From contig NZ_CP015455.1 of assembly GCF_001888165.1 (NCBI RefSeq), forward strand, positions 2,536,001 through 2,600,000: 64,000 nucleotides of DNA. Direction: 5' to 3'. The stretch's first letter is position 1, and each line of letters opens with the position of its first letter. The notes beneath the pieces are model-generated. The model searched no databases. It worked only from the letters and a program-made list of their open reading frames with translations, and had not been told where the DNA came from. Source of the stretch: Syntrophotalea acetylenica. Lineage in GTDB: Bacteria; Desulfobacterota; Desulfuromonadia; Desulfuromonadales; Syntrophotaleaceae. Of the stretch, positions 1-64,000 are shown piece by piece. Made by a program: the position numbers and the translations under genes.

Positions 1-124
1 CAATTAATCATTCAGCTTTTCACCGTATGTCCCGGACCCTCCGGGGACCGGTCCTTTCAAGTTGACGTTTCGGACAAGCAGCAAGCATCATGCCGCCATG
101 CTTCTCTTCACGGGGGCGAAATCC

Positions 125-1531
125 CTAGCGGGTGTTCTGCAAAGCCTCCAGAACCCTTGCGGCCACCCTGTTGGCCCTCGCAACACAATCATTGAGGCCG
201 ACACCGAAGAAGGCATTTCCCGCAAGAAACAGGCCGGGATAACGACCGGCCGCGGCCTCCAGAGCCCGCAGGCGCGCGCCGTGGCCGGCTACATACTGGG
301 GAATTGCCGCCTCGTGACGGATGATTCTAACAAAATCCGGTGCTTTTGTGATCCCCAGGGTTCGTGCCAGATCCTCCCTGACGCAGCGTTGCACATCCTC
401 GGCACTAATCTGCGCGGCATCCGGGCGGGTGGCGCCGCCGAACATGGTCCGCAGCAACACGTGTCCGTCGGGGGCTCGCTGCGGAAAAATGCTGGAAGAC
501 CACAACGTCCCGAGACTGTTCAGCCCCGAACGGCGCGCAGCCAGATATCCGAAGCCGTCAAGCTCCCGGGGAACGGCATTTTTGCGGTACCCGAAGCAGG
601 CCACCTGTAGCGGTGCGTAAGGAATCTGTTGCAGCAACGCGGTCATGGCCGGAACGGATTTTTCAAGCTGCAAAGCCAGGTCCATGGCCGGCAGCGCCGC
701 TACGACGATCCGCGTCCTGCACACCTGGCCGTCGCGGCACTGCAAGACAAACCCCTGTTTTTCGGGAATAATAGCCTCGACATCGATACCCAGCCGCAGG
801 CAGCCTTCCAGGTGCCGGGAAAGGCCATCGGTCAACTGTTGTATGCCGCCGGCAAAAGAGGTGAGAATGCCGCCCGGCCCGGCCGCCCCGGACACCACTT
901 TGCCGGCCCGGATCTCGGCGCGCTTGCGCCGCGCCAGGCGCAGCATCGCCCGGATCAGGCCGCCATACTGCTGTTCCAGCTCGTAAATGCGGGGGAAACA
1001 GCTGCGTAGACTCATGCTCTCAGGGTCGCCGGCGAAGATGCCGGAGGCCATGGGTCCGACCAGTTGATCAAGGGCTTCCCGCCCCAGACGCCGCCGCACG
1101 AACTCCGCCAGGGTTTCATCCGCACCGTCGGCACGGCGCGGCACCAGAAGTTCCGCGACGAGACGGCATTTACCCGGCCAGGAAACCAGTTGTGATCGGA
1201 AAAACCCCCCGGCCGAATCCGGTACCCGCTGCAAGCGGCCATCGGAGAAAATGAAACGCCTGCGGGCGGCGTCGCTGGAAGGCAACAAGTCTCCGCCAAG
1301 ACCTGCGTCCCGGCACAAGTCAAGGGTCGCCGGCTTGCTGTCGAGAAAACCGTTCGGTCCCCATTCGCACAGATAACCGCCGATCTTCTCAGAGCGGATC
1401 TTGCCGCCGGCACGGCGCTGCTTTTCCAGAATCGTGAGATTGATTTCCAGACCAAGACGACGGGCACCCTGCTGAATGGCAAAAGCCGTGGCCAGCCCGG
1501 AAAGACCGCCGCCGATGATGGTTACATTCAT
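125..1531 (-). CDS. hemG: Protoporphyrinogen oxidase, HemG/HemY FAD type
   Basis: The 468-residue product begins with an FAD dinucleotide-binding motif ([12 protein letters not shown] at residues 4-15) followed by an [12 protein letters not shown] segment, the layout of HemY-type protoporphyrinogen IX oxidases of the amine-oxidase fold. The C-terminus has the second FAD contact ([17 protein letters not shown]). It oxidises protoporphyrinogen IX to protoporphyrin IX, the step before ferrochelatase. An in-frame ATG 30 bases upstream is possible, but the chosen start has AGGGA at good spacing and puts the FAD motif at the very N-terminus. It is divergent from the cbpA-like gene and lies near hemH and hemE. 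HemY enzymes are classically oxygen-linked, so in an anaerobe another electron acceptor is likely (inference). Confidence 0.93.
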
Positions 1532-1596
1532 TGTCTTTTTCCCTTGCCTGTCGACGTCCACCGCTGCAAGTGTACAAATCAGCCATTACAGGAGCC

Positions 1597-1625
1597 TTGA
1601 CGCACGGGTTTGCGCTACTTATATT
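1597..1625 (+). promoter_or_regulatory. Sigma-70-type promoter for cbpA-like gene
   Basis: TTGACG and TATATT are separated by exactly 17 bases, ending 34 bases before the cbpA-like start codon. This is a near-consensus housekeeping promoter in the hemG/cbpA divergent region. No CIRCE-type heat-shock operator was seen beside it. Confidence 0.72.
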
Positions 1626-1659
1626 AGCCAGTGACATCGCCTTTTATTCAGGAGAAACC

Positions 1660-2553
1660 ATGGCCAAGGACTATTATGCCATTCTGGGCGTCGCCAAGGA
1701 CGCCGATACCGACACCATCAAAAAAGCCTACCGCAAGCAGGCCCTCAAATACCACCCGGACAAAAACCCCGGGGACAAGCAGGCCGAAGAGCGGTTCAAG
1801 GAAATCACCGAAGCCTATGCTGTGCTCTCGGATGCCGACAAACGCCGGCAGTACGACCAATTCGGCGAAGCGGGCTTCCACCAGCGCTTCAGCCAGGAAG
1901 ACATTTACCGCAATTTCGACGTCGGCGATATGTTCCGTGAGTTCGGCTTCGACACCAACGACATCTTCGGGCGGCTGTTCGGCGGCGGCGGCCGGGGCGC
2001 ATCCTTTTTCCAGGGCGGCCGCGCCCGCGCGGTCAAGGGGCAGGATTACGTCATGCACCTTAACCTGCCGTTTCGCCAGGCCGTACTGGGCGGGCAGCGA
2101 CGGGTAGATTTCCGCGGCGAAAACGGGATCGAACATCTGCAGGTCAACATCCCCCCGGGGGTTGAATCGGGACAGCGACTGCGCGTGGCCGGCAAAGGGG
2201 GCGCCAGTCCGACAGGTGGACCACACGGCGACCTGTTTCTGGAGATCAAGGTCGATCCCGACAGCCGTTTCACACGCCAGGATCGCGATCTTTATGTCTC
2301 GGTGCGTATTCCGTTCAGCGGCGCCTGCCTCGGCACCACCGTGGAAGTGCCAACCCTGGAAGGGGAAAAACGGGTAAAGGTGCCGGCCGGCATGGCCAGT
2401 GGCGGCAAAATCCGCCTGAAAGGCTACGGCGTGCCGACCCACGGCCGCAAAAAGGCCGGTGACCTGTTCGCCGTCATAGAAATCGCCATACCCCGCAAAC
2501 CGACGGCGGAGCAGCGGCAACTCCTGCAAAAACTGGCCGAAGCCGGCCTGTGA
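1660..2553 (+). CDS. cbpA: DnaJ-class co-chaperone, CbpA type
   Basis: A 297-residue protein with an N-terminal J domain (residues 1-70; HPD motif at 32-34) that stimulates DnaK ATPase. A short Gly/Phe-rich linker (about 105-125) leads directly into the two C-terminal substrate-binding beta domains. The four-repeat CxxCxGxG zinc finger of true DnaJ is absent, which places it in the CbpA/DnaJ type II group. An upstream in-frame codon would add 43 residues, but ATG 1660 has a strong GGAG ribosome site and begins with the family-typical MAKDYY. It has its own promoter and converges on hemH with only 21 bases between stops. Confidence 0.92.
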
Positions 2554-2574
2554 TCCACGAACGCGCCTGGCGGA

Positions 2575-3624
2575 TCAAGGCGCATTCCGGCAGGGAGCTC
2601 CGATGGCCGTCGGCCGCTTGTGCCAGGAAGCGGGTACGCTGGATGCCACCAGCGCCGCCATGGCGCGCATAAAGCCGGCATCATCATTGAACGCAGCAAT
2701 GCGTTCAAACCGCTCCAGGCCCTTTCCCAGGGCATACTTCTTGTAGCCATGGTCAATTTCATACAGGGTTTCGACGTGGTCGGACACGAAGGAAATCGGC
2801 ACGATCAGCACCTGCCGGCACCCTTCGACCGCCAGGGCATCGAGGGTTTCGGCAACGCTCGGCCCGATCCATCGCACCGGTCCGCTACGGCTCTGGAAAG
2901 CCAGCCTGGAGGAACACTCCGGCAGCCGCTCCAGAACCCCCCGCATGGTGGCCCGCACCTGGTTCAGATAAGGATCGCCCCGCAGAATCAGGCTTTCCGG
3001 AACCGAATGGGCGCTGAACACCAGCACCACCTGGCGGCGCCGGTCGGCCTCAAATCGGCGTAATCCTTCCCGTACGGCATCGGCAAGGGCATCGAGATAC
3101 GGCGGCCAATCGAACCATTCGGGAATCAGGCGATAATCAAGATCGGGGCAGAAACGCACGGCGTTGCGGCAGAAATCGTTAATGCTGCTGCCGCTTGTGG
3201 CCGTGGTGAAGTGAGGGTAAAGAGGCACAACCGCGGCACGCCGCACCCCCTCTTGCCGTAGCCGGTTGAGAACCTGCGGCGCGCGCGGCCCCCAGTAGCG
3301 CATGATGACCTCCGGCTGCCAGCCTTCGCCGAGCAGCCCGGCGATACCACGGGCCTGGTATTCCGTCCAGTGCCGCAAAGGTGAAGCCCCGCCGATCGCC
3401 TGATAGGCGCGCCGCGCCCGGGGCGCGCGCAGTCTCGCCAAAAGCCGGGCAAAGGGACCCTGCAGCAGAGCCCCGCCAGGCAGTCGGATCAGTTCCCGGT
3501 CGGAGAAAAGATTCCGCAGAAACGGCTCCACGGCCAGAAGGGAATCCGGCCCTCCCATATTGAGCAGCACCAGGGCGGTCTTTTCGGCCATCCCGGCCTC
3601 GGTCCGCCATAGGGGGCGATTCAT
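2575..3624 (-). CDS. hemH: Ferrochelatase
   Basis: A 349-residue ferrochelatase that inserts Fe(II) into protoporphyrin IX. It shows the family N-terminus (ALVLLNMGGPDSL), the FSAHSVPES segment carrying the catalytic His, and the late motif PISFVSDHVETLYEID. Three in-frame ATGs exist. The one chosen lies just after the hemE stop and has GGGAGG at ideal spacing; ATG 3591 is the alternative. It is the last gene of the radical SAM-hemE-hemH run, so the operon covers uroporphyrinogen decarboxylation and iron insertion, while hemG lies nearby with its own transcription unit. Confidence 0.95.
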   Translation of the reverse strand: MNRPLWRTEAGMAEKTALVLLNMGGPDSLLAVEPFLRNLFSDRELIRLPGGALLQGPFARLLARLRAPRARRAYQAIGGASPLRHWTEYQARGIAGLLGEGWQPEVIMRYWGPRAPQVLNRLRQEGVRRAAVVPLYPHFTTATSGSSINDFCRNAVRFCPDLDYRLIPEWFDWPPYLDALADAVREGLRRFEADRRRQVVLVFSAHSVPESLILRGDPYLNQVRATMRGVLERLPECSSRLAFQSRSGPVRWIGPSVAETLDALAVEGCRQVLIVPISFVSDHVETLYEIDHGYKKYALGKGLERFERIAAFNDDAGFMRAMAALVASSVPASWHKRPTAIGAPCRNAP

Positions 3625-3635
3625 GCCAACCTCCC

Positions 3636-4664
3636 TCAACGCTGACTGAGGCGATGGACGCAATCGACAAGAAATGCAGCGTTTGCGGGCGGCACTTCGG
3701 GCACAATCCCATGGCCGAGATTGAAAACATGCCCGGGCCGGCCGCCATTTTCATCCAGAATGCGCCGTACTTCAGACTCGATGACGGCTTGCGTCCCCAG
3801 CAATACCGCGGGATCGAGATTTCCCTGCACCGCCACACCGTCACCGAGAATTTCCCGGGCCTGTCCCAGACCGATTCCCCAGTCAAGACCGACGACATGT
3901 CCACCGGCCGAGGCGACAAGATCGAGCATGGTGCCGGCGCCTTTGACAAAATGGATCAGAGGCACTTCCAGATCCTCGAGCGCGGACAGAAGCCGACGGC
4001 TGTAAGGCAGAACGTAACGTCGGTAATCGGTCGGAGCCAGAATCCCCCCCCAACTATCGAAAATCTGCAGGGCCTGGGCACCGGCGCTGACCTGGGCCCG
4101 CAGATAAACGATGCTGGCATCGGTTATTTTATCCATCAACCGCGCATAGATTTCGGGCATCCGGAACATGAGGCTTTTCAGAGCCAGAAAATGGCGGCTG
4201 CCGCAGCCTTCAACCATGTAGCAGGCCAGGGTAAAAGGAGCGCCGCCAAATCCGATCAGAGGCACGCGTCCCTCCAGTTCCCGTCGCAGCAAGCGGATGG
4301 TCTCCAGTACAAATGGCACATCTTGCTCCGGTTGCAGCAGGCGCAGGGATTCCACATCGGACGCCGTGCGCACCGGCGGATTCAACACGGGAGCCGGCTG
4401 GTAATGCAGATGCTGCCCCATGGCTTCCACCGGAATCAGAATATCGGAAAACAGGATGGCGGCATCGACACCCAGGGCGTCGACGGGTTGCAGCGTGACC
4501 TCGGCGGCCAGTTCCGGGGTCTTGCACAGGTCGAGAAACGCAACCCGCTCCCGGATCGTTCGATACTGGGGAAGATAACGCCCGGCCTGCCGCATCAGCC
4601 ACACGGGAGTGCGGCTTACCGGTTTGCCGTAGCAGGCCCGTATGAAATCATGATTTTCTGCCAT
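3636..4664 (-). CDS. hemE: Uroporphyrinogen decarboxylase
   Basis: A 343-residue enzyme that decarboxylates the four acetate side chains of uroporphyrinogen III to give coproporphyrinogen III. The N-terminal signature [15 protein letters not shown] and the [16 protein letters not shown] block are diagnostic of HemE. The start was set at MAENHDF because longer forms would run far into the upstream gene and have no homology; GGATCAGG precedes it. It overlaps the upstream radical SAM gene by 17 bases, which suggests translational coupling, and is followed 11 bases later by hemH. Confidence 0.96.
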
Positions 4665-5757
4665 CGACCTGATCCTTCGGAATATTGCGCGCGCCCGGCT
4701 GATAACTGCAGAAGGGCTCCTCCGCAAGGTAATCGCCATAGACGGCATCGGCCCGTGCGCGGCAACCGCCGCAGACCCTCAAGTATTCGCAATTGCCGCA
4801 TTTGCCGCGGTAAAGGCTGAAATCCCGCAACTGCCGCAGGATCGGCGCATCGAACCACAACCGGCGGAAAGGTGTATTTTTGATGTTGCCCGCCGAACGT
4901 GGAAAATAGGAGCAGGGTTTAACCTCGCCGAAGGCATCGATGAAGCAGATGCTCTGTCCGGCCAGACATCCCTTCCCGCCGCCGGTGGAAAACGACAGGC
5001 TGCGCCGCTCCAGAGAGCGCCCCTCGGCCTGCGCCAGTTGCGGTGCGATGCGGTAATAGTGGGGCGCGCAGGTCGGACGCATCAGAATATCCTTTTCGTC
5101 CCGTTCCTGGCGGTAGTGCCAGGCCAGTATCTCTTCGTAGTCTGGCCCGCTGATCAGTTCCTCCATGATGGACTCTCCCCGTCCGGTCGGAACGATCATG
5201 AACAGATACCAGGCCTGCGCCCCGAGCTTTTTGGCCAACTGGAAAGTGGCGGCGATATCGCTTTGGTTGCGCTTCGTAAAAGAGGAGTTTACCAGAAACG
5301 GTATGCCATTGCGGCGCAAAATGCCGGCGGCTTGCACCACCGCATCGAAAGCCCCGGGACAGCGCCGGAAATCGTCATGCACGGCGGCACTGGAACCGTC
5401 AAGAGACAAAGAAACCATGCGAATCCCCGTGGCCAGCATGTCCCTGCAGACACTGTCGGTTATCAGGGTGCCGTTGGTCGCCATGCACATGCGCAGGCCC
5501 TGGGCGGTTCCGTAGTCGGCAATCTCGAAAATATCCTTGCGCAACAGCGGTTCGCCACCGGACAAAACCATCACCGGGCGCGACACGGTGCAGATGTCAT
5601 CGATCAGTGCAAACGCCTCCCGGGTCGAAAAATTGCCCTCGGAAGCGTGCGAATCGGAGGAGCAACGGCAGTGAATGCATTGCAGATTGCAACGCCGGGT
5701 TGTTTCCCAGGCAATCCACTTGGGCAGAAATTCTGTTACGAGATCACTCACTGGCAT
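4648..5757 (-). CDS. Radical SAM/SPASM protein, AhbD/NirJ-like
   Basis: A protein of about 370 residues with the radical SAM CxxxCxxC triad (Cys23, 27, 30 in [11 protein letters not shown]) for the SAM-binding 4Fe-4S cluster. A C-terminal SPASM-like segment is rich in Cys ([13 protein letters not shown] near residue 335) for extra clusters. The AWETTRRCN opening resembles heme b synthase AhbD and related tetrapyrrole-modifying enzymes, and it is first in an operon with hemE and hemH. A role in heme or a modified tetrapyrrole is therefore likely, but the substrate cannot be read from the sequence; peptide maturation is an alternative. ATG 5757 is used, but GTG 5751, six bases after GAGG, has the better ribosome site. 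Confidence 0.82.
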
Positions 5758-5850
5758 CCTCACCGGAAAAAAGGGGCCTGATCGCGCAATAGTACATCAC
5801 AACCGGGGGGCGCGACAAGCGCTGCCGCCAGACTGGCACAAGGACCTATA

Positions 5851-5886
5851 AAAAAACGGGGTCCGCCATGGCTCGCCCCGTCGTTT
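5851..5886 (-). terminator. Rho-independent terminator of the flavin oxidoreductase gene
   Basis: Read on the minus strand, ACGGGG and CCCCGT arms flank a loop and are followed by seven T residues. It sits 22 bases beyond the stop of the minus-strand flavin oxidoreductase gene and before the radical SAM-hem operon, so the two units are probably separate. Confidence 0.75.
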
Positions 5887-5907
5887 TCGATTTGTATTTT
5901 CCGGCAA

Positions 5908-7017
5908 TCAGGCATTGACCGCCAGGCTCTGTTTTTGCTGATGAGACAGCATAAACAGTTCGTCGAAAATGGCCTGCACCGTGGTAATGCGGTCGGCCTT
6001 CCAGGCGTTGGTTCCGCAAAACACCAGACCGGTGTCGACATCGCCGCGCTGAGCCCTGTCGAGAGCGCCGATAATACAGAAGCGTTCCCCGGTTTCCTTG
6101 AAAGTGCATTTTTTCAAACAGGCACAAGCACAATCGCAGCCGGCGTCGAGATCCCGCTGGCGGATGCGGTCGATATTGCCGACCAGCGCCCGCCCCGGCA
6201 GGCCGGCAGGACTCATGATCAGACCGATGTTCTCGGGGCGGCAGTCAAGATAGGCCTGTTTGAAAGCCGGATCGGCATCGCACTCTTCGGTGCACACAAA
6301 GCGGCTGGCCATCTGTACCGCATCGGCCCCCTGCGCGAGAGCCTGCAGTATATCCTGCCGGTCCCAGATGCCTCCGGCGGCGATAACGGGCACATGACGC
6401 TGATGTACCTGCTGAAAGTAGGCCTTGACCTGGCGGACCGTTTCATACTGATCATAGCAACCGGTGCCGATATTTTCCGGCTTTTCCCCCAGATGTCCTC
6501 CGGCCGTATCGGGATCTTCGACCACAACCGCATCGGGAAGGCGATGGTGATTCTGCAGCCACTTGCGTGTGATAAGCTGAGCGGCACGCACCGAAGAGAC
6601 AATCGGAATCAGCGCCACATCGGGATAATCAGCGGTCAAGGCCGGCAGGCTCATGGGCAGTCCGGCACCGCTGACAATATATTTGGCGCCGGCTTCGCAG
6701 GCGGCCCGAACCATAGCATCATAATTGGTCACGGCTACCATGCAGTTGACGCCAATGACGCCGTCAGGGGCAATCGCGTAGGCCTTGCGGATCTCATCCT
6801 TGAAGGCCTGTATATCGGCAGCGAAAAAATTGCGGCCGGTGTAGTAGGGACTGTTGACGCCGATTCCGGCGGCCGCAATCGTGCCGAAACCACCGCAGCG
6901 GGCGACGTGTCCGGCCAACCGCCCACCGGATATCCTCACCCCCATGCCGCCTAGAATCAGGGGAAACGGGGTGGAATATCGGCCGATGACCAGTTTTTTT
7001 ACGGCGGTGTCTTTCAT
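5908..7017 (-). CDS. NAD(P)H-dependent flavin oxidoreductase (nitronate monooxygenase/FabK family) with Cys-rich C-terminus
   Basis: A 369-residue TIM-barrel FMN protein with the family opening (PLILGGMGVRISGG), the VEDPDTAGGHLG motif around residues 167-177 carrying the conserved His, and AAGGIWDR and GADAVQMASRF for FMN phosphate binding. Relatives are nitronate monooxygenase and enoyl-ACP reductase FabK, and the substrate cannot be decided here. Unusual is a C-terminal stretch with Cys294, 296, 298, 300 and 304 plus Cys314 and Cys334, suggesting an iron-sulfur cluster (inference). The reading frame stays open far upstream, but ATG 7017 has CGGAG at good spacing and begins the homologous region. 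Confidence 0.85.
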   Translation of the reverse strand: MKDTAVKKLVIGRYSTPFPLILGGMGVRISGGRLAGHVARCGGFGTIAAAGIGVNSPYYTGRNFFAADIQAFKDEIRKAYAIAPDGVIGVNCMVAVTNYDAMVRAACEAGAKYIVSGAGLPMSLPALTADYPDVALIPIVSSVRAAQLITRKWLQNHHRLPDAVVVEDPDTAGGHLGEKPENIGTGCYDQYETVRQVKAYFQQVHQRHVPVIAAGGIWDRQDILQALAQGADAVQMASRFVCTEECDADPAFKQAYLDCRPENIGLIMSPAGLPGRALVGNIDRIRQRDLDAGCDCACACLKKCTFKETGERFCIIGALDRAQRGDVDTGLVFCGTNAWKADRITTVQAIFDELFMLSHQQKQSLAVNA

Positions 7018-7182
7018 GATCGCATCTCCGGGTAAAAATCTCTCATATACTGTAACGTCCGTCATGGTACCAGAAAGTCGCGCCGCCAAATGTAATAGTT
7101 GTGTAAAACCCCGCACCGGCACAGGTGTTTCCACCCGCCTTTTCTCTTGTCCGGGACGGCCTGCGATGGTAAACAGGATGCC

Positions 7183-8145
7183 ATGAAAACTTGGCGACGC
7201 ATTTTCAATCCCCTCATGGCGCTGATCGGCATCCAGCTGGCCTGGGTGCTGGTGGTTGTTTCGTGGGTGACCTGGTTTTTGCAGAACCATCGCAAATTGC
7301 GCTCCCTGGCGGAAAAATACCACCCGGAGCTGCTGCTGGGTCGCTACGACTGGCTGCTGCTTGTCGAAGGGCTCGTGCTGCTGGTGGCGATTCTGGCCGG
7401 GGTCTATGTCATCTTTATCTACTGGCGCCGGCAGGTCTCGCTCTATCGTGCGCAAAAACAGTTCATATCCCAGGTCAGTCATGAACTGAAATCACCGCTG
7501 GCATCGCTGCAGCTGCACCTGGAAACCATCCGCATGCGGCAACCGGATCCGGACCGCCTGCAGGCGTTTCTCGACACCATGCTGGAGGATACGGTACGGC
7601 TCAACAATATGGTGGACAACATGCTGACCGCCAACCGCCTGGAACAACGCTGGCCGCGCCTCGACCTGCGTCTCGGCAACCTGTCTGCAGCCATCGAACA
7701 GTATCTTGAAGGGCAGTCGGCCACCCTGCCCGCCGACTGCCTGCTGGAAACAGCCATTGAACCGGAGCTGTTCTGCTATTTTGAACCTCTGGCAATTGAA
7801 ACCATCCTGCGCAACCTGCTGGAAAACGCCATCCTCTACGCCAATGGCAAACCCCGCATCCGTGTCGAGCTGCACAAAACCGGGAACCGCTGCCACCTGA
7901 CCGTAGCGGACCATGGGCGCGGCATCGACCCCAAGGAGCAGAAAAAGGTATTTCGGATGTTTTATCGAGGTTGGCACGATGGCGAAACCATTCGCGGTTC
8001 GGGGCTCGGCCTGTTCATCGTGCGCACCCTGGTATGGCGGCACCGGGGCAAGGTCTGGCTGGAAAGCAAGGGCAGGGACCAGGGCACCACCGTGCATATC
8101 CTGCTGCCCCGCAGCCTCCCCCCGGCGGGGGCGGGCACGCTATGA
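7183..8145 (+). CDS. Membrane sensor histidine kinase
   Basis: A 320-residue kinase with two predicted membrane helices (about 11-33 and 57-80), so only a short extracytoplasmic loop. A HisKA domain follows with phospho-acceptor His100 in the SQVSHELKSPL H-box. The HATPase domain has the N box (NLLENAILYANG), G1 (DHGRGIDP) and G2 (GSGLGLFIV). The tiny sensor loop implies that it senses a membrane signal or a partner protein (inference). ATG 7183 follows CAGGATG at suitable spacing. Its stop overlaps the response regulator start as ATGA, so the two are coupled. Confidence 0.93.
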   Translation: MKTWRRIFNPLMALIGIQLAWVLVVVSWVTWFLQNHRKLRSLAEKYHPELLLGRYDWLLLVEGLVLLVAILAGVYVIFIYWRRQVSLYRAQKQFISQVSHELKSPLASLQLHLETIRMRQPDPDRLQAFLDTMLEDTVRLNNMVDNMLTANRLEQRWPRLDLRLGNLSAAIEQYLEGQSATLPADCLLETAIEPELFCYFEPLAIETILRNLLENAILYANGKPRIRVELHKTGNRCHLTVADHGRGIDPKEQKKVFRMFYRGWHDGETIRGSGLGLFIVRTLVWRHRGKVWLESKGRDQGTTVHILLPRSLPPAGAGTL

Positions 8146-8864
8146 AAGAACCGTATATTCTGCTCGTGGAGGATGAACTCCACATCGCACGCGGACTTGT
8201 TTTCAATCTGGAACAGGAAGGCTACCGGGTTATACACGTCACCTCCGGGGAACAGGCCCTGGAACAGGCCCCGTGGCACCGCTGTCTGATGGTCATACTT
8301 GATTTGATGCTGCCGGGAATCGGCGGACTGGACGTCTGCCGCCGGATTCGCGACCTGGACCCCCGGCTGCCGGTTTTGATTCTGACCGCCATGGGCAAGG
8401 AGCAGAACCGCATCGCCGGTCTTGAAGCCGGGGCGGACGATTATCTGACCAAACCTTTCAGCCTGACCGAGTTTCTGCTGCGGGTGCGCGGTATGGTCAA
8501 CCGCTCGAGGTGGTATCGCGACATCTCCGGGGACGCTCAGGGTTTCCGCTTCGGCGACAATTGTGTCTACCTGCACCAGCGGCGCGCCACCACCGCGCAG
8601 GGCAATCTGGATCTCACCGATCTGGAAGTGCGCATGCTGCGGATCTTTTTAGAAAATGAAGGTAAAATACTGTCACGCGAAGAGCTGCTGGCGTCGGTCT
8701 GGGGTCTGTCTCCGGACACCGAGACCCGCACCCTGGACAATTTCATTGTGCGGCTGCGCAAATACTTCGAAGCCACGCCCGGCCATCCGCGGCATTTTCT
8801 CACGATACGCGGCCGGGGCTATAAATTCTGCCGCAACGGCACCGCTGTATCCGGCGACGCATAA
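8142..8864 (+). CDS. OmpR/PhoB-family response regulator
   Basis: A 240-residue regulator. The receiver domain (about 1-120) has the acidic pair in LLVEDELH, a phospho-acceptor Asp in LMVILDLMLPG and the conserved Lys in LTKPFS. The C-terminal winged helix carries LDLTDLEVRMLRIFL, ILSREELLASVWG and a terminal IRGRGYKF, typical of PhoB-type DNA binding. It overlaps the kinase gene by four bases and is certainly its cognate partner. The regulon is unknown; neighbouring genes do not point to a clear target. Confidence 0.95.
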   Translation: MKEPYILLVEDELHIARGLVFNLEQEGYRVIHVTSGEQALEQAPWHRCLMVILDLMLPGIGGLDVCRRIRDLDPRLPVLILTAMGKEQNRIAGLEAGADDYLTKPFSLTEFLLRVRGMVNRSRWYRDISGDAQGFRFGDNCVYLHQRRATTAQGNLDLTDLEVRMLRIFLENEGKILSREELLASVWGLSPDTETRTLDNFIVRLRKYFEATPGHPRHFLTIRGRGYKFCRNGTAVSGDA

Positions 8865-8893
8865 AAAAACGGGAGAGCTTTAAACTCTCCCGC
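8863..8893 (-). terminator. Terminator of the small sulfite reductase gene
   Basis: Eight-base arms CGGGAGAG and CTCTCCCG surround a seven-base loop. On the minus strand they are followed by seven T residues, marking the end of the minus-strand sulfite reductase transcript. On the plus strand there is no T tract, so termination of the two-component operon here is less certain. Confidence 0.82.
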
Positions 8894-8920
8894 GATCGAT
8901 CCCGTCAACGCACGGCTGCA

Positions 8921-9586
8921 TTATTCGCCAAGAACTTCCTTCCGGAACGCATCCAGCCCCATTTCCTGCACGAACTTGCCGATACGGCCCTTGCGGTTCT
9001 GGGACTTGAACCAGGCAACGACCTTGCCGACAATTTCGATAACCTCCTCGTCGGTAGGCACATGTTCCACGAGTTTCTGGGACAGCCGCGGCAAACCGCC
9101 GCCATTTCCGCCGACCATTACATTCCAGCCCTTGGGTGTGCCAATAAGCCCGACATCTTTGATGCAGGCTTCGCCGCAATCGTTGGCGCAACCGGAAACA
9201 CCGATTTTGAATTTCCAGGGCAACTCCATGCCATGGTAGGCATTGTCCAGTTCCAGGCCGACACCGACCGAGTCCTGCTGACCACGCTTGCAGAAGGTGG
9301 TGCCCGGACAGATTTTCACGGAACGCACACACATGCCGATGGCCGCGCCCGGTTTTTCGCCAACAGCTTCCCAAACCGCGTCAAGCTGGTCTTCGGCAAG
9401 ACCGACGATGGCAATGCGCTGGGCGCTGGTCAGTTTCAGGGCCTTGGCGTTGAACTGCTCGGCCACATCCGCGATTTTGCGCAGCGTGGCGGGCGAAGTG
9501 ATGCCCCCGGGGATATGCGGAGCAACGGCGAAGGTTTCCTGGTCGCGCTGGACAATGGCGCCCTTTTCCAGCAGATCTTTTTTCAT
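8921..9586 (-). CDS. Small siroheme sulfite reductase (assimilatory-type, low molecular weight)
   Basis: A 221-residue protein that matches from memory the compact sulfite reductase of Desulfovibrio vulgaris. It has the siroheme/4Fe-4S motif C-x5-C (Cys93, Cys99) and C-x3-C (Cys133, Cys137), with basic residues in CVRSVKIC and KRG that contact siroheme and substrate. Standard assimilatory enzymes are more than twice this length because of a duplicated module; this form has one copy. It would reduce sulfite to sulfide with an unidentified low-potential donor. No reductase partner lies beside it. It has its own promoter, a GAGGAG ribosome site and a terminator, so it is monocistronic. Confidence 0.87.
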   Translation of the reverse strand: MKKDLLEKGAIVQRDQETFAVAPHIPGGITSPATLRKIADVAEQFNAKALKLTSAQRIAIVGLAEDQLDAVWEAVGEKPGAAIGMCVRSVKICPGTTFCKRGQQDSVGVGLELDNAYHGMELPWKFKIGVSGCANDCGEACIKDVGLIGTPKGWNVMVGGNGGGLPRLSQKLVEHVPTDEEVIEIVGKVVAWFKSQNRKGRIGKFVQEMGLDAFRKEVLGE

Positions 9587-9602
9587 GATGGAATCTCCTC
9601 TT

Positions 9603-9630
9603 CATATAATGTGCATTGTGGAAACGGCAA
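9603..9630 (-). promoter_or_regulatory. Probable promoter of the small sulfite reductase gene
   Basis: On the minus strand TTGCCG and TATATG are 16 bases apart, placing a start point just upstream of the ribosome site of the sulfite reductase gene. Confidence 0.5.
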
Positions 9631-9645
9631 AAAACCTGATCTTCT

Positions 9646-10011
9646 TCAGACGATAAGCCGATCAACCTGAGCCTGGAGTTCATCGAGATGAAACGGCTTG
9701 GACAAAAACCCCGCCACCTGCATTTCCTCCGCCCTGCTGCGTTCGGCTTTCTGGTCCTTGGCCGTCAGCACCAGGACCGGACATTTTTTCAAAAGGACAT
9801 CGGCCCGCAGGCTGCGAATCGTTTCAAAACCGTCCATGCCCCCTGGCATCATGATATCCATGATAACGAGATCGGGCGATGTGCGTCGGGCTATCTCCAA
9901 GGCATGCTCACCGCTCTCGGCAAGCAACACCTCCCGGTCCGCGGTTTCCAGCGTGATCCTGAGCAATTGCCGGATGGTCGGCTGATCATCGACTACCAGA
10001 ATTTTTTTCAC
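9646..10011 (-). CDS. Single-domain response regulator (CheY-like receiver)
   Basis: A 121-residue stand-alone receiver: ILVVDDQ at the N-terminus with the acidic pair, DLVIMDIMMPGG with the phospho-acceptor Asp, VLVLTAK with the conserved Thr, and FLSKPFH with the Lys. No output domain is present, so it acts through protein contact or in a phosphorelay. A GTG start with GGTGG upstream is chosen because it sits directly before the first beta strand; an upstream ATG would add about 20 basic residues without homology. No kinase lies next to it, so the partner is unknown. Confidence 0.85.
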   Translation of the reverse strand: MKKILVVDDQPTIRQLLRITLETADREVLLAESGEHALEIARRTSPDLVIMDIMMPGGMDGFETIRSLRADVLLKKCPVLVLTAKDQKAERSRAEEMQVAGFLSKPFHLDELQAQVDRLIV

Positions 10012-10212
10012 GTCGCCACCCGTTGCATCGCTCCGATTGACTTGCCGTCGCCGCCTTGTCGCCCGGGCCATAATAAAGCAACTGCAATCGTGGGGCAAGA
10101 CTCTCTTAACCTGAAACACCTAACCTTCCCCCTGCCCTTGTGTCCCTGAAGGGGTACCAGGCATGCCTTGCGCCAGAGACATGGGCCCGGATGTCACTGG
10201 TTTTTGCGATGC

Positions 10213-12408
10213 TCAGAGCATATCCAGCGGATCGACATCGACGGTCAGGATCACCGCGCGCGGCAGAATGCGCCGCAGCCTGGCCAAATGCGCCAGAAGG
10301 TGCCGCAGAGGCGGGCGCAGAGGCGCCTTGAGCAGTATCTGATACCGGTTTTTACCGCGCAACCGCGCCAGCGGACAAGGAGCAGGACCGAGAATTTCAA
10401 CCCCCAGGCCAATGGCCGCGTCCGCAAGCCCCTCTGCCAGACTTTCCGCCATCGACTCGACCTGCTGACGATCCGTGCCGGAAAAGACACAATGGGCAAG
10501 AAAACCGAAGGGCGGATACCCCAACTCCTGCCGCAGGCGCAGTTCCTCCCGGGCAAAGGCCAGATAATCGTGCCGAGCACAACAGGCCAGGGAAAAATGC
10601 TCCGGGGCATAGGTCTGCACATAGACGCGCCCGGGACGTTCGCCCCGGCCCGCCCGGCCCGCCACCTGGGTCAACAGCGTGAAGGTGCGTTCCGCGGCGC
10701 GAAAATCCGGCAGATTGAGAAGGTTATCGGTCTGCGCCACCCCCACCAGGGTTACGCCAGGGAAATCAAGCCCCTTGGCCACCATCTGGGTGCCGACCAG
10801 AACATCGATGGAGCGGTTTTCCATGGCTGTCACCAGGGACTGATGCGCCCCCTTGCGCCCGGTCGTGTCCCGATCCATGCGGGCAATCCGCGCCGTCGGC
10901 AGCAAATCGCGCAGCTCCTGCTCGAGACGTTCGGTGCCGGCCCCCTCCGGCAGCAAAGCCGCCCCATGGCAGGTGGGACACTGTTCCGGCGGCGGCTGGC
11001 GATAATCGCAGTAGTTGCATCGCAGCACTTTCTGGGACAGGTAAAATGTCAGGGTAATGTCGCAATGGGGACAGCGCAAGGCATTGCCGCAATCGGCGCA
11101 CAGAAGATACGGCGCAAAACCGCGCCGGTTCAAAAGCAGCAGAGACTGCTCACCGCGCTCCAGGTTGGCCAGCAGCGCCTGTTTGAGTGGTTGCGCAAGA
11201 ATCCCCTCGGGGCGTTCCCGGCCCAGGTCGATCAATTCCACATCCGGGAGCGGCCGGTCAAGAACACGCTCCGGAAGCGACAGGTAGGCAAGCTTGCCCT
11301 GGCGGGCACGGTAAAAGGTGGTCAGTGCCGGCGTCGCGCTGCCCAGCAGCACCAACGCCCCCTCCATCTGCCCTCGCATCAAGGCCAGATCCCGGGCATG
11401 ATACCGAAAACCGTCTCCCTGTTTGTAGCTCGATTCGTGCTCTTCATCGACTACGATCATTCCCAGTCGCCCGAGAGGCGCAAACACCGCCGAACGGGCG
11501 CCGATGACGATATCGACGTCACCGCGGGCCACGCTGCGCCAGGCATCGAATCGCTCCCCGGCGGAAAGTCCGGAGTGCAGCACCGCCAGGCAGACACGAT
11601 CGCCGGCGAACCGGGATCGAAACCGGCTGACCAACTGCGGCGTAAGGGCAATTTCGGGTACCAGCACCAGAGCCTGGCGTCCTGCCTGCAGGACCTTTTC
11701 AATGGACCGCAGATAAATCTCGGTCTTGCCGCTGCCCGTCACCCCGTGCAGCAACATCGGCGCGAATCCCCCGGCATGCATCGCCTGTTCAACCTCCGCG
11801 AATACCTGCTTCTGGGCTTCGGTCATCGCCAGGCGGACATCGGCAACCGGCGGCAGGTCCGCAAAAGGGTCGCGCAAACGCTCCCGCTGCTCTTCCAGCA
11901 CAAACCCTTGCCCGACGAGAGCCTTGAGGCTGGCGTGGCAGCCGGGGAACAACGCCAGCAGATCCGTGCGGGAGGCACAGGATACGCGGCGCAGATGCGC
12001 GAGCAAAGTACGCTGGCGGGGCCCGCGCGGTTCACCATCTTTTGGAGCAGGCTGATAATGGCTTTCCATCAGCACGCTGGCCTCGTTCCCCGTGGAGAGG
12101 CCGACAGGCAAGGCGGTGCGGATCACTTCTCCCAGAGGATACTGGTAATAATCCGCCGCCCGGCGAAGCAGCTCGACCATACCCGACGGAAACAAAGGTT
12201 CCTCACCAAGCACCTCAAGCAGCGGCTTCAGGCGATCCGTCTCACCCGACCTTATGGCAATGACATAGCCGATGGCGGTGCGCCGCCCCAGGGGAACTTT
12301 CACCCGCATGCCGATGCGCAACGAATCGGCCAGGGCCTTCTCGACCAGATAGGAAAGGGGTTTGTCCAAGGGGGCCGCTACCGCCACCTCTGCAACCAGT
12401 CCGCGCAT
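10213..12408 (-). CDS. priA: Primosomal protein N', replication restart helicase
   Basis: A 731-residue superfamily 2 helicase that reloads the replisome at stalled forks. It shows the PriA N-terminal DNA-binding domain (PLSYLVEK..GMRVKVPLGRR), Walker A GVTGSGKTEIYL, the DEEH box (VVDEEHESSYKQ), and the zinc-binding Cys series (CADCG, CPHC, CNYC, CPTC). It ends with the helicase C-terminal VAGRAGRG motif and LLKAPLRP region. The length is normal for PriA. The start has AGGAG upstream. It stands alone, with about 200 bases separating it from the downstream receiver gene. Confidence 0.97.
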   Translation of the reverse strand: MRGLVAEVAVAAPLDKPLSYLVEKALADSLRIGMRVKVPLGRRTAIGYVIAIRSGETDRLKPLLEVLGEEPLFPSGMVELLRRAADYYQYPLGEVIRTALPVGLSTGNEASVLMESHYQPAPKDGEPRGPRQRTLLAHLRRVSCASRTDLLALFPGCHASLKALVGQGFVLEEQRERLRDPFADLPPVADVRLAMTEAQKQVFAEVEQAMHAGGFAPMLLHGVTGSGKTEIYLRSIEKVLQAGRQALVLVPEIALTPQLVSRFRSRFAGDRVCLAVLHSGLSAGERFDAWRSVARGDVDIVIGARSAVFAPLGRLGMIVVDEEHESSYKQGDGFRYHARDLALMRGQMEGALVLLGSATPALTTFYRARQGKLAYLSLPERVLDRPLPDVELIDLGRERPEGILAQPLKQALLANLERGEQSLLLLNRRGFAPYLLCADCGNALRCPHCDITLTFYLSQKVLRCNYCDYRQPPPEQCPTCHGAALLPEGAGTERLEQELRDLLPTARIARMDRDTTGRKGAHQSLVTAMENRSIDVLVGTQMVAKGLDFPGVTLVGVAQTDNLLNLPDFRAAERTFTLLTQVAGRAGRGERPGRVYVQTYAPEHFSLACCARHDYLAFAREELRLRQELGYPPFGFLAHCVFSGTDRQQVESMAESLAEGLADAAIGLGVEILGPAPCPLARLRGKNRYQILLKAPLRPPLRHLLAHLARLRRILPRAVILTVDVDPLDML

Positions 12409-12477
12409 CGGTTACTGCTCCTGATTCTTGTGTGACACCCCCTGTCGGAAACTTGGTCAGCAGGGGATTGGGGAGGG

Positions 12478-12506
12478 TTGGTCAGGTTCCGCGATCATGC
12501 TATAGT
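12478..12506 (+). promoter_or_regulatory. Promoter of the metallophosphoesterase gene
   Basis: TTGGTC and TATAGT with a 17-base spacer lie 54 bases before the start codon, divergent from priA. Confidence 0.62.
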
Positions 12507-12560
12507 AGAGCGTCGATTTCACAGGTAACGGCAGAGCTGCCGTCAGGAGTAAAAACAACC

Positions 12561-13484
12561 ATGCCTCGCACCCGGCTTTCCATAAAACCCCTGTCCCGGA
12601 GGCGCTTTTTGATCAGCGGGGCGACCTTGCTCGGCGGCCTGCTGGCGGCGGACGTCACCTTGCGCCAGCCACAGGCCCTGCGCGTGGAACGATACGCCTT
12701 CCACACCGCAAAGATGCCTGCGAACAAGGAATTGCGCATTGTGCAGCTGTCCGATCTGCACCTGCACAAGCCGGAAAAGTATCACGAACGCATCGCCGCG
12801 ACGGTCGCGTCTCTACGCCCCGACATCATCCTGCTGACCGGAGATTTTTTTGAACAGAGCCGCAACCTGGAAGGGGTGCTCACATTTTTGAGAACCCTGA
12901 GGGCACCCTCCGGAATTTTTGCGGTACAGGGCAACTGGGAGTACTGGGCCCGCCTCGAAGGGGAAAACCTGAGACGGCAATTCACCAGAGCGAACGTCAC
13001 CCTGCTGATCAACCGGCGCCGGGACATTCAGATACGCGGAGTGGCTTTGTCCATCCTGGGCCTTGACTATCCTTCCTCCGCGGATCAGGTTTCCGGCCTG
13101 GTCCATGCCAGCAGCCCCGACCGCTTCAACATCATGCTGTCCCACGTCCCGGCCTTCGACCATCAGCGGCTCGACGGGCGCATCGACCTGATTCTGGCCG
13201 GACACACCCATGGTGGGCAAATTCGGCTGCCCTGGTTGCCACCGCTGTATCTGCCACGGTTTTCCGGCGCCTTCGTCGCCGGTTTCTACAAAGTGGGCCG
13301 GAATGGCACCCCCCTGTACGTCAATCGCGGTCTGGGCACCAGTGCCTTGCCGGTTCGCTGCCTGTGCCCTCCGGAGATCACCCTGTTCAGGCTGATGGCC
13401 CCGCTACCGACGAAGCCATCCCCGCCAGGCATTCCTGCAAAAACCTCAGCTCATGCATCAACCGGCAAAACCCCTCGCCTGTAA
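12561..13484 (+). CDS. Tat-exported metallophosphoesterase, YkuE/YaeI-like
   Basis: A 307-residue calcineurin-like phosphoesterase. The N-terminus has a twin-arginine signal (SRRRFLI followed by a hydrophobic GATLLGGLLA), predicting folded export to the periplasm. Metal-binding motifs appear in order: SDLHLH, LTGDFFE, GNWEY (the GNH box with Trp instead of His), LSHVP and GHTHGG. Related YkuE/YaeI proteins act on cell-wall-linked or UDP-sugar phosphoesters, but the substrate is not visible here. ATG 12561 follows CAGGAG. The last 32 codons run past the family's usual end and overlap the 3' end of the convergent DAHP synthase gene by 98 bases. Confidence 0.88.
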   Translation: MPRTRLSIKPLSRRRFLISGATLLGGLLAADVTLRQPQALRVERYAFHTAKMPANKELRIVQLSDLHLHKPEKYHERIAATVASLRPDIILLTGDFFEQSRNLEGVLTFLRTLRAPSGIFAVQGNWEYWARLEGENLRRQFTRANVTLLINRRRDIQIRGVALSILGLDYPSSADQVSGLVHASSPDRFNIMLSHVPAFDHQRLDGRIDLILAGHTHGGQIRLPWLPPLYLPRFSGAFVAGFYKVGRNGTPLYVNRGLGTSALPVRCLCPPEITLFRLMAPLPTKPSPPGIPAKTSAHASTGKTPRL

Positions 13485-14427
13485 GGCTTTGCGCACCATC
13501 GCACAAAGCCTTTTCGGGAGCAGGATGGACTTCGACCATAAGGCCATTCGCACCAGCCACCAGCGCGGCCCGTGCCATGACCGGTACCAGAAAACGACGT
13601 CCGGTAGCGTGACTGGGATCGACAATGATCGGCAGGTGGCTCAGGGACTGCACCAGCGGGATCACCGACAGATCGAGGGTGTTGCGGGTGGCGGTTTCAA
13701 ATGTGCGGATCCCGCGCTCGCACAAAACAACCTGGTCGTTGCCCTCGGCCACAATGTACTCGGCCGCCGACAGAAACTCCTCTACGGTTGCGCTCAGCCC
13801 GCGCTTGAGCAGCACCGGAAATCGCAATCTTCCGATTTCCTTGAGCAAATCGAAATTCTGCATGTTGCGGGCACCGATCTGGAGCATATCGACATGACGG
13901 CAGGCCATCTCAAGCTGCTCGATACGCATCACCTCGGTCACCGCCGGCAACCCCACCTCCCGCGCCGCGACATGCAAAAACTCCAGCCCTTGCGCGCCCA
14001 GCCCCTGAAAGGTGTGAGGCCCGGTACGCGGCTTGAAGGCTCCTCCCCGCAGGATATGCGCTCCGGCCTCCTTGACCTGCCGGGCGGCTTCCAAAATCTG
14101 TTCCTGGCTCTCAATCGAGCAGGGCCCCGCCATCACCACCGGCGGGAAACCGTCACCAAGGTTTACCGAACCAACCCTGACTACCGTCGGCGCGGGATGA
14201 AAATCCCTGGATACCAGTTTGTAGGGCTTGCTGACATGGATAATCTCCATCACGCCGGGCAAATCACGGATTGTGGCATCATCCACATAACCCCGGTTGC
14301 CAAGCACACCAATGGCGATACGCTGGCCACCGGGAATCGGCTGGGCCGTCAATCCGAGAGCGGCCACAGCCTGCGCTACGCAACGAACCTGCTCTTCGGT
14401 CGCGCTGTGATGCATGACGATAAGCAT
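13387..14427 (-). CDS. aroF: 3-deoxy-7-phosphoheptulonate synthase (DAHP synthase), type I beta
   Basis: A 346-residue enzyme condensing phosphoenolpyruvate and erythrose 4-phosphate, the first step of the shikimate pathway. An N-terminal ferredoxin-like regulatory segment of about 75 residues (MLIVMHHSATEEQV onward) precedes the TIM barrel, as in Thermotoga-type enzymes. The barrel shows AGPCSIES, RGGAFKPRT and PIIVDPSHATG. GGAGG seven bases upstream fixes ATG 14427. It feeds chorismate to the trp genes farther along, but is not linked to them. Its C-terminal tail extends roughly 15 residues beyond the usual end and overlaps the convergent phosphoesterase gene. Confidence 0.94.
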   Translation of the reverse strand: MLIVMHHSATEEQVRCVAQAVAALGLTAQPIPGGQRIAIGVLGNRGYVDDATIRDLPGVMEIIHVSKPYKLVSRDFHPAPTVVRVGSVNLGDGFPPVVMAGPCSIESQEQILEAARQVKEAGAHILRGGAFKPRTGPHTFQGLGAQGLEFLHVAAREVGLPAVTEVMRIEQLEMACRHVDMLQIGARNMQNFDLLKEIGRLRFPVLLKRGLSATVEEFLSAAEYIVAEGNDQVVLCERGIRTFETATRNTLDLSVIPLVQSLSHLPIIVDPSHATGRRFLVPVMARAALVAGANGLMVEVHPAPEKALCDGAQSLTGEGFCRLMHELRFLQECLAGMASSVAGPSA

Positions 14428-14853
14428 AAAAAAACCTCCACGCCGGGAACGTAACATAAACAGGATGCCGCCGGACCCGAGCCGCGCAACCTTTTCCGGA
14501 AGGGCACAAGGCCCGTCCATGCTCCGAGGCTCCAGCCGCACACAAGACTGGCATAGATCCGAGCTCCGGATGGATACAGCGCAGCTTTCATATGGGAAAC
14601 GAGCCATTTATTTCTTGTGGCAAGGGAATCAGGGGATTGCGCGGAACCGCACAAGCAAACCTGCGGATTGACGCCGCCACGGCGGGAAAGGGCCGTTCCC
14701 GGATGAAAACAAGACTAGCTCCGAAAGCAGTGAAACACAACTTTTTTCAGCCACGCGGACGAAGGGCCGCCTGGCTGTGGGTTGCAAAAACTTCTTGCCT
14801 TGAATAAAGTCTGCTTATATTCTACGGGCTTTTCCAAACGATCAGGATTAAAC
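14428..14853. other. Intergenic region between aroF and trmB
   Basis: This 426-base divergent spacer has no convincing gene; short open frames show no recognisable protein. It must hold the aroF promoter (not identified) and contains a good trmB promoter near its right end. Several GC-rich inverted segments (for example around 14688-14702) could fold but match no RNA family I recognise. Confidence 0.5.
14795..14823 (+). promoter_or_regulatory. Promoter of trmB-truD
   Basis: TTGCCT and TATTCT are 17 bases apart, 31 bases upstream of the trmB start codon. Confidence 0.58.
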
Positions 14854-15552
14854 ATGACACAGCGCATGATCGAAATCACATCGCCCTGGTTTCTCGCGGA
14901 GGAGACACTCGCCATCCCGACCGATTTCAGTGCGGTGTTCGGCAACAAGAATCCCCTGGCCCTCGAAATCGGCTGCGGAATCGGGGATTTCATCACGCAA
15001 CTGGCAACCCGGCAGCCACAGCGAAACTTTATTGCCATCGACATCTACAACAAGGGCTGTCTAAAAACCTGCAACCGGCTCCAACAGAACGGCCTGAGCA
15101 ATGTCCGCGTCATCCGCACGGAAGCACGCTATCTGCTGGCACAATTTCTGACGCCTGAAAGCCTGGCGGCGGTCTACATCAACTGTCCGGACCCCTGGCC
15201 CAAAAAGCGCCACCGCAAAAGACGCCTGGTCAATGGCGAATTCCTGCTGGCCCTGCTGCGCGCGATGCGCCCCGGCGCCGATTTGTTTTTCAGCAGCGAC
15301 GTCGCCGATTATGCTCTGGACGTGGCTGACCAGCTACAGAACCTGCCCGGGTTTGAAAACCGAATGTCAGCCCCCGTTGCATTTGAACTGGCTGACTACC
15401 CCTTATCAAAATACATGCGCCGGTTTCTGGCCCAGGGTCAGCCGATCCATTTCATCCACCATCGGCGGCGGGTCGGCGACACCGGCCACGCCATGCCCCC
15501 GCAGCCGGTGAGCAGGGGATTTCGCAGTGCCTGGAGCGAACACCATGCCTAG
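14854..15552 (+). CDS. trmB: tRNA (guanine-N7)-methyltransferase
   Basis: A 232-residue SAM-dependent enzyme making m7G46 in the tRNA variable loop. The SAM site is LEIGCGIGDF, followed by FIAIDIYNKG. The family's catalytic and tRNA-binding motif appears as NCPDPWPKKRHRKRRL, and the C-terminal TxYE-type region follows. ATG 14854 has CAGGA upstream; the 24-codon upstream extension contains the promoter and is rejected. The gene overlaps truD by eight bases, pairing two tRNA modification enzymes. Past about residue 215 the tail (basic and Pro-rich) is poorly conserved. Confidence 0.9.
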   Translation: MTQRMIEITSPWFLAEETLAIPTDFSAVFGNKNPLALEIGCGIGDFITQLATRQPQRNFIAIDIYNKGCLKTCNRLQQNGLSNVRVIRTEARYLLAQFLTPESLAAVYINCPDPWPKKRHRKRRLVNGEFLLALLRAMRPGADLFFSSDVADYALDVADQLQNLPGFENRMSAPVAFELADYPLSKYMRRFLAQGQPIHFIHHRRRVGDTGHAMPPQPVSRGFRSAWSEHHA

Positions 15553-16755
15553 ATATCTGACGGCGAACTTTCCCGGCATCGGGGGAACCATTAAAACATC
15601 TCCCGAAGACTTTCTGGTGGAGGAACTGCCACTCTACCCTGCCTGCGGCGAGGGGGATCACCTTTATCTCGAGGTGGAAAAACGCGGCCTGACGACCTTT
15701 GAATTGCTCAAACGCCTCGCACGCGCGCTCCAGGTCAATGAAAGGGACATGGGCTACGCCGGGCTCAAGGATGCCCAGGCCACGACGCGGCAGTTCATCT
15801 CGGTGCCGGGATGCCCTGAAGAGCGCGCCCTGGCCCTCGATCTTGATGACATACGCATTCTTTCGGCCCGCCGGCACCGCAACAAGCTGCGCCTGGGGCA
15901 TCTGGCCGGCAACCGCTTCACAATCACCGTGCGGCAGGTTGACCACCAGGCCCGGGAAAAGGCCCTCGACATACTGCATGTGCTGCAAATGGCGGGTGTA
16001 CCCAACTTTTTTGGAGAACAGCGCTACGGCGTGCTGGGTAATTCGCACAGGATCGGCCAGGCCATCGTGCGCCAAAATTATGCAGAAGCCATCGCCCAGA
16101 TCATCGGCGATCCGGAAAAAATCACCAACCCGGACTGGCAGCATGCCGCCCGACTGTTTTGCGCCGGCCGCCTGAGCGAAGCTGTGGCCGCCCTGCCCCG
16201 GCGGATGCGCCACGAGCGCGACCTCATAACATGCCTGCAACAGGGCGCCTGCGCTGAAAAAGCGCTTCGCCGCCTGCCCGCAAAGCTGTTGCGGCTGTAT
16301 CTGTCCGCCTATCAGTCACACCTCTTTGACCGCCTGGTAACCATGCGGTTGGACAGCCTCGACACGCTCTGGCCCGGGGATCTTGCCTACAAGCACGACA
16401 ACGGCGCCTGCTTTCTGGTAACAGACCCGGCCGCGGAACAACCCCGCGCCGACCGCCTGGAAATCAGCCCGTCTGCCCCCTGTTCGGCTACAAGGTCAAA
16501 TTGGCAGAGAGCCAGGCCGGCATTCTCGAGCAAGCACTTCTGAGCAAAGAAGCGATCGACCTGAAAGACTTTCGCATCGGCACCGGGCTGTCCATGCCCG
16601 GCGAACGCAGACCTTTGAGAATCCCCGTTGCCGAAATCGACGCGCGTCAGGAAAGCGACCAACTGATCTTGTCCTTCGTTCTGCCAAAAGGCTGTTTCGC
16701 CACCACCGTGCTACGGGAAATCATGAAAACGGAACAGCAGCATCAAGCCCCCTGA
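15545..16755 (+). CDS. truD: tRNA pseudouridine(13) synthase TruD, frameshifted as written
   Basis: TruD converts U13 of tRNA-Glu to pseudouridine. The first frame carries the family landmarks: KTSPEDFLVEELPLYP, the catalytic Asp in MGYAGLKDAQATTRQ, and NFFGEQRYG. It then departs from homology after EISPSAP and stops at 16543. The missing C-terminus (LFGYKVKLAE, LSMPGERRPLRIP, SFVLPKGCFATTVLREIM) is encoded in the -1 frame to 16755. One extra C in the C5 run at 16476-16480 would restore one continuous protein of about 403 residues. No classical slippery heptamer is present, so a sequencing deletion or a real mutation is more likely than programmed shifting. ATG 15545 follows GGAG and overlaps trmB. 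Confidence 0.88.
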
Positions 16756-16873
16756 AACTGGCACGCCACTTGCTCACCCATCTTGGTTCCGCCTGCAAAT
16801 CAAAAGAGGTTCCGCAAATAAACGGTTAAAGCGCACCACAGAAAAAAGGTCGGGGAAATACCCATGGTTATTG

Positions 16874-16902
16874 TTGACATTTGTAAAACATGATTTTATA
16901 TT
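16874..16902 (+). promoter_or_regulatory. Near-consensus promoter of the IclR-family gene
   Basis: TTGACA and TATATT are separated by 17 bases within an AT-rich stretch unlike the surrounding sequence. The start codon lies about 145 bases downstream, leaving a long leader. IclR proteins often repress themselves, so an operator may overlap (inference). Confidence 0.78.
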
Positions 16903-17047
16903 CAAAAAAATATTCATTCGAGTATTCTTGCGAAAAGGCGGGGAAGATTTTAGAACAACCGGCTTCCCCCTCCCAGACAACACGCACCCCTAACATTACA
17001 TTTATCCGGCATTGGCCGGCAATCTGCACCCAAGAGGGATCCGAAAC

Positions 17048-17836
17048 ATGGCAAAAAAAGAAAAATCCGAGTATATGATTCAAGCGGTATCGCATGCCCT
17101 CGACCTGCTTGAACAATTTCACGGCGACGATGTGGACGAATTGGGCGTTACGGAACTCAGCAAGCGCCTAAGATTACATAAAAACAATGTTTTTCGGCTT
17201 TTGGCGACGCTTGAATCCCGTGGATACATCGAGCAGAACAAGGTTACGGAGAACTATCGCCTGGGGCTTAAATCTCTTGAACTCGGCCAGACTTTCATCA
17301 AAAAGATGGGCCTGCTGCACCAGGCCAAGCCGGTACTCGACAGTATCGTGGAGGCGTGCAACGAAACCGCCTATCTGGCAATTTTCAAGGAAGGCCACAT
17401 CGTCTACCTTGACGTGGTCGAAACACACCTTACGGTGCGCGTCGTCTCCCGCGTAGGCTCCCGCCTGCCGGCATATGCCACCGCCGCCGGCAAAGTGCAC
17501 ATGGCCTACATGTCGGAAGAAGAACTGGACAACCTGCTGCCCACGGAAGAACTAAAGGCCTATACCGAATACACCATCACCGACCGCGGCAAGCTCAAGG
17601 AAAACCTCAAGGAGGTCACGGAAAAAGGCTATGCTCTCGACAACGAGGAACTCGACCTCGGAGTCCGCTGCGTAGCCGCGCCTATTCGTGACTACACCCG
17701 CAGGATCATCGGTTCATTGAGCATTTCCGGACCGTCCATCCGGTTTACCGACGAACGTATCCAGGAAGAACTCATGCCTCTGGTGGTCAAGGCTGCTGAC
17801 GAACTCTCCACCCGCCTGGGTTTTCATAAAAGCTGA
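17048..17836 (+). CDS. IclR-family transcriptional regulator
   Basis: A 262-residue regulator with an N-terminal winged helix-turn-helix (about 10-75: ALDLLEQFHGDD..VTELSKRLRLHKNNVFRLLATLESRGYIEQ) and the C-terminal IclR effector domain (RVGSRLPAYATAAGKVHMAY and RCVAAPIRDYTRRIIGSLSISGP). Such proteins bind a small acid or aromatic ligand. The ligand and target are not evident, because neighbours are housekeeping genes. GAGGGA nine bases upstream supports ATG 17048. A strong separate promoter and a downstream hairpin make it a single-gene unit. Confidence 0.93.
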   Translation: MAKKEKSEYMIQAVSHALDLLEQFHGDDVDELGVTELSKRLRLHKNNVFRLLATLESRGYIEQNKVTENYRLGLKSLELGQTFIKKMGLLHQAKPVLDSIVEACNETAYLAIFKEGHIVYLDVVETHLTVRVVSRVGSRLPAYATAAGKVHMAYMSEEELDNLLPTEELKAYTEYTITDRGKLKENLKEVTEKGYALDNEELDLGVRCVAAPIRDYTRRIIGSLSISGPSIRFTDERIQEELMPLVVKAADELSTRLGFHKS

Positions 17837-17872
17837 AAACTACCGCCAACCGTACCACCGGAACATATGCCA

Positions 17873-17897
17873 GCAGCCCGAAAATGTTCCGGGCTGC
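17873..17897 (+). terminator. Hairpin downstream of the IclR gene
   Basis: Perfect eight-base arms GCAGCCCG and CGGGCTGC flank a nine-base loop. There is no immediate T tract (a T5 run comes 14 bases later), so it is a possible but non-canonical terminator. Confidence 0.4.
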
Positions 17898-17969
17898 ACC
17901 ATATAGAGCCGTTTTTCACGTTGCGTAATGTAACAGGGGAAACGGCTCATCGCTTTTTGCGGAGCAAGC

Positions 17970-18776
17970 ATGACACGCGGGAAAAAAAATGCACCGGGTT
18001 GCCCCCAGCCCATCGCAGAAAACCAGGCATTTCAGCTGCGCCCGGCACAATCAGGCAAACCGGGCGTGCTGCTGATACACGGTTTTACCGCCTCCCCCTG
18101 GGAAATGCGCCCCCTGGCAGAGCATCTGTGCGGGTCCGGGTACCATGTCGCTGCCGTCCGCCTGCCGGGACATGGCACCAGCCCCGAAGACCTCTGCCGG
18201 CGCCGCTGTGAGGAATGGATCGCGGCAGCCCGCGAAACTCTCGACATCCTGGGCAGAGAAGTTGGTCAGGTCCACGCTATGGGTTTGAGCACCGGAGCCC
18301 TGGTTTGCCTGGCGCTGGCCGCCGAGAGGGAGCTATGCAGCATGGTCCTGCTGTCGCCTTTTCTGGCCATGCAGCACCGGCTTGCGCCTCTAACCGGCCT
18401 GCTGCGATATTTCCGCTCTTACCAGCACCGCGAGCTGCCCGATCATCTCTCTCCATATTATTACGACCGCCGCCCCCTGAACGGCATCTATCAGATCTGC
18501 CGACTGATCGGCAAAATCAAACCGCTCCTGCCCCGCATAACCACGCCGACCCTGGCGATCAACGCCCTTGGCGACCGCACGGTCCGCGCTGAAAGTGGCT
18601 ACGCCCTGTTTCAGCGACTGTCCAGCCCTTGCCGGGAATACCACATGTTCGGCCCCGGGACCGGGCATGGCCTGGCCGCCCCCGACCAGCCATCCTGGCA
18701 AGCCATGCTGGACCTCATTCTGCGTTTTCTGGCCGCACTGGACCCTCCCCGGCCATTGAAACCAGGCGCGCCATAA
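17970..18776 (+). CDS. Alpha/beta hydrolase (Est30-like carboxylesterase)
   Basis: A 268-residue alpha/beta hydrolase. VLLIHGFTASPWEM provides the oxyanion hole, MGLSTGA the nucleophile elbow (Ser107), ALGDRTV the likely acid, and GTGHGL the catalytic His. The short cap and size match Est30-type carboxylesterases or monoacylglycerol lipases. No signal peptide is present, so it is cytoplasmic. The physiological ester is unknown. GGAG six bases before ATG 17970 supports the start. Its 3' end overlaps the convergent coaE by 62 bases. Confidence 0.87.
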   Translation: MTRGKKNAPGCPQPIAENQAFQLRPAQSGKPGVLLIHGFTASPWEMRPLAEHLCGSGYHVAAVRLPGHGTSPEDLCRRRCEEWIAAARETLDILGREVGQVHAMGLSTGALVCLALAAERELCSMVLLSPFLAMQHRLAPLTGLLRYFRSYQHRELPDHLSPYYYDRRPLNGIYQICRLIGKIKPLLPRITTPTLAINALGDRTVRAESGYALFQRLSSPCREYHMFGPGTGHGLAAPDQPSWQAMLDLILRFLAALDPPRPLKPGAP

Positions 18777-19347
18777 GTAGCACCACCTGGCGACGGGTTT
18801 GTGCCAGGGTGCCGTTGTTATCGATGACATAGTCAGCACGGCGAATCTTTTCCGGCAGGGGCATCTGGGAGGCGATGCGCGCGCGCGCGGCGGCTTCGTC
18901 CAGATGATCGCGGGCCATCAGGCGCTGCAACTGAATATCTTCCCTGACTGCGACGACCGCCACGGCGTCGACCTGTTTGTCGGCGCCAGCTTCAAACAAC
19001 AACGGCGCATCATAGATGACAATCCGAGCGCCGTGTTCCGCCAGTTCGGCAAACCGCTGACGGGCCAGTTCGGCGATGGCGGGATGGGTTATGCGATCAA
19101 GGTCACGGCGCGCCCGGGAATCGGAAAAAATCGTTTGCGCCAGCCAGGACCGATTCAAGGATCCGTCCGCGCAAAGCACCGCGTCGCCGAAACGCTCAAC
19201 AAGACAAACCAGAACAGGCGCACCGGGTGTGACAATCTCCCGAGCCAGGCCATCGGCACCGACCACGTCAGCCCCCAACTCCCGAAACATCTTTGCCACA
19301 ACACTCTTGCCACTGCCAATGCCGCCAGTCAAACCCAGAATCATCAT
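18715..19347 (-). CDS. coaE: Dephospho-CoA kinase
   Basis: A 210-residue P-loop kinase performing the last step of coenzyme A synthesis. The Walker A motif GLTGGIGSGKS lies at the N-terminus, followed by the family's DADxLAR-like segment (VVGADGLAREIV), LIYDAPLLFE-type motif (VIYDAPLLFEAG) and the LID R residues (QLQRLMARD). AAGGAG just upstream supports the first of two adjacent ATGs. It converges on the hydrolase gene with a 62-base overlap; the C-terminal 20 residues are the least conserved part. Confidence 0.95.
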   Translation of the reverse strand: MMILGLTGGIGSGKSVVAKMFRELGADVVGADGLAREIVTPGAPVLVCLVERFGDAVLCADGSLNRSWLAQTIFSDSRARRDLDRITHPAIAELARQRFAELAEHGARIVIYDAPLLFEAGADKQVDAVAVVAVREDIQLQRLMARDHLDEAAARARIASQMPLPEKIRRADYVIDNNGTLAQTRRQVVLLMARLVSMAGEGPVRPENAE

Positions 19348-19547
19348 GGCAACTCCTTTCAGACCGCCTCTTGCCTACCGCCCGCCGATGGCCTATTTTG
19401 CCCGACACAAAAGCTATTTACAACCACCGCACGAAACGCTAAGGTAAAGATTCAATTAAAAAACACAAGTTTTTCTGGAAACGGCCCCGTGACCACAGAA
19501 AGCCCCCCCAACAATCTCTGGACCTGGCGCTGGCAGCCCTGACCCGC

Positions 19548-21113
19548 TTGATCAAATTGATCAAGGCGGTACGTTTCTACCCACCCGAGCACCCGACCCT
19601 CAAACTGGTTGGAGACGAAACACTGGAAGCATTTCGGCCCTTGCTGCAAAACGGCAACCTTGCGGTAACGGTGCGAAAGGACGGGATTCTGCACCAGGGC
19701 GAAACAATCGGGCGCTCCCACGGGGGAATCCGCAGCCTGGCGCACTTTCTGTTTGCCAGGCGCATCCAACAACTGCTATTCCTGCCCGAACTGACGGTCA
19801 GGGACCTGATGGTGTTTTCCCGGAATGTGGTTCGCAAAACCTCTGACATTCAGCAGCAGGGCGGCCTGCAGGAAGCGCTGCTGGCGGAACAGGCCACAGG
19901 CATATGGATCAACGAGATCGACCTGTCCGTCATACGCGACGTCAAACAGCGGCTGCAACAGCGGGAAGAGGCCCTTTCGGCCGGCAGCGAAGAAACTTCC
20001 GAATCGGAGAACAAAAGCGACAACCCGATGCTGCATCAGGAAGGTATAGCAACTGAAGCATGCCAGGAAACTGCCTTCGACAAACACCTGCTCGACCAGT
20101 TATCTCTGGAACAGGTCCTCGTCCAGCTTCCCCGGGAAGCCTCGGAAAACCGTTTCCGGCAACTGCTCGGCGTGCTTCCGGACCTGGTGCGCCGGCAGCT
20201 TGTCAATAAGGATCTGACTCTGGTTCTGCAGACCTATCGAACACTTGCCGGACTACACGGCAACCGGCGAATCAACCAGTCCCGGCGAAGTGAAATCATC
20301 AAGTGTCTGGACCTGCTGACCCGACCCGACATCATCGCCTTTTTGATCGAAGCCCTGTGCAACCGTACCTCGGCAAAGAATCTGCGGTTGCAAACCATGC
20401 AAACGCTCATATTCTTGCGCTACAGAACCATCCTGCCACTGATCGAGCGACTGACAGAAGAAAATGATCCGCTGGCACGCAAATTCCTGTCGACAGCATT
20501 GGTGGAGATCGGCACTCCCGCCGTACCCGACCTGCTCAGGATCATGACGGACGAGCGCTGGTATGTGATCCGCAATATCGTCGCCATTCTGGGGCAGATC
20601 GGAAGTCAGCACGCCGTGCCCTATTTAAAGCCCCTGCTGTGGCACAAGGATCTGCGCATTGCTCGGGAATCGGTCCGGGCTCTTGCGCGAATCGGAGGCG
20701 CGCAGGCGCTCGAAGCCCTGCTGCAACTGATTGACAGCGGGCAGCAAGACCTTTATCCTCAAGCCATCATTGCCCTGGGCATCATGCGCGATCCGATGGC
20801 CGTATCAAAGCTGGTCGGGATCATGACATGCCGCGATCCATTTCGGAAAAAAACCGAAATGAAAATTGCAGCCATAAAAGCGCTGGGCCGCATCGGTTGC
20901 ATCGATGCGGCCCCCGACCTGGAACGCATGGCGAAGCGCCGGTTTTTCTGGAGCGACAGACGGCGCGCCGCGCTGCGTATTCAGGCCATCGCTGCACTCG
21001 GCCAGATCCGCGCTCCTGCTTCACGTCCGGTATTGGAAACCATCAGCCAGGAGCGCGATCAGCGTATCGCCCAATGCGCGGCAAGAACACTGAAACTGTG
21101 GCCGGACCGATAA
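19548..21113 (+). CDS. HEAT-repeat protein with an N-terminal domain shared with the downstream HD-GYP protein
   Basis: About 521 residues. The N-terminal part (KAVRFYPPEHPTLKLV, a predicted beta region near 40-60, then SLAHFLFARRIQQLLFLP) aligns by eye with the start of the next gene product. After a low-complexity Glu/Ser linker (about 145-180) comes an array of HEAT/PBS-type helical repeats to the C-terminus. Such scaffolds bind proteins; no enzyme motif is visible. The start is uncertain. TTG 19548 falls inside the conserved helix, the frame is open back to 19443, and GTG 19489 would give a natural start if the C7 run at 19503-19509 were one base longer. It abuts the HD-GYP gene with one base between. 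Confidence 0.75.
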   Translation: MIKLIKAVRFYPPEHPTLKLVGDETLEAFRPLLQNGNLAVTVRKDGILHQGETIGRSHGGIRSLAHFLFARRIQQLLFLPELTVRDLMVFSRNVVRKTSDIQQQGGLQEALLAEQATGIWINEIDLSVIRDVKQRLQQREEALSAGSEETSESENKSDNPMLHQEGIATEACQETAFDKHLLDQLSLEQVLVQLPREASENRFRQLLGVLPDLVRRQLVNKDLTLVLQTYRTLAGLHGNRRINQSRRSEIIKCLDLLTRPDIIAFLIEALCNRTSAKNLRLQTMQTLIFLRYRTILPLIERLTEENDPLARKFLSTALVEIGTPAVPDLLRIMTDERWYVIRNIVAILGQIGSQHAVPYLKPLLWHKDLRIARESVRALARIGGAQALEALLQLIDSGQQDLYPQAIIALGIMRDPMAVSKLVGIMTCRDPFRKKTEMKIAAIKALGRIGCIDAAPDLERMAKRRFFWSDRRRAALRIQAIAALGQIRAPASRPVLETISQERDQRIAQCAARTLKLWPDR

Positions 21114-21114
21114 C

Positions 21115-22446
21115 ATGCATCTTGATCCCCTGAAACAACTCGCCAACAATCTGTCCGGCGCACTCAAAGGGCTGCGCCTTTACCCTGTCGAACATCCGAT
21201 CATCCAGAAACAGCTGCGCGAAACAGCGCGCGCAGCGGGCACCCTTTTACAGGAACATGAACATCTGCGCATCGGCGTTCTGCAGGACACCCTGTTTATC
21301 AACGACCACCTGTTTGCCGATCCGCATCCTGCCGCGGAGAGCTTGTGCCGCCTGTTTCAGGAAAAGCAGCTTGCCGGGCTGGAGTTTCTGAAGGGCATTC
21401 CAGAACTTGAGTTCCGGCATTTTCTGCAGTTCATGAACAGCCCGGCTCTGGGCCAGGAAGATTTTCAGGCACTGTTCGACAAACACCAGGTGCGCCATAT
21501 CCGGTTTCTCCCGGATGAAGCCGAGGAGGACGATGACCGCCAATCCGCGCGCAAAATCTTCGGCCGGGCGCTGAAGGTGGTCAACACTATTTTCAAGGAT
21601 GTGCGCATGGGCCGCATTCCGTCCTCGGCTGAAGCTCACAAAGTCGTCAAAGACATGGCCCGCATGACCCTGGCCGACCCCCATGCACTGCTGGCTTTGA
21701 GTCTTCTGAAAAATTACGATAATTATACCTTCACCCACTCTGTGAACGTGTCCGTCCTTGCTCTGGCCATCGGCAGGGCAGCCGGTTTACAGGAAGAACA
21801 ACTGCGCATTCTTGGCATCGGCAGCCTGCTGCACGATATCGGCAAACTTAAAATCGATATATCGATCATCAATAAACCGGGCAGGCTTTCTGAAAGCGAA
21901 TTTGCCGAAATCCGCAAACATCCACGCATCGGAGCCGATATAATTCAGCAAATGGGGGATGTGATCGAAGCGGCAATCGCCATTGTCCTTGGGCACCACC
22001 TGCACTTCGACCGCAAAGGCTATCCCGGCGATGTCACAATCAGCGGATCCTACGACCTGATCGACATGACCACCATCGCCGACAGCTATGACGCCATCAC
22101 CACCCTGCGCCCCTATCAGCGTCCCACCACCCCGCGCGAAGCCATCAGGCATCTGATGAAAGAATCCGGAACCATGCTGCATCCGGACTATCTGAAAAAG
22201 TTCGTCGCCTCCCTCGGCACGTACCCGGTCGGAACCCTGGTGCGCCTCGACAGCAACGAAATCGGAGTCGTTGGCCGCGTCGGCACCGACAACCCCGATT
22301 GCGTCCAGGTGAAAATTCTGTTCGACGGCGCAGGTGCGCAGCTGAATCAACCGAGGTTGATCAACCTTGCCGCGGACGAAAAAAAACGGATCGTTTCCGA
22401 AGTCGATCCGTTCCTCAAGGGCGTCGATGTCGTCGACTACCTGTAG
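21115..22446 (+). CDS. HD-GYP domain phosphodiesterase-like protein
   Basis: 443 residues. Residues 1-130 form the domain shared with the upstream gene (GLRLYPVEHPIIQKQL, LRIGVLQDTLFIND, LAGLEFLKGI). Residues about 185-375 are an HD-GYP domain with His208, the HD pair His240-Asp241 in LLHDIGK, His269, HH at 294-295 and GYP at 302-304 (HHLHFDRKGYPG). The canonical HHExxDGxGYP is altered to HHLHFDRKGYP. Family members hydrolyse cyclic di-GMP or cGAMP using a di- or tri-iron site. The metal ligands look largely kept, so activity is plausible but unproven. A C-terminal segment of about 65 residues resembles the usual HD-GYP tail. Confidence 0.88.
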   Translation: MHLDPLKQLANNLSGALKGLRLYPVEHPIIQKQLRETARAAGTLLQEHEHLRIGVLQDTLFINDHLFADPHPAAESLCRLFQEKQLAGLEFLKGIPELEFRHFLQFMNSPALGQEDFQALFDKHQVRHIRFLPDEAEEDDDRQSARKIFGRALKVVNTIFKDVRMGRIPSSAEAHKVVKDMARMTLADPHALLALSLLKNYDNYTFTHSVNVSVLALAIGRAAGLQEEQLRILGIGSLLHDIGKLKIDISIINKPGRLSESEFAEIRKHPRIGADIIQQMGDVIEAAIAIVLGHHLHFDRKGYPGDVTISGSYDLIDMTTIADSYDAITTLRPYQRPTTPREAIRHLMKESGTMLHPDYLKKFVASLGTYPVGTLVRLDSNEIGVVGRVGTDNPDCVQVKILFDGAGAQLNQPRLINLAADEKKRIVSEVDPFLKGVDVVDYL

Positions 22447-22482
22447 TGCGCAATGGCCAGATTCAAGGTCAAGGCTCAACCT

Positions 22483-23067
22483 TCAGCCGTAACCGGCGCC
22501 GCCCCCCCCCAAACAGCCCAGAACCTTCATGGCAGTACATCTTACCCGGGTTCTGCTGTCGTCCGCCAGGCGCAGCACGGCGCCTTCGGCTTCGGCAAAA
22601 CCGATTCGTGCCAGCGACTCCAGCGCCGCAACAACCAGCTCCTCGTCTTCATCCGCGAGCGCGGTCGACAGACAGGGCACAAGGCGGCGATCACAGAAAT
22701 TTCCCAGAGCGGTTGCGGCATGCACCCTCACCGCCGGGTGTGGATCCTTGAGATGACGCACAAGAAATTCCAGCACCTTGATATGCCTTTTTTCACCAAG
22801 CACCTGAATAGCTGCGCAGCGCAGGTCGGCATCGGCGACCCTGAGCGCCGCCAGCAAAGGCGGAAAAACCTTCGGACTGTGGATTTTTTCAAGCGCGAAA
22901 ATAGCCCGCACCTGCTGGCCACGATTCCCGGCCCTGAGAACCTGAAGGATATCATCCAGGCTCTGCACCGCTTCCAGGCGCTCCAATGCCTCGGCCGCCG
23001 CCACCCGGACCTCCTCATCCTTGTCGCGCAACGCTTCCTGCAAAACCTGTCGCCGGCGTTCCAGCAT
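22483..23067 (-). CDS. Small HEAT-repeat protein
   Basis: About 194 residues made almost wholly of five or six HEAT/PBS-lyase repeats of about 31 residues (EALRDKDEEVRVAAAEALERL, ALRVADADLRCAAIQVLGE, HLKDPHPAVRVHAATALGN, ALADEDEELVVAALESLAR, with length differences). It is probably a protein-binding scaffold. It faces the HEAT/HD-GYP pair across 36 bases. ATG 23067 has AGGTG seven bases upstream; ATG 23073 is too close. The C-terminus ends in GCLGGGGAGYG produced by a C9 run (22502-22510). If that run length is wrong or variable, the tail changes. Confidence 0.72.
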   Translation of the reverse strand: MLERRRQVLQEALRDKDEEVRVAAAEALERLEAVQSLDDILQVLRAGNRGQQVRAIFALEKIHSPKVFPPLLAALRVADADLRCAAIQVLGEKRHIKVLEFLVRHLKDPHPAVRVHAATALGNFCDRRLVPCLSTALADEDEELVVAALESLARIGFAEAEGAVLRLADDSRTRVRCTAMKVLGCLGGGGAGYG

Positions 23068-23369
23068 CACCATTCACCTTTTCTGGTTATCACGGCATGG
23101 TGCGAAACCGATCGGCCCCCTCCACCTGACGGCAGATAATCACGCATGCCCGAAATAGAGTCAGCATAAAACAATTCCGAAAAACGTAGCAGAAAAGCTC
23201 CCGGCAAACAACGCCCCAGAATAAAAACATCGTTTTATCTCTTCGGGAAGTCTGCCATAATGGCCGAAAAGCCAGGCCGCAGCACGGAAAAACCGCACAC
23301 GAAAGAGAACCTTTCCTATTTCAGGGCGCACACCGTATACAATAAATTGTCCGCAACGCAACGTATTGG
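23068..23369. other. Intergenic region upstream of nfnA
   Basis: About 300 bases between the divergent small HEAT gene and the nfnA promoter. It is slightly AT-richer than the flanks. I see no RNA gene, repeat or convincing small protein in it. Confidence 0.4.
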
Positions 23370-23398
23370 TTGAATTGCCCCTGCCAAACTGCTATGAT
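23370..23398 (+). promoter_or_regulatory. Promoter of nfnA-nfnB
   Basis: TTGAAT and TATGAT are 17 bases apart, giving a leader of about 125 bases before nfnA. Confidence 0.65.
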
Positions 23399-23436
23399 CC
23401 GCACGTTTACTTTTCCGCTTGACTGCCTGTTTTTTG

Positions 23437-23501
23437 GGCTAAAACCCGCAAATCTGACAAATTTTGATTATTTTTTAAACTTGAGTGCGGAAGTTTTAGC
23501 C
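23437..23501 (+). promoter_or_regulatory. Long inverted repeat in the nfnA leader
   Basis: The arm GGCTAAAACCCGCA (23437-23450) is complementary to TGCGG-AA-GTTTTAGCC (23486-23501) with a two-base bulge. This would close a 35-base AT-rich loop in the untranslated leader. There is no T tract after the right arm, so it is not a simple terminator. It could be a control element or mRNA stabiliser (inference). Confidence 0.55.
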
Positions 23502-23528
23502 GACCCTTCTCAACCTGCTGGAGAGAAC

Positions 23529-24386
23529 ATGTTCGAAGTTCTGCAAAACGACATATTGGCGCCCAACGTGCACCGCATGGTCATTCGCGCCCCGCGCATC
23601 GCCAAAGCCCGGCAACCGGGCCAGTTTGTCATTGTCCACCCTGAAGCGGGTGGTGAGCGCATCCCCCTGACCATTGGCGATGCCGATCCGCAGGCTGGCA
23701 CCATCACCCTGTTTATTCAGGCGGTCGGAGCTTCGACCCTGAAGATCGTCAACACCCCCGTTGGGAGCTCCCTGCGCGACATCGCGGGCCCCTTGGGCAA
23801 AGCGACCGAAATAGAACAATGGGGACGGGTTGTCTGTGTCGGCGGTGGCCTTGGCACCGCGGTTCTGTATCCTCTGGCCAAAGCCCTTGCGGAAGCCGGC
23901 AACGAAGTTACCACCATTATCGGGGGGCGCTCCAAGCCATTCATCATTCTGGCCGATGAACTCGGTGCGTTTTCCAATGAAGTGCTCGTCGCTACCGAAG
24001 ACGGCAGTCTCGGCCGGCAGGGCTTTGTCACTCACGTCCTGCAGGAACTGATCGATGCCCCGGACAGGCGTCCGGCCGCGGTGTTCGCCATCGGCCCGGT
24101 GCCGATGATGCGCGCCGTCGCCGAACTCACCCGCCCGTATGGCATCAAAACCATCGTCAGCCTCAACCCCATCATGATCGATGGCACCGGCATGTGCGGC
24201 GGATGCCGGGTAAAGGTCGGTGACGAAACCAAATTCGCCTGCGTCGACGGCCCGGAATTCGACGGCCATCTGGTCGACTTCGGACTGCTGATGGACCGAC
24301 TGTCCATGTATCGGGACACCGAAGCCAAGATTCTGGCGGAACTGCCCGAGGAACTGCGTGAAAAAATCATCAAGGTGAAACGATAA
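23529..24386 (+). CDS. nfnA: NADH-dependent ferredoxin:NADP+ oxidoreductase, small subunit
   Basis: A 285-residue flavoprotein of the ferredoxin-NADP reductase-like family. An N-terminal FAD domain (QPGQFVIVHPEAGGERIPLTI) is followed by an NAD-binding region (CVGGGLGTAVLYPLAKAL) and a C-terminal 2Fe-2S site (GTGMCGGCRVKVGDETKFACVDGPEF). This layout equals NfnA/SfnB or dihydroorotate dehydrogenase electron-transfer subunits. Immediate linkage to an nfnB-like gene decides for Nfn. The complex couples ferredoxin and NADH oxidation to NADP+ reduction by flavin-based electron bifurcation in anaerobes. GGAG six bases before ATG 23529 sets the start; the 53 codons upstream lie in the leader. Confidence 0.92.
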   Translation: MFEVLQNDILAPNVHRMVIRAPRIAKARQPGQFVIVHPEAGGERIPLTIGDADPQAGTITLFIQAVGASTLKIVNTPVGSSLRDIAGPLGKATEIEQWGRVVCVGGGLGTAVLYPLAKALAEAGNEVTTIIGGRSKPFIILADELGAFSNEVLVATEDGSLGRQGFVTHVLQELIDAPDRRPAAVFAIGPVPMMRAVAELTRPYGIKTIVSLNPIMIDGTGMCGGCRVKVGDETKFACVDGPEFDGHLVDFGLLMDRLSMYRDTEAKILAELPEELREKIIKVKR

Positions 24387-24392
24387 TCCATC

Positions 24393-25805
24393 ATGACAAA
24401 TGAGTTGAAACCCAAAGAACGCATGGCCATTGATCGGGTAAAAATGCCCGAACAATCCCCCCGGCGCCGCATCGGTAATTTTGAGGAAGTCAACCAGGGT
24501 CTCACCGAAGAGCAGGCCATTCAGGAAGCGAAACGCTGCCTGCTGTGTAAGTCCCGCCCTTGTGTGGCCGGCTGCCCGGTGCGCGTGCGCATCCCTGATT
24601 TCATTGCCGCCCTGGCCGAGGGCGACCTGCCCGAAGCGGCGCGCATCCTGTTGGCGGACAACACCCTGCCGGCCGTCTGCGGACGGGTCTGTCCACAGGA
24701 AACCCAGTGCGAACAGGTCTGCGTACGCGGAGCCAAGGGGGCGCCGGTGGCCATCGGCTACCTGGAAAGGTTTGTTGCCGATTGGGCGCTTGCCCATCCT
24801 GACAAGCTGCACAAGGAAATCCTGCCGGCACCCACGGGCAAAAAAGTCGCCATCGTCGGTTCTGGACCGGCCGGGCTCACCATGGCCGGCGAACTGGCGC
24901 GCAAAGGGCACGCCGTGACCTTGTTCGAGGCGCTGCACGATACCGGCGGAGTGCTGCGTTACGGCATTCCCGAGTTCCGCCTGCCCAAGCGCATCGTCGA
25001 TATCGAGGTGAAACGCCTTCAAGACATTGGTGTGCAGATCGAGTGCAATGTAGTGGTCGGTAAAACCGTCACCCTCGATGAACTGCGTCAGGAATTCGAT
25101 GCCGTGTTCATCGGCAACGGCGCCGGCCTGCCGGTAATGCTCAACATTGACGGCGAAAACCTCAAAGGGGTCTACTCCGCCAACGAATACCTGACTCGGG
25201 TAAACCTGATGGCGGCCTGGCGCGACGACGTCCCCACCCCGATCATTCGTGGCAAGCGGGTGGCGGTCATCGGCGGAGGCAATACCGCCATGGATGCGGT
25301 GCGCACATCCCGGCGCCTCGGCGCGGAGCGCTCGATCATCGTCTACCGGCGCACCGAGGTCGAAATGCCGGCCCGCGTCGAGGAAATCCACCATGCCAAG
25401 GAAGAAGGCATCGAATTCCTTCTGCTGGCGGCACCGCTTGAAATTCTCGGCGATGAAAAAGGCTGGGTCAAGGGACTGCTTTGCCAGCGCATGCAGCTGG
25501 GCGAACCCGACGCTTCCGGCCGGCGCCGCCCGGTGCCCATTGAAGGCGACACCTTCGTTCTGGATGTCGACGTGGTGGTCAACGCCGTCGGCACCCGTGC
25601 CAACCCACTGCTGACAGCGACGGCACCCGATCTCAAACTGAACAAGTGGGGCAATATCGAAACCGACGAGCGGGGCGCCACCAGCCTGCCCGGCGTGTTT
25701 GCCGGCGGCGACATCGTGCGAGGCGGCGCCACCGTCATTCTGGCCATGGGCGACGGCAAAATGGCAGCCCAGGCCATCGACGAGTATCTGAAACAACAGA
25801 ATTGA
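24393..25805 (+). CDS. nfnB: NADH-dependent ferredoxin:NADP+ oxidoreductase, large subunit (GltD-like)
   Basis: A 470-residue protein of the glutamate synthase small-subunit family. An N-terminal double 4Fe-4S region (CLLCKSRPCVAGCPV and CGRVCPQETQCEQVC) is followed by FAD binding (VAIVGSGPAGLTMAGEL) and NADPH binding (VAVIGGGNTAMDAVRTSRRLG), ending with GVFAGGDIVRGGATVILAMGDGK. No glutamate synthase large subunit is nearby, and it directly follows nfnA, so NfnB is the best call. The two genes are six bases apart and share the upstream promoter and the downstream terminator. Confidence 0.93.
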   Translation: MTNELKPKERMAIDRVKMPEQSPRRRIGNFEEVNQGLTEEQAIQEAKRCLLCKSRPCVAGCPVRVRIPDFIAALAEGDLPEAARILLADNTLPAVCGRVCPQETQCEQVCVRGAKGAPVAIGYLERFVADWALAHPDKLHKEILPAPTGKKVAIVGSGPAGLTMAGELARKGHAVTLFEALHDTGGVLRYGIPEFRLPKRIVDIEVKRLQDIGVQIECNVVVGKTVTLDELRQEFDAVFIGNGAGLPVMLNIDGENLKGVYSANEYLTRVNLMAAWRDDVPTPIIRGKRVAVIGGGNTAMDAVRTSRRLGAERSIIVYRRTEVEMPARVEEIHHAKEEGIEFLLLAAPLEILGDEKGWVKGLLCQRMQLGEPDASGRRRPVPIEGDTFVLDVDVVVNAVGTRANPLLTATAPDLKLNKWGNIETDERGATSLPGVFAGGDIVRGGATVILAMGDGKMAAQAIDEYLKQQN

Positions 25806-25830
25806 TGCCACCCCAACAACCCGTATCGAA

Positions 25831-25859
25831 GCCCGTACCGTAAAGGTACGGGCTTTTTG
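25831..25859 (+). terminator. Rho-independent terminator of nfnAB
   Basis: Nine-base perfect arms GCCCGTACC and GGTACGGGC with a five-base loop, followed by five T residues, 25 bases after the nfnB stop. Confidence 0.9.
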
Positions 25860-25914
25860 CTATCCGGGATGCCCCACACTGGATCTTCACCGAAAAATTG
25901 GCTATGCTGGGCGT

Positions 25915-27249
25915 ATGAGTGAACATACCTGCGATTTACAAGAGCACCTGTCCACAATTCTTGACAGCGTTGCCGACGGCGTTTTTACCGTCGATAGCGA
26001 AATGCGCATAACCTGGTTCAACCACGCTGCGGAACGCATTACCGGATTCAGCCGCGAAGAAGCCCTGGGGCAGCGCTGCTGTGAAATTTTCCGCAGCTCC
26101 ATCTGTTTTTCCGAATGTCCTGTGCGCAAGGCCATGGCCACGGGCTCCAACGTGGAAAACCGGGAAATCGACATCCTCGATCGACACAATCGTGAAATCC
26201 CCATCTCCGTGTCGGCCTCGGTGCTGCGCAATACCCGGGGAGAGCCGGTTGGCGGCGTTGAAACCTTTCGCGACCTGAGCCGCATCCATGCTCTGCAGAA
26301 AGAGGTTTCGGAAAAGCATCGTTTCCAGGACATGGTCAGCCGCAACCCCGTCATGCGCAAGCTGTTCGATGTTCTGCCCGACATTGCGGCCAGCCAGGCC
26401 ACTGTTTTGCTTCAGGGAGACAGCGGCACCGGCAAGGAACTGTTTGCCCGGGCTCTCCACAACCTCAGTCCCCGCCGTCACCACCCCTTGGTGATTCTCA
26501 ACTGTGGCGCCCTGCCGGAGCAATTGCTCGAGGCTGAAATCTTCGGAGTCCGCAAGGGAGCCTACACCGGCGCCACCGAAGACAGGCCCGGGCGTCTGCA
26601 GCAAGCCGAAGGGGGCACCCTGTTTCTTGATGAGATCGGCGACCTGCCCCTGCCCCTGCAGGTAAAATTGTTACGCGTTCTTGAAAATCGGGAGTATCAG
26701 CCACTGGGCGCACGGCGCCCGCGCAAAGCCAATGTGCGGTTTCTGGCCGCCACGCACCAGGACCTGGAATCCATGGTGAGGCAGAAACTTTTCCGGCAGG
26801 ATCTATACTTCCGCCTCAATGTGGTCCCGCTACGCATCCCTGCCCTGCGGGAGCGCAGCGAGGACATCCCGCTGCTCCTCGACATGGCCCTGGACCGGTT
26901 CAATGCCCTTTACGACAAAAAACTGCGCGGATTTAGCCCGGAAGCCCTGTCTGTGCTGATGGACCACGACTACCCCGGCAACATAAGGGAACTTCTCAAC
27001 ATCGTCGAACGTGCAGCCATACTGTGCCGTGGAGAATGGATCGAGCCTGAGCACCTGCCCACAGGGCTGCGCACCCCGCCTTTGACCCGCAAAAACGACG
27101 AGAACAGATCACCCGCAACCCCCTCCCGCTCCCAACTGCACGCATTGCTGGCGCAATGCAACGGCAATCGCGCCGCCGCCGCTCAAAAACTTGGAGTTAA
27201 CCGCACCACGCTATGGCGCTGGCTCAAACGACTGGAAACAGGCGATTGA
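25915..27249 (+). CDS. Sigma-54-dependent activator (PAS-AAA+-Fis), ORP-cluster regulator
   Basis: 444 residues. An N-terminal PAS domain (about 10-120) contains a Cys cluster (Cys55, 56, 64, 68). The AAA+ domain has Walker A GDSGTGKE (168-175), the sigma-54 contact loop as GAYTGA (215-220; Tyr for Phe, a known functional variant) and Walker B GGTLFLDEI. A Fis-type helix-turn-helix closes the protein (NRAAAAQKLGVNRTTLWRWLKRL). It needs sigma-54 and probably binds the repeated TGTTGCA boxes just downstream of its own gene. In Desulfovibrio an equivalent activator sits in the ORP cluster. The PAS cysteines suggest redox or metal sensing (inference). The start lacks a strong ribosome site. Confidence 0.92.
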   Translation: MSEHTCDLQEHLSTILDSVADGVFTVDSEMRITWFNHAAERITGFSREEALGQRCCEIFRSSICFSECPVRKAMATGSNVENREIDILDRHNREIPISVSASVLRNTRGEPVGGVETFRDLSRIHALQKEVSEKHRFQDMVSRNPVMRKLFDVLPDIAASQATVLLQGDSGTGKELFARALHNLSPRRHHPLVILNCGALPEQLLEAEIFGVRKGAYTGATEDRPGRLQQAEGGTLFLDEIGDLPLPLQVKLLRVLENREYQPLGARRPRKANVRFLAATHQDLESMVRQKLFRQDLYFRLNVVPLRIPALRERSEDIPLLLDMALDRFNALYDKKLRGFSPEALSVLMDHDYPGNIRELLNIVERAAILCRGEWIEPEHLPTGLRTPPLTRKNDENRSPATPSRSQLHALLAQCNGNRAAAAQKLGVNRTTLWRWLKRLETGD

Positions 27250-27251
27250 CC

Positions 27252-27343
27252 GTTGCAAATATACGCAACAAGTGCAACACCCAATGCAACGCTAAACCTA
27301 TTGTTTTTAAACAACAAAGTCCTAAATGTTGCAGTGTTGCAAC
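27252..27343 (+). promoter_or_regulatory. Cluster of TGTTGCA/TGCAACA boxes, putative activator sites
   Basis: Copies of GTTGCA or its complement occur at 27252-27257, 27265-27270 (GCAACA), 27273-27279, 27285-27290, 27327-27333 and 27335-27343. They form inverted pairs such as GTTGC-N8-GCAAC. They lie about 95-190 bases upstream of the -24/-12-like element, the normal distance for enhancer-binding activator sites. A palindrome TTGTTT-TT-AAACAA (27301-27314) sits between them. Confidence 0.68.
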
Positions 27344-27438
27344 GAACAGCACCGATGCATAATTCCGAAAGAATCCCTACCAACCATCCCAACATGCCGT
27401 TTTTACTCGTATTTTAAAATTTTCCACTTTGATAAAAC

Positions 27439-27455
27439 TTGGCATGATCATTGTT
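27439..27455 (+). promoter_or_regulatory. Candidate sigma-54 (-24/-12) promoter of the ORP-like operon
   Basis: TTGGCATG, four bases, then TTGTT closely matches TTGGCACG-N4-TTGCW; the main deviation is T instead of C at the -12 dinucleotide. It is the only GG-N10-G element in the spacer. The predicted start point would fall only a few bases before the first gene, leaving almost no leader, which is a point against it. A sigma-70-like TTATAC lies directly after. Confidence 0.58.
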
Positions 27456-27468
27456 ATACAAGCAGGTC

Positions 27469-27918
27469 ATGGACATGCACTCCCCACAAACATCAACGTG
27501 CCGCATCGCCTTGCCCTGTTATGAAAACAGGGTCATGCCCCGTTTCGGCATGGCTCGAACCTTCATCTTTGCGGATATCAATCGCAGCAAAAAACAGATC
27601 ACGGCCATTACCGAGAAGAACTGGGAGTCAAGCCAACCGATGGACCTGCCGGCATGGCTGCAACAGCAGCGCGTCGAAGGGGTATTGTGCGGCGGCATTC
27701 ACCCCCGTTATCAAATCGCTCTCGAAGCCAAAGGCATGTGGGTGGCGTGGGGATTCCGCGGAGAAATAGAAGCGGTCCTGAACCAGTGGCTCGATGCCGA
27801 AAAGCACCCTGATAAGCTGGCCGATGGCTTTGGTTTCGTGAGTTGTTGCCGGATACAGCATGCAGCGGCATCAAACAAAATATCAAACACCCCCTGCCCA
27901 AGGAGAAAAAAACCATGA
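27469..27918 (+). CDS. NifX/NifB-like metal-cluster-binding protein, ORP-like cluster gene 1
   Basis: About 149 residues. The core (CRIALPCYENRVMPRFGMARTFIFADI and VEGVLCGGIHPRY, segments of the NifX/MTH1175 fold) marks the dinitrogenase iron-molybdenum cofactor-binding family. These small proteins carry metal-sulfur clusters non-covalently. The C-terminal 40 residues, with a Cys pair (FVSCC) and basic end, are not typical. ATG 27475 has AGG at better spacing than ATG 27469; the shorter form would lose two residues. The gene overlaps the next by four bases (ATGA). Confidence 0.8.
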   Translation: MDMHSPQTSTCRIALPCYENRVMPRFGMARTFIFADINRSKKQITAITEKNWESSQPMDLPAWLQQQRVEGVLCGGIHPRYQIALEAKGMWVAWGFRGEIEAVLNQWLDAEKHPDKLADGFGFVSCCRIQHAAASNKISNTPCPRRKKP

Positions 27919-28274
27919 AGATTGCCATCACCGCCCAAGGCCAAACTCCCCAAAGCACCGTGGATCCGCGCTTCGGTCGCGCCGCCTGGTTGTTGATCCA
28001 CGATGATTGCGACAACAGCTGGGAAAGCATCGACAATATCGCCGGGCGTGACACCGCCCATGGAGCCGGCATTCAAGCCGCGCAAAAGGTTGCGGACCAT
28101 GGCGTGGAAGCGCTGATTACAGGAGCCATCGGACCCAAGGCCTTTACCTCCCTGACGGCCGGCCGCATACGTATCTATCATGGTGCGACCGGCACCGCGC
28201 AAGAGGCCCTTGCCGCCTTCAAGGCCGGCAAACTCAAAGAGGCCTCTGAACAGGATGCAACGGGCGGGGTTTGA
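27915..28274 (+). CDS. NifX-like metal-cluster-binding protein, ORP-like cluster gene 2
   Basis: A 119-residue NifX/MTH1175-fold protein: MKIAITAQGQTPQSTVDPRFGRAAWL at the N-terminus (in segments) and ALITGAIGPKAFTSLTAGRIRIY, the loop that in homologues cradles the cofactor. No Cys is present, as in the Desulfovibrio orange protein, whose Mo-Cu cluster is held non-covalently. AGGAG ten bases upstream supports the start. It is translationally coupled to gene 1 and precedes the two MinD-type ATPases. Confidence 0.86.
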   Translation: MKIAITAQGQTPQSTVDPRFGRAAWLLIHDDCDNSWESIDNIAGRDTAHGAGIQAAQKVADHGVEALITGAIGPKAFTSLTAGRIRIYHGATGTAQEALAAFKAGKLKEASEQDATGGV

Positions 28275-28368
28275 GCGCACCCCCATCAAGCAGAGCGCCC
28301 GGGCACTGCAAGCTCACTTGCCGCGACCTGCGGACAGTCGCCCGCGCCCCTCGAACCATGGATTCGCC

Positions 28369-29253
28369 ATGCCAATAAAAATCGCGATCGCCAGCGGCAA
28401 GGGCGGTACCGGCAAAACCACTGTCGCCACCAACCTGGTGCGGATGGCGGCCCAAAGGGGCTACCAGGCAGCCTATATTGACTGCGACGTCGAAGCTCCC
28501 AACGGCCACCTGTTTTTGCGTCCTGAAATAACCCAGCGGGAAGTAGTGCGTGTGCCGGTTCCGGCCGTGGATGAGAAACGTTGCGACCACTGCGGCGAAT
28601 GCGCGCGCTTCTGCCAGTACCACGCGCTCCTGTGCCTGCCCGAGCAGACCCTGCTGTTTCCTGAACTCTGCCACGGTTGCGGGGGCTGCCGGCTGCTCTG
28701 TCCGAAAGACGCTATCCAGGAGACAACCAGGGACATCGGCTATTGCCAGTCAGGCCGTGCGGATCAGGCTGATTTTATATCCGGGTGTCTGAACATTGGA
28801 GAGGCAAAAAGCCCACCGTTGATTCGCGCCGTCAAAAGCCGGATGCCGACCACGGGCATGGCCTTCATCGACTCGCCTCCCGGCACATCCTGTCCGGTGG
28901 TAGAGAGCCTTCGCGACTGCAATTTCGTGGTTCTGGTGACCGAACCGACGCCCTTCGGCCTGCACGACCTCGGCCTGGCGTTCGACATGGTACGACTACT
29001 GGATATCCCCTGCGGGGTGGTGATCAACCGTGCCTCCGACAACGACCGGGAAACCCTGGCCTGGTGTGAAACGCGGCAGTTGCCGATACTGGCCAGCCTG
29101 CCCGACGACCGCAAAGCGGCCGAGGCCTACTCGCGCGGCAAACTTATCGCCGATGCCGTGTCCGGCTTTGCACAACCGTTTGCCGAACTGCTGGATACCC
29201 TGCTGTCATTACCGCAGGTTGCCTGCCACACCGTAAGCGGAGAGCGACCATGA
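28369..29253 (+). CDS. MinD-superfamily ATPase with inserted 2x4Fe-4S ferredoxin domain (first copy)
   Basis: A 294-residue deviant-Walker ATPase (SGKGGTGKTT, residues 9-17). A ferredoxin insert follows: Cys72, 75, 78, 82 and Cys101, 104, 107, 111, each a CxxCxxCxxxC set for a 4Fe-4S cluster. The rest is the MinD/Nbp35 fold (FIDSPPGTSCPV and VVLVTEPTPFGLHDL). In Desulfovibrio vulgaris two such proteins belong to the ORP complex linked to cell-division positioning. Here it may load or deliver metal clusters with ATP (inference). The ribosome site is weak. It overlaps the second copy by ATGA. Confidence 0.9.
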   Translation: MPIKIAIASGKGGTGKTTVATNLVRMAAQRGYQAAYIDCDVEAPNGHLFLRPEITQREVVRVPVPAVDEKRCDHCGECARFCQYHALLCLPEQTLLFPELCHGCGGCRLLCPKDAIQETTRDIGYCQSGRADQADFISGCLNIGEAKSPPLIRAVKSRMPTTGMAFIDSPPGTSCPVVESLRDCNFVVLVTEPTPFGLHDLGLAFDMVRLLDIPCGVVINRASDNDRETLAWCETRQLPILASLPDDRKAAEAYSRGKLIADAVSGFAQPFAELLDTLLSLPQVACHTVSGERP

Positions 29254-30128
29254 AACAGCTGACGGTTATCAGCGGCAAAGGCGGTACTGGCAAAACATCG
29301 GTGACAGCCTCCCTGGCGGTGCTGACGGAGAAGGTGGTAATGGCCGATTGTGATGTGGACGCTGCCGACCTGCACCTGGTCCTGGCTCCGCGGATTTTGT
29401 CCCGGCAGCCCTTCAGCGGCGGCAAACAGGCCTGGATTGACGCATCCATCTGCGCAATGTGCCAGCACTGCGTGGAACTCTGCCGATTCGAAGCAGTGCA
29501 TTGTTCAGGGGAGACCTGCAGCATCGACGGCACAGCCTGCGAGGGCTGTGGCGTTTGTGCCCGATTCTGTCCAACCGGAGCAATCCGTTTCGAGGATGCC
29601 CAAAACGGTGAGTGGTACCTTTCGGAAACGCGGGTCGGTCCCATGGTTCATGCACGGCTGGGAATTGCCGAGGAAAATTCCGGAAAACTGGTTTCGCTGG
29701 TAAGAGACGAAGCCCGCAAAATTGCCAACCGGCAACAACGCAATACCATTATTATCGACGGCTCGCCGGGCACCGGGTGTCCGGTTATCGCCTCCATCAC
29801 CGGCACGGATCTCGCCTTGCTGGTAACGGAACCGACCCTGAGTGGTCTGCATGACATGGAACGTGTCGCCGATCTGACCGAGCACTTTCGGATTCCGACG
29901 ATGATTGCCATCAACAAATGGGACATTAATCCGGAACTGACCTCGCGCATCGAGGCAACCGCTGCCCACCGCCATCTCATGGTGGGTGGAAGGATTCGAT
30001 ATGACCGATGCGTCACTGAAGCACAAATCCGGGGCCGGGCCGTGGTCGAGCTGGCCGAAGCACCAGCCGCAGCCGACCTCGAAAATCTGTGGCACTCGGT
30101 ACAAAAAGTTTTGCACCCTGGAACGTAA
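29250..30128 (+). CDS. MinD-superfamily ATPase with inserted 2x4Fe-4S ferredoxin domain (second copy)
   Basis: A 292-residue paralogue of the upstream gene product with Walker motif SGKGGTGKTS, two cluster motifs (Cys68, 71, 74, 78 and Cys97, 100, 103, 107), IIDGSPGTGCPVIASI and LLVTEPTLSGLHDMERV. The pair, always found together in anaerobes, probably forms a heterodimer across the nucleotide sites, as MinD/Mrp proteins dimerise (inference). The four-base overlap with the first copy suggests equal synthesis. An intergenic AAAGGAG follows for the next gene. Confidence 0.92.
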   Translation: MKQLTVISGKGGTGKTSVTASLAVLTEKVVMADCDVDAADLHLVLAPRILSRQPFSGGKQAWIDASICAMCQHCVELCRFEAVHCSGETCSIDGTACEGCGVCARFCPTGAIRFEDAQNGEWYLSETRVGPMVHARLGIAEENSGKLVSLVRDEARKIANRQQRNTIIIDGSPGTGCPVIASITGTDLALLVTEPTLSGLHDMERVADLTEHFRIPTMIAINKWDINPELTSRIEATAAHRHLMVGGRIRYDRCVTEAQIRGRAVVELAEAPAAADLENLWHSVQKVLHPGT

Positions 30129-30179
30129 AAATCCCGTACTGCGAACACCATGTTCCGCAACAACAAAGGAGAACCTATT

Positions 30180-30518
30180 ATGAAAATCGCCATCCCCCTG
30201 GTCGGAGGAAAACTCAGTCAACATTTCGGTCACTGTGAGGAATTCGTCCTGCTCGAAATCTGCGCCGATGCCAAAACGATTACCGGAAAAAGCCTGCACC
30301 AACCGCCACCCCATGAACCGGGCATGCTGCCCCGCTGGCTCAATCAACTCGGCGCCGAGGTAATCATTGCTGGTGGCATGGGCCGGCGCGCCCAGGAACT
30401 TTTCACGGAAAACGGCATCAAGGTGGTCGTTGGCGCAGCAGCGGACGCCCCTGAAAAGCTTGTTAACGCCTATCTGCAGAACACTCTGGAAGTCGGAGAA
30501 AACTGCTGCGATCACTGA
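30180..30518 (+). CDS. NifX-like (orange-protein-like) metal-cluster-binding protein, ORP-like cluster gene 5
   Basis: A 112-residue NifX/MTH1175-fold protein (MKIAIPLVGGKLSQHFGHCEEF in segments; EVIIAGGMGRRAQELFTENGIKVVVG). The HFGHCEEF element and AGGMGRRA loop are typical of family members beside Mrp. AAAGGAG fixes the start at 30180. It is the third such protein in the operon and may be the immediate partner of the Mrp gene that follows; in D. vulgaris the two domains are fused in one protein. Confidence 0.88.
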   Translation: MKIAIPLVGGKLSQHFGHCEEFVLLEICADAKTITGKSLHQPPPHEPGMLPRWLNQLGAEVIIAGGMGRRAQELFTENGIKVVVGAAADAPEKLVNAYLQNTLEVGENCCDH

Positions 30519-30616
30519 CAGAAACCGGCCGCCAGATGGGCGGAACATTGTTGTCGCCGCCACGAAAATGCAACTTATTTCCCAATGGCGGTTCTGAGAA
30601 GAAGGAGAAAAGGATT

Positions 30617-31474
30617 ATGGATTCATGCACCTCATCCGACCAATGCGCCTCCGGGCAACCATCCGCATGCGAACTGCAAGCCAAAATGAAGCAACGCCTT
30701 GGACGCATTAACCGCAAGATTCTTGTCATGTCAGGCAAAGGTGGCGTCGGCAAAAGTTCCACGGCCGTGAACCTCGCTCTGGCGCTGGCCCAGGAGGGTT
30801 ATGCGGTGGGACTGCTTGATATCGACCTGCACGGCCCCAGTGTTCCAAAAATGCTCGGTTTGGAGGGGAAGCAGCTGAGAAACGGACCCGACGGACTTCT
30901 GCCCATCGAATATCTGCAAAACCTGAAAGTTATTTCGGTAGGATTTCTGCTCAGCAGCGACGATGAAGCCCTGGTTTGGAGAGGCCCGGCAAAAACAGGG
31001 CTCATCCAGCAGTTTCTGCGTGACGTGCAGTGGGGTGACCTGGATTTTCTAATTGTGGACTGTCCGCCCGGCACCGGCGACGAACCCTTGACCGCCGTCC
31101 AGACGCTGCTGGGAAATGATCAGAACAGCGGCGCGGTTATCGTCACCACGCCCCAGGAAGTCGCCCTGCTTGACGTGAGAAAATCAATCACCTTCTGCCG
31201 ACGTCTGGAGATGCCGGTCCTCGGCGTCATCGAAAACATGAGCGGTTTTGTTTGCCCCAAATGCGGCGAAGTCATTGATATTTTCAAATCGGGCGGTGGC
31301 CTCCAGGTTGCGGAGAGCATGAAGGCTCCGTTTTTGGGCAAGATTCCCATGGACCCGGCCATGGTACAGGCCGGCGACAATGGCAAACCCTATCTTGCCC
31401 TGCGAGGGGAAACGGAAACCAGCAAAACCTATCGCCAGATTGCCGCCTCCCTTATGCAAAGTCCCGCCAATTAG
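30617..31474 (+). CDS. mrp: Mrp/NBP35-family iron-sulfur carrier ATPase
   Basis: A 285-residue ATPase with deviant Walker A (MSGKGGVGKSS, 38-48), LLDIDLHGPS, VDCPPGTGDEP and the C-terminal CxxC (Cys213, Cys216 in GFVCPKCGE) that binds a bridging 4Fe-4S cluster at the dimer interface. A Cys-bearing N-terminus (Cys4, 10, 18) resembles NBP35-type proteins. It donates Fe-S clusters to targets. No fused NifX domain is present, unlike D. vulgaris MrpORP, the domain being separate upstream. GAAGGAG supports ATG 30617. It is the last gene of the cluster. Confidence 0.93.
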   Translation: MDSCTSSDQCASGQPSACELQAKMKQRLGRINRKILVMSGKGGVGKSSTAVNLALALAQEGYAVGLLDIDLHGPSVPKMLGLEGKQLRNGPDGLLPIEYLQNLKVISVGFLLSSDDEALVWRGPAKTGLIQQFLRDVQWGDLDFLIVDCPPGTGDEPLTAVQTLLGNDQNSGAVIVTTPQEVALLDVRKSITFCRRLEMPVLGVIENMSGFVCPKCGEVIDIFKSGGGLQVAESMKAPFLGKIPMDPAMVQAGDNGKPYLALRGETETSKTYRQIAASLMQSPAN

Positions 31475-31558
31475 TCTTCAGCCAGAAACGGCTCTTTTCC
31501 GCCGTGCGGCGCCAATCCGGAGTTTGCGGATGGCACCATTCAGCCGCAGCAGGCCCAG

Positions 31559-31591
31559 CCCCGGGCGAGCCAGCCCGGGGCGGGCTAGCCC
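31559..31591. repeat. Tandem GC palindromes downstream of mrp
   Basis: CCCCGGG (31559-31565) pairs with CCCGGGG (31574-31580), and is followed at once by the palindrome GGGCTAGCCC (31582-31591). No T tract follows. It may be a Rho-dependent or stability hairpin after the ORP-like operon. Confidence 0.4.
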
Positions 31592-31684
31592 GACCTGCCC
31601 ATTCGCTCCTTATTTTGGAGGCTTCTGCACGGGCACCCTACTCTTTCTTCCATATACGCCGCCGGCAAAAGGTACGATGAGTCC

Positions 31685-31717
31685 AAAAAAAAGGACCTGC
31701 CGGTTGGCAGGTCCTTT
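31685..31717 (-). terminator. Terminator of the initiator tRNA gene
   Basis: Perfect nine-base arms GGACCTGCC and GGCAGGTCC around a four-base loop, followed on the minus strand by eight T residues, directly beyond the tRNA 3' end. Confidence 0.92.
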
Positions 31718-31725
31718 GAATGTTT

Positions 31726-31802
<77 letters not shown>

Positions 31803-31814
31803 TCAAGAAGATGA

Positions 31815-31843
31815 ACTATACGCTTTTAGCTGGCACATGTCAA
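31815..31843 (-). promoter_or_regulatory. Strong promoter of initiator tRNA
   Basis: On the minus strand, consensus TTGACA and TATAGT are separated by 17 bases, ending 12 bases before the mature tRNA. It is among the best promoter matches in the window. Confidence 0.88.
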
Positions 31844-31867
31844 CCCCTTGAGGATACTACTTTGTAT

Positions 31868-32614
31868 CTAGCGTTTTTTCACCAGGGGGGCATTTGCCAG
31901 ACGCGCCGCTTTCAAAGTGGAAGCAGCTCCGTCGGCAGCTGACCGAGAGGCAAATGGTCCAACATACACACGATACCAGATCCCCTTGGCTCCAAGATCG
32001 GTTTTTTCCACGTAGGCGGCGTAACCGCTTTTCGTTAAACGAGAACTGAGATCCTGGGCACTGGCCTGCTTCTGTACCGAAGCGACCTGAATGATGAACC
32101 CACCACCGGATGATGTCACCGGAGCGCTGGCCGTGACGGGCCTGGGTGACGGAGCCGTAACCGGCTCTACCTTGGGTGCGGAAACCTTGGGTCGGGCTTC
32201 CGCTACGACCGGCTTAGCCACTGCGGACGGCGGCTGGAGCGCGGAATCTCGCGACTTATCTACGCGAGCAGGAGTCACCTCGGCAGGCTGGGGCGGAAGG
32301 TTGATGCCACTGCCCATGGGAGGCTGCGTTCCTTCGGGAAGTGTTTCGTAGAAGGTCAACGCCGGATTCGCCGCTGGTTCTTCGGCAGGGGCTGTGGCCG
32401 CCCCGGTTTCGGTTCCGGCCTCCGGCACGGCTATGGCGATACGCCCGGAAGTCGTCAGATCCTCCTTCACGATGACATTATCCTCTCCGCTGCGACCAAC
32501 CATCACGCCCAGCCCGTAGCTGACCAGGGAGATGATCAGTCCCAGAACGATCAGGACCATCGTCTGTTTTTTTTCAAGGCGCCTCTGTGAGCGGGATACG
32601 ACCTGACGATTCAT
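31868..32614 (-). CDS. SPOR-domain inner-membrane protein
   Basis: A 248-residue bitopic protein: a short basic cytoplasmic start (residues 1-17), one membrane helix (about 19-40), a long Pro/Ala-rich periplasmic linker (about 50-165), and a C-terminal SPOR domain (GFIIQVASVQKQASAQDLSSRL, in parts, to WYRVYVGPFASRSAA). SPOR domains bind peptidoglycan lacking stem peptides at division sites, as in FtsN and DedD. AGGAGG upstream fixes the start. It follows argS by 15 bases and is probably co-transcribed with it. Confidence 0.9.
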   Translation of the reverse strand: MNRQVVSRSQRRLEKKQTMVLIVLGLIISLVSYGLGVMVGRSGEDNVIVKEDLTTSGRIAIAVPEAGTETGAATAPAEEPAANPALTFYETLPEGTQPPMGSGINLPPQPAEVTPARVDKSRDSALQPPSAVAKPVVAEARPKVSAPKVEPVTAPSPRPVTASAPVTSSGGGFIIQVASVQKQASAQDLSSRLTKSGYAAYVEKTDLGAKGIWYRVYVGPFASRSAADGAASTLKAARLANAPLVKKR

Positions 32615-32629
32615 GACTTTTCCTCCTGT

Positions 32630-34294
32630 CTACATCCGCTCGGGAGCGGAAACTCCGAGCAAGAGCAACGCGTTACGCAGAACAATCCGCACACAATTGA
32701 CCAGATAGAGCCGGGCACGGCTAACTTCGGGATCCTCGACCAGCACCCGGCCCTTATTGTAATAACTGTGAAAGCGCGCAGCCAGTTCCTGGAGATAGAA
32801 AACCACCCTGTGGGGTTCGAATTGTGCAGCGGCCCCATCGACGACTTCGGGGTAGCGAGACAGAAGCCTGGCCAGCGCCAGCTCATCCTCGAGAGCAAGA
32901 ACCTCGAAATCAACCTTGCCCATCTCCGGAACAGCCAGACCCTGCTCCACGGCATTGCGGTTGATGCTGCAGACCCTGGCATGGGCGTACTGAACATAAA
33001 ATACCGGATTTTCGTTGCTCTGTTTTTTTGCCAGTTCAAGATCGAAATCGAGCTGACTATCGGAACGGCGCATCAGAAAAAAGAACCGGCAGGCATCTCG
33101 GCCAACCTCGTCGATAACCTCGCGCAGCGTTACAAATTCACCGGAGCGGGTACTCATCGCGACCTGCTGGCCATCCCGCAACAGATTGACCAATTGTACC
33201 AGAATAATCTGCAGATCCTCCGGATTGCGTCCGAGGCCGGCAAGCACAGCCTTCATGCGGGGAACATAACCGTGGTGGTCAGCCCCCCAGACGTCGATAA
33301 CCATATCAAAGCCGCGCTCGAATTTTTCCTTATGATAAGCCACATCCGAGGCGAAGTAGGTCATGACACCATTGGAACGCACCAGCACGCGGTCCTTGTC
33401 ATCTCCGAAATCCGTGGTGCGAAACCAGATTGCCCCTTCCTTTTCGTAGGTCAGGCCACGCTCCCTGAGAAGGGCGATGCCTCGATCCACTGACTGCCGA
33501 TCGTAGAGGCTCTGTTCACTGTACCAGTTGTCAAAGCGCACTCCGAAGGCCGCCAGGTCTTCCTCAATGCCTTCACGAATCTTTCCGCCGCCCTGTTCCG
33601 CGAAAAAACGCAGGGCTTCTTCCTCGGGCAAATGCTGTAGACGATCCCCTTCACGCTCCAGAATTTCCCGTGCAAGATCGATAACATAAACACCCTGGTA
33701 ACAATCCGTCGGAAAATCGACCGTCTCACCGAGCAACTCCAGATATCGCAACATGAGGGATCGCCCCAACGTCAGCATCTGATTACCGGCATCGTTGATA
33801 TAGTATTCGCGCTGCACCTCATAACCGGCGGCGGAGAGCACTGCGGCCACCGCATCGCCAGTAGCCGCACCCCGCCCGTGTCCGATATGCAGAGGCCCGG
33901 TTGGATTGGCACTGACGAATTCAACCTGAACCTTGCGCCCGGCGCCGGAATGAGTTCGGCCGTACTGCTCACCCTGGCGCACCACTTCGTCGAGGACCCC
34001 GAACCAGCATCGTGGCGAGAGATAAAAGTTGATGAATCCCGGGCCAGCGATGTCGACCCTGTTCCACATTCCAGCACCTTCTCCGAGTGCCGCCACGATG
34101 GCCTCGGCGACTTTGCGCGGAGCTTTTTTTTCTGCTTTTGCAAGGATCATGGCAACGTTGGTGGAAAAGTCGCCGTGCTCGGCATGGGCCGGCACTTCCA
34201 ATCCGATCTCGGGGATCTGCCCGGAATGCAGCTGTTGCTGATCGAAGCAGGTTTGCAAGGCCTGACCAATGTACTGACGCAACCGTTCTTTCAT
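32630..34294 (-). CDS. argS: Arginyl-tRNA synthetase
   Basis: A 554-residue class I synthetase. The N-terminal Add-1 domain (about 1-110) recognises the tRNA D-loop. The catalytic core has FVSANPTGPLHIGHGRG (HIGH motif) and QVAMSTRSGEFVTLREV in the place of KMSKS, as is usual for many ArgRS. The helical anticodon-binding domain ends in NALLLLGVSAPERM. Length and ends are normal for the family. It is transcribed towards the SPOR gene. Confidence 0.97.
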   Translation of the reverse strand: MKERLRQYIGQALQTCFDQQQLHSGQIPEIGLEVPAHAEHGDFSTNVAMILAKAEKKAPRKVAEAIVAALGEGAGMWNRVDIAGPGFINFYLSPRCWFGVLDEVVRQGEQYGRTHSGAGRKVQVEFVSANPTGPLHIGHGRGAATGDAVAAVLSAAGYEVQREYYINDAGNQMLTLGRSLMLRYLELLGETVDFPTDCYQGVYVIDLAREILEREGDRLQHLPEEEALRFFAEQGGGKIREGIEEDLAAFGVRFDNWYSEQSLYDRQSVDRGIALLRERGLTYEKEGAIWFRTTDFGDDKDRVLVRSNGVMTYFASDVAYHKEKFERGFDMVIDVWGADHHGYVPRMKAVLAGLGRNPEDLQIILVQLVNLLRDGQQVAMSTRSGEFVTLREVIDEVGRDACRFFFLMRRSDSQLDFDLELAKKQSNENPVFYVQYAHARVCSINRNAVEQGLAVPEMGKVDFEVLALEDELALARLLSRYPEVVDGAAAQFEPHRVVFYLQELAARFHSYYNKGRVLVEDPEVSRARLYLVNCVRIVLRNALLLLGVSAPERM

Positions 34295-34470
34295 GAAAGC
34301 TACTTTCTGTATGGGAATATTTACAGGCCGCGGAGATGCTGCCCCATTGTCCTCTCCGGCATGGGTAGAAACCCGCGGGAAAAGTCCTTGCGGCGCCCGC
34401 CGGGCCGCATTTTCAAACGTCGTATGTTAGCCTTGCGGCTACGCTCCTGTCAAGCCGGTGCTATGCCCAT

Positions 34471-34494
34471 AAAAAAACCCGGCCGAGGCCGGGT
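34471..34494 (-). terminator. Terminator downstream of the FtsB-like gene
   Basis: ACCCGGCC and GGCCGGGT with a tiny loop, followed on the minus strand by seven T residues, between the FtsB-like gene and argS. Confidence 0.88.
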
Positions 34495-34525
34495 GAAGCT
34501 TTTTCCTTTTCGCAGCAAGCCCATC

Positions 34526-34882
34526 TCAGGGTAAAGTTCCAGAGTTGCCTGCCGTACCGGAAGACGGGGGGGCCTCACCGGGAAACTGGTAAACGATCTC
34601 CCCGTCACCGACCATGCCCAACTCCTTGCGGGCCAGAGTTTCAATATATATGCGGTCTGTCTTGAGTTTGCTGATTTCGGTCTTCAGGTCGCTGATTGTC
34701 TTCTGTTTTTCGGCAACCTGCTGCTCCAGGTCGACTTTCTGTCGACGCGACTGCAACATGCGCAGAACACCCTTTTCGCCAAACAGCGCAGCCGCCAGAA
34801 TAAAGAGAATGATGGACACAGGCAGCCATGGGATCCGACGGCCCGAACCACTTTCGCTGGATGTATTTTTAGTGGCTGCCAT
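34526..34882 (-). CDS. ftsB: Septum formation initiator family protein (FtsB/DivIC-like)
   Basis: 118 residues: a short cytoplasmic N-terminus, one membrane helix (about 20-38), a coiled coil rich in Leu heptads (about 42-78, LEQQVAEKQKTISDLKTEI in part) and the family's YIETLARKELGMVGDGEIVY block. FtsB joins FtsL and FtsQ to activate septal peptidoglycan synthesis. AGGAG supports ATG 34882. The Pro/Ser/Gly-rich tail after residue 102 is variable. A terminator follows. Confidence 0.88.
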   Translation of the reverse strand: MAATKNTSSESGSGRRIPWLPVSIILFILAAALFGEKGVLRMLQSRRQKVDLEQQVAEKQKTISDLKTEISKLKTDRIYIETLARKELGMVGDGEIVYQFPGEAPPSSGTAGNSGTLP

Positions 34883-34967
34883 GCGCGTGCTCCTGCCAAG
34901 GCTCGCACCAGAGTTTACCAGATAAAAGCCGGATCGGCATCCATGGATGCCGGCATTTGGAAAACAA

Positions 34968-35273
34968 TCAGTTCAGGGAAATCCGCCCGCGAATCTTTTC
35001 AAGGGTCTGTTTTCCGACGCCTTTGACTTTAAGCAGATCTTCCACCCTGGTGAAAGGGCCGTGCGCCTGACGGTAATCCACAATACGCTGAGCCGTCACC
35101 GCGCCAATACCGGGCAGGGCCCGCAGTTGCTTAACGCCGGCATTGTTGACGGCGACCATGGATACAGCCGCCGACGGCGCTTTCTCGGATGCGGCCGGAG
35201 CTGAAAAAGCGGCCCCGGGTGCAACAATGAGAAAACATACCACCACCAACAGCCAGTTTACCAGTACTTTCAT
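34968..35273 (-). CDS. Secreted helix-hairpin-helix protein, ComEA-like
   Basis: 101 residues: an N-terminal signal peptide (about 1-25, hydrophobic LLVVVCFLIVA then AAFSA) and a ComEA-type double helix-hairpin-helix domain (VNNAGVKQLRALPGIGAVTAQRIVDYR and DLLKVKGVGKQTLEKIR, in parts). ComEA-like proteins bind double-stranded DNA in the periplasm during natural transformation, but many Deltaproteobacteria have such proteins without known competence. AAGGAGG fixes the start. A palindrome GGCATCC-ATGGATGCC just downstream (34936-34951) may act in termination. Confidence 0.88.
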   Translation of the reverse strand: MKVLVNWLLVVVCFLIVAPGAAFSAPAASEKAPSAAVSMVAVNNAGVKQLRALPGIGAVTAQRIVDYRQAHGPFTRVEDLLKVKGVGKQTLEKIRGRISLN

Positions 35274-35420
35274 CGTGCCTCCTTACGGTTGATAGATGCC
35301 GACAGCCCGCATGCCCGTCAGAAATATAAACGGGCACATTGTTGTTAACATCTTTTCATATTATCCGTCAATGAAATTTTACACATCTTCTGCAAGGAGA
35401 AGGCACGCTACAGGCACCGA

Positions 35421-37520
35421 TTACAAGGTTTCATCCAGCCGGCTGCCTGGATGCGAAGTCTTGCCGATGCCGGTCAGAGCAAAGCTGAATGATATTTCCT
35501 GCTCATCGCGGCGGTCCCGCCAGGATAGAAACAGACTCCAGCATTGGGCACGGTATTCCAGATTGAGAACATTTTCCAGGGTTACGCTCGAGTCGAGCGA
35601 ATAACGTTGTTCGTAGTTGATATAAACAGGTTTAAGCCAGGCCAAATCCAGGTTGGCGCTCAGATACTCCTGCTCGTCACGCCAGTATCGATACCGCAGC
35701 GCCAGGCCATTGCCCCGGCCGTCCTCCAGTCCACCCTCGGCATGAAAGGTTGCCAGACCGCCGCCGCTGGTGGCAAGACGCGAATCGATATCCAGGTAAC
35801 TGTGCCGCGTCGGGCGGACGACAAGTTCGGTACGCAGAGCACTCCAGCGCTCGGCTTCATCCCGCTGCGGCGCCAGCAGATCGCTGTGATCGGATCGGGA
35901 AATATCGTACTCCTGGGCCAGGCGCAGATAGAGGTATTCATGATAGTCAACCTGGCCCTGTTCCGATTCCTGTCGTGCGATAAGGCGGTTAACCAGGCCG
36001 TAACTGACAGTATTGCGCCGGCCGATGAAATCCTCAAACTCAAGTCGAGGCAGATCCTCCTGATCGACGCCGGGCACATATTCGTAGATAATTTCGGGTT
36101 GCAGCACGTGCTGAAGCTTACGGACGACTTCACCATCGACAGCATAAACCCGGCTCAGGCGGGTTCCGAGGCGCAGGCTCGCATCCGGCACACCTTTGTG
36201 TTCCTGCTCGCCATCCCAGGCATAAACTCTCTCGAGATAGCCCATGGAGGCCCCGATTTCCAGCCAGCCGCCCGGATTGAATTGCGCGGATATTTCCGGG
36301 CGCAAGCCGATGCGACCGACCTTCTCTCCCTGTTTTTTCCAAAGATACGCAGCTGAAGAATCGAGTCGAAAATAAAACGGTGTGTAGCCAAACCGGCGGC
36401 GCAAGATATCGAAGCGCACCTCTGGCAGGCGCTGTAAAGTCAGATCGTCATCAACCGGCAGTTCCTCGTCGTCCTCATTCAACTGACGCAGGTAGCGGAA
36501 CTGGCCGGCAAGATTGGCATTGCCCCAATGCCGGCTGGCGGCGATCACCGATTCGGCACGAGCGCGATTATATTCACCGGCCACCTCACCGAAATCGGAA
36601 AAATAGCGGCGGCTGCTGACATACTGGGCATCCGCGGTCAGCCATATCTGCCCCGGCAAGGTCCCCATATGCTGCCAGGCAAGAGCAACCTGATCGCTGT
36701 TCCCGTCCAGACCGGACACATGGTACAACTTGGCCTGGCCATCGTTGTCGTGTCCCAGGAAATATCGGTACTCTACCCCTTTACCCACACCGAGCCGCGA
36801 ATAATAATCGAGAAAAAAGGTCGCATCCATGTGGCGGTCGAGGACCTGATAATAGACCAGGGAAAGCTCCGTGCCACGTTTGTCCGACAGGCCGAAGCGC
36901 GGAGTCAGAAAGCCGGATTCCCGCTCGACCTTGACCGGGTAGCCCATGACCGGAAGATATAATACGGGCACATCGTAAATATGGAAAAATACGTGCCTGG
37001 CCCAGGCATAACCACCGACAGTCACATCCAGCTGCCGGGCACTGAATTTCCAGGAAGGACGTTCGCCATCGCAGGTGGTAAAAGTGCCATCGGCGATGCG
37101 GTACTGATATTTTCCGAGCTTTTCGATCTCGCTGCCCGCCACGTGAAAATTCGGTTTCGGCAGGAAAATACGCCCATTGCGAACCGAACCGACATCGCTG
37201 TCAATATTGAGGGTCAGAGCCTCGCCGCTAACCACGGCTTCCGGATCCAGCAACCGCACATTGCCAAAGGCCTGGGCATCGCCGGTTTCTTCATTGAATT
37301 GCATGCGGTCCGCGGCAAGGGTTGCTTCCCCCCGGCGCAGATGAACATCCCCCTGGGCCTGATAAACCCCTTCCTTCTGATCGAAAACCAGTTCATCGGC
37401 TTCAAGCGCAATAGGCAGGGGAGCTTGTTTTTCCTCGACGGCACAGGCAGGGCCACTGCCGCACAGGATACTTGCCAGTAGCAGCACCGCCACTTTCATA
37501 ACAGGGAAAAAGTCTTTCAC
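35421..37520 (-). CDS. lptD: LPS-assembly protein LptD
   Basis: A 699-residue outer-membrane protein that inserts lipopolysaccharide into the outer leaflet with LptE. A signal peptide (about 1-28, LLLASILCGSGPACAVEE) precedes the OstA jelly-roll domain (about 38-140; LEADELVFDQKEGVYQAQGDV in part) and the large C-terminal beta barrel with alternating aromatic strands. GTG 37520 overlaps the folC stop as GTGA and follows AGAGG; an internal ATG seven codons in is the alternative. The length is shorter than enterobacterial LptD, as usual in this phylum. Few Cys are present, so disulfide maturation may differ. Confidence 0.93.
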   Translation of the reverse strand: MKDFFPVMKVAVLLLASILCGSGPACAVEEKQAPLPIALEADELVFDQKEGVYQAQGDVHLRRGEATLAADRMQFNEETGDAQAFGNVRLLDPEAVVSGEALTLNIDSDVGSVRNGRIFLPKPNFHVAGSEIEKLGKYQYRIADGTFTTCDGERPSWKFSARQLDVTVGGYAWARHVFFHIYDVPVLYLPVMGYPVKVERESGFLTPRFGLSDKRGTELSLVYYQVLDRHMDATFFLDYYSRLGVGKGVEYRYFLGHDNDGQAKLYHVSGLDGNSDQVALAWQHMGTLPGQIWLTADAQYVSSRRYFSDFGEVAGEYNRARAESVIAASRHWGNANLAGQFRYLRQLNEDDEELPVDDDLTLQRLPEVRFDILRRRFGYTPFYFRLDSSAAYLWKKQGEKVGRIGLRPEISAQFNPGGWLEIGASMGYLERVYAWDGEQEHKGVPDASLRLGTRLSRVYAVDGEVVRKLQHVLQPEIIYEYVPGVDQEDLPRLEFEDFIGRRNTVSYGLVNRLIARQESEQGQVDYHEYLYLRLAQEYDISRSDHSDLLAPQRDEAERWSALRTELVVRPTRHSYLDIDSRLATSGGGLATFHAEGGLEDGRGNGLALRYRYWRDEQEYLSANLDLAWLKPVYINYEQRYSLDSSVTLENVLNLEYRAQCWSLFLSWRDRRDEQEISFSFALTGIGKTSHPGSRLDETL

Positions 37521-38785
37521 CGGGTCCTCTCCATATTCATCAAAAAATCCCGCACTTCGCCAACCAGAAACAGGGAGCCCGCCACCAGCACAACTTCCCC
37601 CTTTTCACAATCGGCCAGAGCCGCTGCCACAGCCTCGGCAGAAGATTCATGGACAGCGGCAGGAACCCCTGCGCGACGCGCTATTTGAACCAGTTTATCG
37701 GGTTCGACCGAGGGGGCAACCGGAGGCACGGTCGCATACAAGCGAAGCGTATGGGGAAGCAACGGGGCAAGAAGCTCATCGGGGTTTCTCGGCGCTTTGA
37801 TCCCCGCCACCCAACGCACTTTGCCAAGGCCCAGATCCTCAAGATAACGCGCCAGAGCCAGGGCCCCGCCCTGGTTGTGCGCACCGTCGAGCAACACATC
37901 CGTATCTCCACGCCACCATTCGAGCCGGCCCGGCCAACGCACGTTTTCCACCCCGTCGCGCAAAGCCTTTACCGGCAAGGGCAGGCCGTGATCGCGCAAC
38001 ACTGTGGCGACAGCCAGCGCGACCGCAAGATTCTGGCGCTGATGGCCCCCTTCAAGACCGGGACGCAGATTCTCGACAACCAGGTCGGCATGATGAAAAT
38101 CGAAGCACGGCGGATGCTCGACAATCCGATAATCACGATTCCAAAGACAGACCGGAGCATTGCTTTGCTCGGCCCGTGCCAACAGGACACGTTTGGCTTC
38201 AGGTTGCTGAGGGCCTATGACCACCGGCACCTGCGGCTTGATGATGCCGGCTTTCTCCCCGGCGACAGCGGCCAGGTCCGGGCCAAGATGTTCAGCGTGA
38301 TCCATACACACGGGAGTTATGACGCTGACTTCGGGCATTACAGCATTGGTGGCGTCGAGGCGTCCCCCCATGCCGACTTCCAGCACCGCAAAGTCGACCC
38401 TTTCACGGTGAAAATGCAGCAGCGCCATGGCAGTTGTAAATTCAAAAAAGGTAACCGGCAGGGTACCAACCACGGCGCGCACCAGATCGACAAGCGCCAC
38501 CATATCGGGTTCGGGGATCGCCCGACCGTCGATCCGTATGCGTTCGGTAAAGGAATGCAGATGGGGGGAGGTATACAATCCGGTGCGCAACCCGGCCGAC
38601 TGCAGCATCAAGGCCGTGGCCACCGATACGGAACCCTTGCCATTGGTGCCGGCCACATGGACGATGCGCATCGTCCGCTCCGGGTGCCCCAGGCGGGTCA
38701 GCAGGGTCTGGATATTGCTCAGTCCCAGCTTGATGCCGAAGCGTTGCAGACCATACAGGTAATCCAGACTCTGTTGATAATCCAT
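37517..38785 (-). CDS. folC: Folylpolyglutamate synthase/dihydrofolate synthase
   Basis: A 422-residue Mur-ligase-family enzyme adding glutamate to folates (and to dihydropteroate). It shows GTNGKGSVSVATALML (P-loop), the TSPHLHSFTERIRIDG motif, EVGMGGRLDATN and DGAHNQGGAL in the C-terminal domain. It lies three bases after accD and overlaps lptD by four bases, so accD-folC-lptD form an operon. The accD-folC order is conserved in many bacteria. Confidence 0.96.
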   Translation of the reverse strand: MDYQQSLDYLYGLQRFGIKLGLSNIQTLLTRLGHPERTMRIVHVAGTNGKGSVSVATALMLQSAGLRTGLYTSPHLHSFTERIRIDGRAIPEPDMVALVDLVRAVVGTLPVTFFEFTTAMALLHFHRERVDFAVLEVGMGGRLDATNAVMPEVSVITPVCMDHAEHLGPDLAAVAGEKAGIIKPQVPVVIGPQQPEAKRVLLARAEQSNAPVCLWNRDYRIVEHPPCFDFHHADLVVENLRPGLEGGHQRQNLAVALAVATVLRDHGLPLPVKALRDGVENVRWPGRLEWWRGDTDVLLDGAHNQGGALALARYLEDLGLGKVRWVAGIKAPRNPDELLAPLLPHTLRLYATVPPVAPSVEPDKLVQIARRAGVPAAVHESSAEAVAAALADCEKGEVVLVAGSLFLVGEVRDFLMNMERTR

Positions 38786-38788
38786 AGG

Positions 38789-39637
38789 TTATTGCTTCAT
38801 GAAAATATGCAGTATCTGCGACAGGCGCGCCTTCATTTCGGGACGGCGCACGATCATATCCACCATGCCGTGCTCCAGCAGGTATTCGGATCGCTGAAAA
38901 CCTTCGGGCAGTTTCTGCCGGATGGTCTGCTCGATAACACGCGGGCCGGCAAACCCGATCAGGGCGCGGGGTTCGGCCATGTTGATATCGCCGAGCATGG
39001 CGAAACTCGCCGTGACGCCGCCGGTGGTCGGGTCGGTCAAAACCGAAACGAAAGGCAGGCCGGCTTCCTTGAGCCGGGCCAGAGCCGCACTGGTCTTGGC
39101 CATCTGCATAAGCGACATGATGCTTTCCTGCATGCGCGCGCCACCGGAAGATGAAAAAACCAGGCAGGGACAACGGTTTTCAAGGGCTTTCTCCGCCGCC
39201 CGTGTGACTTTTTCACCGACCACGGATCCCATGCTGCCACCCATGAAGGAAAAGTCGAATACGGCGATCACCACCGGCAGGGAGTCGATCGTTCCCTCGC
39301 CCCAGATCACGGCGTCATTCAGGCCGCTGTTGTTAATGGCCGAACCGATGCGATCCCGATAACGCTTGCCATCCTTGAAGTCGAGAAAATCGACGGAACG
39401 CATGGCGGCATCGCGTTCGGCAAAGGAACCATCGTCCAATACCAGGGCAATACGCTCACGCGCCGAAATCCGAAAATGGTAATCGCATTTGGGACAGACG
39501 TTCTGATTGCGTTCGATCTCCTTGGCATAAATAATTTCATTGCAATGGGGACATTTTCGCCAGACCCCCTCAGGCATTTTAACCTTTTTGCTTTCGACAG
39601 GCACAATTGGCGCCTTTGATTTTTTAAACCAGGCCAT
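38789..39637 (-). CDS. accD: Acetyl-CoA carboxylase carboxyltransferase subunit beta
   Basis: A 282-residue subunit that, with AccA, transfers the carboxyl group from biotin to acetyl-CoA to make malonyl-CoA. A four-Cys zinc ribbon opens the protein (CPHC at 29-32, CPKC at about 48-51), followed by the carboxyltransferase crotonase fold with [11 protein letters not shown] and [14 protein letters not shown]. It is first in the accD-folC-lptD run. In Geobacter relatives trpB and trpA usually sit just upstream; here a 175-base spacer and a DNA-glycosylase gene occupy that position. Confidence 0.97.
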
Positions 39638-39812
39638 CTCTCACCTCGTTGTCGTCTCTATCCAGGTGTCCGGATGCGAAACGATGAGTTTCGGAATCGG
39701 CAGACAGCGCCCCGGATCCCGCATCGGGCCACCGGGGGAGCCCTCCGGTCGAATGGCAACTCCCGCACTGATCAGTCAAAAAACGTAACTTTATGAAAGA
39801 CTCAAAGCGATT

Positions 39813-40487
39813 TCAACCGTTTTCTGCCAGAATACGTACCTGCCGAAGCAAATCCATGAACATCTTTGCATTGATCCGCCCCGTATTCACATTGTAGCGG
39901 CTGGTATGGTAGCAGGCGACGACCCAAAGCCCGGTCGGCAACTGGTAGCATGCTGCATGCGCAAAGGGATAATCGGCAGCTCGCTCAACAATTCCGGACT
40001 CCTGGCACAGACGCAGGTAACTGTCAAAAGCCCCACGGCCCAGAGCCATTACCACCTTCAGATTCTTCAGGCGCTTCTGTTCCGCGGCCAGAAAGGGCCG
40101 GCATTGTCTGAATTCGATATGCTGCGGTTTGTTTTGTGGCGGCACACATTTAACCGCATTGCTGATATAAAGATCCTGCAGCGTCAGTCCGTCTCCGGGG
40201 TGTTCGGCTTGCGGCTGGCTGGCAAAACCTGCGGCATGCAACAACGGATACATGAAATCTCCCGCGCCATCCCCGGTAAACGGCCGGCCGGTACGGTTGG
40301 CGCCATGCGCACCCGGCGCCAGGCCCAGCAGGAAAACCCGCGCGGCGGGATCACCGAACCCGGGCACTGGCCGATTCCAGTATTCCACGCGCTGCCGCCC
40401 CTTCGCCGGCTCAAGTTCGCTCATATAACCAGCCAGTCTGGGACAACGGCTACAATCCGAAAGTTTTTCCAGATCGTAACCGCTCAC
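39813..40487 (-). CDS. Uracil-DNA glycosylase, family 5 (UdgB-like)
   Basis: 224 residues. The active-site motif GLAPGAHGANRTGRPFTGD and the second motif CYHTSRYNV (H-x-S-x-x-N type) match the thermophile-type family 5 uracil-DNA glycosylases, which remove uracil or deaminated bases. Iron-sulfur ligands are likely among Cys12, Cys15 and the Cys residues near KCVPPQN and RQCRPF. Family 4 lacks this motif 1, so family 5 is preferred. It overlaps the upstream rhlE-like gene by four bases, pairing RNA-helicase and base-excision genes without a known shared role. Confidence 0.88.
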   Translation of the reverse strand: MSGYDLEKLSDCSRCPRLAGYMSELEPAKGRQRVEYWNRPVPGFGDPAARVFLLGLAPGAHGANRTGRPFTGDGAGDFMYPLLHAAGFASQPQAEHPGDGLTLQDLYISNAVKCVPPQNKPQHIEFRQCRPFLAAEQKRLKNLKVVMALGRGAFDSYLRLCQESGIVERAADYPFAHAACYQLPTGLWVVACYHTSRYNVNTGRINAKMFMDLLRQVRILAENG

Positions 40488-41779
40488 GGCTTGTCTTTTT
40501 CCGAAGCCTGCGATGAGGTCTTCCTGGTTCGCCCTGACGGGCGCCGCCGCCGTGGCCTGTCCTTGCCGGCGCCTGCGGCAGGGGCCCCTCCGCGGGGCCG
40601 GACGGGCTTTTTGGCCGCAGGTGTGTAGGATTTGAAATCATGGCAGAAATCGCTGTCTTCGGGGAACACGGAGGGAACCCGATGGCCAATATAGTCTTCG
40701 ATGTCGGCCAGGTAAAAAACGGTATCCTCATCGGCAAAACTGATGGCCTTGCCGGCAGCACCCGCGCGCGCCGTGCGCCCGACGCGATGCACGTAGTCTT
40801 CACGGTCCTGGGGCAGATCGTAATTGATGACATGGGTAACGCCGTCGACATGGATCCCCCGGGACGCCACATCGGTGCCGACGAGGAAATGAATGCGGCC
40901 TTCCTTGAAATCGTCCAGGATGCGCATCCGCTTTTTCTGGGGGATGTCACCGGAGATGAGGGCAGCCTTGAAGCCGTTGGCCCGCAAACGACCGGACAGA
41001 CGTTCGGCTTCCCGTTTTGTATTGACAAACAGCATCACGCAGGTTGCCGGTTCCTTTTTCAGCAGCCCCATCAACAGGGCAAACTTTTCACGGCGCGCAA
41101 CATGGTAGAGCACCTCTTCAATCTGTTCGGCCGTAACCATTTCCGGCGCCACTTTGACTTTTTCGGCAAGGTTCATGAACTCATAGGCAAGTTCCATCAC
41201 CCGCTGGGACAAAGTGGCTGAAAAAAGCATGGTCTGTCGACGTTCGAAGGGCGGCAATTTACGCAAAATATACCTTAGATCCCGAATAAATCCCATATCG
41301 AACATGCGATCCGCTTCGTCTATGACGAGAGTCTGAATACTGCCCAGAGAAACGGCGCCTTGCTTGACATAATCGATAAGACGGCCAGGCGTTGCGATGA
41401 TGATATCCACGCCGCCGTGCAGGGCCTGTCGCTGCTTTTCATAATCGACACCGCCGAAAATCGGTTGAATGGTAAAATTACTGAAGCGCCCAAGTCCGGT
41501 GGCATCTTCGGCAATCTGCACAACCAATTCCCGGGTAGGAGCAAGAATCAGCGCTCGCGGCGCCGTTGGTTTCGGACAGGGCTCGGCAATCAACCGGGCA
41601 AACAGGGAAATCAGAAATGCGGCGGTTTTGCCGGTGCCGGTCTGCGCCTGCGCGGCCACATCCTTGCCATCGAGCGCCAGAGGGATGGATTGTTCCTGCA
41701 CTGGAGTCAGGACGGTAAAACCCATGGCATCGATGCCCTGTTGCACCTGCTGGGGAAGATCGAGTTCGGTAAACTGCAT
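40484..41779 (-). CDS. rhlE: DEAD-box RNA helicase, RhlE-like
   Basis: A 431-residue ATP-dependent RNA helicase. Motifs in order: Q motif (FTVLTPVQEQSIP), AQTGTGKTAAF, PTRELVVQI, TPGRLID, DEAD (VIDEADRMFDMGF), SAT, VGTDVASRGIHVDGV and HRVGRTARAG. The basic Lys/Arg-rich tail (about 385-431) suits rRNA binding. RhlE proteins assist ribosome assembly and mRNA turnover, often in cold. An AGGAAAA sequence precedes ATG 41779. It is coupled to the downstream UDG gene. Confidence 0.93.
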   Translation of the reverse strand: MQFTELDLPQQVQQGIDAMGFTVLTPVQEQSIPLALDGKDVAAQAQTGTGKTAAFLISLFARLIAEPCPKPTAPRALILAPTRELVVQIAEDATGLGRFSNFTIQPIFGGVDYEKQRQALHGGVDIIIATPGRLIDYVKQGAVSLGSIQTLVIDEADRMFDMGFIRDLRYILRKLPPFERRQTMLFSATLSQRVMELAYEFMNLAEKVKVAPEMVTAEQIEEVLYHVARREKFALLMGLLKKEPATCVMLFVNTKREAERLSGRLRANGFKAALISGDIPQKKRMRILDDFKEGRIHFLVGTDVASRGIHVDGVTHVINYDLPQDREDYVHRVGRTARAGAAGKAISFADEDTVFYLADIEDYIGHRVPSVFPEDSDFCHDFKSYTPAAKKPVRPRGGAPAAGAGKDRPRRRRPSGRTRKTSSQASEKDKP

Positions 41780-41957
41780 AAAATTTTCCTATGGCTGGCC
41801 TCCGCCCGAAATGGACGGAAAAGCTTCCTGTGTTTGAGATATGAAGGATTAGAAAAGAGAACCCATTGGACAGCCGATCATCGCCCCGGGTGGAAAAATT
41901 ATTCGGCGGGAAGTGATCGCAGCCCGATTTCCGGTGGGTACAGACCGGGCGTTCACC

Positions 41958-42599
41958 CTATGCTGATGCGCCGCAATTGCGAACGCTTTTAACTTTATGA
42001 ATGAAGGCCGCCACTTTGTGCGGATCCTTGATGCCGGGTGCCTGCTCCACCCCGCTGGAGACATCAACGCCATACGGCCGTACCCTGGCTACCGCTTCGG
42101 CCACGCAATCTGAATCGAGGCCACCAGCCAGGATAACGGGATACTCCCGAGCGACCCGTGCCGCAAGCTGCCAATCGCAGCGATGCCCGGTACCGCCGAA
42201 CTGGTCCGGAACGTATGCATCGAGAAGAATCGCCCTCGCGGGATAGCTGTCCAGCCGGTCCAGGATTTTTTCATCGCGCAAGCGCAACGCCTTGATTACC
42301 CGATAGGGAGCCAGCTGACGACAGATGGCAGGGGACTCGTCACCGTGCAACTGAATGACATCCAGCCCGCAGAAATCGGCAATTTGCCGCACCTGCCCGA
42401 CCTCCCGATTCACGAAAAGCCCGACAGTTGTCACGAAAGGCGGCAGTGCTTCGACAATTTCCCGCACCCGCGCCGGTTCAACATGGCGTGGGCTGCGTTC
42501 ATAAAACACGAATCCGAGCGCATCGGCACCACAACGCGCGGCATGTATTGCGTCATCGATGCGGGTTATGCCGCATATTTTAATCCTGGTCGGATTCAC
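41958..42599 (-). CDS. trpF: Phosphoribosylanthranilate isomerase
   Basis: A 213-residue TIM barrel performing the Amadori step of tryptophan synthesis. KICGITRIDDAI carries the catalytic Cys, ALGFVFYERSPR follows, IQLHGDE is typical, and AGGLDSDCV and GVDVSSGVEQAPGIKD bind phosphate. It is the last trp gene in the run trpE-G-D-C-F, 90 bases after trpC. No trpB or trpA follows; a DEAD-box helicase comes next. Confidence 0.96.
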   Translation of the reverse strand: MNPTRIKICGITRIDDAIHAARCGADALGFVFYERSPRHVEPARVREIVEALPPFVTTVGLFVNREVGQVRQIADFCGLDVIQLHGDESPAICRQLAPYRVIKALRLRDEKILDRLDSYPARAILLDAYVPDQFGGTGHRCDWQLAARVAREYPVILAGGLDSDCVAEAVARVRPYGVDVSSGVEQAPGIKDPHKVAAFIHKVKSVRNCGASA

Positions 42600-42689
42600 G
42601 TTTTTTCACCTTCAGAGGCCCGAAGCGACAGGCGGTGTCGATCGCGACGCCCGAACCGGCCTCCCTTACAAATCTGTGCCGGGCAGTCC

Positions 42690-43481
42690 TCAAGCGAGAG
42701 AATCGCCCAGCAACATAGCCAGCTTGCCTTCAATATCCTGTTCGCGCACCAGACTTTCGCCGATCAAAAATGCATCGGCACCAGCACGTTGCAAACGACA
42801 GATGTCTTCACGACAATGTATACCGCTCTCGGAGACCACCAGCCGGTCGGCCGGGACGCTCGGCAAAAGTCGCTCCGTCACCGCCAGGTCGGTATGAAAG
42901 GTTTTCAGATTCCGGTTGTTGATGCCGAGCATCGGCGTCGGCACCCGCAACGCACGCTCCAGCTCCGCCTGGTCATGCACCTCCAGCAGCACGTCCATTT
43001 TCAGCTCCGCGGCCAGACCGGCCAGATCGGCCAGGGCCCCATCGTCCAGCGCGGCGGCGATCAGCAAAATGGCATCGGCACCACATATCCGAGCCTCATA
43101 AACCTGGTAAGGATCGATGATAAAGTCCTTGCGCAGCAAGGGCAGTCGGACCGCATGCCGGATAGCGGCCAGATAATCGATCCTCCCGAAAAAAAACCTC
43201 GCATCGGTGAGCACGGACAGGCAGGCAGCCCCCGCGCGCTGATAACGGCATGCGATATCCACGGGGTCGAAATCAGCGCGGATCACGCCCTTGGAAGGTG
43301 ACCCTTTTTTAACCTCGGCAATTACCGCCGTGCCATTCTGAGCCCGCCTTCGCAAAGCTTCTGAAAAAGGTCGAATCGCGTCGCATTCCTGCAGCCGGGC
43401 CTGCAAATCCGCCAGCGGCAGCACCTGCCGGGCCGCCTGAACCTCCCCGGCCTTATGCGTCAGTATCTTGTCGAGTATCAC
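42690..43481 (-). CDS. trpC: Indole-3-glycerol phosphate synthase
   Basis: A 263-residue TIM barrel closing the indole ring. It shows [13 protein letters not shown] at the N-terminus, [19 protein letters not shown] with the catalytic Glu/Lys, [27 protein letters not shown], and NNRNLKTF and [14 protein letters not shown] 43481 overlaps the trpD stop (GTGA); the earlier open frame within trpD is rejected. It is a single-function enzyme, not fused to TrpF. Confidence 0.95.
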
Positions 43482-44536
43482 GTCTGCGTCATCCTGATCA
43501 ATGCGTTGAGTTTTTCCATTGCCCGGCCCTCGTCGATGGCGGCGGCGGCCATACACAGGCCTTTCCCGATGGAATCGGCCATGCCGGCGGCAACCAGCGC
43601 AAAAGCACCGTTCAACAGGACAATGTCGCGCCGGGGACCTTTGTCGCCACGCAGTATCGCACGCACGAGCTCGGCGTTGCACCGGGCATCGCCTCCGGTC
43701 AGATCTTCAAGGCGGCAGCGCTTCAGGCCAAAGTCTTCAGGGGTGATCGTTTTCAGCTGAAAAACGCCATCGTCAATATCGGCAACACGCGTCCCAGCGG
43801 TGAGGGTCACCTCATCCATGCCATCCAGCCCGTGGACGACAAATCCCCGTCGGCAGCCCAGCCGACACAACACCTCCGCAAGCGTGGGCACCAGGTCGTC
43901 CTTGTAAACTCCAAGCACCTGGCGGTCGGCACCAGCCGGATTGGTCAGAGGGCCGAGAATATTGAAAATCGTACGGATGCCGATTTCCCGCCGCGGGCCT
44001 ATGGCGTAACGCATGGCCCCGTGCAAAGCCGGCGCGAATAGAAAACCGATGCCGGTCTCGGCGATACAATGTTCCACCGTTTGCGCACTGACATCCAGGT
44101 TGACGCCAAGGGCCTCCAGCACATCGGCGCTGCCACACAGCGAAGAAACGCTGCGGTTGCCATGTTTGGCGACTTTCACGCCGCAGGCGGCCACGACAAA
44201 CGCAACCGTCGTTGAAATATTGAAGGATTTCGTGCCACTGCCGCCGGTACCGCAGGTATCGAGAACAGCTGACATGGTCTCCTGATCAAGATTGATCTCT
44301 TCGCGGTCGATGTCCAGTACCTTGCCGACCCTTACCGGCGTCGCATGGTCACGCATGACCCGGGCCGCACCGGTAATCTCATCGACCGTCTCCCCCTTCA
44401 TGCGCAGTGCCACGATAAAAGCCCCGATTTGGGCGGAGGTCGCCTCCCCCCCCATGATCAGGTTCATGACTTCAATCATGTCCGCTTCGCTGAGATTCTC
44501 CCCTTCAACGACACGGGCGATAGCCTGTTTGATCAT
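43478..44536 (-). CDS. trpD: Anthranilate phosphoribosyltransferase
   Basis: A 352-residue enzyme attaching phosphoribose to anthranilate. Diagnostic motifs are [18 protein letters not shown] (pyrophosphate loop), [21 protein letters not shown] and [17 protein letters not shown]. It is separate from TrpG (in enterobacteria the two are fused). It lies 24 bases after trpG and overlaps trpC. Confidence 0.97.
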
Positions 44537-44560
44537 AGCAGCGAGCCTCGGAATACAGCA

Positions 44561-45127
44561 TCATCCAAGATGCAGAAAGTTTTGCAGCAGATCCTTTCCC
44601 GCCACGGTAAGGATGGACTCGGGGTGGAACTGAACGCCCCACAGGGGCAACTGGCGATGGCGCAACCCCATGATTTCTCCGTCCTCGGTCCATGCCGTGA
44701 TCTCAAGACAATCGGGGAAGGTGGCACGCTCGATGACCAGGGAATGGTAGCGGGTCGCGTCAAACGGATTAGGCAAACCGGCAAACAGTTCCCGACCATC
44801 GTGATGGATGGGGCTGGTCTTGCCGTGCATGAGGCATCCGGCCCGAATGATGTTTCCACCGAAGGCATAGCCGATGGACTGGTGACCGAGACAAACTCCC
44901 AGAATCGGTAGTTTGCCGGCAAGTTGCTGGATAACTTCAACCGAAATGCCGGCTTCCCTGGGAGAACATGGCCCCGGAGAAACCACCAACCGGTCGGGCC
45001 GCCGCCGAATAATCCCTGCAATATCAATCTGATCGTTGCGGTACACCTCAACCTCCTCGCCAAGTTCAGCGAAGTACTGCACGAGATTGTAGGTGAAGGA
45101 ATCGTAGTTATCGATCATCAACAACAT
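44561..45127 (-). CDS. trpG: Anthranilate synthase component II (glutamine amidotransferase)
   Basis: A 188-residue class I amidotransferase giving ammonia to Trp[16 protein letters not shown] starts the protein, the nucleophile Cys is in [15 protein letters not shown], and the His-Glu pair is in [10 protein letters not shown]. Such subunits may also serve p-aminobenzoate synthase (PabA). The start was set at 45127, one base after the trpE stop, because the open frame before it lies within trpE. Confidence 0.95.
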
Positions 45128-45128
45128 G

Positions 45129-46610
45129 TCAATCGAGCCCCCTGCAAGCCATTTCAACAGCCTTCATGGCACCTCGTGCCTTGTTCAGCGTTTCCAGATA
45201 TTCGGACTCGGGATCGGAATCGGCTACAATACCGGCGCCGGCCTGCAGATGAATTTTTCCATCATGAACCACCAGCGTACGGATGGCGATGGCCATGTCC
45301 ATATTGCCGGAAAAGGAAAAATACCCTACCGCACCACCGTATATCTCGCGACGGCAAGGCTCGAGTTCCTCAATGATCTCCATGGCACGAATTTTGGGCG
45401 CGCCACTCAAAGTTCCAGCGGGAAAAGTCGCCGACAACACATCAAAGGCGTTCAGACCCTGGGCAAGCCTGCCACGGACATTGGATACAATATGCATGAC
45501 ATGGGAGTAGCGCTCAATGACTTTCAATTCGCTGACCTCCACCGACCCGGGGCAACAGACACGACCGAGATCATTACGACCCAGATCAACCAGCATAATA
45601 TGTTCGGCCAGTTCTTTCGGATCCTCGAGCAGTTCCTGTTCCAGCGACAGATCTTCTGCCGGGGTGCGCCCGCGCGGGCGGGTCCCGGCAATGGGCCGAA
45701 CTTCGGCCATGTCTCCTTCCTTGCGGACAAGCACTTCGGGAGAGGCACCAATCACCAGGGTTTCCCCAAAGCGCAGAAAAAACATGTAGGGAGAGGGATT
45801 CAGCGTGCGCAAGGCCCTGTATATATCCAAAGGCTCGCAGTCACCTATTTTTCCGGAAAACCGCTGGGACAGGACCACCTGAATGATATCGCCGGCCCGG
45901 ACATACTCTTTGCATCGTTCCACAGCCTGGACGAATTGCTTGCGGGTAAAGTTGGATGTAAACTCGACAGGTTGCATGCTGCCACCCGGGACAGTGGCAG
46001 GCAAGGTCCGGCGCAATTTTCCCACAAGTTCATCGATGGCGGCAATACCGTGCGCGTAGGCGTCCTCGACACTACCTCCATCCTCAACGTGTACATTGCA
46101 GACAACCTTGATGACCTGGCGCAGGGTATCAAATATAAGCAGTTTTTCTGTAAGAATAAAGCAGGCATCGTCGGTGCCGATGGTTCGACAACCAACCTCG
46201 GGCAGGTCTTCAAAGTAACGAACCGTATCGTAACCGCAATATCCTACCAGTCCGCCAAAAAAACGAGGCAAACCCTGAACCGGCACCAGGCGGAACTGCT
46301 GCAGCAATCCTTGCAGGATTTCCAGTGGTTTGTCGCTTTCCCCTGCATCGATGAGGCTATCGCCATTGTGGAGTTCCCAGTACCGTCCGCGGCACCGGAA
46401 AATCTTACATGGACCACTACCAAGGAAAGAATACCTCGCCCATTTTTCGCCTCCGGCGATACTTTCCAGCAAAAAGCCGGTCTTTTGATCATCGATTTTG
46501 CGAAACGCCGACACCGGTGTCTCCATGTCGGCAAGTATTTCCCGATAAACAGGAATAAGATTGCCCTGACGGGCATATTGGCGGAATTCATCTAGACCTG
46601 GATAATACAT
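45129..46610 (-). CDS. trpE: Anthranilate synthase component I
   Basis: A 493-residue chorismate-utilising enzyme. The tryptophan-feedback motif LLES is present ([20 protein letters not shown]), and the C-terminal half has [45 protein letters not shown] and [25 protein letters not shown] just before ATG 46610 supports this start over one 14 codons upstream. It heads the trp operon. No trp leader peptide or attenuator is visible in the short upstream region. Confidence 0.95.
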
Positions 46611-46635
46611 GCCCCCTCCGAAAGTCGAATGGCAC

Positions 46636-46665
46636 AGGTTAGCATGTAGCAATCGAATGGGTCAA
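46636..46665 (-). promoter_or_regulatory. Possible trp operon promoter
   Basis: On the minus strand TTGACC and TAACCT are 18 bases apart, about 25 bases before the trpE start. The -10 match is moderate. The short leader leaves no room for attenuation. Confidence 0.42.
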
Positions 46666-46682
46666 GCCGACTCAGCCTTTAA

Positions 46683-46720
46683 CGAAAAAAGGCAAGGAGC
46701 TCACTCCTTGCCTTTTTTCG
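46683..46720. terminator. Bidirectional terminator at the end of the ribosomal supercluster
   Basis: A perfect stem CGAAAAAAGGCAAGGAG/CTCCTTGCCTTTTTTCG with a CTCA loop, 33 bases after the rplQ stop. On the minus strand it ends the rpoA-rplQ transcript; A and T tracts on both sides would also stop plus-strand transcription. Confidence 0.93.
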
Positions 46721-46752
46721 TTTCAATTAGCGGCAACCCTGCCGAATCCTGC

Positions 46753-47214
46753 TTATTCTGCGGTCTCTTCATCGGACGAAGCATCGGCCGCTTCGGTAAC
46801 CGCAGCTGCCACCACCTCGGCAGCAGGCTGGGAAGTCTTTCGCACCTTGGCGGAAAACTCTTCCTCGACCAGTTCGATGATAACCTGCGAAGCGTTGTCG
46901 CCAAGGCGGTTAGCCAACTTGATGATGCGCGTATAACCGCCGGGGCGGTCCTTGAAGCGGGGGCCGATAACTTCGAACAGCTTCCCTACAACCTTGCGCT
47001 CCCGAATCACCTGGCTGGCCTGTCGCCGGGCATGAAGATCCCCGCGTTTACCAAGGGTGATCATTCGGTCAACCACCTTGCGCAATTCCTTGGCACGCGC
47101 ATCGGTCGTGGTGATCTTTTCATGCTCGAGCAACGAAGTGACCATGTTGCGCATCATGGCAGCACGGTGACTGGAATTGCGCCCGAGCCGTTTACCGGAT
47201 TTATTGTGACGCAT
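46753..47214 (-). CDS. rplQ: 50S ribosomal protein L17
   Basis: 153 residues beginning [20 protein letters not shown], the L17 signature, which lines the peptide exit tunnel. The typical protein ends near residue 120; here an acidic Ala/Glu-rich tail of about 30 residues ([20 protein letters not shown], in part) is added, seen in some relatives. It is the last gene of the ribosomal run, after rpoA. Confidence 0.97.
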
Positions 47215-47255
47215 GGTTCAACGGTCCTTTCTTTATCAATGCGTAATCTGGGCCG

Positions 47256-48272
47256 TCATAGATCTTCTTTCCCTTCCTGAATCATTTTAAGATATTCAGG
47301 ATCGGGAAAATTCTCGAGAGCCATACCGAGTGAAAGCCCCATATCGGCCAGTATATCCTTAATTTCGTTCAAAGATTTTCGCCCGAAGTTCTGGGTTTTG
47401 AGCATCTCAGCTTCGGACCGCTGCACCAAGTCGCCGATAAGGTGAATATTGGCATTCTTCAGGCAGTTGGCACTTCTCACGGAAAGTTCCAGTTCCTCAA
47501 CGGAGCGATACAGATTTTCGTTGATCTTGCGGTTCTCTTCACTCTCCTCTTCGACAACCGTTTCCGTATCTTCATCGAAGTTGATGAAAATCTGCAACTG
47601 TTCCTTGAGAATTTTAGCAGCGAAAGCCACCGCGTCATCAGGACGCACGCTTCCGTCCGTGGAGATTTCGAGGTTAAGCTTGTCGTAGTCGGTGATTTGT
47701 CCGACACGGGCGTTGGTAACCGTGAAATTGACCTTTTTAATCGGCGAAAAAAGCGCATCGATGGGGATCGTTCCCACCGGAGCCTTCTCATCCCGGTTCC
47801 GTTCAGCCGGCACGTAGCCCTTGCCCATGGCGACGACCATATCCATTTCAAGATCGGCATCCTTGCCGCAAGTCAGTATATGATGGTCGGGATTGAGTAC
47901 ATCCACATGGGAATCCGTGATAATGTCACCTGCCGTGATGACGCCAGCGCCCTTTTTGACAATCCGGATGTTGCGACTGTCCGTACCGTGCAGCTTGAGC
48001 AGCACCCCTTTAAGATTCAGGATGATATCTGTGACATCTTCGGTAACACCCGGGATGCTGGAAAATTCATGCAGTACCCCTTTTATCCTGACCGAGGTGA
48101 TAGCCGCACCCTGCAGAGACGAGAGCAGCACCCGCCGCAGGGAATTACCCAAGGTGGTGCCGAATCCCCGCTCGAAAGGCTCAGCCGTGAACTTGCCATA
48201 GGTATCCGACAAGGAGTCCACATCAACCTGGAGGCGCTTAGGCTTGATCAGATCTCTCCAGTTTTTGTACAT
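47256..48272 (-). CDS. rpoA: RNA polymerase subunit alpha
   Basis: A 338-residue subunit. The N-terminal domain (about 1-230; [24 protein letters not shown], in parts) dimerises and seeds polymerase assembly. The C-terminal domain (about 255-320; [31 protein letters not shown] in parts, GRKSLNEIK) contacts UP elements and activators. It sits between rpsD and rplQ as in most bacteria. Confidence 0.98.
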
Positions 48273-48313
48273 TCACATCCTCCGTATGAGGTGGCAGCAA
48301 CTACAATTGGCCA

Positions 48314-48943
48314 TTACTTGGAGTAAAGCTCGACGATCAGCTGCTCCTGGAAGGCCGGCGTAGTCATTTCCTCGCGCACCGGCAGGGTCTTGAGGCTACC
48401 CTTGAAGGCATCCCGGTCAAGTTCAACCCAGGAAGGCAGACCGCGCCGCATGACACCGTCAAGAGCCTCGTTGATACGGGCAACCTTGCGAGACTTCTCG
48501 CGCAGCTCAACGACATCATTGACCCTCAGGATGTAGGAAGGCACATTAACCTTCCGACCGTTCACCAAGAAGTGACCCTGCCGCACAAGGGCGCGAGCCT
48601 CGGCACGCGAACTGGTAAATCCAAGCCGGTAGACGACGCTGTCAAGCCGACGTTCAAGCAGGACCAGCAGGTTCTCGCCGGTCACCCCTTTCATGCGATC
48701 CGCCTTGTCAAAATAGGCCCGGAACTGCTTCTCAAGCAAGCCGTAGGTGCGTTTCATGCGCTGTTTTTCACGCAGCTGGGTGCCGTAGTCGGAAGCTTTG
48801 CCACGACCCTGACCATGCTGGCCAGGCGCGTAGTTGCGTCTTTCAAGAGCACATTTATCTGTATAACACCTGTCCCCCTTAAGGAACAGCTTCGTGGTTT
48901 CTCTTCTGCACAGCCGGCAGACAGGCCCAGTATATCTAGCCAA
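48314..48943 (-). CDS. rpsD: 30S ribosomal protein S4
   Basis: 209 residues, a primary 16S rRNA binder. It starts [20 protein letters not shown] with a CxxC..C Cys set near the N-terminus (zinc-ribbon type S4). An S4 RNA-binding domain ([27 protein letters not shown], in parts) follows. S4 often represses its own operon by binding the leader. Confidence 0.97.
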
Positions 48944-48963
48944 CGTTCATCCTCCTTGGTTGT

Positions 48964-49356
48964 TTAAACTCTTCTGCGCTTGGGCGGACGACAACCATTG
49001 TGGGGAATAGGTGTAACGTCCTTGATCACGCTGATATTCAGACCTGCCGAAGAAAGAGCGCGCAATGCCGATTCCCGACCGGAACCGGGCCCTTTGACGC
49101 GAACCTCAACGGACCGCAATCCGTGCTCCATGGCCTTCTTGGCCGCGTCTTCCGCAGCGATCTGAGCCGCAAACGGGGTGCTTTTACGGGACCCCTTAAA
49201 GCTCATCGTCCCGCAGGTGGACCAGGAGATCACGTTGCCTGCAACGTCCGTAATAGTGACAATGGTGTTGTTGAAAGTCGCCTGAATATGGGCGATACCA
49301 TTGGCTATATTCTTTTTCTCGACTTTTTTCCGTACAACTCGCTTACCCTTAGCCAT
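48964..49356 (-). CDS. rpsK: 30S ribosomal protein S11
   Basis: 130 residues; the central [18 protein letters not shown] and C-terminal [15 protein letters not shown] identify S11, part of the mRNA exit platform. The order is rpmJ-rpsM-rpsK-rpsD-rpoA-rplQ. Confidence 0.98.
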
Positions 49357-49367
49357 GGTTCCTCCCT

Positions 49368-49736
49368 TTACTTACGCTTGCCGGCGACGGTTTTCCGCGG
49401 CCCCTTGCGCGTACGCGCATTGGTTTTGGTTTTCTGACCACGGACAGGAAGCCCGCGCCGATGACGCAAGCCACGGTAGCAACCAAGATCCATCAACCGC
49501 TTGATGTTTCCGGTCACCACGCGACGCAAATCACCCTCGACCTGATAATGGCCGTCGATGACATCGCGAATGAGACCGGCTTCCGCTTCCGTCAGATCAT
49601 CCGTACGGGTGTTGGGATCCACCCCGGCTTTCTGCAAAATATTTTGGGACGAGGAGCGGCCAATGCCGTAAATATAAGTAAGCGCAACCTCGATCCGCTT
49701 GTTTCTCGGTAAATCGATACCAGCGATTCGTGCCAA
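49368..49736 (-). CDS. rpsM: 30S ribosomal protein S13
   Basis: 122 residues; [14 protein letters not shown] opens it and [14 protein letters not shown] with the basic tail [15 protein letters not shown] closes it. It contacts the P-site tRNA and the 50S subunit. It lies 12 bases before rpsK. Confidence 0.98.
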
Positions 49737-49757
49737 TGTCGTATCCTCCTGATCCCT

Positions 49758-49871
49758 TTATCCCTGTTTTTGCTTATGCTTGGGGTTCTCGCAGATGATC
49801 CTGACAATTCCCTTGCGTCTAACTACTTTACATTTGGAACAAATCGGCTTGACCGAAGCTCGAACTTTCAT
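49758..49871 (-). CDS. rpmJ: 50S ribosomal protein L36
   Basis: A 37-residue protein translated by eye: [20 protein letters not shown], then [17 protein letters not shown]. Cys11, Cys14, Cys27 and His32 form the zinc site of the C+ form. It lies between map and rpsM. No infA is present in the 89-base gap on its upstream side. Confidence 0.96.
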
Positions 49872-49960
49872 TGATCATCCCTTTTTAATACGATGCCTGT
49901 TAATCCGAAAAGGCCGCATTCAGCTATGACGCACAGACCTTTTCACATTACGTTGAATTC

Positions 49961-50707
49961 CTAAACGGCGGTCAATATTTGCGGGCCTTCGTCGGTAATC
50001 GCCACGGTATGCTCGAAATGCGCAGACGGCTTGCCATCAGACGTAACCGCTGTCCACCCATCCTCAAGAACCTTGACTCCACACTTACCTGCATTGATCA
50101 TCGGCTCAATAGCCAATACCATGCCACAGCGCAACAAGGGACCCTGCCCTGGCGGACCGAAGTTGGGAACTTGCGGATCTTCATGCAATCCGCGCCCAAT
50201 ACCGTGCCCGACAAACTCCTTTACCACACTGAATCCCTGAGCCTCGACATAACTCTGAATGGCATGCGAAATATCAAACAAACGGTTGCCAGGAATGGCT
50301 TGCGCAATCCCCAGCGCCAGAGATTGTCCGGTAACATCAAGCAACCGTTGTTTCGCTGCGTCTATTTTTCCGACGGGCAGCGTCATAGCCGAATCGCCGT
50401 AAAACCCCTTCCAGACAACCCCGAAGTCGATACTGAGAATTTCCCCCTCGAGCAAAGGACGGCGATCCGGAAAGCCATGCACAACCCGATCTTCAGGAGA
50501 CGCGCAAATACTGAACGGGAACCCGCCATAACCCTTAAAGGCCGGCTTGGCCCCCCGTTTTTTACATTCTCGCTCCGCCAGGCGATCCAACTCCAGCGTC
50601 GTGATACCTGGAACAACCTTTTCGGCCAACAGCGCAAGAATCTCCGCGACCATACGCCCCGACTCACGCATGCGGAGCAGATCGTCGCTGGATTTAATCG
50701 GTATCAC
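49961..50707 (-). CDS. map: Methionine aminopeptidase, type I
   Basis: A 248-residue enzyme removing initiator methionine. The metal ligands are in ILSIDFGVVWKGFYGDSAMT (two Asp), VGHGIGRGLHEDP (His), MVLAIEPMI (Glu) and FEHTVAITDEG (Glu). It overlaps adk by four bases (ATGA), giving the standard secY-adk-map order. Confidence 0.97.
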   Translation of the reverse strand: MIPIKSSDDLLRMRESGRMVAEILALLAEKVVPGITTLELDRLAERECKKRGAKPAFKGYGGFPFSICASPEDRVVHGFPDRRPLLEGEILSIDFGVVWKGFYGDSAMTLPVGKIDAAKQRLLDVTGQSLALGIAQAIPGNRLFDISHAIQSYVEAQGFSVVKEFVGHGIGRGLHEDPQVPNFGPPGQGPLLRCGMVLAIEPMINAGKCGVKVLEDGWTAVTSDGKPSAHFEHTVAITDEGPQILTAV

Positions 50708-51354
50708 TGCCCGCAGTCCAAAGCACCAAGAATCTGCTGTTGCACAGCAGCTATATCCTGCATGCCATCAACCTCGCGCAACAACCCTTCAGCGCGATAA
50801 TATTCGATCAATGGTGCGGTTTGCTCAGCGTAAACTTCCAGGCGCCGACGAATCGTTGCTTCCTGGTCATCATCACGCTGCAACAGCGGGCCGCCACACT
50901 TATCACATTTGTCCGCGTCCTTTGGAGCATCAAATACGACATGATACATCTTACTGCAGTCGCGACAGGTACGTCGTCCGCCAATTCGCGCAACAACCGC
51001 CTCATTGTCAACGTTCAGCGATATAACCGCATCAAGATCCTTGCCCAAATCCGCAAGCGTTGCCTTTAACGCATCGGCCTGAGCCAAGGTACGCGGGAAA
51101 CCATCCAGTATGAAACCGTTGACACAATCGGACTTGGAAAGGCGCTCCTTGACTATCCCGACAACAACCTCATCGGGAACCAGAGCCCCGGATTCCATCT
51201 TCTGCTTCGCCTTGACACCCATGGGAGTGCCTTCTTTGACTGCAGCCCTGAGCATATCACCGGTCGAAATCTGCGGCACGCCCAACACATCACAGAGCAT
51301 TTTCGCCTGGGTTCCCTTCCCGGAGCCGGGAGGACCCAACAAAACCATCTTCAT
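50704..51354 (-). CDS. adk: Adenylate kinase
   Basis: A 216-residue long-form kinase interconverting ATP, ADP and AMP. It shows the P-loop LLGPPGSGKGTQ, DGFPRTLAQADAL, and a LID domain with four Cys (CRDCSKMYH and CDKCGGPL), so a zinc-stabilised LID. GAGG before ATG 51354 sets the start; eleven upstream codons are rejected. Confidence 0.97.
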   Translation of the reverse strand: MKMVLLGPPGSGKGTQAKMLCDVLGVPQISTGDMLRAAVKEGTPMGVKAKQKMESGALVPDEVVVGIVKERLSKSDCVNGFILDGFPRTLAQADALKATLADLGKDLDAVISLNVDNEAVVARIGGRRTCRDCSKMYHVVFDAPKDADKCDKCGGPLLQRDDDQEATIRRRLEVYAEQTAPLIEYYRAEGLLREVDGMQDIAAVQQQILGALDCGQ

Positions 51355-51370
51355 CTTTACCTCACACTTC

Positions 51371-52678
51371 CTAGCCATGGCGTCCACGCAGGGTAACCCC
51401 CTTCATGAACCCCTCATATGATCGCGAAATCAGATGGGCCTCCACCTGCGAAGCGGTATCAAGCCCCACACCAACCACGATCAACAGAGACGTTCCCCCA
51501 AAGAAGAAAGGAACATTCAACCCGGTTATCAGAAGGGTCGGCAACACACATACAACGGATACATATGCGGCACCCGCAAATGTCAACCGCCCAAGAACCG
51601 AGTCAATATAGTCCGAGGTGGCCTTGCCAGGACGTATGCCGGGAATGTAGCCACCTTGCTTTTTGACATTGTCGGCTACATCGACCGGGTTGAAGGTAAC
51701 AGCCGTGTAGAAGTAGCAGAAGAAGATGATAAATGCAACATAAAAGAAATAATAAATCGCATGCCCGGGTGTCATCCAGCTGGCCGCTTTCTGCACCCAG
51801 GCGATATTGATCAGGTTGGCGACCGTCGCAGGAAACATAATGATGGAGCTCGCGAAGATCGGCGGAATCACTCCACTCATGTTGATCTTCAAGGGCAAGT
51901 GACTCTTCTGTCCCCCGTAGTTCCGCATTCCGACAACGCGTTTTGCATAGTGAATCGGCAGTCGGCGCTGTGCCAGTTCCATGAACACGATCGCCCAGAT
52001 CGTCGCGACAACAACAGCCAGCAGAAGCAGAATGCTCGCCGGGCCGAGCGCACCCGTATTAGCCAGTCGCACGGTATTGAATATGGCGGCAGGCATATCG
52101 GCAATGATTCCGGCAAAGATAATCAGCGAGATGCCGTTACCGATGCCGCGCTCGGTGATCTGCTCACCAACCCACATGATAAAGGCGGTTCCCGCCGTCA
52201 GGGTTATCACGGTAAGCAGAATGAATCCGAAACCGGGATGAGAAACAACCGCTGCGCCATCGACAACCATCGACTGAAGTCCGACCGCTATGCCGGCGCC
52301 CTGAACAATGGACAACACGATGGTCCCGTAACGGGTCCACTTGGTGATGGTTTTACGCCCCTGTTCCCCTTCCTTGGCAAGTCGCTCTACTGGCTCAAAA
52401 ACAACCCCGAGCAACTGCAGGATAATTGAAGCACTGATATAGGGCATAATGCCAAGCGCAAAAACGGTCATGCGCGCCAGCGCACCCCCCGTAAAAGCAC
52501 TTACCATCCCGAGCAGTCCGCTCTGGGATTTCTGGAAAAAGTCTGCAAGCACATCGCCATTGATCCCGGGAATCGGTACATGACAACCGACACGATAGAC
52601 CGCGAGCATCCCCAGGGTAAAAAGAATGCGACGACGCAATTCCGGGATACTGAAGATATTCTGGATGCGCTTGAACAA
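51371..52678 (-). CDS. secY: Preprotein translocase subunit SecY
   Basis: A 435-residue ten-helix membrane protein forming the Sec channel with SecE and SecG. It shows LGIMPYISASIILQLL, the cytoplasmic loops with GMRNYGGQKSHLPLKINMSGVIPPIFASSI (in parts), GIRPGKATSDYIDSVLGRLTFAGA and the C-terminal DTASQVEAHLISRSYEGFMK. It follows rplO by one base. Confidence 0.98.
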   Translation of the reverse strand: MFKRIQNIFSIPELRRRILFTLGMLAVYRVGCHVPIPGINGDVLADFFQKSQSGLLGMVSAFTGGALARMTVFALGIMPYISASIILQLLGVVFEPVERLAKEGEQGRKTITKWTRYGTIVLSIVQGAGIAVGLQSMVVDGAAVVSHPGFGFILLTVITLTAGTAFIMWVGEQITERGIGNGISLIIFAGIIADMPAAIFNTVRLANTGALGPASILLLLAVVVATIWAIVFMELAQRRLPIHYAKRVVGMRNYGGQKSHLPLKINMSGVIPPIFASSIIMFPATVANLINIAWVQKAASWMTPGHAIYYFFYVAFIIFFCYFYTAVTFNPVDVADNVKKQGGYIPGIRPGKATSDYIDSVLGRLTFAGAAYVSVVCVLPTLLITGLNVPFFFGGTSLLIVVGVGLDTASQVEAHLISRSYEGFMKGVTLRGRHG

Positions 52679-52679
52679 T

Positions 52680-53123
52680 TTAAATTACCTCGGCTTTCCC
52701 GCCAGCGGCTTCTATCTTGGCAACGGCGCCCTGGCTGAATTTATGAGCTTTGACAGTCAGAGCCTTGTCAAGGTCACCATCACCAAGCACTTTGATACCG
52801 TCGCAAATCTTTTTAACAAGACCGCTCTGGCCAAAAGCCTCAACATCGACCACGCTCCCGGCCTCGAACATTTCCTGCAGGTCGCGCAGGTTGACCAGAG
52901 CATAGACCTTTTTATTGAGCGATTTAAAGCCACGCTTGGGCAGACGGCGCTGCAACGGCATCTGGCCGCCCTCGAAACCGGGCTTGACGCTGCCGCCACT
53001 GCGGGCTTTTTGCCCCTTGTGTCCCTTGCCGGCGGTCTTACCGTTACCGGAACCTGGTCCACGCCCGATGCGCTTCCGAGTCTTGGTAGAGCCGATAGCC
53101 GGCCGCAGATTACTCAAATCCAT
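52680..53123 (-). CDS. rplO: 50S ribosomal protein L15
   Basis: 147 residues; [22 protein letters not shown] at the N-terminus (in parts), Gly-rich [18 protein letters not shown] and [11 protein letters not shown] are L15 hallmarks. ATG 53123 is chosen because the upstream open frame lies partly in rpmD. Confidence 0.97.
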
Positions 53124-53142
53124 ATTCAAATCCCTCGCGCTC

Positions 53143-53322
53143 TCAGTCCTCAACCACAACCATGTGGGACACCTTGTTGATCATACCCCTGATTTCGGGC
53201 GTGTCGGGCAACACCACTGTTTTGTTCAGTCTGGTCAGGCCGAGGCCTTTTAGAACCTTTGTGAAATATTCCTTGCGACCGATGCCGCTCTTCTTCAGGG
53301 TCACCTTGATTTGTCCGGCCAT
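53143..53322 (-). CDS. rpmD: 50S ribosomal protein L30
   Basis: A 59-residue protein translated by eye: [20 protein letters not shown], then [20 protein letters not shown] and [19 protein letters not shown]. This is the bacterial short L30 form. It lies between rpsE and rplO in the spc operon. Confidence 0.96.
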
Positions 53323-53345
53323 GAAACCCTCCTAGTCGGCTCCTG

Positions 53346-53837
53346 TTATTCTTCGGTATCGGCACCGCGCAGAGCACGCAACTCTTCGGCGCTTTTGAGT
53401 TGCGACAACGCGTTGATGGTCGCGCGAACAACGTTGTGCGGATTATTGGAACCAAGGCATTTCGACAGAATGTCGCCAACCCCGGAGACCTCCAGCACAG
53501 CGCGAACGGCACCACCGGCAATGACGCCAGTACCGGCCGAAGCAGGCTTGAGCAATACCCGACCGGCGCCAAACTTGCCGATCACATCAAAAGGGATACT
53601 GCGATCCTTCAGGGGCACGCGAATCAGGTTCTTTTTGGCCTGCTCCACCCCTTTGCGAATCGCTTCGGGCACTTCCTTGGCTTTACCATGTCCGTAGCCG
53701 ACAATTCCCTGACCATCACCAACAACGACAAGCGCGGAAAAACTGAAACGCCGTCCACCTTTGACAACCTTGGCACACCGGTTGATGTGTACAACCCGGT
53801 CCGTCAGTTCCAACTCATTGGGATCGATGCGAAGCAA
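53346..53837 (-). CDS. rpsE: 30S ribosomal protein S5
   Basis: 163 residues; [21 protein letters not shown] (in parts), [18 protein letters not shown] and the C-terminal [21 protein letters not shown] identify S5, which affects translation accuracy. The order rplR-rpsE-rpmD-rplO is standard. Confidence 0.97.
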
Positions 53838-53852
53838 AGATATCCTCCTTAA

Positions 53853-54221
53853 CTAAAAAGACAGACCGGCTTCCCGGGCGGCCTCTGCCAGGGTCTTGAC
53901 GCGCCCGTGGTAGAGAAATCCGTTCCGGTCGAAGACCACGTTTTTGATATTCATAGCCAGCGCTTTCTGGGCGATAGCCTTGCCGACAGCCTTGGCTGCG
54001 TCGACATTCCCTGTATACTTCAGGCCTTCGGCGACATCTGCGTTGACCGTCGAAGCCGAGACCAGAGTTTTTCCGGTCGTATCTTCGACAATCTGCGCAT
54101 AAACATGCTTGGCGCTTCGGAACACGCAGAGTCTGGGCATATCCGACGTGCCACGCACCTTTCGGCGCACACGTACCTGTCTTTTCAATCGCGCCTGGCG
54201 TCTCTTCAATGCGGCGTTCAC
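53853..54221 (-). CDS. rplR: 50S ribosomal protein L18
   Basis: 122 residues; [19 protein letters not shown] and the C-terminal [24 protein letters not shown] (in parts) are L18 motifs for 5S rRNA binding. The basic N-terminus ([20 protein letters not shown]) is typical. Confidence 0.98.
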
Positions 54222-54247
54222 TCTCTATCTCCTTGCCCTGTATTGCG

Positions 54248-54787
54248 TTATTTTTTCCCGGCCTTACCGGCTTTCCGCAGAATCCGTTCTTCAGCGTATT
54301 TTACACCCTTGCCTTTATAGGGCTCAGGCTTTCTGAAAGAGCGGATCTTGGCGGCAGTGGCGCCAACCAACTCTTTGTCAATACCGCGAACAACGATTTT
54401 GGTCTGCTTTTCAACCTCGGCAGAGATCCCTTTGGGCAGTGCATATTCGATCGGGTGCGAATACCCGAGAGACAGGTTGAGCGCACTCCCCTTTACTTCG
54501 GCGCGGTAACCCACGCCATTAATTTCCAGAACACGTTCGAAACCGTTGGTCACACCTTCAACCATGTTGGCGACAAGGGCCCGCACAAGACCCCTGTAGG
54601 CGCCCTCCTGCTTACCCTCTGCAGCGCACTGCACCAGTATCTGGTCGCCAGCGGTTTCCAACTGTATCCCGGCAACAATGTTTTTGACCAGCTCTCCCTT
54701 GGGCCCTTTGACCGTGACCGTGTCTCCGGCTTGAGACACCGTAACGCCCTTGGGAAGGTTGATAGGCTTTTTCCCAATTCTAGACAT
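54248..54787 (-). CDS. rplF: 50S ribosomal protein L6
   Basis: 179 residues; MSRIGKKPINLPKGV starts it and PEPYKGKGVKYAEERI with a basic C-terminus ends it, near the sarcin-ricin loop in the ribosome. ATG 54787 is chosen over a start 14 codons upstream by homology. Confidence 0.98.
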   Translation of the reverse strand: MSRIGKKPINLPKGVTVSQAGDTVTVKGPKGELVKNIVAGIQLETAGDQILVQCAAEGKQEGAYRGLVRALVANMVEGVTNGFERVLEINGVGYRAEVKGSALNLSLGYSHPIEYALPKGISAEVEKQTKIVVRGIDKELVGATAAKIRSFRKPEPYKGKGVKYAEERILRKAGKAGKK

Positions 54788-54813
54788 TTTCTGGCTCCTT
54801 AGCCGAGTTCTTT

Positions 54814-55212
54814 CTACCAGATGGAGCACAAAACTTCGCCACCCAATTGTGCTTCACGAGCGGCGACATCGTGCATAACCCCTTTCGAAGTCGAAAGGAT
54901 GGCATTGCCAAGACCATTTTTCACTACCGGGATCTCGTCTTTGCCGACATAAACCCTGCGCCCCGGCGTTGAGACGCGGTCGATGGCATTAATAATGTGT
55001 TTGCTATCGTTATCGAATTTCAGATAGATACGCAGCACACCCTGTTTTTCGTCGGTTATCTGCTTGAAATTCTTGATATAGCCGAGTTCCTTGAGCACGG
55101 TGACGATGGCCAGCTTGACATTGGATGCCGGCACGTCGCACTTCGCATGCCGGGCCAGTCCCGCATTACGGATGCGGGTAAGCATATCGGCTATAGGATC
55201 TGTCATTGCCAT
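54814..55212 (-). CDS. rpsH: 30S ribosomal protein S8
   Basis: 132 residues; [16 protein letters not shown] and the C-terminal [26 protein letters not shown] (in parts) are S8 signatures. In E. coli S8 represses the spc operon. GGAG eight bases upstream supports ATG 55212. Confidence 0.98.
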
Positions 55213-55232
55213 GGATGCAACTCCTTACTGAT

Positions 55233-55418
55233 TTACCAGCTTGATTTAATCACGCCGGGGAGCTTGCCTTCCAGCGCAAGTTTCCGCAAGCAAATCCGGC
55301 ACATATCGAACTTACGGTAATAAGCCCGAGGCCGCCCGCACAAGGGACAGCGGTTATATTTCCGCACCTTGAACTTGTTCGACCGGGCGGCTTTGATCAT
55401 CATAGATTTCTTTGCCAC
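55233..55418 (-). CDS. rpsN: 30S ribosomal protein S14, zinc-binding (type Z)
   Basis: 61 residues with two CxxC pairs (CPLC and CRIC), the zinc-ribbon short S14 form, ending [10 protein letters not shown]. It sits between rplE and rpsH. Confidence 0.98.
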
Positions 55419-55429
55419 GTCGTCCTCCC

Positions 55430-55984
55430 CTAGTCTTGGGCTTTTTTGGGAAAGGGCATACCGATGGCTTCCATCAGGGCATATCCTTCCTCATCGTTCT
55501 TGGCCGTGGTAACAATGGTAATGTTCAAGCCCTTCACCTTATCGATCTTCTCCAGGTCGATTTCGGGGAAAATGAGCTGTTCGCGGATACCAAGGGTATA
55601 GTTCCCGCGACCGTCAAAGCCCTTCTTGGAAACGCCCTTGAAGTCGCGCACCCGGGGAAGAGCGACGTTGACCAACCGGTCAAGGAACTCATAAGCCTTG
55701 TCGCGACGCAACGTTACCATGCAACCGATCGGCATCCCTTCGCGCAACTTGAATTGAGCGATGGATTTCTTCGCCTTGGTGACGACGGGTTTCTGGCCGC
55801 TGATGCGCGTAAGCTCCTCCACAGCGGACTCCAGAACCTTGATATTCTGTATGGCCTCCCCCAGTCCCATATTGAGGACCACCTTCTCCACCCTGGGGAC
55901 TTCCATTACATTTTTCAACTGCAACCGCTCAGCCAACGCGGGAGCAATTTCCTTCGTGTATACTTCCTTCAATCTCGCACCCAT
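55430..55984 (-). CDS. rplE: 50S ribosomal protein L5
   Basis: 184 residues; [15 protein letters not shown] and [21 protein letters not shown] (in parts) identify L5, which binds 5S rRNA and the P-site tRNA. It lies between rplX and rpsN. Confidence 0.98.
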
Positions 55985-55996
55985 GGAAATCCTCCG

Positions 55997-56326
55997 TTAC
56001 TTGTCCAAGGTCTCGTTGCACTTTTTACAGAACCGAGTCTTGGACCCATCTTCGAGAATCCTCACACCGGTCCGCGTGGGCTTGTTGCAGGCGCTGCAGA
56101 CGAGTGCAACATTGGAGGCATCCAGCGGGGCTTCCTTCTCGACAATTCCCCCTTGGGTATTGACGCGGTTGGGCCTTGTGTGCCGCTTGACAACATTAAG
56201 GCTTTCGACAACAACACGCCCTTTGCCCGGCAATACACGCAACACCTTGCCGGTCTTGCCTTTCTCCTTGCCCGCTATAACCATAACCATGTCATCTTTT
56301 TTGACATGCATTTTTTTCGCTGCCAT
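55997..56326 (-). CDS. rplX: 50S ribosomal protein L24
   Basis: 109 residues with an N-terminal KOW motif (KKDDMVMVIAGKEKGKTGKV in part) and a C-terminal CSACNKPTR..CKKCNE pair of CxxC motifs, suggesting zinc binding in this form. L24 starts 50S assembly. Confidence 0.97.
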   Translation of the reverse strand: MAAKKMHVKKDDMVMVIAGKEKGKTGKVLRVLPGKGRVVVESLNVVKRHTRPNRVNTQGGIVEKEAPLDASNVALVCSACNKPTRTGVRILEDGSKTRFCKKCNETLDK

Positions 56327-56348
56327 TTCTCTTACTCCCAGTTCCGAA

Positions 56349-56717
56349 TTAAAGTACCTCGGGGGCCAGCGATACGATCTTCATGTACCGCTGTGCGCGC
56401 AACTCCCGAGCAACTGGACCGAAGATACGGGTTCCGATAGGTTCCCCGGCCTGGTTCACAACCACTGCGGAATTTTTATCGAAACGAATCGCCGATCCGT
56501 CAGGGCGAGGTACTTCCTTAGCGGTTCGAACGATGACAGCTCTAACCACATCCCCTTTTTTTACGCGGGAATTGGGCAGGGCCTCCTTTACGGAGCAGAT
56601 GATGATATCTCCAAGCCCGGCATATTTTCGCTTGGAGCCACCAAGAACCTTGATGCAGCAGAGTTTACGCGCACCAGAGTTGTCCGCTACATCAAGCATC
56701 GTCTGCATCTGTATCAT
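56349..56717 (-). CDS. rplN: 50S ribosomal protein L14
   Basis: 122 residues; [19 protein letters not shown] and the [14 protein letters not shown] region are L14 hallmarks. It forms part of the intersubunit bridge. Confidence 0.98.
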
Positions 56718-56729
56718 GACTGTTATCTC

Positions 56730-56996
56730 CTACAGGATTACGTTCTTTTCAAGGATTTCGCGTACCCGCCAACGTTTGTCCCGGGACAGCGGACGGGTTT
56801 CTACGACCGAAACCTTGTCCCCGATGTTGCAGCGATTCTCTTCATCATGGGCCTTGAAGGTAACCCGGCGCTTGATAAATTTTTTGTAGACCGGATGCTT
56901 GACCATCTGGTCGACACGGACCACAACGGTTTTATCCATCTTGTCGCTGATAACAACCCCGACGCGGGTTTTCCGATTGCCACGTATTTTACTCAT
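56730..56996 (-). CDS. rpsQ: 30S ribosomal protein S17
   Basis: 88 residues; [20 protein letters not shown] and the C-terminal [20 protein letters not shown] identify S17, a primary 16S rRNA 5'-domain binder. Confidence 0.97.
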
Positions 56997-57019
56997 TGAA
57001 ATTTATCTCCCCGTACCGA

Positions 57020-57208
57020 TCAGCTTCGCTTCTGACGCAGGATGGTATGAACCCGTGCGATGGTCCTGCGCGTCTGGGGAAGCCGGGCGCTGTTTTCCAA
57101 TTGCCCGGTAGCCAATTGGAACTTCAGGTTAAACAGCTCCTGATTGAGTTCCTCTACTTTTTTTTCCAACTCTTCGACCGTCAGGTCGCGCAGCTCACTA
57201 GCTTTCAT
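57020..57208 (-). CDS. rpmC: 50S ribosomal protein L29
   Basis: 62 residues; [20 protein letters not shown] at the start and [20 protein letters not shown] later (each in part) are L29 motifs. ATG 57208 lies inside the end of rplP (11-base overlap). Confidence 0.97.
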
Positions 57209-57623
57209 TGGCCACATCCTCCCGTGCAACAATCCTGGTCTTCATGGGGAGCTTATGAGCAGCCAGCCGCAATGCTTCGCAGGCCACTTCCCTGTCTACA
57301 CCCTGCATCTCGTAAAGCATCATGCCGGGCTTGATAACAGCCACCCAGCTATCGGGCGAACCTTTACCTTTACCCATGCGGGTCTCAGCGGGCTTTTTGG
57401 TCAGAGATTTGTCCGGGAAAATACGGATCCAGATCTTCCCGCCGCGTTTCACATGCCTTGTCATGGCACGACGCGCGGACTCAATCTGTCTGGAAGACAG
57501 CCATCCACATTCGACCGCTTTAAGCCCGTAATCGCCAAAATTTAGTTCGCTACCGCGATAGGCTACGCCTTTCATGCGGCCTTTAAACTGTTTTCTATGT
57601 TTAACCTTCTTGGGCATTAACAT
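57198..57623 (-). CDS. rplP: 50S ribosomal protein L16
   Basis: 141 residues starting [19 protein letters not shown], with [20 protein letters not shown] and [15 protein letters not shown], diagnostic of L16 near the A-site tRNA. AGGAG supports the first ATG. It overlaps rpmC. Confidence 0.98.
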
Positions 57624-57652
57624 GGCAGAATACTCCTATTCGGTTCCCGTGG

Positions 57653-58285
57653 TTATTCCTGCGACAGGACTTCGCCCTTGAAGATGAGAACCTTGACGCC
57701 GATAATACCATAAGTAGTCTTGGCCTCGGCGAATCCATAATCGATATCGGCCCTGAGAGTGTGCAGGGGCACACGTCCTTCACGATACCACTCGGTCCGA
57801 CTCATCTCGGCACCACCCAAGCGACCGCTGCAGGTAATCTTGATACCCTGAGCACCAAACTTCAAAGCCATGCTCACGCTTTTTTTCATGGCACGGCGGA
57901 AGGCGACACGGCGCTCAAGCTGAGTTGCCACATTCTCGGAAACAAGTTGGGCATCGACCTCGGGTTTGCGCACTTCCTGAATATTGATGAACACTTCCTT
58001 GTCGGTGAGCCGGGCCAGATCCTTTTTCAAGGCTTCAACCTCGGCACCCTTTTTGCCGATAATGATGCCGGGACGAGCGGCATACACATTAATTTTGGCC
58101 TTGCTTGCGGCACGCTCAATTTCGATCCTGGCGATGCCGGCATGATAAAGCCGCTTTTTAAGATAATTGCGAAGCTTTATATCTTCGTGCAGAAGCTGGG
58201 AGTATTCCCCCTCAGCGTACCACCGGGAACTCCAGGTCTTGACGACTCCCAGTCGAAATCCTGTCGGATGTACTTTCTGGCCCAA
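57653..58285 (-). CDS. rpsC: 30S ribosomal protein S3
   Basis: 210 residues; [18 protein letters not shown], a KH domain ([18 protein letters not shown]), and [31 protein letters not shown] (in parts) identify S3, part of the mRNA entry helicase. Confidence 0.98.
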
Positions 58286-58303
58286 ACCATCACCTCCTTA
58301 AAC

Positions 58304-58636
58304 TTATTTTTCGTTCAGAACCACGGTAATGTGGCTGGTCGGTTTGCGGATCCTGGTAGCCCGTCCCTGTGCTCGCGGCATGAACCGCTTAAGCACGGGA
58401 CCCTGATCGACGGCTATGCTTTTGATGTACAGCCGGTCGACGTCGGCGACCCCCTTCTGCTCGGCGTTGGCCACGGCCGAACCAACCAGTTGATATACGA
58501 TGCCGGCCGCTTTCTGAGGAGAAAACCTCAGAATATTCAGCGCCTCCTGAACCCCTTTTCCGCGCACCATATCGACCACCAATCGGGTCTTACGAGGCGA
58601 CAGACGCACATATCTAAGCTTGGCCTTAGCTTCCAT
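58304..58636 (-). CDS. rplV: 50S ribosomal protein L22
   Basis: 110 residues; [20 protein letters not shown] and [19 protein letters not shown] are L22 motifs lining the exit tunnel. It overlaps nothing and precedes rpsC by 18 bases. Confidence 0.98.
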
Positions 58637-58670
58637 GAATAGAAACTCCTCTTGCGAAATCGCTTGTTAC

Positions 58671-58946
58671 TTACCTTTTGCTCTTCTTGTCAGCGCCATG
58701 CCCGTAGTAGGTGCGCGTGGGAGCGAATTCGCCGAGCTTATGCCCAACCATGTTTTCGGTGACGAAAACAGGGATAAACTTTTTTCCGTTATGCACGGCG
58801 AAGGTATATCCAACAAACTCGGGAATAATAGTCGATCGCCGAGACCAGGTCTTGATTACCTTCTTGGAACCGGCCCCCCCTTCGAAATCGGATTTGCGAA
58901 GGAGGCTCGCCTCGACATACGGCCCTTTTTTGATCGATCTAGCCAC
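58671..58946 (-). CDS. rpsS: 30S ribosomal protein S19
   Basis: 91 residues; [37 protein letters not shown] (in parts) and [13 protein letters not shown] identify S19 in the 30S head. Confidence 0.98.
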
Positions 58947-58973
58947 AGTGGTCTCCTCTAAATTTCAACGATG

Positions 58974-59795
58974 TTACTTCTTCCGGCGAACGATAAAACG
59001 GTCGGTGCGCTTATTGACGCGGGTCTTGTACCCTTTGGTGGGCACACCCCAAGGCGTAACGGGATGACGACCGCCGGAGCTTTTGCCCTCACCACCACCA
59101 TGCGGATGATCGACAGGGTTCATGGCCACGCCGCGCGACTGCGGACGCTTACCAAGCCACCGATTGCGACCAGCCTTGCCGATCTTGACGTTTTCGTGAT
59201 GGATATTACCTACCTGCCCCACCGTGGCACAGCAGTCCTGCAGCACCAGCCGAACCTCTCCGGAAGGAAGTCGCAATTGCGCATACTTGCCTTCCTTGGC
59301 AGCGATCATGGCGTAGGTTCCGGCACTGCGAGCCAACTGGCCGCCTTTGCCAATCTTCAACTCAATGTTATGAACCCAGGTGCCCAGAGGAATGGACCGG
59401 ATCGAGAGCGCATTGCCGGGCTTGATGTCGGCCTGCTCGCTGGCAATCACAACATCTCCGACATTCAATCCAAGAGGCGCCAGGATATAGCGCTTTTCGC
59501 CATCGGCATAACAAGCAAGAGCGATGCGCGCCGACCGATTCGGATCGTACTCGATGGTGGCGATTTTGGCAGGGATGTCTTTCTTGTCCCGACGAAAATC
59601 GATGACGCGATACTTCTGCTTGTGCCCGCCCCCGGTATGCCGCTTGGTGATGCGGCCAGCATTGTTCCGTCCACCGGTTTGGTTAAGTTTTTCAACCAGC
59701 GATTTCTCCGGTTTGGCCACAGTAATGTCGGCGAAATCGGCCGAGGTCATATGACGTCGGCCAGCCGAAGTCGGCTTATACTTTTTGATTGCCAT
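58974..59795 (-). CDS. rplB: 50S ribosomal protein L2
   Basis: 273 residues; [15 protein letters not shown] at the start and the C-terminal [21 protein letters not shown] loop with the near-universal His next to the peptidyl-transferase centre. Confidence 0.98.
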
Positions 59796-59828
59796 TATCG
59801 TAACTCCGTTTTACCTGATTGCACCCCA

Positions 59829-60116
59829 TTAAACACCGAACAGATCGATCGAGCTACCTTCGGCCAGGGTTACGTAAGCCTTCTTCCAATTGGAACGCTT
59901 GCCGAACGTGCGACCCAGACGCTTGACCTTGCCAGCAACAAGCACGGTATTGACGTTCTTTACCTTGACTTCAAAAGCCTGCTCAACAGCCTTCTTGATT
60001 TCGACCTTGTTGGCATCCCTTTTGACTTCAAACGCAACGATCTGGGCTTCGCCTTCCCTCTGTACGGTCTTTTCGGTAACCAAGGGCCGTTTAAGTATCT
60101 CGTGCAGCGGTTTCAT
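59829..60116 (-). CDS. rplW: 50S ribosomal protein L23
   Basis: 95 residues; KRPLVTEKTVQ and FEVKVKNVNTVLVAGKVKRLGR (in parts) identify L23, the docking site for SRP and trigger factor. Its ATG shares one base with the rplD stop (TAATG). Confidence 0.97.
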   Translation of the reverse strand: MKPLHEILKRPLVTEKTVQREGEAQIVAFEVKRDANKVEIKKAVEQAFEVKVKNVNTVLVAGKVKRLGRTFGKRSNWKKAYVTLAEGSSIDLFGV

Positions 60117-60736
60117 TACCCTAACGCTCCTTCCAACTGTTCAACGGCCCCTTCGGTAACAACCAGATTCCGATGGTTCATCAGGTCGTACACATTCACG
60201 CCTTCGGCCTTGAGCACCTTGACATGGGGCAGATTGCGTGCCGACAGTTCGAGATTCCTGTTTTCGCCATCAATCAACACCAGCACGTTGTCCAGCTCGA
60301 AACGCCGGAGGATTTCAGCCACCCCCTTGGTTCCAATGCTTTCCAGCTGGAAGTCATTAAGCACAGACAGTCGCTCTTCCTTGAACCGAACGGAAAGCGC
60401 ACAGCGCAGCGCAGCCTTCTTGACTTTTTTGTTCAGTTTGAAACTGTAGTCGCGAGGGCTCGGCCCGAAGGCGGCGCCACCGCCCACATAGTGAGGCGCG
60501 CGAATGCAGCCCTGACGGGCATTGCCAGTGCCTTTCTGACGAAAGGGCTTCTTACCGCCACCCGCAACGGCGCTACGGTTCTTTGCAGCGGAAGTGCCCT
60601 GACGGCGAGCAGCCAGCTGATATCGTACCATATCATGAATCAGGTATTCCTTGACGTCGGCATTAAACACCTCGTCGGACAGCTCTCGCTCCGAAACCTG
60701 ATTCCGGTTTATGTCATAAACTGCAATTTTTGCCAT
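60116..60736 (-). CDS. rplD: 50S ribosomal protein L4
   Basis: 206 residues; the tunnel loop [22 protein letters not shown] (in parts) is diagnostic. In E. coli L4 represses the S10 operon; no matching leader was looked for beyond the intergenic gaps here. It overlaps rplW by one base. Confidence 0.98.
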
Positions 60737-60772
60737 GGTTTTTCTCCAGAATCTCTAGTTGCAGCCCGGCCA

Positions 60773-61405
60773 TCAAGCCTTGCGGCTTTTCCGGATGAGC
60801 AGCAGGCCGTTTACAGGCCCCGGAACGGCGCCTTTAATAAGTACCAGGCTCTTTTCGGACCGCACGTCGACCACTTCCAGACCTTGCGTGGTCACGCGCT
60901 TGTTCCCCATCTGGCCTGCCATCTTTTTACCCTTGAATACCCGGGAAGGCCAGGCACTGGCACTGATGCCACCAGGCCTGCGGTGGAACATCGAGCCATG
61001 GCTGGCGCGACCACCGGCAAAGTTCCAACGTTTTACAACGCCCTGAAAACCTTTCCCCTTGCTGGTCCCCGTTACATCAAGGATGTCGCCGGCGGCGAAA
61101 AACTCCCCACATGTAATTTCGTCACCAACGGCATGTTCATCGGTATTGTCGCACTCGACTTCCCGCAGGAAGACAAATGCCCCCTTCCCGGCCTTTTTGA
61201 AATGACCCATGGCAGGCTTGTTGGTGCGGTGAGTCTTCTTGGCCCCAAACCCGAGCTGAAGGGCATTGTAGCCGTCTTTTTCCAGAGTCTTTTTCTGCAA
61301 CACGATGCAAGGACCAGCCTCGACCACGGTCACCGGAATGCACTTACCGTCAGCAGCGAAGACCTGGGTCATCCCCAGCTTCTTACCCAAAATTCCCTTC
61401 GTCAT
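60773..61405 (-). CDS. rplC: 50S ribosomal protein L3
   Basis: 210 residues; [24 protein letters not shown] (in parts) and the central loop [30 protein letters not shown] (in parts) identify L3, which reaches the peptidyl-transferase centre. Confidence 0.98.
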
Positions 61406-61434
61406 GATGCTTTCCCTTACCTATGATAAAAGTC

Positions 61435-61743
61435 TTACAACTTGATTTCGACGTCAACACCCGCCGACAGGTCGAGCTTCATCAAGGCGTCGACAGTCTG
61501 CTGTGTCGGCTCGACAATGTCAAGAAGCCTTTTGTGGGTGCGCATCTCGAACTGCTCACGACTCTTTTTATCAACATGCGGTCCGCGAAGCACACAGTAT
61601 TTGTTTATCACCGTGGGCAGGGGGATAGGGCCAGCGACGCGCGCCCCGGTGCGCTTGGCCGTATCAACAATTTCATTAACGGAGAGATCGAGCAATTTAT
61701 GATCGTAAGCCTTTAAACGGATCCTTATTTTCTGGCTCTGCAT
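61435..61743 (-). CDS. rpsJ: 30S ribosomal protein S10
   Basis: 102 residues; [22 protein letters not shown] and HKRLLDI are S10 (NusE) motifs. It also serves transcription antitermination with NusB. It lies 12 bases after tuf, so str and S10 operons are joined here. Confidence 0.98.
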
Positions 61744-61754
61744 GGCAATTCCCT

Positions 61755-62954
<1,200 letters not shown>

Positions 62955-62982
62955 GGAGTAACCTCCCGTTCGTAAACGGCAA

Positions 62983-64000
62983 CTAGCCCTTCACCCGCGC
63001 GATGATTTCTTCGCTGATAGCCTTGGGCACCTGCTCGTAATGATCAAAAACCATGGTATAAGTAGCACGCCCCTGAGTCATACTGCGCAACTCGGTGGCA
63101 TAACCGAACATACTGGCAAGAGGAACATTGGCATTGATAACCTGGGCTCCGCCGCGGGTATCCATACCCATGACGCGGCCACGCCGACTGCTCAAGTCGC
63201 CCATGACATCCCCCATATATTCCTCGGGACAACAACCTCGACAGCCATCACCGGCTCAAGCAGAACCGGAGCAGCCTTCGCGGCACCGGCCTTGAAACCC
63301 ATGGAGCCGGCAATCTTGAACGCCATTTCGGAAGAGTCGACATCATGGTAGGAACCATCATAACAGGTTACCTTGACGTCAACGATGGGGAACCCGGCCA
63401 GGACACCGTTTTCAGCGGCCTCTTCGGCACCCTTGCCGACAGCGGGAATGTATTCCTTGGGGATAACACCACCCTTGATGGCATCTTCGAACTCAAACCC
63501 GGATCCGGGCTCAAGCGGCGCAAGTCGCAACCAGCAATCGCCATACTGACCACGCCCACCGGATTGCCGGACAAACTTGCCCTGCACCTCAACCTGCTTG
63601 GTTATGGTCTCACGGTACGCTACCTGCGGCGCCCCGATGTTGGCGTCCACTTTGAACTCACGCTGCATACGGTCGATGATGATTTCGAGGTGCAACTCGC
63701 CCATCCCCGACAGGATGGTCTGACCGGTCTCTTCGTCCGTACGCACACGCAGGGTCGGATCTTCCTGCACCAGCTTGCCGAGAGCCTGGCCCATCTTGTC
63801 CATGTCACCTTTGGTCTTGGGCTCAACGGCAATATGAATCACGGGCTCAGGGAATTCCATCGACTCCAGCAGACAGGGATTGTCCGGATCACAAAGCGTA
63901 TCGCCGGTAGTCGTGAGCTTCAGCCCCACGGCAGCGGCGATATCTCCGGAGTAGACCTGCTTGATTTCCTCCCGCTTGTTGGCATGCATCTTCAGCAGAC
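62983..64000 (-). CDS. fusA: Elongation factor G, C-terminal part, frameshifted as written
   Basis: The window edge cuts the gene; domains III-V are present ([67 protein letters not shown] in parts). After [11 protein letters not shown] the frame runs out (stop near 63192), while the expected [22 protein letters not shown] (in parts) and C-terminus are in the neighbouring frame. One extra base in the CCC run (plus-strand GGG at 63226-63228) repairs it. EF-G is essential, so a sequencing deletion is likelier than a real pseudogene unless a second copy exists elsewhere. Confidence 0.93.

Follow-up and report, generated by a model that had tools for sequence, protein, structure and literature searches.

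Gene content of the locus

The window, a 64,000-nucleotide stretch of Syntrophotalea acetylenica DNA (NZ_CP015455.1), contains three neighbouring genes of interest. The first, listed as an open reading frame of 521 amino acids at 19548..21113 on the forward strand, encodes a HEAT-repeat protein (Pfam HEAT_2, E 1.3e-27; HEAT_PBS, 3.1e-15), and is followed at 21115..22446 (+), beginning one base past its stop codon, by the gene for a 443-residue HD-GYP protein (HD_5, 9.2e-15; HD, 5.6e-13; structure model pLDDT 87.6). A third gene at 22483..23073 (-), convergent with this pair, encodes a small all-HEAT protein of 196 residues (HEAT_2, 5.7e-29), as an earlier note made from the sequence alone had described. 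Scores for these families lie well above the curated cut-offs, with HEAT_2 at 96.3 and 100.7 bits (cut-off 27.7), HD_5 at 55.2 (27.2) and HD at 49.6 (22). The true start of the first HEAT protein is probably upstream of 19548, because its N-terminal domain, traced to 19518..19925 (+) by alignment A4, by hhalign against the corresponding part of the HD-GYP protein and by the structure model, begins 5' of the listed TTG; the reading frame is open from 19443 in the window sequence. The genome that contains the window has 23 GGDEF matches and 8 PilZ matches.

Two other functions were considered for this region and rejected. PADLOC matches suggestive of a defence system were judged to be repeat or HD cross-matches, and the one Rfam match that might have indicated an upstream riboswitch, P33, was sub-threshold (21.5 of 45 bits, E 0.6).

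A shared N-terminal domain

Sequence comparison confirms that the HEAT and HD-GYP proteins start with one homologous domain of about 125 residues, the HD-GYP copy lying at 21136..21504 (+), where it is seen both as a profile match in the window's own genome and in alignment A3. The earlier note had proposed this shared domain and had named a significant match between the two N-termini as its test; that match is now in hand, in profile-profile form (hhalign 98.3%, E 1.4e-14, 127 columns) and from single pairwise comparison (phmmer 1.3e-8, blastp 2e-8). The Smith-Waterman score of 89 was reached by none of 2000 shuffles (mean 28.9, maximum 61). Both copies contain a Y-P-x-x-H-P motif, the Y of which is invariant in alignments A1, A3, A4 and A5, and both are predicted to have the same order of secondary structure: two helices, two strands, a helix, a strand, two to three helices and a final strand.

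The note had also held that this domain could not be named, and in the libraries searched it still cannot. No Pfam family explains it, the best E among the matches listed (25 of 32 families) being 0.0047 for one of 76 A5 members, and no NCBIfam family does so either (best E 0.0075, again one of 76 members; 18 of 18 families). DUF3391 is the N-terminal domain of some HD-GYP proteins; its match here scores 16.1 bits, below the Pfam cut-off of 27.8, and falls at residues 135-169, outside the domain. Profile matches to PDB entries (Octarellin, a cytochrome trimer and similar) cover short stretches only and were judged to be chance; the name Octarellin suggests a designed protein.

The predicted fold of the HEAT-protein copy is of high confidence (pLDDT 97.1, pTM 0.91), and Foldseek found no PDB chain for it at E<=0.001. 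A VIA-align search with the domain alone gave a best Z of 6.0 over 46 residues, covering the first helices only, and nothing at Z 8, which is not proof of a new fold. The top Foldseek rows are all weak, with PelD first (E 0.048, probability 0.20), followed by rows that are mainly GAF or phytochrome. These rows, while short of significance, count in favour of a rival reading in which the domain is a small-molecule or cell-state sensor, by which both proteins would read one signal in parallel, one with a phosphodiesterase output and the other with a protein-binding output, and would form no complex. The domain does occupy the usual sensor position, and in one relative (L183) it precedes PAS-HisKA-HATPase, in a histidine kinase. 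We nevertheless regard this explanation as rather unlikely given the genomic evidence that follows.

Conservation and co-duplication of the pair

A HEAT protein carrying the same domain is encoded directly upstream of 74 of 85 distinct domain-bearing HD-GYP proteins, a sample that is not random, since loci were picked as domain-bearing or as matching an HD-GYP query, and that excludes L001-L030 as sub-stretches or near places of other loci. Pairs were found in loci from seven phyla, with a median of 30 nt between the end of the HEAT frame and the start of the HD-GYP protein's N-domain match. Within the order the linkage is kept in 20 of 20 loci retrieved, which, together with the wider count, bears out the second test named in the earlier note, gene linkage in relatives. 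The small HEAT gene is likewise kept in 20 of 20 loci of the order and accompanies 37 of the 85 domain-bearing HD-GYP genes; it is a looser companion of the pair.

Adjacency was also counted from matches to the domain itself. An HD-biased profile (A3) returned only 21 tandem pairs among 140 matches in 88 genomes, and profile A5 was used afterwards, with pairs counted in sets centred on three other phyla and not in the window's own phylum or a Gemmatimonadota-centred set. Domain-bearing genes were adjacent in 42 of 64 matches in the Acidobacteriota-centred set (18 without an adjacent partner), in 30 of 52 in the Actinomycetota-centred set (22 without) and in 54 of 60 in the Armatimonadota-centred set (6 without), where the 28 adjacent pairs include HD-then-HEAT steps between neighbouring pairs. 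The number of matches was even in 30 of 41 and in 16 of 18 of the genomes that had any; this was dropped as evidence of pairing because unpaired HEAT genes with the domain also give even numbers in the Actinomycetota-centred set.

Since the two N-domains are homologous, a duplication took place at some point, and the adjacency could be a mere trace of tandem duplication and domain shuffling, held by operon inertia, with the two proteins acting independently. This seems to us very improbable: adjacency has lasted in loci from seven phyla, and the pairs multiply as pairs, with a second pair type in L051-L057 and, in L156, two pairs next to each other. Distances among the HEAT and HD-GYP N-domains are strongly correlated over 74 pairs (Mantel r 0.83, permuted maximum 0.19), a correlation to which species descent contributes. 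In a tree of N-domains, copies group by partner type (10 label changes vs 63.5 shuffled), on few columns, with bootstrap not yet settled and neither partner label forming one clade. Such strict adjacency and co-duplication exceed what a shared sensor would need, and the strong sorting by partner type suggests that the domain has different roles in the two proteins.

Eleven of the 85 HD-GYP proteins depart from the pattern, in several ways. Two (L091, L098) lie at contig or locus ends, in L050 the HEAT gene is split over two open reading frames, and in L069 it falls past the 400-nt limit; L208 is one fused frame, with two N-domains and an HD domain, that has lost its GYP. In L115 and L077 the upstream N-domain frame is without repeats by HEAT profile (in L077 also by Pfam), and in L058, L059, L060 and L123 the HD-GYP protein is seemingly truly solo. 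Conversely, the 11 unpaired matches in L172, L191-L199 and L202, from the Acidobacteriota- and Actinomycetota-centred sets, are all HEAT proteins with the domain, and no HD-GYP gene is found in the locus stretch around them. The HEAT protein is therefore not only an HD-GYP subunit, and these unpaired proteins are one point on the side of a sensor role. Relatives also show fusions with the architectures GGDEF-AAA_16-N(-N)-HEAT and N-HEAT-cNMP-PilZ.

An altered HD-GYP active site

The catalytic domain spans residues 197-353 (21703..22173, +), as delimited by the HD_5 match and supported by the metal ligands. The seven ligands common to bi- and trinuclear members (H208, H240, D241, H269, H294, H295 and D323), mapped through an alignment to 4mcw and named as in PMC4159591, are present in 85 of 85 domain-bearing proteins, while D202 is retained in 80 and K244 in 82. 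The loop at 21994..22026 (+) reads H294 H295 L296 ... G302 Y303 P304: the GYP itself is present, and Leu stands where Glu is usual. By aligned column, the Glu of HHExxDGxGYP occurs in 0 of 85 domain-bearing proteins (mostly Leu, Met or Ile instead) vs 64 of 65 HD-GYP proteins without the domain; this is the valid count, as a regular expression gives 20 'H' at that position in the comparators owing to HHHE. The Gly after the Asp is mostly changed as well: among the 85 proteins, 35 have R there, 22 have L and 14 keep G. At the position of PmGH E185 the window has Tyr204 (Y in 76 of 85) rather than the Glu/Asp of the E/D-T-G (trinuclear) subgroup, so that the best reading of the sequence places the protein in the Y/F, predicted binuclear, subgroup.

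Loss of the HHE Glu could mean altered or absent activity. Under one alternative, the HD-GYP protein would act as a receptor that binds a cyclic dinucleotide without hydrolysing it and alters the conformation of its HEAT partner, comparable to the effect of DvhD on its own output; the replacement of this Glu in 85 of 85 proteins fits such a role, and according to PMC13090378 DvhD provides a precedent for a receptor HD-GYP without c-di-GMP hydrolysis. Were the protein purely a receptor, some of the metal ligands and the Asp/Lys pair should have been lost; they are in fact kept throughout or nearly so, and we consider this role unlikely.

A candidate two-subunit module

On balance we favour the view that the two proteins are subunits of one phosphodiesterase module acting on cyclic dinucleotides, in which the HEAT protein has the regulatory part. 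The HD-GYP protein would act as a metal-dependent phosphodiesterase belonging to the Y/F (predicted binuclear) subgroup, and the HEAT protein would be a scaffold or regulatory subunit dedicated to it; the homologous N-domains would be the contact that joins them in a hetero-oligomer and would relay a signal between both, and the HEAT solenoid may dock a target or sensor and so localise or gate hydrolysis. Support for the signalling complex suggested in the earlier note is only indirect: the two genes are linked, duplicate together and diverge in step, and the N-domain occurs fused to cyclic-dinucleotide domains; the physical complex itself is inferred. The substrate would more likely be c-di-GMP than cGAMP; given that Geobacter is reported to use cGAMP, a role specific to that dinucleotide was weighed, and the present data do not discriminate. 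A Geobacteraceae locus (L092) has the pair, so that tests in tractable relatives are plausible.

More tentatively, and with some doubt, these pairs may represent a widespread, undescribed two-subunit HD-GYP class in which the unnamed fold is a dedicated pairing domain and the HEAT protein a regulatory subunit, with the HH[LMI] loop as the place where HEAT gates access or shifts substrate, for example away from c-di-GMP; the same domain might also attach HEAT scaffolds to proteins with GGDEF, PilZ or histidine kinase parts. The usual picture of a cyclic-dinucleotide enzyme is one protein that carries its own sensor domains. A conserved partner gene, found here in loci from seven phyla, would bring in a layer of regulation without a name in the family libraries searched, and would assign a function to HEAT-repeat genes that lack one; the loop at the active site and the unnamed domain offer a way to learn what determines the activity and specificity of HD-GYP proteins. 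Among the papers listed in literature searches on HD-GYP, HEAT repeats, c-di-GMP or the HHE motif, judged partly from titles and abstract openings, no description of the pair was seen, which is not proof of absence given that subscription papers were mostly outside the coverage.

Comparison with known HD-GYP proteins

PmxA of Myxococcus xanthus, according to PMC4877007 a phosphodiesterase with c-di-GMP activity, is like the window protein an HD-GYP protein and differs, as compared by description only, in its Cache-TM-HAMP-HD-GYP architecture. The catalytic domain is structurally similar (Z 18.5) to that of DvhD from Desulfovibrio vulgaris (9rbz, 9rc0), a PAS/HD-GYP c-di-GMP receptor. The best structural match to the whole HD-GYP model is Bd1817 of Bdellovibrio (3tm8, 3tmb), with Z values of 20 to 23 and as many as 258 residues aligned, the alignment starting at model residue 55 and so reaching into N-domain residues 55-123, with the first two helices uncovered; the profile match begins at profile position 119, and Bd1817 is absent from the VIA-align rows listed for the N-domain alone. 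In PMC4159591 Bd1817 is reported to be inactive and to have non-consensus active-site residues, and together with DvhD (PMC13090378) it shows that HD-GYP proteins can be inactive. Closer in subgroup are V-cGAP3 (5z7c), which has the same HD and GYP motifs and, in the alignment, a Tyr at the PmGH E185 position, and PA4781 (4r8z), a Y/F-subgroup comparator by virtue of the bi-metallic centre given in its PDB title. Unlike either, the window protein has the Glu of HHExxDGxGYP replaced, carries the unnamed N-terminal domain, and is encoded beside a HEAT partner gene.

A shared N-terminal domain

The module comprises a HEAT-repeat gene (19548-21113, + strand, from its open frame and Pfam matches), an HD-GYP gene (21115-22446, + strand) that begins 1 base past the HEAT stop codon, and a small HEAT gene (22483-23073, - strand) convergent with this pair. 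The earlier note held that the HEAT and HD-GYP proteins begin with the same domain, and their first ~125 residues (the N-domain) are indeed homologous, with a Smith-Waterman score of 89, where none of 2000 shuffles exceeded 61, and an hhalign match of 98.3% (E 1.4e-14, 127 columns). Predicted models give both N-domains the same order of secondary structure; AlphaFold returned pLDDT 97.1 and pTM 0.91 for the HEAT N-domain (76 aligned domains), and 87.6 and 0.67 for the whole HD-GYP protein.

That the domain could not be named was also borne out: the 76 members of our profile matched no convincing Pfam or NCBIfam family (best 0.0047 among the Pfam matches listed, and 0.0075 in NCBIfam), Foldseek against the PDB gave nothing at E<=0.001 (best 0.048), and VIA-align nothing at Z 8. 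In the HD-GYP model, residues 55-123 are reached by the alignment to the structure of Bd1817, a Bdellovibrio HD-GYP protein, which may therefore contain a relative, either distant or truncated.

Upstream of the listed HEAT start, a GTG at 19489 lies in a context resembling that of three genus relatives (L031-L033), which have an in-frame ATG at the matching position; the frame from this GTG, shifted by 1 base relative to the HEAT frame beyond seven consecutive C (19503-19509), ends at a stop at 19540-19542. The off-register start (19489-19548) may reflect a sequencing error, a tract prone to slippage or an atypical start codon (CTG or TTG).

Gene linkage and pairing

The note's expectation of gene linkage in relatives is upheld. 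A search of 58 genomes, that of the window among them, detected the N-domain of the HD-GYP type in 54. All 20 loci retrieved within the genus, family and order keep the arrangement IclR regulator, HEAT, HD-GYP and opposite-strand small HEAT, interrupted by coaE, a hydrolase or both; our ORF picker overlooks the hydrolase in L035, L047 and L049, and coaE in L046 and L050. The upstream genes (17012-19347), which from their sequences we take to be an IclR-type regulator, an alpha/beta hydrolase and coaE, are syntenic in most of these loci, and the IclR protein stands out for its high conservation (74-94% identity). Only 200 bases separate coaE from the listed HEAT start in the window; four loci carry in this interval a ~610-residue gene, presumably long-chain acyl-CoA synthetase-like (L036:6107-7933, L038:10853-12679, L043:6482-8317, L045:11077-12897).

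More widely, 192 distinct domain proteins divide into 101 HEAT, 85 HD-GYP and six with another or undetected partner. An N-HEAT gene lies directly upstream of 74 of the 85 HD-GYP genes, with 11 exceptions, at loci that were chosen for the domain. Across these 74 pairs, HEAT and HD N-domain distances correlate with a Mantel r of 0.83 (permuted maximum 0.19), to which common descent contributes part. On a tree built from 199 domains, 10 changes suffice to place the HEAT and HD labels, against 63.5 when shuffled, and neither label forms one clade; the two N-domain types look old, most having stayed with the partner proper to them as pairs were multiplied as units.

A second, paralogous pair is present elsewhere in several of the order's genomes, with N-HEAT frames of 723-805 residues followed by N-HD-GYP frames of 396-436 (L054 and L069 deviate); the window's own genome has one pair only. 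The small convergent HEAT gene is an optional companion, found beside 37 of the 85 HD-GYP genes and none of the second pair type. Genomes of the order also contain HD-GYP paralogues that carry the domain but stand alone, without a HEAT neighbour (L058:3040-4392, L059:3196-4872, L060:4267-5598); these are natural controls for the pairing idea. Two HD-GYP genes directly past an N-HEAT gene (L090:6903-8327, L180:1825-3492) have an N-domain below threshold, and would be pairs whose enzyme carries a strongly diverged or lost one. All 11 unpaired matches read at Acidobacteriota- and Actinomycetota-centred loci are N-HEAT genes without an HD-GYP neighbour; the HEAT protein may therefore serve more generally as an adaptor.

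Distribution and fusions

Among 247 genomes from the phylum of the window, the profile found the domain in 100. In sets named from the record titles of their central loci (the first two also by lineage), and chosen because a member with the domain or a related HD-GYP was already known, it did so in 30 of 99 Acidobacteriota-centred (Holophagaceae locus), 21 of 149 Actinomycetota-centred (Nitriliruptoraceae locus), 18 of 43 Armatimonadetes-centred and 41 of 61 Gemmatimonadetes-centred genomes; of 12 genomes approached through loci, three gave no domain match. In the Acidobacteriota-centred set 42 of 64 matches fall in adjacent domain-bearing genes, which form 21 pairs in 16 of the 30 genomes that have any match. 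The corresponding figures are 30 of 52 matches, 15 pairs and 13 of 21 genomes for the Actinomycetota-centred set, and 54 of 60 matches, 28 adjacent steps and 14 of 18 genomes for the Armatimonadota-centred one. N-HEAT then N-HD-GYP pairs were read at loci of the window's phylum and, with the phylum taken from the record title or from the centre genome, of Omnitrophota (L096), Actinomycetota (L203, L204), Armatimonadota (L156), Gemmatimonadota (L166, L173), Acidobacteriota (L209, L210) and Hydrogenedentota (L171, sharing a genome with L147); because the named records are mostly MAGs, binning errors are possible in single cases.

Fusions tie the N-domain to cyclic-dinucleotide synthesis, reception and degradation: GGDEF-AAA_16-N-N-HEAT in L071 and L074 (by Pfam; L072 and L073 have like lengths and the same N-N-HEAT layout), GGDEF-AAA_16-N-HEAT in L075, N-HEAT-cNMP-PilZ in L076, N-...-PAS-HisKA-HATPase in L183, and a single N..N-HD frame that has lost the GYP in L208. 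Elsewhere, L190:4602-6239 encodes an N-domain and then ~400 residues with no HEAT or HD match and no Pfam family above cut-off; a match at G602:C95:136246-136536 (a genome contig) falls inside a 24576-residue open frame, probably a tool length ceiling or an odd contig.

The HD-GYP active site

Metal-ligand positions were mapped with PmGH (4mcw) as guide, using the ligands named in PMC4159591. The seven ligands common to bi- and trinuclear HD-GYPs are intact in all 85 domain HD-GYPs, and the position of PmGH E185 is Tyr in 76; these proteins belong to the Y/F subgroup, which PMC4159591 expects to be binuclear. An Asp and a Lys that PmGH cannot lose without losing its activity are kept as well (Asp 80/85, Lys 82/85). 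Of 65 HD-GYPs that lack the domain, taken one per locus from 65 loci, 64 have the Glu of HHExxDGxGYP, and none of the 85 domain HD-GYPs does; in these it is replaced by Leu (44), Met (18), Ile (10), Ala (6) or other residues, making this the most divergent of 176 positions compared. Because PMC3774798 describes the GYP region as lying at the surface, accessible to partners, it is a reasonable guess, no more, that the changed loop docks a partner or gates.

Proposed role

Most likely the HD-GYP protein, a predicted phosphodiesterase, would have its activity or location set by the HEAT protein, with this control most likely acting through the paired N-domains; a signalling complex of the two, as first proposed, seems reasonable. 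Given 23 GGDEF and 8 PilZ matches in the genome of the window, c-di-GMP is the likeliest substrate, with cGAMP possible. The module would be a form of HD-GYP signalling with an unnamed and widespread domain at its core.
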